Positions 1-32,764 of a DNA stretch of 32,764 nt are shown one piece after another. This stretch comes from a virus. Each line of letters starts with the position of its first letter. The stretch's first letter is position 1. A program made the position numbers and the translations under genes. Location of the stretch: positions 1 to 32,764 of IMG/VR virus record IMGVR_UViG_3300018416_000060; one strand, 5' to 3'. Under the pieces are notes generated by a model. The model ran no database searches. It was given only the letters and a program-made list of their open reading frames with translations, and was not told the origin of the DNA.

Positions 1-1854
1 CTTTTTAAGAATTGCATATGATATACCTGTTTCCTTTGCCTTTTTCTGCAAGGTTTCCTTCGTGTCTTCGTCAAGCTCAACTTCTTCGAACATTTTTTGT
101 AGCTTCATATAATAGCGATCTTGAACAAACCCTCTATCTACAGGGATCTTTCTTTGAGCACCGTTTAGAGTAAATGTAATTGATTTATCATCTTTCTTTA
201 CTTTAGTTCCGCCGTTTTTTTTAATTTCTTTTTCTACAGCAGAAACAGCAACCGCACCTTCGTCAAGTTCTACTGTCTCTTCACCAAACATCTGGTGATA
301 TTTCTTGGTGTGCTTAGAAGGTTTTGTTTTGGCTTCTTTATCGCCGGGTGCAGGAGTATATGCCTTAGGATCGTCATCACTCATTTTTGCCTTTCGGGCA
401 AAGTGCGAATTACGCTTTTCCTTGGTCTTCTTGTCGAGACCGGAATAGTACTTTTTTGGCTGTGAGCCCTCCTTATCCTTGATGTCTCCATCTTGTTGTA
501 CCTCATCCAATTCAGGGGTCGGTGCGACAGGCTCAGGTACAGGCTTCCATCTCTTAAAAGATTTAAAACGATAATCAATCTTTACCGTATTATCTTGCTT
601 TAAGAGTCGATGGGGTCGTGCGTAGATCTTGGCATGTCGATTCTCTTCGAGCATATCGGTAGACATATACTGATCTACCATTTCTTGTAACTCTAGGATG
701 TTTTCGACTGTTAGGTCTTCTTCTTTCTTGCTACGCATTTTTTGAATGCGTTCTAATTCCTTCTTCTTAATCGCGGGCAAGAGCTTTTTGGCAAGTTGCT
801 TTGCCTTTGCCTTGGGTATCTTCTTCAGGCGATCATCAATTTTTTGACGTTGAGAATAGGACATATCGTCGGTATCTTTACCACCGGCAATTTTCTTTTT
901 CAATATTTTCAATGCAGCTTTTTGTGCACGGCCTTTGAGTTTTTCAGTAGAGGCCTTTCTCTTCATTGCGATTGCTTTCTTTCTGGCAATCTTAGGTGCA
1001 AGCTTCTTCATTCGAATGGCAGCCTTTCTGCGTTGGGCAGGTGTCATGGCTTCATCCATTTCTTCACCAACAGGAAGGCCCATTCCCTTTCGAACCAAAT
1101 CATATACTTCACGACCCGTAGATCGTTGTTGAGCCAACTTATCAGGCAATGCAGCCATAAACATTGCAGCCTCACCATCAGCGGCCATCTGTCTCATTTT
1201 AGAAGCAGACATGCCCGTGACACCTTCGGCGTCTGGGTCTCTATCCCCGGCAGATACTGTATTAATTGATTTGAAATTATATTCCTTACCGTTATATTTG
1301 TTGGCAAGGGTATCGAATTCTTTTACGCGGTCAGAACCCACAACGATTATAACATCCGAATAGGCTGAATCAAGTTCCTTGAGGACCTCGATGATGTTTC
1401 GAGCCTTAGAATTTTTGACAATACTACCAAACGCGGCTTTTGCAAATTTGATCTTGTCTTTATAAGACAGAGGGTTCTTTTTCTTATCTTGAGAATGAGA
1501 AAGATATACAGCAGAATCGGCACCTGCACGACGTGCTTGTTTAGCTACCATTCTCACCAATTTACTGTGACCAGTAGTAGGCGGATTCATGCGACCGAAT
1601 GTGACGACAATCTTTTTATTGCCATCGACAGCCTCAGTGACAGGATTTATCTCTACGTATTTGGAAGGATCGAATTCCTTGAAGGCAATTGTCTTCTTGC
1701 CTTTCTTTTTGTCATCCTTCTTGTCGTCCTTCTTGGGCTTCTCAGCCTTTTTAGGTTCATCCTCAGCATCATCAACATCTACATCAACGGAGGCATCATC
1801 TTCAGGGGCCTCTACCTTAGTGGACTTACGATTTCTTTCTTTTAGATATGACAT
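1..1854 (-). CDS. Nucleotidylyltransferase-domain fusion protein (C-terminus off the left edge)
   Basis: The frame is open from an ATG at 1854 to the window edge (618 codons), so the protein is incomplete at its C-terminus. Residues 19-60 are a low-complexity Asp/Lys linker. Residues 82-230 look like an HIGH-type nucleotidylyltransferase (NMNAT/cytidylyltransferase fold): VVTFGRMNPPTTGH at 83-96 supplies the HxGH-like loop, VVGSDR lies near 171-176, and GMSASKMR at 214-221 replaces the ISSTxxR motif. The rest is Lys/Arg-rich helical sequence with two copies of a VELDE motif near residues 528 and 591. Such fusions occur in marine T4-like phages; substrate unknown. The VELDE motifs fit the (I/L)xE cleavage rule of T4-type prohead proteases, so it may be a processed virion protein (inference). 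Confidence 0.75.
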   Translation of the reverse strand, partial: MSYLKERNRKSTKVEAPEDDASVDVDVDDAEDEPKKAEKPKKDDKKDDKKKGKKTIAFKEFDPSKYVEINPVTEAVDGNKKIVVTFGRMNPPTTGHSKLVRMVAKQARRAGADSAVYLSHSQDKKKNPLSYKDKIKFAKAAFGSIVKNSKARNIIEVLKELDSAYSDVIIVVGSDRVKEFDTLANKYNGKEYNFKSINTVSAGDRDPDAEGVTGMSASKMRQMAADGEAAMFMAALPDKLAQQRSTGREVYDLVRKGMGLPVGEEMDEAMTPAQRRKAAIRMKKLAPKIARKKAIAMKRKASTEKLKGRAQKAALKILKKKIAGGKDTDDMSYSQRQKIDDRLKKIPKAKAKQLAKKLLPAIKKKELERIQKMRSKKEEDLTVENILELQEMVDQYMSTDMLEENRHAKIYARPHRLLKQDNTVKIDYRFKSFKRWKPVPEPVAPTPELDEVQQDGDIKDKEGSQPKKYYSGLDKKTKEKRNSHFARKAKMSDDDPKAYTPAPGDKEAKTKPSKHTKKYHQMFGEETVELDEGAVAVSAVEKEIKKNGGTKVKKDDKSITFTLNGAQRKIPVDRGFVQDRYYMKLQKMFEEVELDEDTKETLQKKAKETGISYAILKK

Positions 1855-1881
1855 GATAACCACTTATTTGCTATTATGTGT

Positions 1882-2613
1882 TTATTTATTCGTCAAGACA
1901 ACTCTACCCTGTCGATAATGTCTATCGAATGAATCGATGAACCGGTAGTTTCTATCTGCCGAACCACCTTTCCATATGGTAGATTCTCTCAACCACCCAA
2001 CAGCCGGCGGTGGCGATGCAATACAAAGAGGCACTCTTGTTCTACGTTGACCTCTAATGAAATAAGCATTATCAACGGCACCTAATACGCCCAGTCCTTC
2101 GATCTCCGCGACCAATACCTTGGCAGTATTTTTGGTGATCGCATATGCATGAGCACCTTCGTGTCCATCGATATCAATCAGGTCCGTTGGAGATCCGGCT
2201 GCAGCGTGATTATAATTCTCTGGGTCTTTCATCTTATAACCAAGGACACATATCTTGTAGTCAGGGATATCGATATCTACTGGATTTAACAACAGACCAT
2301 CGTGTTCTAATATGATGAAAGATTCGTGTTTGGAATGCTCGGCTATCTTCTTCCAAATTCCACCATGGCCTGCACTTGCACAATTTGCTTTATGAGCATC
2401 AAGCATTTCATCGTCAGCCATGTACCTATATTCTTCATTGAATTTCATAGGTATGCCTGTTTTCATCCAAGCAGCCTTTCCGGTCATGTTACCATAACCG
2501 TTAAAGTATTCCCATTCAATACCTACTTTGTCACACGATTCAGCACACTTGGCAGCGTATTCGTGTGATAACGGATTATTGTGTCGCAGTATAATGGCTA
2601 ATGTCGGTTTCAT
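1882..2613 (-). CDS. GT25-like glycosyltransferase
   Basis: 243 aa, probably cytoplasmic, likely transferring a sugar to a surface or virion glycan. The N-terminus MKPTLAIILRHNNPLSHEYA fits the start of LPS-type GT25 proteins. FIILEHDGLLL near 99-109 holds an E-H-D triad where GT25 enzymes have an acidic metal-binding motif. GHEGAHAYAITKNTAKVL resembles the GT25 G-x-HAY-x-I segment. The start has a good ribosome site (AAGGAT upstream). It overlaps the upstream sulfotransferase gene by 38 bases, which suggests coupled translation within a glycan-modifying cluster. Family call is from motifs; the acceptor is unknown. Confidence 0.6.
   Translation of the reverse strand: MKPTLAIILRHNNPLSHEYAAKCAESCDKVGIEWEYFNGYGNMTGKAAWMKTGIPMKFNEEYRYMADDEMLDAHKANCASAGHGGIWKKIAEHSKHESFIILEHDGLLLNPVDIDIPDYKICVLGYKMKDPENYNHAAAGSPTDLIDIDGHEGAHAYAITKNTAKVLVAEIEGLGVLGAVDNAYFIRGQRRTRVPLCIASPPPAVGWLRESTIWKGGSADRNYRFIDSFDRHYRQGRVVLTNK
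1883..1890 (-). promoter_or_regulatory. Possible variant late promoter
   Basis: The minus strand reads AATAAATA, one base from the T4 late consensus TATAAATA. It lies 29 bases upstream of the ATG at 1854, at the end of the glycosyltransferase gene. It is a weak match judged only by sequence and position. Confidence 0.3.
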
Positions 2614-3268
2614 ATGCTGATATCCTTAACCTCGAGTAGAGGTTGAAATCTTCCTTAAAATGCTTTCTTATTTTATTTACGGTACCTAAATCAAAATCAA
2701 AATCTTTGTCTCTTCGATATCTTAGTTTAAATCTAGGAACTCCAGTGATCTGTCTAATCCCTTTATCTTCAAACAAATCTCTTAAATGGTAATCTATGTA
2801 TTCATAGAGCCAATATTGCCCCATTACTTTCCCATTGACACGTAATCTATCATATTGTGATATGGTGTCATTTGGGTGATTCAGAGAATACCCATTATTG
2901 GTCCAAGCCTTATATTCAGATAAGGAAGGATCTTCTTGAGGAGTCCTCATATATTTAAGTTGATAATAAAGACTCTTTTGTCTTTCTATGGGATCTCGTA
3001 GGATGCAGAAACAGGTATAATCGTCTACCTGCTCTTCTGTAACCAGATCCTCATTGATTAGATCTTCCAATCCTAACCCATAGAAACCGTAGGGTCTATA
3101 CTTTTCTAGTATTTCTTCAGATACGGTTCCTAAAATATTATCGTCTTCTACTGGGGTATATATTGCTTCGGGGTCATCAATATTATCAATTAAATATTTA
3201 CAGATACTGCTCCCGCCAGCCCTTGGTGTCCTTACGAATATTATTTTATATTTATGTGAAATGTACAT
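2576..3268 (-). CDS. Sulfotransferase family protein
   Basis: 230 aa. PAPS-dependent sulfotransferases move a sulfuryl group to a hydroxyl of a glycan or small molecule. The 5'-phosphosulfate loop is visible as VRTPRAGGSSI near residues 13-23, and the 3'-phosphate site as CILRDPIERQKSLYYQ. An in-frame TTG precedes the chosen ATG, but the ATG has an AAGGTG site upstream and overlaps the previous stop by one base (TGATG), so the ATG is preferred. Together with the adjacent GT25 and GT32 genes it suggests synthesis or decoration of a sulfated glycan. Acceptor unknown. Confidence 0.65.
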   Translation of the reverse strand: MYISHKYKIIFVRTPRAGGSSICKYLIDNIDDPEAIYTPVEDDNILGTVSEEILEKYRPYGFYGLGLEDLINEDLVTEEQVDDYTCFCILRDPIERQKSLYYQLKYMRTPQEDPSLSEYKAWTNNGYSLNHPNDTISQYDRLRVNGKVMGQYWLYEYIDYHLRDLFEDKGIRQITGVPRFKLRYRRDKDFDFDLGTVNKIRKHFKEDFNLYSRLRISAYETDISHYTATQ

Positions 3269-3924
3269 CAAGCACCTTTATCATAGGTTTTAACATTAAC
3301 AAACAGACCGGTCGAACCCCAGAATTGATCAGCGTAAATCTTGCCCGGACCACTATATCTAGGACCAACATACCATTGAGGAACAAAGAAATAAGAAGGC
3401 CATATGGTAAGCATATGCATCCAATTAGGAACTTGATGAGCGAGAAACAGATTTCCGGTTGATCGAAATGGTTCTGGGTTGAGTTGTTCTGGTCTTAATT
3501 CATGCAGAGTATCTATTATATGTTTTAGAAACACATTTCCTGGGTTACAAGCATACATGGGACATACGTAACCTGGTTTGGCCTTTTCATTTTCCCAACA
3601 AGAATACGCATAGTGCTCAGGAGATGTGAAGAGTTCGTCGACCCTCTCTAAACACTGAGAATCGGCCTCCGGCATGAATCCACCTTGCTCGTAAAGCAAC
3701 TCATATCGAATGAGATCTGCTACCCCTGGCCACTTCTGCCATTGATAATATCGTTCGATAAGATGTTGATTGTGCCATTTACGAGACTTTAGCATCTCGT
3801 CTGTGAAGAGAGTATGATTCCAATCTGGATGTTTATCTTTCCAAGTTTGAATCCATTTGAGAGGAGCAGGTTTTGGGCCTATCCATATCTGGGTGATTTT
3901 CTTTTCAATGTTCATTCTCATCAT
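3268..3924 (-). CDS. GT32-like (OCH1/capsular sugar) glycosyltransferase
   Basis: 218 aa. The N-terminal KKITQIWIGPKPAP is the usual IPKIIHQIW-type start of the Gly_transf_sug group. The block GVADLIRYELLYEQGGFMPEADS near 67-89 aligns with the family's DLxRYxxLYxxGGxYxDxD; the DXD metal motif here reads E-A-D, an unusual but conservative change. Several close in-frame ATG codons (3924, 3921, 3915) make the exact start uncertain. It overlaps both neighbours and belongs to the glycan-modification cluster. The role, host-surface or virion decoration, is inferred. Confidence 0.65.
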   Translation of the reverse strand: MMRMNIEKKITQIWIGPKPAPLKWIQTWKDKHPDWNHTLFTDEMLKSRKWHNQHLIERYYQWQKWPGVADLIRYELLYEQGGFMPEADSQCLERVDELFTSPEHYAYSCWENEKAKPGYVCPMYACNPGNVFLKHIIDTLHELRPEQLNPEPFRSTGNLFLAHQVPNWMHMLTIWPSYFFVPQWYVGPRYSGPGKIYADQFWGSTGLFVNVKTYDKGA

Positions 3925-4123
3925 TACCTAATAATCTATCGGAGACCAGATTTGCTTTCTCGGTCTCTATCACTTCAATACAGAGATTGGTGATCTCTAT
4001 TTCTTTGCGGATCCACCACATTTTCTGCTGCAGTTTATCCAATTCATTTTGATAATATTCCAGCTCTTTTTCCTTTCTCACCTTCTGCTCGATTATATCG
4101 GTGAGGAGGAGTATATTAGACAT
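3905..4123 (-). CDS. Small coiled-coil protein
   Basis: 72 aa, rich in Glu, Lys and Leu from about residue 8 to 60, with heptad-like hydrophobic spacing that predicts one long coiled coil. No catalytic motif or membrane segment is visible. Its 3' end overlaps the glycosyltransferase start by 20 bases. No family is recognised. It could be a small structural or chaperone-like partner of the structural protein encoded just upstream at 4133-5521. Confidence 0.55.
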   Translation of the reverse strand: MSNILLLTDIIEQKVRKEKELEYYQNELDKLQQKMWWIRKEIEITNLCIEVIETEKANLVSDRLLGNDENEH

Positions 4124-4132
4124 AACTACTTA

Positions 4133-5521
4133 TTAGTATAATTCTGACCAGGCTATGCTACAGATCGCGGTCTTGGAAGGAGCCGTAGATGCAGCCACAA
4201 CTGTTACTATATCAGATTCAATAGCTGCAAAGGTATTGGTTACAAATTTTCTTCGCAACTGATAACGTAGCTGATCTCTAAATTGAACAATGTTACTGGC
4301 ACCTGAAAGAGAAGCGCCTGAAAAAATGACATTATCTTTTGTAAATGATACGGCAGTAGCTGCAGTATCGACCTCTACAGCACTATATGGTTCACCTTGG
4401 TCTGTGAAGGTCGCACCAGTGAGAGTCGGGTTTCGAACCAGCATAAAATAAAGGTTCGTGTTATCTACAGAAGATACTTGCATTTCCAAAATCTTCACAG
4501 CAGCTGATAAAGCAATGTCTTTCAAACGAAGAGACACCAAAGGATAGAACGTCTTGGCGTTAATTAGATTATTTGTGGTAGTATCGATTTCTACCAATGG
4601 CGCACTAGTGGTAAAATCTAAACCATTCTCAGCATTATGAACCGTGCCGATATCTTCAACACCACCTTCTGCAATCACAGAGGTTGAAGAAAGATAGAAA
4701 TATGCAGGAGGTCCAGAATAGGTAGGCGATGCAATCAATTCTTGTCTTAAAGGTAAGAAAGGTGTTTTAGTCCATGTACCTACAGTGGTGTTTGCATTAT
4801 TGACTGTATGGATCACGTGGAATTCACCATCGATTACGTAACCAAATTTAACCTGACCTGATCCATACCATTCATATTCAATACCGAGCAATTGTTGAGC
4901 AAGAGGGTTAGCAACGATTTGAGATCTACCGTCACCTTCGAGGCTATCGCCATTCCATTCACCTGCATTTCTTCCTACGCGAACAGTTTCAACACCATTC
5001 TTTTTAACGACGAGGAAATAATCACCGGTGCCATCATCCTCAAAAAAGACACCATTGTCATCATCATACATTCCAATGCGTCGAGTGATACCTTCAGATG
5101 GCAAATCGAATCGACATGCCATTGAGGCAAACTGTTCTTTACCTGGGACGTATGGAATGACATTTGCCGTTTCTCTCTTAACGAAATCATTGGCAGCTTT
5201 GACGACTGCAACGGCAGTGTTTTCGGTGATGATATCAGACCCGGGGCTGAGAGGATCAAATGTCTCAGGATTAGCAGCATCGTTAGAAATATACGCGTTG
5301 GCAGTGCCACCAAGTTCTTGTAACCATTGAGCATCTTCGACCACATGAGAAAATGTATGATGGAATATTGTCTGAGGATTAGATACCTTGAGGCGATTCT
5401 TTGAGGTGAACGAAGGTCGCCAGTCGGACTGGGCTCCAAATTTATCAGCCAAGGTGACCGCCTCAAATAAAGAGGTGCCATTAGCTAAATATGATTGTGA
5501 CTTTTTATTCCATTGAGCCAT
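4133..5521 (-). CDS. Virion structural protein of marine T4-like phages
   Basis: 462 aa. The N-terminus MAQWNKKSQSYLANGTSLFE resembles the W-N-K-x-x-Q-x-(Y/F)-L...LFE opening I associate with structural proteins of marine T4-like phages. The remainder is Thr/Ser/Val-rich and beta-like, without signal peptide or catalytic motif, as expected for a tail, baseplate or fibre-associated protein. It starts one base after the stop of the ligase-like gene upstream. The exact virion location cannot be told from sequence. The structural call rests on resemblance and composition. Confidence 0.55.
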   Translation of the reverse strand: MAQWNKKSQSYLANGTSLFEAVTLADKFGAQSDWRPSFTSKNRLKVSNPQTIFHHTFSHVVEDAQWLQELGGTANAYISNDAANPETFDPLSPGSDIITENTAVAVVKAANDFVKRETANVIPYVPGKEQFASMACRFDLPSEGITRRIGMYDDDNGVFFEDDGTGDYFLVVKKNGVETVRVGRNAGEWNGDSLEGDGRSQIVANPLAQQLLGIEYEWYGSGQVKFGYVIDGEFHVIHTVNNANTTVGTWTKTPFLPLRQELIASPTYSGPPAYFYLSSTSVIAEGGVEDIGTVHNAENGLDFTTSAPLVEIDTTTNNLINAKTFYPLVSLRLKDIALSAAVKILEMQVSSVDNTNLYFMLVRNPTLTGATFTDQGEPYSAVEVDTAATAVSFTKDNVIFSGASLSGASNIVQFRDQLRYQLRRKFVTNTFAAIESDIVTVVAASTAPSKTAICSIAWSELY

Positions 5522-6751
5522 TTATTTTTGCCAACCTTTTATGTAATCAGGTGAAAAATTAGCTCTACTAAAGCCAAGTCTATCTACCAATTTTAGAACA
5601 TTTTGTCCAGAGTGATCAATGGCAACAAACCCTTCTTGTCCAGTCACCTCGAATCCCTTCGAAGTTTTGAGTAAAGTCTTAATACCCTGTACAGTATTGA
5701 GTTTATCGATCACGATATGTTTAGCATCGACTAGCATATTATATAGTTCAAAGACTTTTTCGATGTCTTTATCTTTGTATTTATTAAAATAAGAAAGAAC
5801 AGTGTTCTTTTTATCTCTCTGTGCCTGTTTGCCCTTTGCTGAGGACCGACTGGCAGCCTGTTTTTCGTAGTATTCGTCAATAAATTTTCTCAGGCCGATG
5901 ACGAAGGCCTTAGGCTCTCCAATACGAGACCCTTCTCTTATCTTAGAATTGATGTATGTATTGACCCTCATATTCAATTCGGCATCTTGATACAGGCCAT
6001 CCAGTACACCTTTCTTTGTCGTCTTGAATAGAGATCCTGCCTTAGATAAGAGTTCAGTAAATTCTTTTGTTTCCTGAGCCGTGAATGTGGCTGTACCCGA
6101 TTTGTCTTCGAAGACAGCATCTACATTCCACACACTAGCTACTTTTTTGAGGCCTGGGACAATCTTCTTTCCAAAACTTGCTGACATTGATTCAAGATCT
6201 GATCCTCCGTAAGTTGTGTGCCAGACCACACCGATCTTGGATCTTGATATTTCTTTAGCGAGGCCTGAATCGACCGGTATCGCATAAACAATGGTATTAG
6301 GATGGAAAGTAAGATGCGGTTCGCCATCAATACTTTCTGCCTTGATATCGTCTGACGTATAGAGGAAATCACCTTGCACAACTCCTTTGATCCCCAACTT
6401 GGAGAGCTCTGCGAGTGCGATCTTGAATTTGTCATTCAGTTCACCACTCAAATCATTATCAATGTCTTCATTCGATTTATATAACTTAGGGTTCTTATTG
6501 AAGACGCCCTTTTTGGCCACGAAAAATTTTCCATCAGTCGGATCTATCCCGGCGAAGATGGCAGGAGCACCATCCCACTTTGTAGTGAGAGAAACAGGAG
6601 CACTAGTGTTCCCGGCCAACATATCACGAAGAGCTCGGAGATAAAGGATAACATTTCGAGTGCCCTTAACACCGCCGTCTAATACAGCGTCTTCGAGGTG
6701 AGTCATGTGAAGATTCTTTGACTCTTCCAAATATGTGCCAAATGATTTCAT
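5522..6751 (-). CDS. Ligase-like covalent nucleotidyltransferase with capsid-targeting-like tag
   Basis: 409 aa. Motifs of the DNA/RNA ligase and capping-enzyme superfamily appear in order: motif I TKWDGAP at 57-63 (Lys58 as candidate nucleotidylated Lys), a second conserved block FFVAKKG at 76-82, motif III-like VVQGDFLY at 124-131, IIIa-like IVYAIPV at 154-160, motif IV QEGFVAI at 372-378 and motif V NVLKLVDR at 384-391. An insert of about 190 residues, partly basic helix, separates IIIa from IV. I recall this as a conserved uncharacterised family in marine T4-like phages. Residues 1-10 (MKSFGTYLEE) match the T4 capsid-targeting sequence register MKTYQEFIAE, so it may be packaged and injected. 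An AGGA site precedes the ATG. Enzymatic activity is inferred. Confidence 0.65.
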   Translation of the reverse strand: MKSFGTYLEESKNLHMTHLEDAVLDGGVKGTRNVILYLRALRDMLAGNTSAPVSLTTKWDGAPAIFAGIDPTDGKFFVAKKGVFNKNPKLYKSNEDIDNDLSGELNDKFKIALAELSKLGIKGVVQGDFLYTSDDIKAESIDGEPHLTFHPNTIVYAIPVDSGLAKEISRSKIGVVWHTTYGGSDLESMSASFGKKIVPGLKKVASVWNVDAVFEDKSGTATFTAQETKEFTELLSKAGSLFKTTKKGVLDGLYQDAELNMRVNTYINSKIREGSRIGEPKAFVIGLRKFIDEYYEKQAASRSSAKGKQAQRDKKNTVLSYFNKYKDKDIEKVFELYNMLVDAKHIVIDKLNTVQGIKTLLKTSKGFEVTGQEGFVAIDHSGQNVLKLVDRLGFSRANFSPDYIKGWQK

Positions 6752-7446
6752 ACGTGTCCTAGTAAATATTCGTATGGCTTTTTATGTTCGTCACTCTCAG
6801 ATTTCATATTAAGGAATATTATAGGGTCAATCAACTTAGGATCACACCACCAATCTTCAAATGCCCTAGATCTATCCTCATCCGGTGATATGTTTCCAGC
6901 CATAAGAACATACCCCCTTTCTGATAAAAATTTACGAGAGTGCTTTCTAAAATCTTTATCCTTATAATAATATGAATCGTGTTCATATGTTATCACACGA
7001 AACCTGTAAGAGTCCCATGGTATCCTATGCATTGCCTCCCACGTTACATCCGGTGGATCACAATCCAGCTGGAGATAATCAATAACTGTAGGCATTTGTA
7101 GATGTGGTAAGAGGACAGAATAATCTATCGTTGTAGCATCTAAACAATATGCCGTGTTATTTGGTCTCTGTTGATGATGTTTCTGAATTGAATCAGAATT
7201 ATAATCAATACTGAGACCACGCCATCCATAGGCCAACTCTAATACGGCTGTATTGCTCCTATGAAAAGGAAGATCACAACCGATCTCTAAATATGTGCCC
7301 TCTCGTTTACCATCAGTCATCGAAAGAACATATATGTCTTGTAAACACTCAGAATAATTTCGCTCTAGGGTTTCAAATCCTTGGAAATTGTGTCTTAATT
7401 GTTTACCTCTAATAACCTCAAATAAATCATAACTAAATGGTTTCAT
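6748..7446 (-). CDS. FkbM-like SAM-dependent methyltransferase
   Basis: 232 aa. TYLEIGCDLPFHRSNTAVLE near 51-70 is the FkbM-type glycine motif that binds S-adenosylmethionine, followed by GWRGLSIDYN (74-83) with acidic Asp81, and VIDYLQLDCDPPD, the family's late motif. FkbM enzymes usually O-methylate sugars or small molecules. A GGGAG site precedes the ATG, and its end overlaps the next gene by four bases (ATGA), indicating coupled translation with the ligase-like gene. With the glycosyltransferases and sulfotransferases of this window it suggests glycan modification; the substrate is unknown. Confidence 0.7.
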   Translation of the reverse strand: MKPFSYDLFEVIRGKQLRHNFQGFETLERNYSECLQDIYVLSMTDGKREGTYLEIGCDLPFHRSNTAVLELAYGWRGLSIDYNSDSIQKHHQQRPNNTAYCLDATTIDYSVLLPHLQMPTVIDYLQLDCDPPDVTWEAMHRIPWDSYRFRVITYEHDSYYYKDKDFRKHSRKFLSERGYVLMAGNISPDEDRSRAFEDWWCDPKLIDPIIFLNMKSESDEHKKPYEYLLGHV

Positions 7447-7454
7447 TAAACTCC

Positions 7455-8903
7455 CTACGAGCTCTTGGGCATATCTCTATAGATTGCCTTGAATTCATCA
7501 CTCATAAATGCAGTGAAAGATGGTGCCGATCTAAAGTTGCCTTTATAACGTAAAACAATATTTGCAAGAACCGTACCACCTAACGATAAATCTAATTTCA
7601 ACATTGCAGCCGTTGCTCCTGGCTGGAACGCCTGTACCTCACCGGGGGTGTAATCGATAGAAGCCCCACCCTTCGATGCAAGATTTTCTATCTTCTCCGA
7701 TACTGTGTCGATATTTTTATATTCTGCCTTTTCGACCACGACACCTTTCCTTGCCCCATAATCACCGATACCAGTGACCAATGAGAAATCGAAATCAACA
7801 GATTGAAGTTCTTTTAAATCTGCTTTGAAAATAAGTTGTACTAACTGATTGGCAATAAGTTCTTTATTCTGAGAAATGATTTTGCCCATCTTGCCAAATA
7901 GAGATCGACTCTTTTTCAGTTCAGCATTGATTATTTCGTTGGGTATCTGCTGGATGAATAACTTCCAATTCTTGGTAGAAGGTCTAGTCTTCTTCATCAG
8001 CTTCTCTGTCGCCGGATCTAGTACCCCATCTTTCTTGGCTCTAGCAATGACACGAAGATAGAACATACCAGCGCTCTTATCGAGGGTTTCCATCAGCGAT
8101 TGAAATTCTTTACCTTGGAACAGTGTAGAGAATGATTTATTAATCAGAGTAGGATCTGCCTCAGATAGACGAATCTTCTTTTTGAGAGAGACACCCATAT
8201 ACTTAGAACCCTTCTTGATAATAAAATCAGAAGAGTTGAAATCTTGCATGCCGTATTTGGTGATCTGGAATTTCTTGACATCGTCATCCCATGCCTGGCC
8301 GGTGAGATAGACTTTATCAGCTCCACCCCAACCATTATCGTGGAGTGCCTTTGCAGCAGAAACGGCCTTGGCCATATTCGCGTAGTCCCCACCTAATTTC
8401 TCTACCTGGCCTGATTTGTAGCCACTGATATTGCCGAGATTCTTTTTAACCTCATCAATCAGTACATCCATTTCATCCGACGTGGTGGGTATGGGCAGAG
8501 ATGACTTTAGCATCAAACCTGCAGTCATGAGTTCGTGAGGATCATCTCCAGCAGCAGATCTTTTACCACTTGGACGACAGTTGACGTATACGTATTTCTC
8601 TAGGTCTTTATGCCGGAAAGCAAAATCTTTGGTAATACGGGCTGGTTTAACCGGAGCTGGTTCTAGGTCATCTCGTTCTTCGATAATTGCATTTGCCATT
8701 GAGGCATATTTTGTCCTCATGGCGTCGTCCATCATCATTGAGATGCCTAACTTTTTACCACTATTATAGGCAGGACGATCGTCTAGTGCAATTTCTGTTG
8801 GTATAGAACCAATTGCATTATCAATCTCGGCTACTAGTTCCAATGCCCTTGCATTTTCATCGATAGCCGTTTCTTCTTTTAGATAGGTTTGAAACCGTTT
8901 CAT
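7455..8903 (-). CDS. Large conserved phage protein, PD-(D/E)XK-like, with capsid-targeting-like tag
   Basis: 482 aa from the ATG at 8903, which has a GGAG site; an upstream TTG at 8924 would leave no leader behind the late promoter and is rejected. Residues 1-10 (MKRFQTYLKE) match the T4 capsid-targeting tag (MKTYQEFIAE) with an L-x-E cleavage point at residue 10. A possible PD-(D/E)XK nuclease core is DPHELMTAGLML at 121-132 (Glu124), SSDFIIK at 224-230 (Asp226) and MGVSLKKK at 236-243 (Ser239-x-Lys241). The C-terminal 200 residues carry no motif I recognise. Perfect late promoter TATAAATA sits 22 bases upstream. Function as an injected nuclease is a hypothesis. Confidence 0.6.
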   Translation of the reverse strand: MKRFQTYLKEETAIDENARALELVAEIDNAIGSIPTEIALDDRPAYNSGKKLGISMMMDDAMRTKYASMANAIIEERDDLEPAPVKPARITKDFAFRHKDLEKYVYVNCRPSGKRSAAGDDPHELMTAGLMLKSSLPIPTTSDEMDVLIDEVKKNLGNISGYKSGQVEKLGGDYANMAKAVSAAKALHDNGWGGADKVYLTGQAWDDDVKKFQITKYGMQDFNSSDFIIKKGSKYMGVSLKKKIRLSEADPTLINKSFSTLFQGKEFQSLMETLDKSAGMFYLRVIARAKKDGVLDPATEKLMKKTRPSTKNWKLFIQQIPNEIINAELKKSRSLFGKMGKIISQNKELIANQLVQLIFKADLKELQSVDFDFSLVTGIGDYGARKGVVVEKAEYKNIDTVSEKIENLASKGGASIDYTPGEVQAFQPGATAAMLKLDLSLGGTVLANIVLRYKGNFRSAPSFTAFMSDEFKAIYRDMPKSS

Positions 8904-8924
8904 TATGAGCTCCGTGTTACCCAA

Positions 8925-8932
8925 TATTTATA
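8925..8932 (-). promoter_or_regulatory. T4-type late promoter
   Basis: The minus strand reads TATAAATA, the exact T4 late promoter box. It lies in the short gap after the gp41-like gene, 22 bases upstream of the ATG at 8903, so it separates the early replication genes from a late-expressed downstream gene. Confidence 0.75.
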
Positions 8933-8933
8933 A

Positions 8934-10352
8934 CTATATCAACCCTCCGGCAGAAAACCTCTTCTTTCCTTCTCCTAGCTGCCGTACACCAAAGTCTGTC
9001 TTATCAAATACAGCAACATCATCATCTTGTTTCTTGATATCACCCGAATCTTGATGGATGGTCTGCTGTACACTTTCCTCTAAATCATATATCTTCATCT
9101 TCGCTCTGTCAATACCCACGAGGAATCTTCTATAATAAGAAAGATCACCCCATCGATTCTTGAGCTGTTTGATCATCAGCTGATTGAGGGAATCGAGTTG
9201 CTCAGACGTAATCAGACCAAAGATGGCATCAGCAGTATGGGTGATACCCATCGATTCAGATGTATTGGTCAGATCGACATCAGAGTTGCCATATCCATCT
9301 CGGTTGAACTGGGATGATGTGACAACAGCACAATTATTCTCCATTGCCAGACCACGGACCTCTTCGGCAATAGATTTCACAAGAGTGTAAGAGTTTGCAG
9401 CTGCGGCTCCTTTCACACGAGAAGAAGCACAGATATTCAGGTAATCAACGAACACGACATCTGGAATAAAATTCTTTTTCATTTTAAGTTCGTTCAATAG
9501 ATGTCGAAAGTGTCCCACGTGAGCACTTCCGGTTGGATATTCCTTAATGATCAATTTGCCAGGAGTCTTCGATCTGTATCGAGCAATTCTCTTCTCAAAA
9601 ACATCACGAGGAATCTCTCCGACCTCATCGAGGGTAATGTCCATAATGTTGGCATCGATCCTCCGGGCAACCTCTTCTTCAGCCAATTCCATGGTGATGA
9701 ATAAGACATTCTTGCCATGCATCAACATCGAGGATGCCATGTGGCATTTGACCAGAGATTTACCGCCACCAGTAGTGGCCAGTAGTACAGTCATCGATTT
9801 ACGAGGTAGACCACCCTTGGTGATCTTGTTCATTAATTCAATATCAAACGGAATTCTTTCCTCTTTCTTATGGTAATAATCATAGCGATCATCATTCTGC
9901 ACGAGGAAATCATGGCCGATACTCGAATCAAAAGAGATACCGAGAGAATCAGCCAGAATTTTTGGGATTTCTCCCTTGTCCATATCACCACCCTGTCCTT
10001 CAAGGATCATAATGGATTTACGGACTGAATTAAATAGATCCCTATCTTGGCAAAATTTCTCTGTCTCGTCGATAAGGAACTCTGTGTTTGTATCTTCGTC
10101 TAACGAAAGACCCCGAACGATGTCTTGTACTTCTTTGTACGCGTCTTCGTTCAGGTCTGTTCGGTTATCCAGGCAGAGACCCAAAGCCTCCTTTGACGGA
10201 GGCTCGGAATATTTCTCAACATACTCACAGATAGTGGAATATACCTTCTGGTAATTCCTATCTTCAAAATAATCTGATTTTAGATAAGGGTATACCTTTC
10301 GGTAGTAGTCCTCATTCAGTATCAGATTCGATAAGATCGTCTTCTCTAGCAT
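8934..10352 (-). CDS. 41: Replicative DNA helicase, T4 gp41-like (DnaB family)
   Basis: 472 aa, the usual length of the T4 gp41 family. It unwinds the lagging-strand template as a hexamer and recruits primase. An N-terminal helical domain (1-140) precedes a RecA-like motor with Walker A TTGGGKS at 193-199, the H1a-type segment VLFITMELAEEEVARR at 216-231, Walker B VVFVDYLNI near 303 and the sensor-like SSQFNRDG. Its start lies inside the end of uvsX, so the two are translationally linked. Neighbours UvsX, gp32, gp59 and gp33 confirm the assignment. A sigma70-like promoter inside uvsX (10510-10539) may give extra expression. Confidence 0.93.
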   Translation of the reverse strand: MLEKTILSNLILNEDYYRKVYPYLKSDYFEDRNYQKVYSTICEYVEKYSEPPSKEALGLCLDNRTDLNEDAYKEVQDIVRGLSLDEDTNTEFLIDETEKFCQDRDLFNSVRKSIMILEGQGGDMDKGEIPKILADSLGISFDSSIGHDFLVQNDDRYDYYHKKEERIPFDIELMNKITKGGLPRKSMTVLLATTGGGKSLVKCHMASSMLMHGKNVLFITMELAEEEVARRIDANIMDITLDEVGEIPRDVFEKRIARYRSKTPGKLIIKEYPTGSAHVGHFRHLLNELKMKKNFIPDVVFVDYLNICASSRVKGAAAANSYTLVKSIAEEVRGLAMENNCAVVTSSQFNRDGYGNSDVDLTNTSESMGITHTADAIFGLITSEQLDSLNQLMIKQLKNRWGDLSYYRRFLVGIDRAKMKIYDLEESVQQTIHQDSGDIKKQDDDVAVFDKTDFGVRQLGEGKKRFSAGGLI

Positions 10353-11379
10353 ATTCTTCTCTATCAGCCATTGTTAGTTTAAATTTATCTTCGACGAATC
10401 GTTTGAATTTCGGGTCTTCGCACAGACCTTCGAAGAATTCATGGTCGCCTTCGATATCTTTCAGTCGACGTTTCGGTTCGATAATCTCACCAGTCGACAT
10501 ATCCACCATATTATACCATCCTTGCGTGGCCTTTGTCAAGTGCCCTGATTCAAGAGCCAGATCAAAGAGTGCAGACCATTTCTGGATGCCGGTTTCAAAC
10601 ATAACAGTGAAGGGAAGTTTTGCCTTCTCTTTCACGTATCGCGATTTCTCAATGTTGATCGTGAATTTGAATCCAGCCAATTCAGACCCATCCTTCTCCT
10701 GTGATTTAGAGATGATGAAGATTTGATTAGCTGAATAGTAGATCCCCGTACCGCCAGACACGATTGCCTTGGGGAATAACCCCATTTCTTGGTAGACGTG
10801 ATTGATAGCGACGCAGGGGAGATCCTTGGTCGTTAACTTGGGGGTGATGATACGGAATAAAGATTTCAGTTGTTTTGCCCGTGACATATCGGCAACCGAT
10901 TTCTCATTCAACGCATCTTCGACCTCTTTCTTCGAGGCCAAGTTACCGATTGAATCGATCATAATATAGACACGATCTCCACGTTCGATGTCGTCGAGTC
11001 GTTTTGTCATATCGAACTTGAGCTGTTCGACATCTTCGATAGGGACATGAAGTACTCGATTGGTATCGATATCATAACTCTCAAGATAGTCGGGAGTGAC
11101 GCCATATTCTGAATCATAGAATATAGCAATACCATCCTCGTATCGGTCGAGATATGCCTTCATGCAATATAGACCCAAGAGGGTCTTGAAGCTCTTCGAA
11201 GCTCCGGCAAACACTGTAAGACCAGGAATCAACCCGCCATCGAGTGAACCACTGAACGCGATATTAAGAATCGGGAGTTCAGTCTTGATTGGTTGTTTCT
11301 CGTTGAAGAAAGTTGATTTTGATAGTACAGATGAGTGTTTGACAGTGCCTGCTTTGAGCATTTTGTCCATTAGACTCAT
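10312..11379 (-). CDS. uvsX: UvsX, RecA-like recombinase
   Basis: 355 aa, close to the 390-aa T4 protein. It forms filaments on single-stranded DNA and drives strand invasion and recombination-dependent replication. Walker A reads GASKSFKT at 59-66, matching the T4 UvsX-type SKSFKS loop rather than bacterial RecA (GPESSGKT). IYDSEYGVTPDYL follows, and RVYIMIDSIGNL is Walker B, with AINHVYQEMG as the L2/MAW-type region. The C-terminal tail is acidic. It lies between an ORF of 94 codons and gp41; four-base ATGA-type overlap with the former. Single-strand DNA binding would be assisted by the gp32-like protein encoded upstream. Confidence 0.93.
   Translation of the reverse strand: MSLMDKMLKAGTVKHSSVLSKSTFFNEKQPIKTELPILNIAFSGSLDGGLIPGLTVFAGASKSFKTLLGLYCMKAYLDRYEDGIAIFYDSEYGVTPDYLESYDIDTNRVLHVPIEDVEQLKFDMTKRLDDIERGDRVYIMIDSIGNLASKKEVEDALNEKSVADMSRAKQLKSLFRIITPKLTTKDLPCVAINHVYQEMGLFPKAIVSGGTGIYYSANQIFIISKSQEKDGSELAGFKFTINIEKSRYVKEKAKLPFTVMFETGIQKWSALFDLALESGHLTKATQGWYNMVDMSTGEIIEPKRRLKDIEGDHEFFEGLCEDPKFKRFVEDKFKLTMADREEYAREDDLIESDTE
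10510..10539 (-). promoter_or_regulatory. Intragenic sigma70-type promoter before gene 41
   Basis: On the minus strand TTGACA (10539-10534) is followed after 18 bases by TATAAT (10515-10510); both boxes are perfect. It lies inside the 3' part of uvsX and points to the gp41-like gene. Host RNA polymerase could use it early in infection. Confidence 0.55.
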
Positions 11380-11660
11380 GTAATATCTCCATTCATAATT
11401 TGGTAAAGTCGATCAGCAAACGCATCGAGTTTTTCATACCGATCGGGCCAATAGATATAATCCTTCTCTGGATTGTTCTTCAGATTATTAATCAAAGGCA
11501 TTACGGTATCATATAACATTTTTGCGCGGCTGTCAACCGTTTCTAATTGAGAAGATAAATCTTCTGCCGAAGCCTGAGCAATACGAACTGCTTCCAGTTC
11601 ATTCTCATCAACAGCAGTAAAGCCAAAATCAAAGTCTAAGGGGTCATTGACAATAGCCAT
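11376..11660 (-). CDS. Conserved small protein between genes 32 and uvsX
   Basis: 94 aa, acidic N-terminus (DPLDFDFGFTAVDENELEAV) followed by helical, probably coiled-coil sequence. No catalytic motif, signal or membrane segment. An AAGGAG ribosome site sits directly after the U-run of the gene 32 terminator, and the stop overlaps the uvsX start (ATGA). Its fixed position between gp32 and UvsX suggests a role in replication or recombination, for example as a mediator, but no homology to T4 UvsY is apparent to me and function is unknown. Confidence 0.7.
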   Translation of the reverse strand: MAIVNDPLDFDFGFTAVDENELEAVRIAQASAEDLSSQLETVDSRAKMLYDTVMPLINNLKNNPEKDYIYWPDRYEKLDAFADRLYQIMNGDIT

Positions 11661-11673
11661 GTTTGTTCTCCTT

Positions 11674-11698
11674 AAAAAAGGGGGGCCGGGTGGCCCCC
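11674..11698 (-). terminator. Rho-independent terminator after gene 32
   Basis: On the minus strand GGGGGCC and GGCCCCC (7 bp, all G-C) enclose a four-base loop and are followed by six Ts. It lies 6 bases past the gene 32 stop and just before the ribosome site of the next gene, so it can set a high ratio of gp32 to UvsX, as in T4-type phages. Confidence 0.85.
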
Positions 11699-11704
11699 AT
11701 CTAC

Positions 11705-12625
11705 TTAGGCCTTAGCCAATTCCTTGAAGATAGAAAGGTCATCATCATCGTCGTCATCGACAACTGGATTAGCCACTTCCTTCATCATAGGTTCTGGTTC
11801 AGATTTCATTGATGAACTCAGATCAAGTACATCTTCCTCTTCTTCCTTAAAGGGGTCTGAAGAAGCTGCTGCATTACCAAGATCAAGAACTCGATACAAT
11901 TTCTGCTTGAGTTCGTCATAGGACTTGAAGTTTGAAGGGTCGAGCAACTCTTGGAGAGAGTGTTGCTTTTCCCAAATTGCTTCAAGATCTTCATCATCAT
12001 CTGACAAGGCCGAAGGAGCATCAAACTCTGACTTGTCATAATTAGGGTATCCTTCGAATTGACGGATCTTCAATCGGAAGTTTGCACCTTCCCAGAAGTC
12101 GAAAGGATTGACTGGAGCCTCATCTTCAAAAGATGGGTTCATCAGATCATTCAACTTGTCGAAGATCTTCTTGCCGAATTGATAAAGGAATACCTTTCCT
12201 TCGTTCTCAGGATTTGCAGAATCCTTCACGACATAAACATTGGCGATATACTTGAGTCGACGCTTCTGTTTACGAGCCAGTTCCTTATCCGATTCCAGTC
12301 CAGAGTTCCACAACTTAGAGTTGTATTCTGATACCGGATCATCTTGGTTGAGAGTCGTGAGTGAATTCTCGATGTACCAAAGACCAGTAGGGCCTTGAAA
12401 GCCGTGGTCCCAAATACGCACGAATGGCATTTCTTCACCCTTGGGAGCAGGCAAGAATCGCAGAATGGCGAAACCATTCCCAGCCTTGTCTCGTTGGGGT
12501 TTCCAGAATTTACCTTCGTTTGGATCTGAATAGGTCTTTGAGGACAGCTTGTCTAGCTCTGCATTGAGCTTGTCAAGTGATTTGGTACGATTCTTCTTGA
12601 GTGCTGAAAAGTCGTTTAGTGCCAT
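11705..12625 (-). CDS. 32: Single-stranded DNA-binding protein, T4 gp32-like, lacking the zinc cysteines
   Basis: 306 aa (T4: 301). It coats ssDNA at forks and binds gp59 and UvsX. The N-terminal cooperativity domain is basic (SALKKNRTKSLDKL); the core has WDHGFQGPTGLWYIENS at 72-88 and ANVYVVKDSANPENEGKVFLYQFGKKI, near identical in pattern to T4. The C-terminal tail is highly acidic, with seven Asp in a row near the end before LSIFKELAKA. T4 gp32 binds Zn through His64, Cys77, Cys87 and Cys90; here the matching His74 remains but the segment ENSLTTLNQDDPVSEY has no Cys, and the protein has none at all. It must fold without that zinc site. Confidence 0.93.
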   Translation of the reverse strand: MALNDFSALKKNRTKSLDKLNAELDKLSSKTYSDPNEGKFWKPQRDKAGNGFAILRFLPAPKGEEMPFVRIWDHGFQGPTGLWYIENSLTTLNQDDPVSEYNSKLWNSGLESDKELARKQKRRLKYIANVYVVKDSANPENEGKVFLYQFGKKIFDKLNDLMNPSFEDEAPVNPFDFWEGANFRLKIRQFEGYPNYDKSEFDAPSALSDDDEDLEAIWEKQHSLQELLDPSNFKSYDELKQKLYRVLDLGNAAASSDPFKEEEEDVLDLSSSMKSEPEPMMKEVANPVVDDDDDDDLSIFKELAKA

Positions 12626-12676
12626 AGTTGTTTCTCCTTTATATAGCGATGTATGTTTTTAATATTGCGTTGTATG

Positions 12677-13282
12677 TCATAACAAAAAGTGATTCTTGAC
12701 ATAGTCTGAGAATCGCTTGGGTTCGAAATCTAAGAAGGGTTTATACTTTTTAGATTTGCGTATTATATCACATGCTACGAACTTGTCAAGAACTTTTTCG
12801 TCCCAATAGGGAAAAATCTTAGCCAGATGCGATAGGATGGTGAACGTCTCCAACGATATCTGCTTCTGCAAGAGCAGTGTCATAATATAAGGATGTTGTC
12901 CTTCATGTGATATAAAGTTTTCCTTGTAGTCATCTTTCAACGACTTCAAGTCGGATTTAAAAAGATACCCGAGTGACTCAATTTTCTTTCGCCATTCGTT
13001 ATAGATTTGTGCCCCTTGGGGCTCTACGATATCTCTAATCCATGTATCTGGTTTGACCAAAAGATTGGCCAGTAACACATTTTCCCAATCTTCTTGTCTC
13101 GTCAACTTCCGAAAGTAGAATGTGTCATTGCGTGTTCGAAACGTCTCATAAGACGCCTTGACCTTGCCATTATATTTATGATAGTCGTACTGATCTGTCG
13201 TAAAATGTTTCTTCAGGGCAAGGTATTTTATATACGCTGAGTACGCTTCCTCATTTGCATAGGTCTGTGAGATCTGCCTCAT
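12677..13282 (-). CDS. 59: Helicase loader, T4 gp59-like
   Basis: 201 aa (T4: 217). gp59 loads the gp41 helicase on gp32-coated forks. The all-helical sequence shares the T4 pattern: HKYNGKVKASYETFRTRNDTFYF-type region, then LLANLLVKPDTWIRDI (T4 LIFISNLVANQDAWIGDI), then LLLQKQISLETFTILSHL (T4 LLQSNIISFETFILLDSF). The start overlaps the gp33-like gene by 32 bases. It sits just upstream of gene 32, as in T4. An intragenic promoter for gene 32 lies in its 3' end. Confidence 0.88.
   Translation of the reverse strand: MRQISQTYANEEAYSAYIKYLALKKHFTTDQYDYHKYNGKVKASYETFRTRNDTFYFRKLTRQEDWENVLLANLLVKPDTWIRDIVEPQGAQIYNEWRKKIESLGYLFKSDLKSLKDDYKENFISHEGQHPYIMTLLLQKQISLETFTILSHLAKIFPYWDEKVLDKFVACDIIRKSKKYKPFLDFEPKRFSDYVKNHFLL
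12762..12789 (-). promoter_or_regulatory. Intragenic sigma70-type promoter before gene 32
   Basis: Minus strand TTGACA (12789-12784), 16-base spacer, TATAAT (12767-12762), inside the 3' end of the gp59-like gene and about 140 bases before the gene 32 ATG. With the terminator at 11674-11698 it would define a one-gene gp32 transcript. Confidence 0.6.
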
Positions 13283-13511
13283 CTTTTTGCACCATTCGTA
13301 GTTGTACGGCTTCGGTTCGAATTTTTTCTTTTAAAATCGAAGACTTCTTAATTACATCGGCAACAGATTCAATCTCCAAGTTATTTCTTTCCGCGTACTC
13401 GACAAGCGCATCGATGTAGGGAACACCACTTGATATCATCTTAGATATCGCGTGATGAATTTTTTCAGGGGTCATAGATACTACCATATTATAAGGTTCC
13501 TCTTCATCCAT
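13251..13511 (-). CDS. 33: Late transcription coactivator, T4 gp33-like
   Basis: 86 aa (T4 gp33: 112). gp33 binds the RNA polymerase beta flap and links the sliding clamp to late transcription with gp55. The central segment KMISSGVPYIDALVEYAERNNLEIESVADVIKKSSILKEKIRTEA follows the T4 gp33 pattern KMVEEFGMSYLEATTAFLEENSIPE...IIEKIQSEA. (Only the helical core is conserved; the N-terminus is shorter.) Its neighbour order 33-59-32 is that of T4. A perfect sigma70-like promoter lies 16 bases upstream, so it is probably made early, in time to switch on the TATAAATA promoters seen elsewhere in this window. Confidence 0.8.
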   Translation of the reverse strand: MDEEEPYNMVVSMTPEKIHHAISKMISSGVPYIDALVEYAERNNLEIESVADVIKKSSILKEKIRTEAVQLRMVQKDEADLTDLCK

Positions 13512-13526
13512 TTGTTAATCCTTGCT

Positions 13527-13555
13527 ATTATATCAAGTACTGATACAAATGTCAA
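13527..13555 (-). promoter_or_regulatory. Consensus sigma70-type early promoter for the gene 33-59-32 operon
   Basis: Minus strand TTGACA (13555-13550), exactly 17 bases, TATAAT (13532-13527). It lies in the gap between the sulfotransferase stop and the gp33-like ATG at 13511 and is as close to the E. coli consensus as possible. Confidence 0.8.
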
Positions 13556-14248
13556 TTAAAGTTTTAATTTTTTGTAATTGAGGGCATCGAATACCTCTTG
13601 TGAGATATCATTAATGCCCGATAATCGCCACGGAAATGATGATGTCCCATAGTAATTTTTAGGGACACCGGTGAGATAATATTCAACCATCGACTCCGTA
13701 AAGTCTGGTGAGTTTTGGACTGAACCAAATTTGGGCAATTTCGTGTCCTTTCCTGTTCTTGTCCATCCATATTTAGACTCGATCTGATTCAAAATTTCTT
13801 CTCTACGCTCATCGACTAACATGTCTTCATAACGTATTACGAATACATCTAATTTGGTATCTAGCACCCACCCTCTTGCCCAGGTCTCGTAGATCCTGCC
13901 TTGAACCTTAACGTCGGGGTATGGTTGCATTGTTCCATCACTAGAAGGTAACCATTCCATCACATCAATCCCAGCAGAACAATCCCGGCGGAACTCATAC
14001 ATCGTTCGATGGAATGACATGTCTCTTCTGGTGAAAAGAGATTCAGTCCACATGTAAGGGCTTTTATGAATTGCTATAACTGGGGCACTAGGTGTCCAAT
14101 CGGGGTCTGGTTCAAATCGATGTTTGTAGATGTCGGACTCGGTCCTTTCATTATTGATTGCACGTACACCAAAGACCTTATCGAGGAGCGTCACAGTCAT
14201 ATTAGTGCCCGATCTCATTAGGCCAAAGATATAATATCGAGGCTTCAT
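13556..14248 (-). CDS. Sulfotransferase-like protein (tandem copy 1)
   Basis: 230 aa. The N-terminus YYIFGLMRSGTNMTVTLLDK (5-24) carries the PAPS 5'-phosphosulfate loop (R-S-G-T), and VIAIHKSPYMWTESLF plus VFVIRYEDMLVDER form the later family blocks. It is a paralogue of the next upstream gene: both share the YYIFGL-x-R-(S/T)-G-T opening, a K-(N/S)-PYxW-x-ES segment and an RYEDxxxD segment, which points to an old tandem duplication. ATGA overlap at 14245-14248 couples their translation. Likely cytoplasmic, sulfating a glycan or metabolite; acceptor unknown. Its stop is directly beside the -35 box of the gene 33 promoter. Confidence 0.7.
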   Translation of the reverse strand: MKPRYYIFGLMRSGTNMTVTLLDKVFGVRAINNERTESDIYKHRFEPDPDWTPSAPVIAIHKSPYMWTESLFTRRDMSFHRTMYEFRRDCSAGIDVMEWLPSSDGTMQPYPDVKVQGRIYETWARGWVLDTKLDVFVIRYEDMLVDERREEILNQIESKYGWTRTGKDTKLPKFGSVQNSPDFTESMVEYYLTGVPKNYYGTSSFPWRLSGINDISQEVFDALNYKKLKL

Positions 14249-14955
14249 AAGGGTTTATATCCCATTTTTAACATAGTATATTTGTCTAGTCTTTTGGTGA
14301 TTTGGGCAATTGCGTTTGCAGATAATTCGACCGGAGTTTGTTTCTGATAGTATTCTATTCGAGCATCGTCCAAATCACCACTGTCGACAATGGAACCGGC
14401 CGGCCAAAATAAGAAACTATCCATAGGAATCCACTTGTGTGTCTCACGCCATTCAGGTGGATTAAATTCACCTATGATCTTATCACAAGCCATACGAAGG
14501 ATCGATTCCTTCACCCGATCATCAATCAGGTCTTCGTATCGAAGAATCCAAATTTTACCGTAATCGATATAACTTTTTGTTTGATTGACCCAATGATGAT
14601 AGCACTCGTTCCAAATTAGTGCAAGTGCTTCAACATCGATCCCGTTTATATAAACAGAATCTTTGCTTTTCAGATCTTCGTATATCGTTTGGGTTTCGAA
14701 AAAATCTTTACGTTTTCTAAAGACAATCGATTCGATCCATGTATATGGATTTTTGGTTAGAACCAGTGCTGGAATATCTTTATCGTACGACCAGGCCTCG
14801 TCCATGTTGACGATATGTTTCCAAGGCTTTCCCCAGTCTTTGAGAATGGGAAAATCTCTATTCTGGATCTCTGACCCGTCATAATTAGCCTCAACCACCC
14901 TTTCGAGAAATTGAGTTCCGGTTCTTTGCAAACCGAAAATGTAATATGGTATCAT
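14245..14955 (-). CDS. Sulfotransferase-like protein (tandem copy 2)
   Basis: 236 aa. PAPS loop at IFGLQRTGTQFLERVVE (6-22); LVLTKNPYTWIESIVFRKRK and IWILRYEDLIDDRVKES match the paralogue at 13556-14248. The C-terminal half is more diverged, so the two may use different acceptors. No signal peptide. It begins 19 bases after a hairpin-forming stretch (14974-15014) and is the first gene of the pair. Sulfotransferases recur three times in this window, unusual for a phage; the common target is unknown. Confidence 0.7.
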   Translation of the reverse strand: MIPYYIFGLQRTGTQFLERVVEANYDGSEIQNRDFPILKDWGKPWKHIVNMDEAWSYDKDIPALVLTKNPYTWIESIVFRKRKDFFETQTIYEDLKSKDSVYINGIDVEALALIWNECYHHWVNQTKSYIDYGKIWILRYEDLIDDRVKESILRMACDKIIGEFNPPEWRETHKWIPMDSFLFWPAGSIVDSGDLDDARIEYYQKQTPVELSANAIAQITKRLDKYTMLKMGYKPL

Positions 14956-14973
14956 AATATATTCCGTTGTGGT

Positions 14974-15014
14974 GTGGAGTTTTTTGGTGCCTTACCGACG
15001 GCCAGGAACTCCAC
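14974..15014 (-). other. Intergenic hairpin of unknown role
   Basis: On the minus strand GTGGAGTT (15014-15007) can pair with AACTCCAC (14981-14974), 8 bp, closing a 25-base loop that itself contains short complementary pieces and an A-run. There is no U-run after the stem, so it is not a standard terminator. It could be a 5' leader element of the sulfotransferase gene or protect the 3' end of the upstream small-gene transcript. Confidence 0.4.
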
Positions 15015-15033
15015 TAAAACCTGAATTACTTAT

Positions 15034-15210
15034 TTAGACTTGGTGAGGGACCTCCTCACGTCGTCTACCACAACCTTTGCTGTCCTGCGTCTTTTCAGGC
15101 GGACACTTGATCACTGGATCGATTATATCAATCGAATGTTGGGCGTTAGCCGCAAATGAAACTGATATAATCATAATCAAAGATACTAAAATGTTTCTTT
15201 GAGTTTTCAT
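15034..15210 (-). CDS. Small secreted protein with signal peptide
   Basis: 58 aa. MKTQRNILVSLIMIISVSFA is a clear signal peptide with probable cleavage after A-A-N-A (residues 20-23). The mature part is about 35 residues, begins near QHSIDIIDPV, has two cysteines (CPPEKTQDSKGC) that could form a disulfide, and ends in charged sequence. No family is recognised. It is the last of four small membrane or export proteins encoded consecutively (15034-15676). Such proteins may act at the host periplasm; function unknown. Confidence 0.65.
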   Translation of the reverse strand: MKTQRNILVSLIMIISVSFAANAQHSIDIIDPVIKCPPEKTQDSKGCGRRREEVPHQV

Positions 15211-15219
15211 GATATTCCC

Positions 15220-15360
15220 TTAGATCATTGGGATGTAGTAGCCAGAATTCATCTGAGCTTCTACCATATATTCGGGATACATGATTGGACCTGCGAGGCC
15301 CATAATACAGGCACCGAGCACAACAACTGCTAGTGCATAATTTCTTAGTTTTATCATCAT
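15220..15360 (-). CDS. Tiny single-span membrane protein
   Basis: 46 aa starting from tandem ATGs at 15360 and 15357. Residues 7-27 (NYALAVVVLGACIMGLAGPI) are one hydrophobic segment, which may be a membrane anchor or uncleaved signal; the tail is MYPEYMVEAQMNSGYYIPMI. Its start overlaps the stop of the previous 32-codon gene (ATGATG/TGA), indicating translational coupling. A longer frame start is possible upstream but would overlap fully with that gene. No known family. Confidence 0.55.
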   Translation of the reverse strand: MMIKLRNYALAVVVLGACIMGLAGPIMYPEYMVEAQMNSGYYIPMI

Positions 15361-15455
15361 GATGCCACCGTCAGTACAATCATTGCGGGGGCAATTAGTA
15401 AAGAAGCTGTAAGTGTAAAAAACATTTGAGCTTCTTCTTTGCATAAAATTTTCAT
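15357..15455 (-). CDS. Tiny membrane protein (32 aa)
   Basis: 32 aa, short polar start (MKILCKEEAQ) followed by a single hydrophobic stretch MFFTLTASLLIAPAMIVLTV. Start ATG overlaps the previous stop by one base (TAATG) and its stop overlaps the following ATGs, so it sits in a tightly coupled chain of four small genes. This tight coupling is the main evidence that it is real. Function unknown; small membrane toxins or holin-like proteins have this build, but nothing specific supports that. Confidence 0.5.
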   Translation of the reverse strand: MKILCKEEAQMFFTLTASLLIAPAMIVLTVAS

Positions 15456-15676
15456 TAACCCTCCCTTGCTGGTGCAGTTACTTTGTAACCTGCTTTTTCC
15501 CACTCTTCGAGGGTTCGGCAAATTGTCTTACGAGTAGTAAGACCTGCAACACCGCGTACTTCAATACGTGCGCAATATTCACCTTGTTCGTTAAGCTTGG
15601 CTGTTTCTTCTACTGCTGGCTTTGCAGTGGCTGGGAGTGCGATCATTAGACACACGAGCGCGATCAGTTTCTTCAT
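15455..15676 (-). CDS. Small periplasmic protein with signal peptide
   Basis: 73 aa. MKKLIALVCLMIALPATAKP is a textbook signal peptide with cleavage after A-T-A. The mature 55 residues contain two cysteines (EYCARIEV and KTICRTLEEW), which fits a periplasmic disulfide, and a host-like fold (basic, with a W-x-x-A-G-Y-K-V end). It resembles small bacterial periplasmic proteins more than virion proteins, so host origin is likely. First gene of the four-gene small-protein chain; AGGAG-like site upstream. Confidence 0.65.
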   Translation of the reverse strand: MKKLIALVCLMIALPATAKPAVEETAKLNEQGEYCARIEVRGVAGLTTRKTICRTLEEWEKAGYKVTAPAREG

Positions 15677-15881
15677 TGAGAACTCCTATCAAAAAATAAT
15701 GAATTTGGGATGATGTAAGGCATCTTTGCCTTGACGGGATTATATATACACAATTTTTTGAGTTTTCAGCTATTGTCCAAAAAAAATTGAGAATTTAATA
15801 TATTCTTAATATTCATCAATTTAGCGTGATCCATTCTGGAACATTATAGATAAAATCATCGTTTTTGTGTATCGTTTTGGA
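15677..15881 (-). other. AT-rich intergenic region
   Basis: 205 bases between the bilin reductase stop and the first small secreted gene. It is very AT-rich and holds a TATAAT box on the minus strand (15744-15739), but no convincing -35 box at the usual distance. An extended -10 or an activator-dependent (middle-type) promoter is possible. No coding sequence was seen. Confidence 0.35.
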
Positions 15882-16568
15882 TCACACTTCTTCGAAGAGC
15901 ACATCATTGATATACTGATCTTTATCGTGCAGCTGTATTCCCATCGACGTAATAGATCGGTGAAGCTGCACATTCTTCTTCTGATTCTGACAGTATTTGT
16001 TTTGAGCAGAGAGATAATCTTGTCCAGTCTTCCATGACTTAGAGTCTAACCCTTTCATGTAGAATTCAACAGCATGCATTCCGGTCTCACAAAACTGTTC
16101 AAGTTCAACCAGACTATCAATACCACCTGCAGCTACAATATGAGGCGAAAATATCTCAAGTGCCCACTCTGGTAGCTCTCTGGCCTTCTTCCAACTTAAA
16201 TTGGAAGTCAGTCCATCAAAATAAGAAATGTATGGATGCTGCTCAGCAGAAACCGGCGAGTAGTCCATAAACGACCCGCTGATTTTATTTGGCCCTGAGA
16301 CCACATCGAAACCTAATATTGGTAGATTGATCCATGGCTGAGGAAATACATTGATATGTAACAGCCACAGTTTTTTGTTGAATTCTGTTCCCGGCTCAAT
16401 TATTTTTAAGTGGGCTTTTCGGATTGTATCCGACTTCCAAAATTTATCTGTCCAACCTTCAAATTTCTGTACATGCTTTGGATTGTTATAAGGGGCAAGA
16501 TGTTGATCGAAGATATCCTCGATATCGCTTGCCAATAGTCGCAATCTTTGCCAAATCACCGATTCCAT
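15882..16568 (-). CDS. pcyX/pebS-like: Ferredoxin-dependent bilin reductase (PcyX/PebS type)
   Basis: 228 aa, the normal length of phage bilin reductases. It reduces biliverdin IX-alpha, the heme oxygenase product, to an open-chain bilin such as phycoerythrobilin using ferredoxin. The core block KKLWLLHINVFPQPW (65-79), PILGFDVVSG (83-92) and ISGSFMDYSPVS (96-107) is diagnostic; Asp102 matches the catalytic Asp105 of PcyA and His71 its His88 position. The C-terminal QNKYCQNQKKN and the terminal YINDVLFEEV are also typical. Heme oxygenase lies 175 bases upstream in the same operon. PcyX was described from oceanic phages thought to infect alphaproteobacteria; PebS from cyanophage. Sequence alone does not decide between them. 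Confidence 0.88.
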   Translation of the reverse strand: MESVIWQRLRLLASDIEDIFDQHLAPYNNPKHVQKFEGWTDKFWKSDTIRKAHLKIIEPGTEFNKKLWLLHINVFPQPWINLPILGFDVVSGPNKISGSFMDYSPVSAEQHPYISYFDGLTSNLSWKKARELPEWALEIFSPHIVAAGGIDSLVELEQFCETGMHAVEFYMKGLDSKSWKTGQDYLSAQNKYCQNQKKNVQLHRSITSMGIQLHDKDQYINDVLFEEV

Positions 16569-16582
16569 AATATAGTTTTTTC

Positions 16583-16708
16583 TTAGATTAATGTACTAAT
16601 AGGAATCATCATTCCCATCAACACACATCCTACTAAGATTAATTCTCCTGCTTGATACAACTCTGTTTTGTTAACTTGCTCGTTAAACTTTTTGAGAAAT
16701 TTCTCCAT
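16583..16708 (-). CDS. Small membrane protein between heme oxygenase and bilin reductase
   Basis: 41 aa. An amphipathic start (MEKFLKKFNEQVNKTELY) leads into a hydrophobic segment LILVGCVLMGMMIPISTLI, one membrane span at the C-terminus. A GGAGG site lies rather far upstream. It is placed in the bilin operon and could be a membrane anchor for the two enzymes or an unrelated small phage gene. Real because of the matching start signals and fit into the 175-base gap, but unverified. Confidence 0.5.
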   Translation of the reverse strand: MEKFLKKFNEQVNKTELYQAGELILVGCVLMGMMIPISTLI

Positions 16709-16743
16709 AGATTGTGTTTCTTTTCCTCCACTGGGTAAGTGTT

Positions 16744-17367
16744 TTAATAGTCGTCACTGTAATCAGACTGTTCGTAATCGGGGTCCATGAAACTTGTGAT
16801 TTCATCATACCCATCTCCTGCCTTCCAATCATCCATGAGCTCGTAGAACAGGCGTTCGGCGAATCCAAAGCACTTCCTTGCTTCATCCACCATGTCATCA
16901 TTTAATAATGCTCGAATACCAGTTATCAGGTCCGAGCGATTCTCGAATTCATACATCGTTCCAGAACCTGGTGTCTTTTTCTTGATGATCTGACCCCCAT
17001 GCATATCTCCAAAGTGCCGGACATATACGTGAGCGAGAAGAGCATCATTATTTTTCTTCTCATCTAATTCGGTGATATGAAGAATGTATTCACCGACTGA
17101 TGGATAAGTGTCATCGATCTCTTCAAGACCGTAGAGATCTTCTAACTCTTGTAGGTCTTCCATAATGGCATTTGCCCGAAAGACATCGTGTAGGTCTTCC
17201 GGCAGATTCACTGCTGTTTCTAAGACCCCATAAATCACCATTTGTGCATACAGATATTTCTGATACAACTTGGGGTGGATATCCCCACTTATAAGCAACT
17301 CTGCGAACTCAGTCCTCTCAGCATTCTGATGGTGGTCCCAGGTGAGCTCTTTCAAATTATTTGCCAT
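16744..17367 (-). CDS. ho1: Heme oxygenase (biliverdin-forming)
   Basis: 207 aa. Cleaves heme to biliverdin, CO and iron using reduced ferredoxin. LTWDHHQNAERTEF (8-21) holds the proximal heme ligand, His13 by alignment with HO-1 His25; the distal helix motif HVYVRHFGDMHGGQ (113-126) is the family signature. The C-terminus is acidic and lacks the membrane anchor of animal HO-1. An AGAGG ribosome site precedes the ATG, which lies just after the tmRNA terminator-like hairpin. Its product is the substrate of the bilin reductase downstream. Heme oxygenases occur in cyanophages and other oceanic phages. Confidence 0.93.
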   Translation of the reverse strand: MANNLKELTWDHHQNAERTEFAELLISGDIHPKLYQKYLYAQMVIYGVLETAVNLPEDLHDVFRANAIMEDLQELEDLYGLEEIDDTYPSVGEYILHITELDEKKNNDALLAHVYVRHFGDMHGGQIIKKKTPGSGTMYEFENRSDLITGIRALLNDDMVDEARKCFGFAERLFYELMDDWKAGDGYDEITSFMDPDYEQSDYSDDY

Positions 17368-17379
17368 AAAATATCCTCT

Positions 17380-17414
17380 AAAAAGTGGCCGGAGTTGGGC
17401 GACAAGGCTCCGGC
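17380..17414 (-). terminator. Terminator-like hairpin at the 3' end of tmRNA
   Basis: Minus strand GCCGGAG (17414-17408) pairs with CTCCGGC (17394-17388), 7 bp around a 13-base loop, followed closely by five Ts. It may end the tmRNA precursor, or serve as a tmRNA helix; some reading into heme oxygenase would be needed if the genes share a promoter. Confidence 0.6.
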
Positions 17415-17683
17415 AAACCTCGATGGGTACTACGCTGCTAGCGCATACTCCATGTCATAAACGTCATCGTTTGCGTTTATATTTAGTGTGTTCCTTTTAA
17501 CGTCGGTACTTGACGATTCTCCACAATTCCTATTTACTGCCCGTCGAATCCCAATACACCCCCATCAAAAGCACACTCGGTCTTATTTGAAACTATATCG
17601 AGTTGCTGCCCAATGTGCTTATGGTGGAGGTGGCCGGAGTCGAACCGGCGTCCGTACAGCTTTCAGTCTTGTATCATCGAATG
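17385..17683 (-). ncRNA. ssrA: Circularly permuted (two-piece) tmRNA
   Basis: Rescues stalled ribosomes and tags the peptide for proteolysis. Order on the minus strand is permuted: acceptor piece first (about 17683-17622), ending with T-arm GCCGG-TTCGACT-CCGGC, CACCTCC, A and an encoded CCA (17624-17622); a 58-base spacer (17621-17564); then the coding piece beginning GGGGGTG (17563-17557) and the conserved GGATTCGACGGG. The two ends pair perfectly over 7 bp with G3-U70, the alanyl identity element. The tag frame (17474-17430) starts GCA AAC GAT and encodes ANDDVYDMEYALAA before TAG; YALAA equals the E. coli tag end. Permuted tmRNA is typical of alphaproteobacteria and cyanobacteria. SmpB would come from the host. 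Confidence 0.93.
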
Positions 17684-17689
17684 TGTGCA

Positions 17690-17718
17690 ATCTTATCACA
17701 AACTGTCGCGTTTGTCAA
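17690..17718 (-). promoter_or_regulatory. Sigma70-type promoter for tmRNA
   Basis: Minus strand TTGACA (17718-17713), 17-base spacer, TAAGAT (17695-17690). Expected start of transcription is near 17683, just before the acceptor piece, which supports the permuted reading of the gene. Confidence 0.7.
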
Positions 17719-17732
17719 GATAAACTCATCGT

Positions 17733-17744
17733 TATTTATAAATA
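17733..17744. promoter_or_regulatory. Overlapping divergent late promoters
   Basis: The 12-base palindrome TATTTATAAATA holds TATAAATA on both strands: 17740-17733 (minus, toward tmRNA and the bilin genes) and 17737-17744 (plus, 36 bases before the lipase ATG). Both copies match the T4 late box exactly. A single late-factor site could not be used in both directions at once. Confidence 0.7.
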
Positions 17745-17779
17745 GATTTTGAATCACATACAACATTGCGGAGAAAAAG

Positions 17780-18562
17780 ATGAAAAAAGTTACGCAATTT
17801 TGTCATGAAGATGTTCTTGAGTCGCACAGACATGCAGTAATGGCCCAAACCGCCTATATGGACGGTAAAGAAGCCAAACCACACTTCAAAAAACTAGGAT
17901 GGACAGGACACAAATTCTTTGACATCGATGGAGCTCAATGCCATCTTGTCTGGAATAAGAATGAGGTTGCAGTTGCCTTTAGGGGTACCGAACCTTCAGA
18001 ATTCACAGATATCCTTGCTGATCTCAATGCCTGGCCCGATGAGCCTCTTATCGGCCATGGAAAGGTCCACAATGGCTTTCAAAACGAATTAGAAAAGTTA
18101 TGGTCGGATCTAACCAAAGCAGTCACACCACATCTGGGTAAGAAATTAACCCTATGTGGCCATTCCCTCGGTGGAGCCATGGCTACGGTTGCTGCATCAC
18201 GATTCTCAATGGACATCGATGTTCATTGTCTATTCACATACGGTTCACCTAGAACCGGAACCAAAGACTTCGTGAAGGCCTTCGCACATGTGAAGCACTT
18301 CCGATTCGTCAACAATAATGATATTGTACCAACTGTACCTCTGGCTCTCATGGGTTATCGTCATCATTGTGGACCAATGTATATTGACTTCAAGGGTCAC
18401 ATCCACGGCAATCTGTCTTGGTGGGCTCGTTTCAGAGATAAGATGAAAGGTCGTTGGGCTGCATTGAAGAAGGGTCAACCGTTTGACAATTTCTTCGATC
18501 ACAGCTCTGCTTATTATTCGCAGTATACAGGAGAAGAGGCAGATGTTAGCAGAAATGTTTGA
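17780..18562 (+). CDS. Class 3 lipase (alpha/beta hydrolase)
   Basis: 260 aa; hydrolyses acylglycerols or phospholipids. The nucleophile elbow is GHSLGG at 127-132 (Ser129), with acid Asp181 in NNNDIVPTVP and candidate His241 in FFDHSSAYY, giving a full catalytic triad. VAVAFRGTEPSEF (64-76) is the oxyanion region typical of lipase class 3. No signal peptide, so the enzyme would act from the cytoplasm on the inner membrane unless exported with a holin. GCGGAG ribosome site; late promoter TATAAATA lies just upstream. First gene of the plus-strand operon of membrane proteins, consistent with a role in lysis or membrane breakdown (inference). Confidence 0.87.
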   Translation: MKKVTQFCHEDVLESHRHAVMAQTAYMDGKEAKPHFKKLGWTGHKFFDIDGAQCHLVWNKNEVAVAFRGTEPSEFTDILADLNAWPDEPLIGHGKVHNGFQNELEKLWSDLTKAVTPHLGKKLTLCGHSLGGAMATVAASRFSMDIDVHCLFTYGSPRTGTKDFVKAFAHVKHFRFVNNNDIVPTVPLALMGYRHHCGPMYIDFKGHIHGNLSWWARFRDKMKGRWAALKKGQPFDNFFDHSSAYYSQYTGEEADVSRNV

Positions 18563-18899
18563 TGATACGCTGTGGATCTACACAGCTATCGCAGGATCAC
18601 TACTTGGTGCAGCATTTTTATTTTGGTTTAAAGACACAAGAATGGCTACATGGGCTGTAGCCAAGTTCGATGGATTCCTCGAACATCTTGCCATTCGATG
18701 GGGTTGGACTTGGTTACAGAACGACCCCGAAGCTTGGAGAAAGAAGTACCCAAGAATCACCGGCAAGATCGATGCGATCGAGGCTAGATTGATGGAACTT
18801 GAAAAGAATAGCCATCCGTGTAAAGAACTTCATGAGTTCGACGTATGGCCTGAATTGAATGCTCGAATTGAAAAGCTTGAGGGCAAGAAGAAAAAATAA
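18543..18899 (+). CDS. Membrane-anchored coiled-coil protein
   Basis: 118 aa from the ATG at 18543, which has AGGAGAAGAGG upstream and overlaps the lipase end by 20 bases; longer frame extensions lack such a site. One membrane segment at 12-28 (IYTAIAGSLLGAAFLFW), then a Trp-rich region and a charged helical tail rich in Glu and Lys (residues 70-118). No family recognised. The tight coupling to the lipase suggests they work together at the inner membrane. Confidence 0.65.
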   Translation: MLAEMFDDTLWIYTAIAGSLLGAAFLFWFKDTRMATWAVAKFDGFLEHLAIRWGWTWLQNDPEAWRKKYPRITGKIDAIEARLMELEKNSHPCKELHEFDVWPELNARIEKLEGKKKK

Positions 18900-18902
18900 G
18901 GT

Positions 18903-19259
18903 ATGAATATGAATTGGAAAGATATGGGGCAAATTGTTGCCTTAATTTCTATCGTCACTTCTGTATTGATGGGTTACATTTATCTTGATGCAAGACACGC
19001 CCATCAAGAAGAAGTGATAGCTATGGAACTTGAATTGATGGCAGACATGCTTGATATGGATATCGATAAGGATGCCGAATTGGTTAACTATTATCGAACA
19101 CGAGAAATTCAATCAGTGAGAGAGCCATCAGTTGCCTTGATCGAAGCAGAGCAAGTTCGTTACGAATATGTTCAGGGTGAGATCGAAAGAAAGACTCGTA
19201 AGAAAGAAAAGATCGAAGCCAAGCTTATAGAACTTGGCAGACCTCGATCTATAGATTAA
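18903..19259 (+). CDS. Membrane-anchored helical protein
   Basis: 118 aa. One N-terminal membrane segment, QIVALISIVTSVLMGYIYLD (10-29), followed by a long charged helix with many Glu and Arg that likely forms a coiled coil (residues 75-110). Topology predicts a short cytoplasmic start and an exposed helical domain. An alternative ATG at 18909 would remove two residues. It belongs to the lipase operon; spanin-like or scaffolding roles are possible but not shown. Confidence 0.6.
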   Translation: MNMNWKDMGQIVALISIVTSVLMGYIYLDARHAHQEEVIAMELELMADMLDMDIDKDAELVNYYRTREIQSVREPSVALIEAEQVRYEYVQGEIERKTRKKEKIEAKLIELGRPRSID

Positions 19260-19315
19260 AGATGGAACTTGTTGACCGTATATTATAACAACATACACAA
19301 CATAGGAGAAAAACC

Positions 19316-19480
19316 ATGATGCATTGGGTAAAAGCGCGTTTAGGCGAAAGGACCTCTTGGGATGGTGGTATGTTAATCGCAGTATGCGGTTCAGTTATTT
19401 TATTTGGTGGTATTGCTAAGTTATTGGCCTGGGCTGGTTTAGCTTGGGGTATCTGGACCATGTTGAAGAAAGAACATTAA
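19316..19480 (+). CDS. Small Gly/Trp-rich membrane protein
   Basis: 54 aa. After an amphipathic start (MMHWVKARLGERTSWDGG) there is one long hydrophobic stretch from residue 19 to 50 (MLIAVCGSVILFGGIAKLLA and AGLAWGIW), enough for one long or two short spans, with a Lys-Lys-Glu-His end. AGGAG ribosome site 7 bases upstream. Followed directly by a terminator hairpin. The build resembles small holins, but that is only by shape. Confidence 0.6.
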   Translation: MMHWVKARLGERTSWDGGMLIAVCGSVILFGGIAKLLAWAGLAWGIWTMLKKEH

Positions 19481-19485
19481 TATGC

Positions 19486-19505
19486 GGGGGCGTAAGCCCC
19501 CTTTT
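19486..19505 (+). terminator. Rho-independent terminator inside the plus-strand operon
   Basis: GGGGGC (19486-19491), loop GTAA, GCCCCC (19496-19501), then TTTT. It lies between the 54-aa gene and the EF-hand gene and may lower expression of the last two genes. Confidence 0.75.
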
Positions 19506-19521
19506 CAACAGGAGAAAGGAT

Positions 19522-19872
19522 ATGGCTGGTAAGAAAAAAGATGTGACAGTAGATGAGTCTTTACACGCTGCTGACATCAATGGTGATGGACATGTCACCA
19601 TGGAAGAACTCGAAGCTCACATGAATCTCGAGTTCAAAAGAAAAGAACTAGAAGATCAAGATGCACAACGAGACGCCATTCGTAAGATGGCTTGGTTCTC
19701 GTTGATTGGACTTTTATTGTACCCTCTTGGTATCTTCTTAACATCAATGTTTGGTTTGGATAAAGCAGCAACACTTATTGCTGATATCGCACCAACATAT
19801 TTTGCTTCTATTGCTGTTTTGGTTTCTGCATTCTTTGCAGCCGATGCAGTGGGAAACAAAAAGAAGGACTAA
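19522..19872 (+). CDS. Membrane protein with a canonical EF-hand
   Basis: 116 aa from the ATG at 19522 (AGGAGAAAGG site). Residues 18-29, DINGDGHVTMEE, form a complete calcium-binding EF-hand loop with ligands Asp18, Asn20, Asp22, His24, Thr26 and Glu29. Flanking helices are present. Two membrane segments follow: WFSLIGLLLYPLGIFLTSMF (about 54-73) and IAPTYFASIAVLVSAFFAAD (about 87-106), ending in KKKD. A membrane protein with a calcium-sensing loop is uncommon in phages. It may sense Ca2+ on one face of the inner membrane. Predicted role is unknown. Confidence 0.7.
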   Translation: MAGKKKDVTVDESLHAADINGDGHVTMEELEAHMNLEFKRKELEDQDAQRDAIRKMAWFSLIGLLLYPLGIFLTSMFGLDKAATLIADIAPTYFASIAVLVSAFFAADAVGNKKKD

Positions 19873-19875
19873 CAA

Positions 19876-20415
19876 ATGAAGAAGGATGACGGATTCTCGG
19901 TCAGCGAGGATTCCGCCATCACAATACCAATTCGCAATTTGGTCGCGATGATTTTTGCAACTGGTGTCGTGGTGATGGGATATTTTGAATTGACTGAAAG
20001 GATATCAATATTAGAAAGAGAGTTACATCTGGCTGAAACTTATGTTGCTCAAAATAATGAGTTTCGTATTAGATGGCCTCGAGGTGAGTTGGGTTCATTA
20101 CCCGATGATATGATGCAGAACGCTGCACTCGAAACTCTTCAAGGTGAAGTTGATGCAAATACAGAATTTAGAACTACATGGAAACCACCAATCGAAGTTC
20201 AAGAATCTGTTCGCAAAAATAATGAACAAGAGATACGAATTGGGTATCTTGATAATCGAATCGAAAACCTTGAAAAGGCATTAGACAGATTTAATACAAT
20301 ATCATCTCAGGTAACTCGACAAGAAGTCGATATTAGTACCCAAGAAGAGAAGATTGAAACTCTGTTTGAGCTATGGAACACTCAAGCGACTAGAGCATCG
20401 AAGGGTGGGGATTAA
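19876..20415 (+). CDS. Membrane-anchored coiled-coil protein of marine phages
   Basis: 179 aa. N-terminal cytoplasmic region, one membrane span IPIRNLVAMIFATGVVVMGY (18-37), then coiled coil (40-60, and again from about 105 to 170 where Glu, Gln and Leu repeat). The segment EFRIRWPRGELGSLPDDMMQ resembles proteins I have seen in marine T4-like phages near structural or lysis genes. Only one base after the preceding ATG-linked stop region; last gene of the plus-strand operon. Its stop overlaps the stop of the opposing gene (TTAA at 20412-20415). Function unknown. Confidence 0.65.
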   Translation: MKKDDGFSVSEDSAITIPIRNLVAMIFATGVVVMGYFELTERISILERELHLAETYVAQNNEFRIRWPRGELGSLPDDMMQNAALETLQGEVDANTEFRTTWKPPIEVQESVRKNNEQEIRIGYLDNRIENLEKALDRFNTISSQVTRQEVDISTQEEKIETLFELWNTQATRASKGGD

Positions 20416-20567
20416 TTTCCCCGCTCTGAGAGTCTTTCTCGAATCTTCTTTGCGTAGAATTTTGTCTCATCCCACAGATCTGTGGCAATTTCCCGAAGAC
20501 CTGCTTCAGCGCCCACCAGAAATCCAAGACCAAACCCAATAGTTAAGAATATTAATTCTGACATCAT
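20412..20567 (-). CDS. Small membrane protein
   Basis: 51 aa. Residues 3-21 (SELIFLTIGFGLGFLVGAEA) form one membrane span; the tail is a charged amphipathic helix (LWDETKFYAKKIRERLSERG). Start ATGs overlap the stop of the preceding gene (20564-20567). Its stop codon overlaps the opposing stop at 20413-20415, so the two operons converge with no gap. Function unknown. Confidence 0.55.
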   Translation of the reverse strand: MMSELIFLTIGFGLGFLVGAEAGLREIATDLWDETKFYAKKIRERLSERGN

Positions 20568-20860
20568 GCTTTCTTCCCGTATTTGATTGTGTTGCCATCT
20601 TTGGCTCTGGCTGTTGAAGCCATCTTACCGTAGCCACGTTCGATCCTCATCAATCGACCAGTGTCTAGTTTAGGCTGGTGTTTGATTACCTCGTACACAG
20701 CCTTTAACTCTTTGTGTCGTTCTTCTGGAGCAGATTTCTTTTGTTCTTCAATAACAATTTCGAACAATCGATATAATTCGCTCACACGAAGTCCTTTGAT
20801 TAGATCTTGAGCCTCTGCAATATAGTTGCGTTCGTCTCTATGTTCAGCTTTTCGGTTCAT
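20564..20860 (-). CDS. Small basic helical protein
   Basis: 98 aa from the ATG at 20860 (inside the end of the previous gene). Mostly alpha-helical and charged: RDERNYIAEAQDLIKGLRVS, then KKSAPEERHKELKAVYEVIK, ending with a basic glycine-containing tail. No membrane segment or known motif. Longer in-frame extension to 20941 overlaps the neighbour too far to be likely. Overlaps at both ends place it in the early operon served by the promoter at 21889-21917. Confidence 0.55.
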   Translation of the reverse strand: MNRKAEHRDERNYIAEAQDLIKGLRVSELYRLFEIVIEEQKKSAPEERHKELKAVYEVIKHQPKLDTGRLMRIERGYGKMASTARAKDGNTIKYGKKA

Positions 20861-21152
20861 CGTCACCGTTACCCCATGATAAAATAATGTTATCTTGATC
20901 GTCCTTGAGTGTAATTGTATAGGTGGTAGTGTCCATATCACTCACCCACATATTTGGTTTAAAATCATCTTCTAGTGAATCCGATAAGAAGTCAACCAGG
21001 GCCCTCAATTCTTCATCTGTCACGACATCCCACTTATTTTGTGGATCAGAAGTCCTCCAAGTATAGGCTCTATCAAGTGCATCCCATTCAGCCTCAATAC
21101 GTTCTTCCATTTTCCTGTCGCGATAATCACAAAGACTGATTACATTGCTCAT
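20844..21152 (-). CDS. Acidic early protein of unknown function
   Basis: 102 aa, acidic, with a short beta-rich C-terminal half (TTTYTITLKDDQDNIILSWG). The N-terminus MSNVISLCDYRDRKMEERIE has the V-I-S-L-x-x-Y-R-x-R pattern seen in small host-interaction proteins of many proteobacterial phages. No catalytic motif. ATGA overlap with the upstream gene. The early promoter at 21889 suggests expression soon after infection. Confidence 0.6.
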   Translation of the reverse strand: MSNVISLCDYRDRKMEERIEAEWDALDRAYTWRTSDPQNKWDVVTDEELRALVDFLSDSLEDDFKPNMWVSDMDTTTYTITLKDDQDNIILSWGNGDDEPKS

Positions 21153-21301
21153 GTATTATCTCCGTCGCAATACATATTCTGCGATTTGTGAAAAGGTTTG
21201 TGCTTATCTCTATCAATGAGAAACGGATACAGACAACCACATATTCCTACTGCTAAAAACCAAGCCACACCTAATCCTTCTAAAAAAACATCAATGGTCA
21301 T
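21149..21301 (-). CDS. Small membrane protein
   Basis: 50 aa from the ATG at 21301, chosen because it overlaps the previous stop by four bases (ATGA). One membrane span, VFLEGLGVAWFLAVGICGCL (5-24), then a polar His/Asp-rich tail with a Cys. Function unknown. Confidence 0.55.
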   Translation of the reverse strand: MTIDVFLEGLGVAWFLAVGICGCLYPFLIDRDKHKPFHKSQNMYCDGDNT

Positions 21302-21486
21302 TTTGGGTCTCCCTGAGCTGGTTTGACCAACTCCCAGAGTTTTTTCGAACAAGCGTTCCACTGATCTCGTGGATAAAACCAAAAGTGGTAATGAGGAAAC
21401 ATACCCTCTGGTGCTTCCAAAGTGAAATCACCGTTCCAATCACAGCGTAGTGTGATACTAGTGCTCTTTATAGAATCGTTCGACAT
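21298..21486 (-). CDS. Small early protein
   Basis: 62 aa from the ATG at 21486 with GGAAAG upstream. Sequence has beta-strand-like pattern and several aromatic residues (HYHFWFYPRDQWNACSKKLW). It overlaps the glycine-zipper gene by 29 bases and the next gene by four. No family is recognised. Confidence 0.55.
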   Translation of the reverse strand: MSNDSIKSTSITLRCDWNGDFTLEAPEGMFPHYHFWFYPRDQWNACSKKLWELVKPAQGDPK

Positions 21487-21871
21487 AGGTCTTTCCATCA
21501 TGAACAAATGTTATCGTGCTGTGACTGTAAATCTTTCTGGTAGATGAGTCGTATTTGACTTCTTCTCTGCATCGGGTTTGATACATAGGTTTTGCATCTG
21601 ATTTATTATGTCCAATTAAACCACCGATGGCAGCACCAGCTACTGTAGCCTCAGTATCTTTACCGATTGCATTACCAATTGCAGCACCAACAAGAGCACC
21701 ACCTAGGGTATCTCCTGTCTTGTCACCACCCATCAATTCTTCTCGACACACCTCTACATAATAAGGTGTCTTAACCGTCTCTACTTTATAGTGATCTTGT
21801 ACTGCTGGATCTGCAGCTACGCATGCTGAAAATAAAGCAATACTTCCTAGAACTAATTTTTTCATATTCAC
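21458..21871 (-). CDS. Glycine-zipper surface protein (17-kDa antigen-like)
   Basis: 137 aa. MNMKKLVLGSIALFSACVAA is a signal peptide; FSAC is a weak lipobox, so it may be a lipoprotein or be cut after VAA. Residues 54-90 form a glycine-zipper: GDTLGGALVGAAIGNAIGKD and AGAAIGGLIGHN, as in the bacterial Rick_17kDa/glycine-zipper-2TM family of outer-membrane proteins. Two Cys in CREE-type repeats flank the zipper (VEVCREE and TRCREE). This is a host-type envelope protein, probably captured. It may alter the outer membrane early in infection, for instance against superinfection (inference). Confidence 0.75.
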   Translation of the reverse strand: MNMKKLVLGSIALFSACVAADPAVQDHYKVETVKTPYYVEVCREELMGGDKTGDTLGGALVGAAIGNAIGKDTEATVAGAAIGGLIGHNKSDAKPMYQTRCREEVKYDSSTRKIYSHSTITFVHDGKTYVERFYKEH

Positions 21872-21888
21872 TCCTTAATAGATACGCC

Positions 21889-21917
21889 ATTATATCAAAT
21901 AAAAACAGACTTGTCAA
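21889..21917 (-). promoter_or_regulatory. Consensus sigma70-type early promoter
   Basis: Minus strand TTGACA (21917-21912), 17 bases, TATAAT (21894-21889). It starts the operon 21871-20412 and overlaps the stop of the tail fibre gene, so early and late units abut here. Confidence 0.8.
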
Positions 21918-22594
21918 CCCTTTAACGCACCGTAATTGACCTGATAGTATTCACCTATTTTTTTAACAGCTGATGGCATGTATTGCTGTATCTCTTGGGC
22001 GATGACTCCGATGCCTTTCCCTATAAGACCTAATGCCTTTGCCTTATCGTTCCACATCCAAGTATAGTACCTATGACCGTTGAGCAACCCAATGTATCGA
22101 ATATTTGTTTTAAGACGATAATCACTATAAAGATAGTAGTATGGTAAGATGTATCTATATCCACTTACCTGATTATGACATTGCCAAATGAAATAGGGCC
22201 ATCCATTTCGTTGGTACGCACTAGGCCTATTTCTATTGCCAGTAAACGAAACTGCACTATAATTATTGTTGGCCCAAATCCCGTCAAATTGCCCAGGGTA
22301 ATAATTTACACAAGCGCAATAGAATGTCGCACCACCCTTATTATAAACATTAGAATTAATTCGTATTCGTCGAGGGTTGGAAAAGATCGTTGTACAACCT
22401 GGATCACCACCAGTTGAGTTATTATTTAAATAGTAAGGTCTGGGTCGACAATAGTAAGAATCAGAATTAAAGATTGCTCCCCAAACCCACGAACCATCTA
22501 CTCCTCGATACTCAGAATTGTAAATGGGGTTAGATCCACCCATATACTGTTGAAGTTCTGCGTAACCAATAGCACCTGAGCCTCGGGTTGGCAT
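21914..22594 (-). CDS. Tail fibre protein with intramolecular chaperone (S74-type)
   Basis: 226 aa. The N-terminus has the GSGAIGYAELQQYMGGSNPI pattern common to marine phage fibre proteins. The middle is Tyr/Asn-rich beta sequence. The C-terminal SDYRLKTNIRYIG followed by YYTWMWNDKAKALG, GVIAQEIQQYMPSAVKK and YQVNYGAL is a Peptidase_S74 intramolecular chaperone, which folds trimeric fibres and then cuts itself off. Late gene from the promoter at 24865. It is short, so it is likely a distal tip or accessory fibre for host recognition. Confidence 0.87.
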   Translation of the reverse strand: MPTRGSGAIGYAELQQYMGGSNPIYNSEYRGVDGSWVWGAIFNSDSYYCRPRPYYLNNNSTGGDPGCTTIFSNPRRIRINSNVYNKGGATFYCACVNYYPGQFDGIWANNNYSAVSFTGNRNRPSAYQRNGWPYFIWQCHNQVSGYRYILPYYYLYSDYRLKTNIRYIGLLNGHRYYTWMWNDKAKALGLIGKGIGVIAQEIQQYMPSAVKKIGEYYQVNYGALKG

Positions 22595-23211
22595 TATATC
22601 ACCTCGCCTACTATGTCGATGCCCTTTAAGAAATATTTCGGTGAATCAATACCGACATTAATTACCTCTCCACCCAAGGCAATGATATCCAAAAACTCTA
22701 AGGGTTGATCGATTACTGTATTTTCTTCGCCGTTAGACCGATGTATATTAATAAACGTATCTGGGTCGGTGGGGATGTTGGCAATACGGACAACACTTTC
22801 TGCTGGAGCATAGATCACATCTATGTCGCTATAGATGTTAATATCTACATCATAAACTGGGTCACCATTGGCCTCTTGATCTGCAGGATCGACCATCTGT
22901 ATACCCGGGCTCGCAAGATTCTCATTATATTCAAAGGTATCAAAAAATCCCCTTTGAGTGGTAAGGTGAGAATACTCAAGCTGCATATCAGTCTTTGGGT
23001 GGGTACAGCGATTCTCATTGTCGTACCAATGAGTGTAGATACCAGATTGTCCGGTATCATGAAATCCTTCACCACAGTCAACAATTTCAAGATCCGTGTC
23101 GGTTACTTTGCTTTCAAATACAATTTGTTCGCCGTGAACATCGAAAAGATCTTTTGTCTCTAGGTGCGATACAATCCTACCAGAGGCTGTATTAGCAACT
23201 AAGAATGTCAT
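22594..23211 (-). CDS. Putative virion protein in the tail fibre module
   Basis: 205 aa, acidic, beta-rich, with Asp/Glu-rich patches (PADQEANGDPVYDVDINIYS). No signal, catalytic or membrane motif. It lies between the adhesin-like gene and the S74 fibre gene with almost no gap and shares their late promoter, so it is probably part of, or an assembly factor for, the tail fibre. Start ATG overlaps nothing; AAATC-type spacing before the previous stop. Function not recognised. Confidence 0.55.
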   Translation of the reverse strand: MTFLVANTASGRIVSHLETKDLFDVHGEQIVFESKVTDTDLEIVDCGEGFHDTGQSGIYTHWYDNENRCTHPKTDMQLEYSHLTTQRGFFDTFEYNENLASPGIQMVDPADQEANGDPVYDVDINIYSDIDVIYAPAESVVRIANIPTDPDTFINIHRSNGEENTVIDQPLEFLDIIALGGEVINVGIDSPKYFLKGIDIVGEVI

Positions 23212-23214
23212 GAT

Positions 23215-24270
23215 TTAGGCCCTACGAGCAAGTGCATAGCATCGATACTGGAATGATGCTACCTTAGTGTCTGCATACCCAGGAGCTCGAATCCAAATAT
23301 CTTTTGTTTTTGTGGTGGTTTGTGAATCGGGAACACCAAACGTATCTGAAACTGCTTGAGCAGTCACGGCGTCCTGTATTCCATCGCTGACATTAAGAGT
23401 ATTAGTCCAGTTGATACCATCAAATGACATTGCTGATGGGAAAACAGCAGTACCTTGGTATGCTGTGACAATCGATGATGAATTTCTTGCTGTTGTAGCA
23501 CCACCTACGGTATAAGATTCCCAATTACCAAATGACTGTGGATTCTGAATGGTGACTGCATAGAAACCGTTGAGTTCTCTGAATACATTCATCTGTAATT
23601 GCGCAAAGGCGTAGACCTCGACCTCGTCCTCAATCTGTATATCTGATCGATACGCGGCCAGACCATTGTCGGCAATGCGTAGGAATGTGGAACCAGCAGG
23701 TATTGCTGGTGGATCTAAACTCGTGTCGTTGATTGTAACTGTTTCATCACCTGATCCTGTAGAGGTACCGGCACTATCTGTTGCTGCTACAGTAATGATA
23801 ACAGTTTCCGCGGTTTCGGTGGTTAAATCTGCCTTGGCTCGAATCCAAAGATTATAATTATTGCCATTGACAGTAAGTGTGATGGTCGCAGCGCCTGGAT
23901 CACTAAACCCAGAGCTTGCGCTGGTGGTCGAAATCTCAAAATCTGCCAATTCTGCTGTACCACTAAATGTGACATTAAGAGTGGTTCCAGCGATAATGTT
24001 GGTCCCAGTCTGCTGAAATAATACTGCAGTTGCATTATCTTCTGGAATGGATTGGACACTTATTGATGTTCCACCGTATGCTGGTGCAGGTGGCCCAGCA
24101 GATTGCCCATAGAAATCAGACATAGATATCTCGCCTGAACCTGGCAATGTTCCTAAGCCATAATACTCTGATAGGGAATGAGGTACGGATCCACCAAATT
24201 CACCCACCACACTTCTGTCTGTTCCTGCTGTTGTGCCTATTGAAATGACACCTGATGCTACTATCGCCAT
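23215..24270 (-). CDS. Adhesin-like tail protein with Calx-beta-type repeat
   Basis: 351 aa from the ATG at 24270 (GAGGG site); the longer GTG frame start is less likely. The N-terminal segment PHSLSEYYGLGTLPGSGEIS and MSDFYG resembles short tail-tip motifs repeated in marine phage structural proteins. Residues about 75-190 look like one Calx-beta-type domain (SIPEDNATAVLFQQTGTNII, then TETAETVIITVAATDSAG), common in secreted adhesins. The remaining half is beta-rich. It overlaps the oxygenase gene by 10 bases and is in the late fibre module, so it is a likely receptor-binding or baseplate protein. Confidence 0.6.
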   Translation of the reverse strand: MAIVASGVISIGTTAGTDRSVVGEFGGSVPHSLSEYYGLGTLPGSGEISMSDFYGQSAGPPAPAYGGTSISVQSIPEDNATAVLFQQTGTNIIAGTTLNVTFSGTAELADFEISTTSASSGFSDPGAATITLTVNGNNYNLWIRAKADLTTETAETVIITVAATDSAGTSTGSGDETVTINDTSLDPPAIPAGSTFLRIADNGLAAYRSDIQIEDEVEVYAFAQLQMNVFRELNGFYAVTIQNPQSFGNWESYTVGGATTARNSSSIVTAYQGTAVFPSAMSFDGINWTNTLNVSDGIQDAVTAQAVSDTFGVPDSQTTTKTKDIWIRAPGYADTKVASFQYRCYALARRA

Positions 24271-24851
24271 GCTGGACCCTCTACCCACGCTACTAGTGAT
24301 CGTCGTAAACCTTTTGTCACAGGGGTTATTCTATGAGACCATGGAGCAGGAAATAGAATTACAGTTCCTTTTGCTCTAAAATCGTGCCCTTCTTTGATGG
24401 TATTATCCTTGAATTCAAGATCCCCACCCTCGTAATCAGAACCATCTGATAACTGTAAAATCATTGTTATCTTACGATGGATGTGAGATTCTGAACCCTT
24501 TCCCCAAAAGTTTGTATCGACGTGCCAGTCATAGAACTGATCTTCTCCATCGGCCAAGCCACCTGTATATTTTAACAGATCCATCTGCACTATATCGTAG
24601 ATGTCATACCCAAAATATTGGGCATTCACTTGACTGGCCACATACATAAGGTCACGACACAAATCCGCATTTCGAAGATTGCCTATGTGAGCAAGATCTA
24701 CGTTTCTAACCGATGTATCGGTCTGTCCTTCGTTATCTGGCCCACGAATGGTTCCTTTCTCCCAGGCATCACTATCGTCTGGTACCTTTTCAATGATTCT
24801 ATCTACATAAGAAGAATCGAAAAAACTATTGAGTAAATAATAACCCTTCAT
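24261..24851 (-). CDS. 2-oxoglutarate/Fe(II)-dependent oxygenase
   Basis: 196 aa. The iron ligands form a complete H-x-D...H set: DWHVD (His110, Asp112) and SHRITPV (His173), with Arg183 or Arg184 (GLRRSLVAW) for 2-oxoglutarate. The YEGGDLEF and GTVILFPA segments are those of the prolyl-hydroxylase-like 2OG-FeII_Oxy group. Such oxygenases accompany tail fibre genes in many T4-like cyanophages, and may hydroxylate fibre residues, though this is not shown. First gene of the late fibre operon, 14 bases after the late promoter. Confidence 0.87.
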   Translation of the reverse strand: MKGYYLLNSFFDSSYVDRIIEKVPDDSDAWEKGTIRGPDNEGQTDTSVRNVDLAHIGNLRNADLCRDLMYVASQVNAQYFGYDIYDIVQMDLLKYTGGLADGEDQFYDWHVDTNFWGKGSESHIHRKITMILQLSDGSDYEGGDLEFKDNTIKEGHDFRAKGTVILFPAPWSHRITPVTKGLRRSLVAWVEGPAWR

Positions 24852-24864
24852 AATACACTCTCAT

Positions 24865-24872
24865 TATTTATA
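24865..24872 (-). promoter_or_regulatory. T4-type late promoter of the tail fibre module
   Basis: Minus strand reads TATAAATA exactly, 13 bases before the ATG at 24851 and just after the tRNA-Trp gene. It would drive the oxygenase, adhesin, virion and S74 fibre genes. Confidence 0.8.
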
Positions 24873-24877
24873 TTAGG

Positions 24878-24951
24878 CACAGGGACACGGGTTCGAACCG
24901 CAAGCTTCGGCGTTGGAAACCGATATGTTTACCTACTTACACCATCCCTGT
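24878..24951 (-). tRNA. tRNA-Trp (anticodon CCA)
   Basis: 74 bases. Acceptor stem ACAGGGA/TCCCTGT is perfect; T-arm loop TTCGAAC; anticodon loop TTCCAAC gives CCA. Discriminator is G, as in bacterial tRNA-Trp. CCA is not encoded. Confidence 0.9.
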
Positions 24952-24961
24952 ATATAGGGAT

Positions 24962-25162
24962 TTAAGGTCGGGGCTTGACTTGTTCGACGGATATGATAGA
25001 TTCTTTTCGGATATCCATAAAATAGTTATCGTGGCGTCTTACCACGATTTTATCACTTGAGTCGTTGTTCAGGTGATCGGGAAGATCACCATGAATGGTT
25101 AGGTGGTTATTCGCATCTTTCCAATGGCTATAAACCACCTTATAGATTCGTTGCATTTCCAC
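24962..25162 (-). CDS. Small conserved-looking protein
   Basis: 66 aa; GTG at 25162, with GAGG 11 bases upstream; the ATG at 25156 is an alternative. Basic, with beta-like segments (KIVVRRHDNYFMDIRKESII). No motif or membrane segment. It follows the previous stop directly. Function unknown. Confidence 0.55.
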   Translation of the reverse strand: MEMQRIYKVVYSHWKDANNHLTIHGDLPDHLNNDSSDKIVVRRHDNYFMDIRKESIISVEQVKPRP

Positions 25163-25354
25163 TTAAATTTTTTCCTCTGCTAGAATGATAGAACCTTTGA
25201 CCGGCCATGTATGGCCTCGGGAACTACAGACCAGATCTTCGTGAGGTGGCTTCGTGAGTTGAACGAAATATTTTTTACCAGCAACGGAAACGTAGGTAGA
25301 AGAGATTTCCCCTGTTACGATCTTACCTTGCCATCTAAATTTCTGCTCTTTCAT
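25163..25354 (-). CDS. Small protein of unknown function
   Basis: 63 aa, basic, beta-rich (KFRWQGKIVTGEISSTYVSV), with a single Cys. The start overlaps the previous stop (ATGA at 25351-25354). No membrane segment or family recognised. Confidence 0.55.
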   Translation of the reverse strand: MKEQKFRWQGKIVTGEISSTYVSVAGKKYFVQLTKPPHEDLVCSSRGHTWPVKGSIILAEEKI

Positions 25355-25485
25355 AGTCTTCTCTGTCTATAAAAACTAATGAATTCAGGCCAACGGAATA
25401 AATCCTGTCTAATAAAGCAATAAAATTGTCCATTATAAGGCGGTTCGAGTTTATATTCGCCCAAAGGCAATTCTGTTTGAGTCAT
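25351..25485 (-). CDS. Small protein of unknown function
   Basis: 44 aa from the ATG at 25485; an ATG at 25494 sits directly on the AAGGAG site and is too close. Aromatic-rich (YNGQFYCFIRQDLFRWPEFI). Four-base overlap with the next gene. Function unknown. Confidence 0.5.
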   Translation of the reverse strand: MTQTELPLGEYKLEPPYNGQFYCFIRQDLFRWPEFISFYRQRRL

Positions 25486-25498
25486 CGTGTTCATCTCC

Positions 25499-25729
25499 TT
25501 ATTTATCAAAGTCGTCATAGTCTAAAGCGGGTAGGGTGGTAGCATGAAGCATTCTGATAAGCGTTTCTTGCAAATCTTTCATGTTCATTTCTACCACCAT
25601 TGCTGGATTTTGGGTAACGTAAACAGGATTCTTCTCTTCATCGTAATGGACTTCGTGGATTGCATATTGCTCATCATCAAAATCATCTACCAATTTTTTT
25701 CTTACTACTCTATGATTCCATGTAGCCAT
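25499..25729 (-). CDS. Small acidic protein of unknown function
   Basis: 76 aa. MATWNHRVVRKKLVDDFDDE followed by YAIHEVHYDEEKNPVYVTQN is a pattern (a short beta hairpin, then a helix MNMKDLQETLIRML) that recurs in small proteins of marine T4-like phages, as far as I recall. No catalytic motif. First protein gene downstream of tRNA-Tyr. Function unknown. Confidence 0.6.
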   Translation of the reverse strand: MATWNHRVVRKKLVDDFDDEQYAIHEVHYDEEKNPVYVTQNPAMVVEMNMKDLQETLIRMLHATTLPALDYDDFDK

Positions 25730-25744
25730 ACTTATTTCCTAAAT

Positions 25745-25828
25745 TGGTGGAAGGGGTTGGATTCGAACCAACGTAGCTCTCGCGTCAGATTTACAGTCTG
25801 ATGGTTTTAACCACTCACCCACCCTTCC
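25745..25828 (-). tRNA. tRNA-Tyr (anticodon GTA)
   Basis: 84 bases including encoded CCA. Acceptor GGAAGGG pairs with its 3' strand; anticodon loop CTGTAAA gives GTA; the long variable arm (ACGCGAGAGCTACG) is the class II feature of bacterial tRNA-Tyr; T-loop TTCGAAT. Confidence 0.92.
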
Positions 25829-25839
25829 TAAAAGCAGAC

Positions 25840-25930
25840 TTCGTTTAACGGTAGCTAACCGAACGCGGTTGGGTATATTGAAAGGGGCCTGCCAGCCCAT
25901 CCTCACTGTGCTTTCCGAGTTAGCACAGAT
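25840..25930 (-). ncRNA. Candidate stable RNA in the tRNA cluster
   Basis: The 158-base gap between tRNA-Asn and tRNA-Tyr holds three hairpins on the minus strand: CTGTGCT/AGCACAG (7 bp), GGGC/GCCC, and AACCG/CGGTT (tetraloop). There is no convincing reading frame and no tRNA fold. T4 carries stable RNAs C and D of unknown function within its tRNA cluster, and this position is analogous. Existence as an RNA is unproven. Confidence 0.35.
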
Positions 25931-25986
25931 AACTCCTCGAGCTGTGTTTCATAAAATATACATTGTATACTATAAGAAACAAAATT

Positions 25987-26062
25987 GGCTCCCTGTCGTG
26001 GGCTCGAACCACGGACCCAATGATTAACAGTCATTTGCTCTACCAACTGAGCTAACAGGGAA
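25987..26062 (-). tRNA. tRNA-Asn (anticodon GTT)
   Basis: 76 bases with encoded CCA. Acceptor TCCCTGT/ACAGGGA; D-arm AGCTCAGTTGGTAGAGC; anticodon loop CTGTTAA gives GTT; T-loop TTCGAGC; discriminator G, as expected for Asn. Confidence 0.93.
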
Positions 26063-26067
26063 TAACT

Positions 26068-26142
26068 GGTGCCGCCACCAAGAGTCGAACTCGGGACCTG
26101 ATGCTTACAAGGCAACTGCTCTACCAACTGAGCTATAGCGGC
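26068..26142 (-). tRNA. tRNA-Thr (anticodon TGT)
   Basis: 75 bases with encoded CCA. Acceptor GCCGCTA pairs with its 3' strand; D-arm AGCTCAGTTGGTAGAGC; anticodon loop CTTGTAA gives TGT; T-loop TTCGACT; discriminator A. The anticodon stem has one mismatch (T-T). Its 5' end overlaps the 3' end of the neighbouring gene by 10 bases. Confidence 0.9.
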
Positions 26143-26519
26143 ATTGTTTTTGTTAATGTTAATAATACTGCAGTACCACTGATTGCACTACCAATCATAA
26201 TGGCTTTGTCGTTCCAACTACTTCCTACGTAAATCCAACAGCACGCAGAAAAAGCATAGAGTATTTGACCGGCAACAATGAAATCCGCTTGTTGTATGAA
26301 TATTCCACCAATCCCAAAAATAGTTGCAGCCCACTTGACGTAACTGTCAAGTGTTCCTGTTGGAGTTGTGGGTTTTAAATCCTCAACCTCCATTTGAAGA
26401 TCATTCATTTCCTGTACGAGTCGTTTTTTCTCGGCACTCAGTTCCATAGCAAGCCTACCAGCTTTGCTCATCGTACTACCTTCGAACTGTTCTTTTATTT
26501 CTTCTTTCACTTCATTCAT
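26133..26519 (-). CDS. Membrane protein with N-terminal coiled coil
   Basis: 128 aa. Residues 1-50 are charged helix with coiled-coil spacing; then about three hydrophobic segments (WAATIFGIGGIFIQQADFIV, LYAFSACCWIYVG, AIMIGSAISGTAVLLTLT). The stop TAG lies inside tRNA-Thr (26133-26135), so the last 10 bases serve both genes. Function unknown. Membrane topology suggests the N-terminal half in the cytoplasm. Confidence 0.6.
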   Translation of the reverse strand: MNEVKEEIKEQFEGSTMSKAGRLAMELSAEKKRLVQEMNDLQMEVEDLKPTTPTGTLDSYVKWAATIFGIGGIFIQQADFIVAGQILYAFSACCWIYVGSSWNDKAIMIGSAISGTAVLLTLTKTMPL

Positions 26520-26536
26520 ATTATACTAACAATGTA

Positions 26537-26965
26537 TCAATCAGGCTTGACGACTCGTTTGATGATTTTACCCAAGATCAAATTTAAACATACGACTGGA
26601 CCAAATACGGGCCATTTCCAATCGTATTTTTTATACGCTGCACTGTCTTTCTTGAACCATTTCTTTTGGATGTTGTCACAGTACTCACCTTTGTAAGAAA
26701 GGACAGCGTGACCTTCACCAGTTTTTTTATATTTTACAAAGTGCATACGAAAATCTAGATTGAAAAGAATATTCTTGATAAAAGTACTTTTCTTTTCGCC
26801 TGACATAAACCAAAGAACCGTTAATGAATAATCCTCACAGTCTCCTTGCCAAACATCTTGGGTTGTGTCCATGACAGACCAAGTTTCAAAGAACCCATAC
26901 TTTTTCTTGTCAGTAACGTATTGAAATTTTGATGCAACCGTTTTGTTAGCTTCTTTAGCGTCCAT
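26537..26965 (-). CDS. Transglutaminase-like cysteine protease (Peptidase C93-type)
   Basis: 142 aa. QGDCEDYSLTVLW (40-52) is the active-site motif of bacterial transglutaminase-like cysteine proteases, with nucleophile Cys43; GEGHAVLSY supplies His86, and YCDN supplies Asp97, giving the Cys-His-Asp triad in order. Shorter than bacterial members (about 200 aa) and with no signal peptide, so it would act in the cytoplasm or a host-derived compartment. Ends in a hydrophobic/basic tail. Directly follows the 46-aa basic gene (stop TAA at 26968-26966, ATG at 26965). Target unknown. Confidence 0.75.
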   Translation of the reverse strand: MDAKEANKTVASKFQYVTDKKKYGFFETWSVMDTTQDVWQGDCEDYSLTVLWFMSGEKKSTFIKNILFNLDFRMHFVKYKKTGEGHAVLSYKGEYCDNIQKKWFKKDSAAYKKYDWKWPVFGPVVCLNLILGKIIKRVVKPD

Positions 26966-27106
26966 TTAACCTTGTCCCCTATATTTTTTGTAATTTGATT
27001 TTTTTCTTTTGTTCAAAGAAGAAGTTTTAAAATGGCCTCGACCAATCGAAGTTCCTTTTGGTTTTTTAATAACTTTATTTGTATTTGATGAAATACTTTT
27101 AGCCAT
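26966..27106 (-). CDS. Small basic protein conserved in marine T4-like phages
   Basis: 46 aa, strongly basic. The pattern MAKSISSNTNKVIKKPKGTS with IGRGHFKTSSLNKRKK and a YRGQG end recurs, from memory, in many cyanophages and other marine T4-like phages. A lysine/arginine-rich, low-complexity sequence suggests nucleic-acid binding or a virion-associated role. AGGAG site upstream. Too short for a domain call. Confidence 0.7.
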   Translation of the reverse strand: MAKSISSNTNKVIKKPKGTSIGRGHFKTSSLNKRKKSNYKKYRGQG

Positions 27107-27135
27107 AATGTTCTCCTAATAATTCTAATAAGTAA

Positions 27136-27190
27136 CCAGTTTTTTCTGGGCGCTGGGTGTCCTCGTGTGGTGGAGGAAATCTAAAACTGG
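27136..27190 (-). other. Structured intergenic RNA element candidate
   Basis: On the minus strand CCAGTTTT (27190-27183) pairs with AAAACTGG (27143-27136), 8 bp, enclosing 39 bases that contain a CCTC/GAGG hairpin and further G-C-rich complementary pieces. It precedes the 46-aa basic gene by 30 bases. No U-run follows. It may be a leader structure or a small RNA. Confidence 0.4.
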
Positions 27191-27228
27191 CAAAACCCCA
27201 AATTCTTTCTAATACACTATATATAAAA

Positions 27229-27888
27229 TTAAATAATGCCGTTCTCTCTTTCGAATTGATCTCTTAATTGTATAAATTTATATATATAATCATCCCTTTT
27301 CTTAACAAAAATTTGTGGTTCAGAATCCTGAACAGTAATTAATACAGCCAATCGATTAATCGATATGCCTGTCCGTTCCTCATACATCACCGCATAGGCG
27401 GCACACTGCATAAAATAATTATCGATCCATTCTTCTTTTTTAGGTTTATTGGACGTTTTAAAGTCGATTACAGACAGTTTCCCAGCAAACTCTGCGATAC
27501 AGTCGACAGTACCAGCAACTCGCAGGTGTGAGGACCACAGAGGCGCCTCAAGCGCGTGTATGTTGTCTATATACTCGTCTAGGATGGGTTGTAGGGGTTT
27601 AAACATAGCATACGCATCAGGCATCATCCCAGACAATACATTGTTATTCAGGTAATCCTCACACAACTGATGGACTCTAGTTCCTCGACCAGAGGCCTTG
27701 GTCGAAATTTTATTGGCTTCTTTCTCGCCAACTCTTTTACGCCATTGTATAATGGAATCTCGACTTGACAGTGAGGTGATCGATGTAACTGATGGGAATT
27801 TTCCGCCAGGAGTTTCATAGACTCTTCGGCCGTTTATGTTTTTCCGTTTCAGTTCGGAGAGTGTTGTTGGTAAATGATTAAATTTCAT
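27229..27888 (-). CDS. PD-(D/E)XK exonuclease (RecB/MGME1-like)
   Basis: 219 aa. The catalytic set is clear: RGTRVHQLCEDYL (His73), AGTVDCIAEF with Asp129, SVIDFKTSNK with Asp142 and Lys144, and QCAAYAVMY (Gln161, Tyr165; the QxxxY motif of RecB-type nucleases). Likely degrades or trims DNA in phage replication or host chromosome breakdown; related single-domain exonucleases are common in marine T4-like phages. Start overlaps the previous gene by four bases. A sigma70-like promoter lies inside that gene. Confidence 0.85.
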   Translation of the reverse strand: MKFNHLPTTLSELKRKNINGRRVYETPGGKFPSVTSITSLSSRDSIIQWRKRVGEKEANKISTKASGRGTRVHQLCEDYLNNNVLSGMMPDAYAMFKPLQPILDEYIDNIHALEAPLWSSHLRVAGTVDCIAEFAGKLSVIDFKTSNKPKKEEWIDNYFMQCAAYAVMYEERTGISINRLAVLITVQDSEPQIFVKKRDDYIYKFIQLRDQFERENGII

Positions 27889-28661
27889 AATTTAAAGTAC
27901 AAAGTTATGTAGTCCTTTTTATTTGCGCCAATCCCTAATGATACTCGATGTATGGGGTAAATGTCAAGCGGTTTTAACAAATTTTGAATATTTTTTTTGG
28001 AAAATTTATTTAGCTCCGTCGCAAGATCTTGCAATTCAAATGGATCGTGAAATTTTATATCCAATCCCTTTCTATCTGTGATGTCGTCATGGACACAATA
28101 AGTGCCAAACAATTCGCCTTTTTTGGAACGTAATTTTTTCGTGATAGTTTCAGGCACATAAGAAATTTTATATTGGTACATCGCAAGCTCAATTTGACTC
28201 ACGTTGGGTAAAATCAAAGTCTCATAAAATGTTTTCTTAACACCAGATGGGTTGTCATAGTCCCATTTAAACGAGTCAATTATCTTATGTTTTTGGACAA
28301 GGTTTTTGACCATTTTTAAATATGTGGGTTCGTCAATTCGATATTCAGTGTAGACTCTATAATTAGTTTTGGTACCAGACTTTTCTAGGCAGATTCCAAT
28401 ATTTACAGACGCATAATAATTATTAGCTAACTCAAATCTATATTCCTCTGGAAAGTTAAACTTACTTAAGATGTCATACAATCGATTCCAAGAAATTTTA
28501 TGCGAAGGAATGTACAACAAGATACGATCTAAATTTACAGAGCCGTTCTGGATCTTTACCGATTGATCGACATACTGAACTGCAACGTCATCAAATGAAT
28601 TGCAAAATTCAATAATAGATGGGTCGTCAGAGACGACCCGATCTAGTGCTTCATTTCTCAT
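27885..28661 (-). CDS. Conserved-looking phage protein of unknown function
   Basis: 258 aa, mixed alpha/beta, no signal or membrane segment. There is no catalytic motif I recognise; the C-terminal SLGIGANKKDYITLYFKL is a strand-rich end. It lies between PhoH and the exonuclease in one operon, so a role in nucleic-acid metabolism is possible. An internal sigma70-like promoter near its 3' end serves the following gene. Confidence 0.65.
   Translation of the reverse strand: MRNEALDRVVSDDPSIIEFCNSFDDVAVQYVDQSVKIQNGSVNLDRILLYIPSHKISWNRLYDILSKFNFPEEYRFELANNYYASVNIGICLEKSGTKTNYRVYTEYRIDEPTYLKMVKNLVQKHKIIDSFKWDYDNPSGVKKTFYETLILPNVSQIELAMYQYKISYVPETITKKLRSKKGELFGTYCVHDDITDRKGLDIKFHDPFELQDLATELNKFSKKNIQNLLKPLDIYPIHRVSLGIGANKKDYITLYFKL
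27938..27967 (-). promoter_or_regulatory. Intragenic sigma70-type promoter before the exonuclease gene
   Basis: Minus strand TTGACA (27967-27962), 18-base spacer, TATCAT (27943-27938), close to the 3' end of the upstream gene and 50 bases before the exonuclease ATG. Confidence 0.5.
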
Positions 28662-28679
28662 AATGTAATTACCATTTGT

Positions 28680-29453
28680 TTATGCAGCTTTTGGTCTAGT
28701 TTTCCCTACTTCATATACGGCATCTTCATGTTGAAGTTTAGCTAATATATAATCCCTAACTAATGAACTCCTAACAATATCGTCTGCAGTGAATTCTATT
28801 TTTGTGAATGCGTTCATATGATACGCAATATCAAAGAACTTATTAATACCACTGACATCATTTTGTTTTTTATTTAGGTCTGTCTGCCGGTAGTCTCCGC
28901 ACCAGATAATTTTAGATTGATGGCCGACTCGTGTCATTACCGTGTCGATTTCTTCAAATGTCATATTCTGCATTTCATCGACAATAATAATCGCATCATC
29001 AAAACTCATACCACGAATGAATGATGTGGATATAAAGTCTACAACACCTTGTTCCTTAAGAGTAGACCAAGCATCCTTTCTTCCAAAGAGATTTTCACAG
29101 ATCTGAACATATGGTTGAGAAAATATGTCCATCTTCTCCGATACATCGCCGGGCAAATGGCCCATATCTCTGGACTGCACCGACGATCTAACTATGATAA
29201 TCTTTTGGAAACTGGTACTTCGGTTCAAGACTTCTTCAAGTGCTTTATAAAAAGCAATGAATGTTTTTCCTGTTCCAGCCACACCATGTAATGCCATAAA
29301 GTAATCCCCTCTCGAATACGAATCAAAAAATAATTTTTGATTTTCTGTTAAGGGTTCAATCAAACTCAAATGGTCTATTTTTAATTTATTACAAGTTCTC
29401 CCTTTTCTGGTTGTAGTTTCTTGATCTGCGATTTTACCAGTTCTTCTTGACAT
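28680..29453 (-). CDS. phoH: PhoH-like ATPase
   Basis: 257 aa from the ATG at 29453 (a TTG six bases earlier is less likely). Walker A reads GVAGTGKT at 57-64; IIIVDEMQNMTFEEIDTVMT is Walker B with the DEMQN signature; SKIIWCGDYRQTDLN is the GDxxQ motif of the PhoH family. PhoH proteins are predicted RNA-handling ATPases and a marker gene of marine phages; their job in infection is not settled. The N-terminus (about 40 residues) is basic. Confidence 0.93.
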   Translation of the reverse strand: MSRRTGKIADQETTTRKGRTCNKLKIDHLSLIEPLTENQKLFFDSYSRGDYFMALHGVAGTGKTFIAFYKALEEVLNRSTSFQKIIIVRSSVQSRDMGHLPGDVSEKMDIFSQPYVQICENLFGRKDAWSTLKEQGVVDFISTSFIRGMSFDDAIIIVDEMQNMTFEEIDTVMTRVGHQSKIIWCGDYRQTDLNKKQNDVSGINKFFDIAYHMNAFTKIEFTADDIVRSSLVRDYILAKLQHEDAVYEVGKTRPKAA

Positions 29454-29490
29454 AAGCAACTTCTCTTGTTAATTAAAAGTTACCCCAAGA

Positions 29491-29727
29491 TCAAAAGGTG
29501 TTGATGTTTCCTCTTGGGTGAGCCTCTTTCGCTTTGGACAATACTTCACGAAATCCTTGGTCGGGTTTTCGAAGTCCCAATCGAATTGGGTCGCCGATAC
29601 TCGGGGCGCCTAACATCACATACTCATATTCGGGATTATCTTTTAACCAAGACTCCTTCTCACTTATTTTCATTCTTTTTTCTAGAATTTCTCCAGTCTC
29701 TTTATTTCTAAAATCATACGTTGGCAT
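29491..29727 (-). CDS. FmdB-like small protein without zinc cysteines
   Basis: 78 aa from the ATG at 29727 (GGAGT site). MPTYDFRNKETGEILEKRM follows the MPTYEYxC-type opening of FmdB/CxxC regulators, but the cysteines that bind zinc in that family are absent. The rest is polar, ending RGNINTF. Similar Cys-less versions are, as I recall, common in marine T4-like phages. Its start overlaps the previous gene by 14 bases. Function unknown. Confidence 0.7.
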   Translation of the reverse strand: MPTYDFRNKETGEILEKRMKISEKESWLKDNPEYEYVMLGAPSIGDPIRLGLRKPDQGFREVLSKAKEAHPRGNINTF

Positions 29728-30310
29728 AGGGCACTCCTGATTGGAACCATTCGGGCGCACCACGTTTTTTCCACGACGCCAAATGTGCTTTGAATGTGTT
29801 GTAGTAATTGCGATAAGATGCAATAGAAGATTCTAGCATACACTCGTCGGGCATCGCCGGTGTGGGCGGCGTAAACGGCGTATCGGCGATGTTGTTGGGT
29901 GGCGTAGACAATGCGTCAACTAGCCCGATTTCGAGGCATTTGTGCGTTTTACCGTAGCGAAATGTGTATTCTGCACACAATTCCACCAGTAATGAGTGCA
30001 ACCAAGCGTAGTTTTGCTTGCTGAGACGCACCCAGATGGCGCTGGGGTGGTTTATATGAGTAGCGAGGTATAATGTAGTCTCCCTGTCGTCAGGTAGCCT
30101 CCAGTGTTTCTTGGTGCGTTTTTCGCCTGATTTGAGATAGACTTGGGCGCCTGTCTTGTCTAAGGATGGAACCATAGTCAATTCGCCGTCAACATAACGG
30201 TGTGCAGAGGACAACAACTGACAATATTCTAATATCATTTTGATACAATGACTGTCGTTGTGGCTGGAAGCACATTCTTTAGGGTCTTCATCAGTATAAA
30301 ATATATTCAT
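29714..30310 (-). CDS. Conserved T4-like phage protein (MNIFY...HxxKMILE family)
   Basis: 198 aa. The N-terminal region MNIFYTDEDPKECASSHNDS then HCIKMILEYCQLLSSAHR recurs across many phages as a conserved protein of unknown function. His and Asp residues here (SHNDSHCIK) and NHPSAIWVRLSKQNYAWL are the most typical parts. AGGAG site; ATGA overlap with the HAD gene upstream. Base composition is higher in GC than in its neighbours, especially at 29830-29900 where repeated GGCG/CGCC occurs, which may reflect a different origin. Confidence 0.7.
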   Translation of the reverse strand: MNIFYTDEDPKECASSHNDSHCIKMILEYCQLLSSAHRYVDGELTMVPSLDKTGAQVYLKSGEKRTKKHWRLPDDRETTLYLATHINHPSAIWVRLSKQNYAWLHSLLVELCAEYTFRYGKTHKCLEIGLVDALSTPPNNIADTPFTPPTPAMPDECMLESSIASYRNYYNTFKAHLASWKKRGAPEWFQSGVPYANV

Positions 30311-30891
30311 AACTCTCCTGTTACATACTTATATATATCTTTCCAATTTTCTAAACGACAAGCCTTACCGTCATATGATGCATTGTGGGGATGTGAAATC
30401 AAAACAGAATTTAACCCAAGCCTGACACCAAGATCTGCGTTTTCTGGTTTATCCTCAATCCAATAACATCCACTGTCGCGATAAACTTCTAGTTCTTCGT
30501 CTTTGTCAGCACCAGTGTCAATACAAATCAATTGGTCGATAGCTGTAGTTCCGAATAATGCATGTAGATTTTTTAATCGTAGTCGCGCTGCGTGTGGGCT
30601 TTTGGACAGCGAAGTAATAACGCGAAAAACAAAACCGTGTTCTTCGTGCAACTTTCGAATGTATTTGATCGAATCGCGAAATGGTGCAAGTCGTTCGATT
30701 GCAGATGAACTATTGAATTCTCGAATTAAACCCTTACCATATTCACGAGAAATTCCATAACAATCGCCGACATTGTACTTAGTACTATCGACCATTTTTA
30801 TTCCTCGGTCAGACATCCATTCAAAAAACGCCAGTTCCCAGTTTAAGAGAACGCCGTCAGCATCAGTTAGTATAACACTTTCTTTAATCAT
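30307..30891 (-). CDS. HAD-family phosphatase, 5'-nucleotidase-like
   Basis: 194 aa from the ATG at 30891. LTDADGVLLNWE holds the HAD motif I (Asp10, Asp12); VITSLS is motif II, and CYWIEDKPENADLG is motif III/IV. The arrangement matches deoxyribonucleotidase-like (NT5C) HAD enzymes, which dephosphorylate nucleotides; in a phage this would tune the dNTP pool. ATGA overlap with the upstream membrane protein gene and with the next gene. Confidence 0.8.
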   Translation of the reverse strand: MIKESVILTDADGVLLNWELAFFEWMSDRGIKMVDSTKYNVGDCYGISREYGKGLIREFNSSSAIERLAPFRDSIKYIRKLHEEHGFVFRVITSLSKSPHAARLRLKNLHALFGTTAIDQLICIDTGADKDEELEVYRDSGCYWIEDKPENADLGVRLGLNSVLISHPHNASYDGKACRLENWKDIYKYVTGEL

Positions 30892-31061
30892 ATTAATCCA
30901 AATCCGATAACGAGGTATGTGAAAAATGTCGACACACCACTCCAAATCATTCTAGACTTTAAAGACATAAACTTTGATTCTGGTAACAAGGCCCAGAACA
31001 TAGCCGCTAGAATAGTAAACACAATTACCCAGAGGGCATAGATCAATGCAAACCCTACCAC
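30888..31061 (-). CDS. Small two-span membrane protein (GTG start)
   Basis: 57 aa starting with GTG at 31061, which overlaps the previous stop (TAGTG). Two hydrophobic segments: ALIYALWVIVFTILAAMFWA (5-24) and VSTFFTYLVIGFGLI (43-57), joined by a basic loop. Stop overlaps the HAD start (ATGA). Coupling at both ends supports it as real. Function unknown. Confidence 0.6.
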   Translation of the reverse strand: MVGFALIYALWVIVFTILAAMFWALLPESKFMSLKSRMIWSGVSTFFTYLVIGFGLI

Positions 31062-31342
31062 TATTTTTTATCTCCTGATTCCAATTTCTTTAGTTCTTTC
31101 TCGGACAAATGGTCGAGAGTTTCGACAACACCACTAGGATAAACTTTCTTAATTTTACCGAGCAAGGCAAAATCGATGAATTTCATTTTGGGGTAGATCA
31201 TCATAGGTTCTTCTTCGAATCCTTCATCATTGATTTTTGGTGGAACTTTCAATCGATTGTTAAGATATTCTACAGATTCAGAAATAGATTTAAAAGTCTT
31301 ACAATGAAGATGGTTGAATGTGTTTGGTTTTGCTAAAAACAT
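31061..31342 (-). CDS. Small protein of unknown function
   Basis: 93 aa. N-terminal His/Cys segment (NTFNHLHCKTFKSISESVEY), acidic middle, and Lys/Glu-rich C-terminus. No membrane segment or catalytic motif. First gene after the promoter at 31376. Function unknown. Confidence 0.6.
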   Translation of the reverse strand: MFLAKPNTFNHLHCKTFKSISESVEYLNNRLKVPPKINDEGFEEEPMMIYPKMKFIDFALLGKIKKVYPSGVVETLDHLSEKELKKLESGDKK

Positions 31343-31375
31343 ATTATATCCTTTATTTCTTTATTTTACTAAGCT

Positions 31376-31404
31376 ATTATACTTGATGTTTGGGGTTTTG
31401 TCAA
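31376..31404 (-). promoter_or_regulatory. Consensus sigma70-type early promoter
   Basis: Minus strand TTGACA (31404-31399), 17 bases, TATAAT (31381-31376), 34 bases before the ATG at 31342. Its upstream side is the 50-bp repeat that is also found at 31961-32010. Confidence 0.8.
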
Positions 31405-31445
31405 CACTTTTTTTAGAACATTTTGTTATATGCTTATAACATTTT
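31396..31445 (-). repeat. 50-bp promoter-associated direct repeat, copy 1
   Basis: Identical over 50 bases to 31961-32010. It covers the -35 box plus 41 bases upstream, with an A-tract and the dyad GTTATA-4-TATAAC at 31425-31440. The stop codon of the upstream gene lies inside the dyad. Likely a regulated or UP-element-type promoter module. Confidence 0.85.
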
Positions 31446-31643
31446 GCAGGTTTTATACCATAAGAACTGCTGTTCTTCGGTAATCGGGTCACGGAATCGG
31501 ACCTCTTCAGCAAGACCCCCATTGGTCAATACAGCATAAGACAGGAATTCAGGACTAAATCCTCGTGCTTTGACTGTGTCGCCAGCATACAATGCGATAC
31601 CAACTTCACCTTCGATTTTACCGTCACCTATATGAGTAATCAT
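31434..31643 (-). CDS. Small protein of unknown function
   Basis: 69 aa, beta-rich start (MITHIGDGKIEGEVGIALYA), Gly-rich, ends WYKTCKML. Overlaps the previous stop by one base (TAATG). Its last codons lie within the 50-bp repeat. No family recognised. Confidence 0.6.
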   Translation of the reverse strand: MITHIGDGKIEGEVGIALYAGDTVKARGFSPEFLSYAVLTNGGLAEEVRFRDPITEEQQFLWYKTCKML

Positions 31644-31912
31644 TATGCTACCTCCTCTTCAAATCCAGTAGAAACAACTCGACAAACACCTCGCAAAAAA
31701 TTTGCACTAGGATATGCCGTTTCACCATCGTATCGAGCAAAGTATGGATCAATAAGAATCGAAACCCAATCACTCTTGTGGATTGGAGAAGCGGTGTCTT
31801 TTTTGCGGTCAATCCGAACGATTTTGCCTTCAAGATATCCGGCAGCAGACTTCCAGCCAATGGTGTCACTAACATTAGCAAGGGTAAACTCTTCGTAAAT
31901 TTCGTGTCTCAT
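31643..31912 (-). CDS. Small protein of unknown function
   Basis: 89 aa, beta-rich (KIVRIDRKKDTASPIHKSDW, then SILIDPYFARYDG). May be an OB- or SH3-like barrel judging by alternating strands, but no motif proves it. First gene after the second promoter copy at 31941-31969; coupled to the next gene by TAATG. Function unknown. Confidence 0.6.
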   Translation of the reverse strand: MRHEIYEEFTLANVSDTIGWKSAAGYLEGKIVRIDRKKDTASPIHKSDWVSILIDPYFARYDGETAYPSANFLRGVCRVVSTGFEEEVA

Positions 31913-31940
31913 TTCCCATCCCTCAATCGTTTAAAATCAT

Positions 31941-31969
31941 ATTATGACAGGTTTTTTATGTTTTGTCAA
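31941..31969 (-). promoter_or_regulatory. Sigma70-type early promoter within repeated module
   Basis: Minus strand TTGACA (31969-31964), 17 bases, CATAAT (31946-31941), 29 bases before the ATG at 31912. Same upstream 50 bases as the promoter at 31376-31404. Confidence 0.75.
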
Positions 31970-32010
31970 CACTTTTTTTAGAACATTTTGTTATATGCTT
32001 ATAACATTTT
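31961..32010 (-). repeat. 50-bp promoter-associated direct repeat, copy 2
   Basis: Exact copy of 31396-31445, including the -35 box, the A-tract and the dyad at 31990-32005. The spacer and -10 regions differ between the copies, so only the upstream part was duplicated or kept. Confidence 0.85.
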
Positions 32011-32455
32011 ACATAAACTTTGTTAGATTAGCCTTGTCTGAGAAAAGATTTCCCATTTTGATTCTTTCTTCTCTGGTTTGTCCTTCTATATTTTTATCTG
32101 GATTGAGTGTGTCGCCCATGATTATGGTCCCACCACCTAGTCTTTTTTTGCATAAGTCTACGTTATCTCTCATAATATCCACCCCGTAAATATCTTCTAG
32201 AGCACCCTCATGAGTCATACCAAAGTGAATCGTTTTGATTAGATAAACAGCATACAAAAACTGACCATCTCCACAAGCAGGATCAAGCACTGTCTTATTG
32301 GGCGAGAAAATATCTAAATCACATTTACTAAGCATTTCTAATACAAGATCGGTTGGAGTAAATATTTCTCCAGAATTTTTTACTCGTTCAAAAGATCTTT
32401 CGACACCACTCATATACTGGTGGTTGTTCATCTTATCTCTAATAATTTTCCACAT
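32009..32455 (-). CDS. N6-adenine DNA methyltransferase, N-terminal half only
   Basis: 148 aa. GEIFTPTDLVLEML (29-42) is motif X, and VLDPACGDGQFLYAVY (56-71) motif I of Type I/Eco57I-like N6-adenine methyltransferases; YGVDI and GDTL mark motifs II-III. The catalytic NPPY (motif IV) is missing: the protein stops soon after. It overlaps an upstream frame (32439-32764) that looks like the C-terminal part of the same enzyme class. Either a split enzyme in permuted order or a remnant; activity is doubtful alone. Confidence 0.7.
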   Translation of the reverse strand: MWKIIRDKMNNHQYMSGVERSFERVKNSGEIFTPTDLVLEMLSKCDLDIFSPNKTVLDPACGDGQFLYAVYLIKTIHFGMTHEGALEDIYGVDIMRDNVDLCKKRLGGGTIIMGDTLNPDKNIEGQTREERIKMGNLFSDKANLTKFM

Positions 32456-32764
32456 ATTCTATTTCTTCTTTGGTCAACTTAAAGTGTTTGTAAATTTCTT
32501 CGTCGCAAAATCGTGTTGATATCAAGCTTGGGATAGAGCAGAAAACTTTTTCATTACCGAACCCAGACCATTTAGCTGTCTTCATCAGGTAGACAAAAAG
32601 TTTAGTGTTCAGATTGTGTACTAATGTGCGACCTTCCTCTTCGGTCATCACGGGTACATAATATACCATGTCAGTGCCACCATAAACCCCGTCATCATAA
32701 AAAGGTTTCATGTATCCACTTCTAGACCACATCACCTTCTTAACGTCTGCCCAATCTTGTCGGA
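32439..32764 (-). CDS. C-terminal methyltransferase-like fragment (N-terminus off the right edge)
   Basis: Open to the window's right end (108 codons visible). YVPVMTEEEGRTLVHNLNTK and LFVYLMKTAKWSGFGNEKVF resemble the target-recognition end of Eco57I/TaqI-type DNA methyltransferases (an N-T-K-L-F-x-Y segment). Overlaps the following methyltransferase N-terminal half by 17 bases. No start is visible in the window. Confidence 0.5.
   Translation of the reverse strand, partial: RQDWADVKKVMWSRSGYMKPFYDDGVYGGTDMVYYVPVMTEEEGRTLVHNLNTKLFVYLMKTAKWSGFGNEKVFCSIPSLISTRFCDEEIYKHFKLTKEEIEYVENY

Follow-up and report, generated by a model that had tools for sequence, protein, structure and literature searches.

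A conserved, predicted late cargo locus of T4-like phages encodes enzyme-like proteins with capsid-targeting-like N-terminal tags

Analysis of a viral DNA stretch of 32,764 nucleotides (IMG/VR record IMGVR_UViG_3300018416_000060, positions 1 to 32,764; hereinafter the window) indicates that it contains a conserved T4-like phage locus for late-expressed cargo, lying between the gene for the gp41-type helicase and a head-protein gene. This reading follows from the conservation of an N-terminal tag, the presence of that tag on otherwise unrelated proteins, and a conserved late promoter box. We consider it probable that the two tagged proteins of the locus would be made late, packed via the prohead core, cut, and injected into the host. 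By its gene content, which includes a gp41-type helicase, UvsX, a single-strand binding protein, a helicase loader and PhoH, the window represents part of a T4-like phage genome.

The locus is encoded on the minus strand in the order gp41, the TATAAATA box, a phrog_3060 gene, an FkbM-like gene, a DUF6267 gene and a virion structural protein gene. Its upstream border is formed by a gp41-type DnaB-like replicative helicase (8934..10352; Pfam and PHROG family matches), which is followed by the late promoter box (8925..8932), a ribosome-binding site GGAG between the box and the ATG (8910..8913), and the gene for the phrog_3060 protein (7455..8903, 482 aa; phrog_3060 E=1e-35, and homologues). The latter is read from an ATG at 8903, an alternative TTG at 8924 also being allowed by the ORF lister. 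The ligase-like DUF6267 protein (PF19782/phrog_455, also T4-GC71; 5522..6751, 409 aa; Pfam E=3e-107) is followed directly downstream by the virion structural protein gene (4133..5521; phrog_1645, head and packaging, E=9e-94). The gene translations bear out the gene coordinates and N-termini given in an initial annotation of this DNA, namely MKRFQTYLKE in the phrog_3060 protein (8874..8903; next residues ETAIDE) and MKSFGTYLEE in DUF6267 (6722..6751; next residues SKNLHM). A third gene, absent from that annotation, lies between the tagged pair (6748..7446, 232 aa); it is FkbM-methyltransferase-like by a weak Pfam match (E=0.037), untagged (its start scores about -2 with the tag profile described below), and has homologues at the corresponding position of 4 loci.

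The initial annotation had made its reading of these N-termini depend on the conservation of the first ten residues in homologues. The tag is indeed kept across roughly 80 IMG/VR homologues of DUF6267, which with few exceptions start with M-x-x-[F/L/Y]-x-x-[Y/F]-[L/I]-x-E directly preceding the conserved body KN-xHM-xH, with the conservation concentrated at positions 4, 7, 8 and 10. The two window proteins share the register that had been claimed for them: both have F4 and Y7, in columns that are conserved across 53 homologue tags (column 4, F/L/Y; column 7, Y/F), and both have L8-x-E10, column 8 being L/I and E10 occurring in nearly all homologues (it was imposed in the choice of the ungapped training tags). 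In the structural model of DUF6267, residues 1-13 have a pLDDT under 50 and the fold begins after them. Homologues of the phrog_3060 protein keep the pattern in part, some of their tags being degenerate.

A profile was trained on the N-termini of 53 DUF6267 proteins from other viral contigs, using ungapped tags only and excluding the window's own. It assigns 15.7 to the DUF6267 start, a value not independent of the training family, and 14.5 to the phrog_3060 start, which, like the T4 and cyanophage tests below, is independent of it. These are the only window starts above chance, the next best in the whole window scoring 2.7; the null, drawn from 834 internal Met decamers of the cyanophage S-CREM2, has a maximum of 1.9. 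Across 89 related viral loci, the coding strand holds 185 tagged ORFs, and not one of the 1,923 ORFs of the opposite strand is tagged; the tagged proteins can be grouped into 28 clusters devoid of detectable mutual similarity outside the tag.

Applied to the complete T4 genome, which lay outside the training set, the profile retrieves IPIII and IPII (both 11.4) and IPI (5.4), all internal proteins; further scorers are gp61.1 (18.7) and two chance-like starts without a named gene. The T4 tag MKTYQEFIAE, cited by the initial annotation for T4 internal proteins in general, is exact for IPII and IPIII, but IPI has a longer variant. The conserved columns 4, 7, 8 and 10 are the very positions mapped in T4 IPIII, where residues 4 and 7 direct targeting and residues 8 and 10 processing (PMC9026906). 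A gp21-family protease is encoded in 13 of 16 relatives' records, the other three being partial contigs that do not reach the capsid genes; the window is likewise a fragment without capsid genes, and its own gp21-type protease would lie outside it.

Published virion proteomes of cyanophages agree with a link between tag and packaging. Among 219 proteins of S-CREM2, whose virion proteins have been listed from mass spectrometry (PMC10665884), the four with the highest tag scores, namely the cytidylyltransferase gp154, the kinase gp14, the SAM hydrolase gp6 and gp13, are all virion proteins (4/4), as are five of the six scoring above zero (Fisher p=0.003). Tag scores overall do not differ between listed virion and non-virion proteins of this phage (Mann-Whitney p=0.21), as is to be expected where untagged structural proteins make up most of the virion proteins, and the enrichment is seen only among high scores. 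In two further phages, the tagged cytidylyltransferase of S-SZBM1 (PMC9146016) and the sole tagged protein in 45 kb of S-SCSM1 (PMC9602691), an NMNAT-like enzyme, are virion proteins; a cytidylyltransferase is also reported from virions of S-SM1 (PMC3037559). One tagged protein of S-CREM2 and two small ones of S-SZBM1 went undetected in these published proteomes. When the single-phage counts are pooled by hand over the three cyanophages, 7 of 10 tagged proteins are virion proteins versus 84 of 489 untagged ones (p=4e-4).

The DUF6267 copies of S-CREM2 (gp87) and S-SZBM1 (141) lack the tag, whether taken as annotated or as located by family search, and do not appear in the virion lists as printed; that of S-SCSM1 (257) is, judged from its annotation, untagged, and it is unmarked as a virion protein in its record. 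A misplaced start was considered for such copies and rejected: the conserved body begins right at the annotated start in S-SZBM1, P-HM2 and S-CRM01, and the tag is therefore taken as absent there. Since the untagged DUF6267 copies were not detected in virions, the data fit a situation in which the tag, and not the body, decides packaging. The published proteomes cover other tagged proteins, and none was found for a phage with a tagged DUF6267, of which Melnitz (on Methylophilales H5P1) and DLP6 are cultured examples. In its recovery of the T4 internal proteins, its conserved positions and its agreement with the virion proteomes of relatives, the tag behaves as would be predicted of a T4-type capsid-targeting sequence, which is what the initial annotation had proposed. 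We infer that these two window proteins are likely packaged, and regard the identity of their tags together with this packaging as highly probable.

The window's TATAAATA box (8932-8925, minus strand) ends 21 nt before the phrog_3060 ATG; the initial annotation had correctly noted the exact box upstream of this gene but placed it 22 bases away. The exact motif by itself was rejected as evidence, as base composition predicts 1.9 copies per strand and three are seen on this strand of the window. The position of the box is a different matter: a [T/C]ATAAATA box separates the two genes in 70 of the 72 loci that hold both gp41 and DUF6267, with 83 such sites on the coding strand versus 14 on the other, and a late box occurs within 60 nt of the start in all 14 phrog_3060 homologues with a readable start. 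Thus, the late expression proposed from the exact motif, which is not significant by itself here, is supported for the tagged genes, at the level of sequence, by the conserved placement of the box in relatives.

We found no paper on DUF6267 in the literature searched. By inspection, its sequence displays ligase motifs, namely K58-W-D60-G61 (K-x-D-G, motif I), E373-G374 (motif IV) and K387 (the motif V lysine), which do not vary across 36 diverse members of the family. With Foldseek alone, its structural model (pLDDT 86) had no significant match; in a structural second look, the best 50 matches are all nucleic-acid ligases, with RNA ligases first. The Naegleria RNA ligase matches moderately (Z 8.9 over 180 residues, rmsd 3.5), followed by the trypanosome editing ligase (Z 8.0), T4 Rnl2 (7.4) and DNA ligases (about 6.4). 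A ligase fold is therefore likely rather than proven, given the non-significant Foldseek result. Motifs and predicted fold together point to membership in the nucleic-acid ligase superfamily with closest resemblance to RNA ligases, a refinement of the plain 'ligase' of the initial annotation.

The PD-(D/E)XK nuclease proposed there for the phrog_3060 protein did not emerge from fold or family searches. Its homologues share a conserved SDFIIKKG..GVSLKKK hairpin, which is PD-(D/E)XK-like by eye, with S in place of E. The structural model is of low confidence (pTM 0.43), and its best partial matches are to pol-beta-type nucleotidyltransferases (residues 11-114); Foldseek alone returned nothing significant for it, Pfam searches with all phrog_3060 members gave weak unrelated matches only, and profile searches against solved structures yielded nothing useful for either this protein or DUF6267.

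Among the 72 loci, the gene behind the late box is usually tagged and belongs to many families, of which phrog_3060 is one. Directly before DUF6267 lie P-loop kinases (14 loci), phrog_26930 proteins (7), HAD proteins (4), FkbM-like proteins (4), PAP2 proteins (2) and others, and in cyanophages the neighbor of DUF6267 is a cytidylyltransferase. The tagged kinase and HAD proteins hit PHROG families annotated as polynucleotide kinase (phrog_505, E=1e-10; phrog_415, E=3e-9), labels resting on profile matches and inspection. The middle gene of the window itself is neither a kinase nor a phosphatase. The frequent placement of tagged polynucleotide-kinase-like and HAD-phosphatase-like genes directly before DUF6267 hints at an end-repair kit.

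In the mechanism we propose, late transcription from TATAAATA would yield the tagged cargo proteins. By extrapolation from T4, residues 4 and 7 of the tag would bind the prohead core, a gp21-type protease would cut after L8-x-E10, and the mature proteins, lodged among the packaged DNA, would reach the cell together with it. Given packaging, injection is very likely. We tentatively suggest that the cargo processes nucleic-acid ends, DUF6267 being the RNA-ligase-like sealer, and mends DNA or tRNA cut by host defenses; the neighbors and the fold are the basis of this repair function. More speculatively, and with less expectation of being right in full, water and soil T4-like phages might carry a preformed, head-packed nucleic-acid repair kit (the RNA-ligase-like DUF6267 plus kinase, phosphatase or nuclease partners) that is encoded in an exchangeable late operon of tagged genes and, once injected, repairs tRNA or genome ends cut by host defenses from the very start of infection.

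The packaged proteins might instead be binders or decoys that inhibit host defense enzymes rather than working enzymes themselves, as are T4 IPI, IPII and IPIII: the type IV restriction enzymes inhibited by T4 internal proteins 1 to 3 differ, and these proteins have only their leader in common (PMC12373910), and the cargo described here is similarly variable. We hold this to be unlikely, as the K-x-D-G, E-G and late K residues are invariant across the DUF6267 family, which argues for kept catalysis in the predicted ligase, and as other tagged cargo includes known enzyme families. Still less probable is that the tag is a true prohead-core address whose cargo is destined not for the host cell but for a task within the head or in its assembly, such as acting on DNA ends or the core. 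The locus does adjoin head-protein genes, and T4 IPIII mutants show head-assembly defects (PMC9026906); however, T4 internal proteins bearing this tag are injected (PMC9026906, PMC12373910), the cargo is highly variable among related phages, unlike assembly factors, and for the tagged SAM hydrolase of S-CREM2 virions only a role in the host cell is plausible. An origin of the N-terminal similarity in chance, or in an ordinary start common to related proteins and unrelated to the capsid, is strongly disfavored to the point of being hardly credible: ten residues are few and the residues are common, but the strand control (185 versus 0), the unrelated bodies, the recovery of the T4 internal proteins and the agreement with virion proteomes all speak against it.

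With packaging and injection of the tagged proteins as the preferred reading, our results suggest that related viruses are equipped with an exchangeable set of enzymes that handle nucleic acids, and that they probably inject it. They extend the T4 capsid-targeting code to a widespread phage group and make the tag a predictor of which phage genes of no assigned role are packed and probably injected. The DUF6267 family thereby gains a testable role, the presence of cytidylyltransferase-like, kinase-like and SAM-cleaving enzymes in cyanophage virions is offered a reason, and the locus points to a hotspot of probable anti-defense enzymes.

Close counterparts are the virion-associated enzymes of cyanophages (cytidylyltransferase/NMNAT-like, APH-like kinase and SAM hydrolase), which bear the same tag, as shown here, and whose genes in several of these phages lie in the same genome region behind gp41. 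The available text of the cyanophage papers (PMC10665884, PMC9146016, PMC9602691, PMC3037559) reports their detection in virions and names no targeting sequence. In those phages, DUF6267 is untagged and not among the proteins in the printed lists, whereas it is tagged here.

A second parallel is with the end-repair enzymes of T4, in which polynucleotide kinase/phosphatase and RNA ligase heal and seal ends; they are made after infection and are untagged. Kinase-like, HAD phosphatase-like and RNA-ligase-like proteins similarly stand side by side in the relatives, but there their genes lie behind a late box and they bear the head-targeting tag. DUF6267 itself forms a separate family with a helical insert and is a predicted ligase by sequence and model.

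A close precedent in principle is provided by IPI, IPII and IPIII of T-even phages and their capsid-targeting sequence (PMC9026906, PMC3012670, PMC12373910), which share with the present proteins an N-terminal tag of ten residues, of which 4, 7, 8 and 10 are key, mature proteins unrelated to one another, variable loci, and a gp21-family prohead protease (here found in relatives). That variable tagged proteins are packed and injected is thus already known from T-even phages. What is new is the locus, between gp41 and DUF6267; the cargo, which is larger and enzyme-like with a near-constant ligase-like member; and the breadth across phages, the hosts of the locus being marine, freshwater and soil T4-like phages as opposed to T-even ones.

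Among the proteins bearing a T4-type capsid-targeting-like sequence of about 10 residues at the N-terminus (the tag), gp6 of cyanophage S-CREM2 (L102:3837-5081, minus strand), a member of the SAM lyase family (E=2e-19), is named in the published virion list of that phage (PMC10665884); its presence there fits, as expected, an injected anti-restriction enzyme. Another virion protein of S-CREM2, gp12 (L102:7704-10313, minus strand), carries an existing annotation as Cas9, a label that looks doubtful because a Pfam search with this protein gave no match. Very strong tags mark two small proteins of cyanophage S-SZBM1 (genes 191 and 192; L109:25312-26126, minus strand; tag scores 24.8 and 27.1), which are encoded amid structural genes and went undetected in the published S-SZBM1 virion proteome (PMC9146016).

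Two large proteins from other viral loci, of 516 aa (L117:1556-3106, minus strand; MKTFSKLLSEVAQP) and 709 aa (L135:12513-14642, plus strand; MKTFSRILSEVAQP), combine a tag-like start with a T4-type late promoter sequence and are encoded next to the gp21-type protease; their PHROG matches are to unknown families only. In the viral locus L050, a tagged protein contains an HD_4 domain (12168-12725; E=1e-16), and a similar start is present in a second locus, L054. As HD_4 occurs in SpoT-type alarmone hydrolases, a packed alarmone-degrading enzyme is conceivable.

The window itself also encodes, on the minus strand, a DXD sugar-binding-type glycosyltransferase (3268-3924; PF04488, E=4e-7) directly downstream of structural protein genes, and auxiliary-type genes with a ferredoxin-oxidoreductase-family match (15882-16568; phrog_7278) and for a 2OG-Fe(II) oxygenase (24261-24851; phrog_61).

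On the phage T4 genome (AF158101), the profile scored the 54-aa hypothetical protein gp61.1 (L167:18966-19130, minus strand; MKTFKEFIKEDMVAG) at 18.7. Since this exceeds the scores of the known internal proteins (IPIII and IPII, 11.4; IPI, 5.4), gp61.1 may be a hitherto unrecognised capsid-targeted protein of T4.
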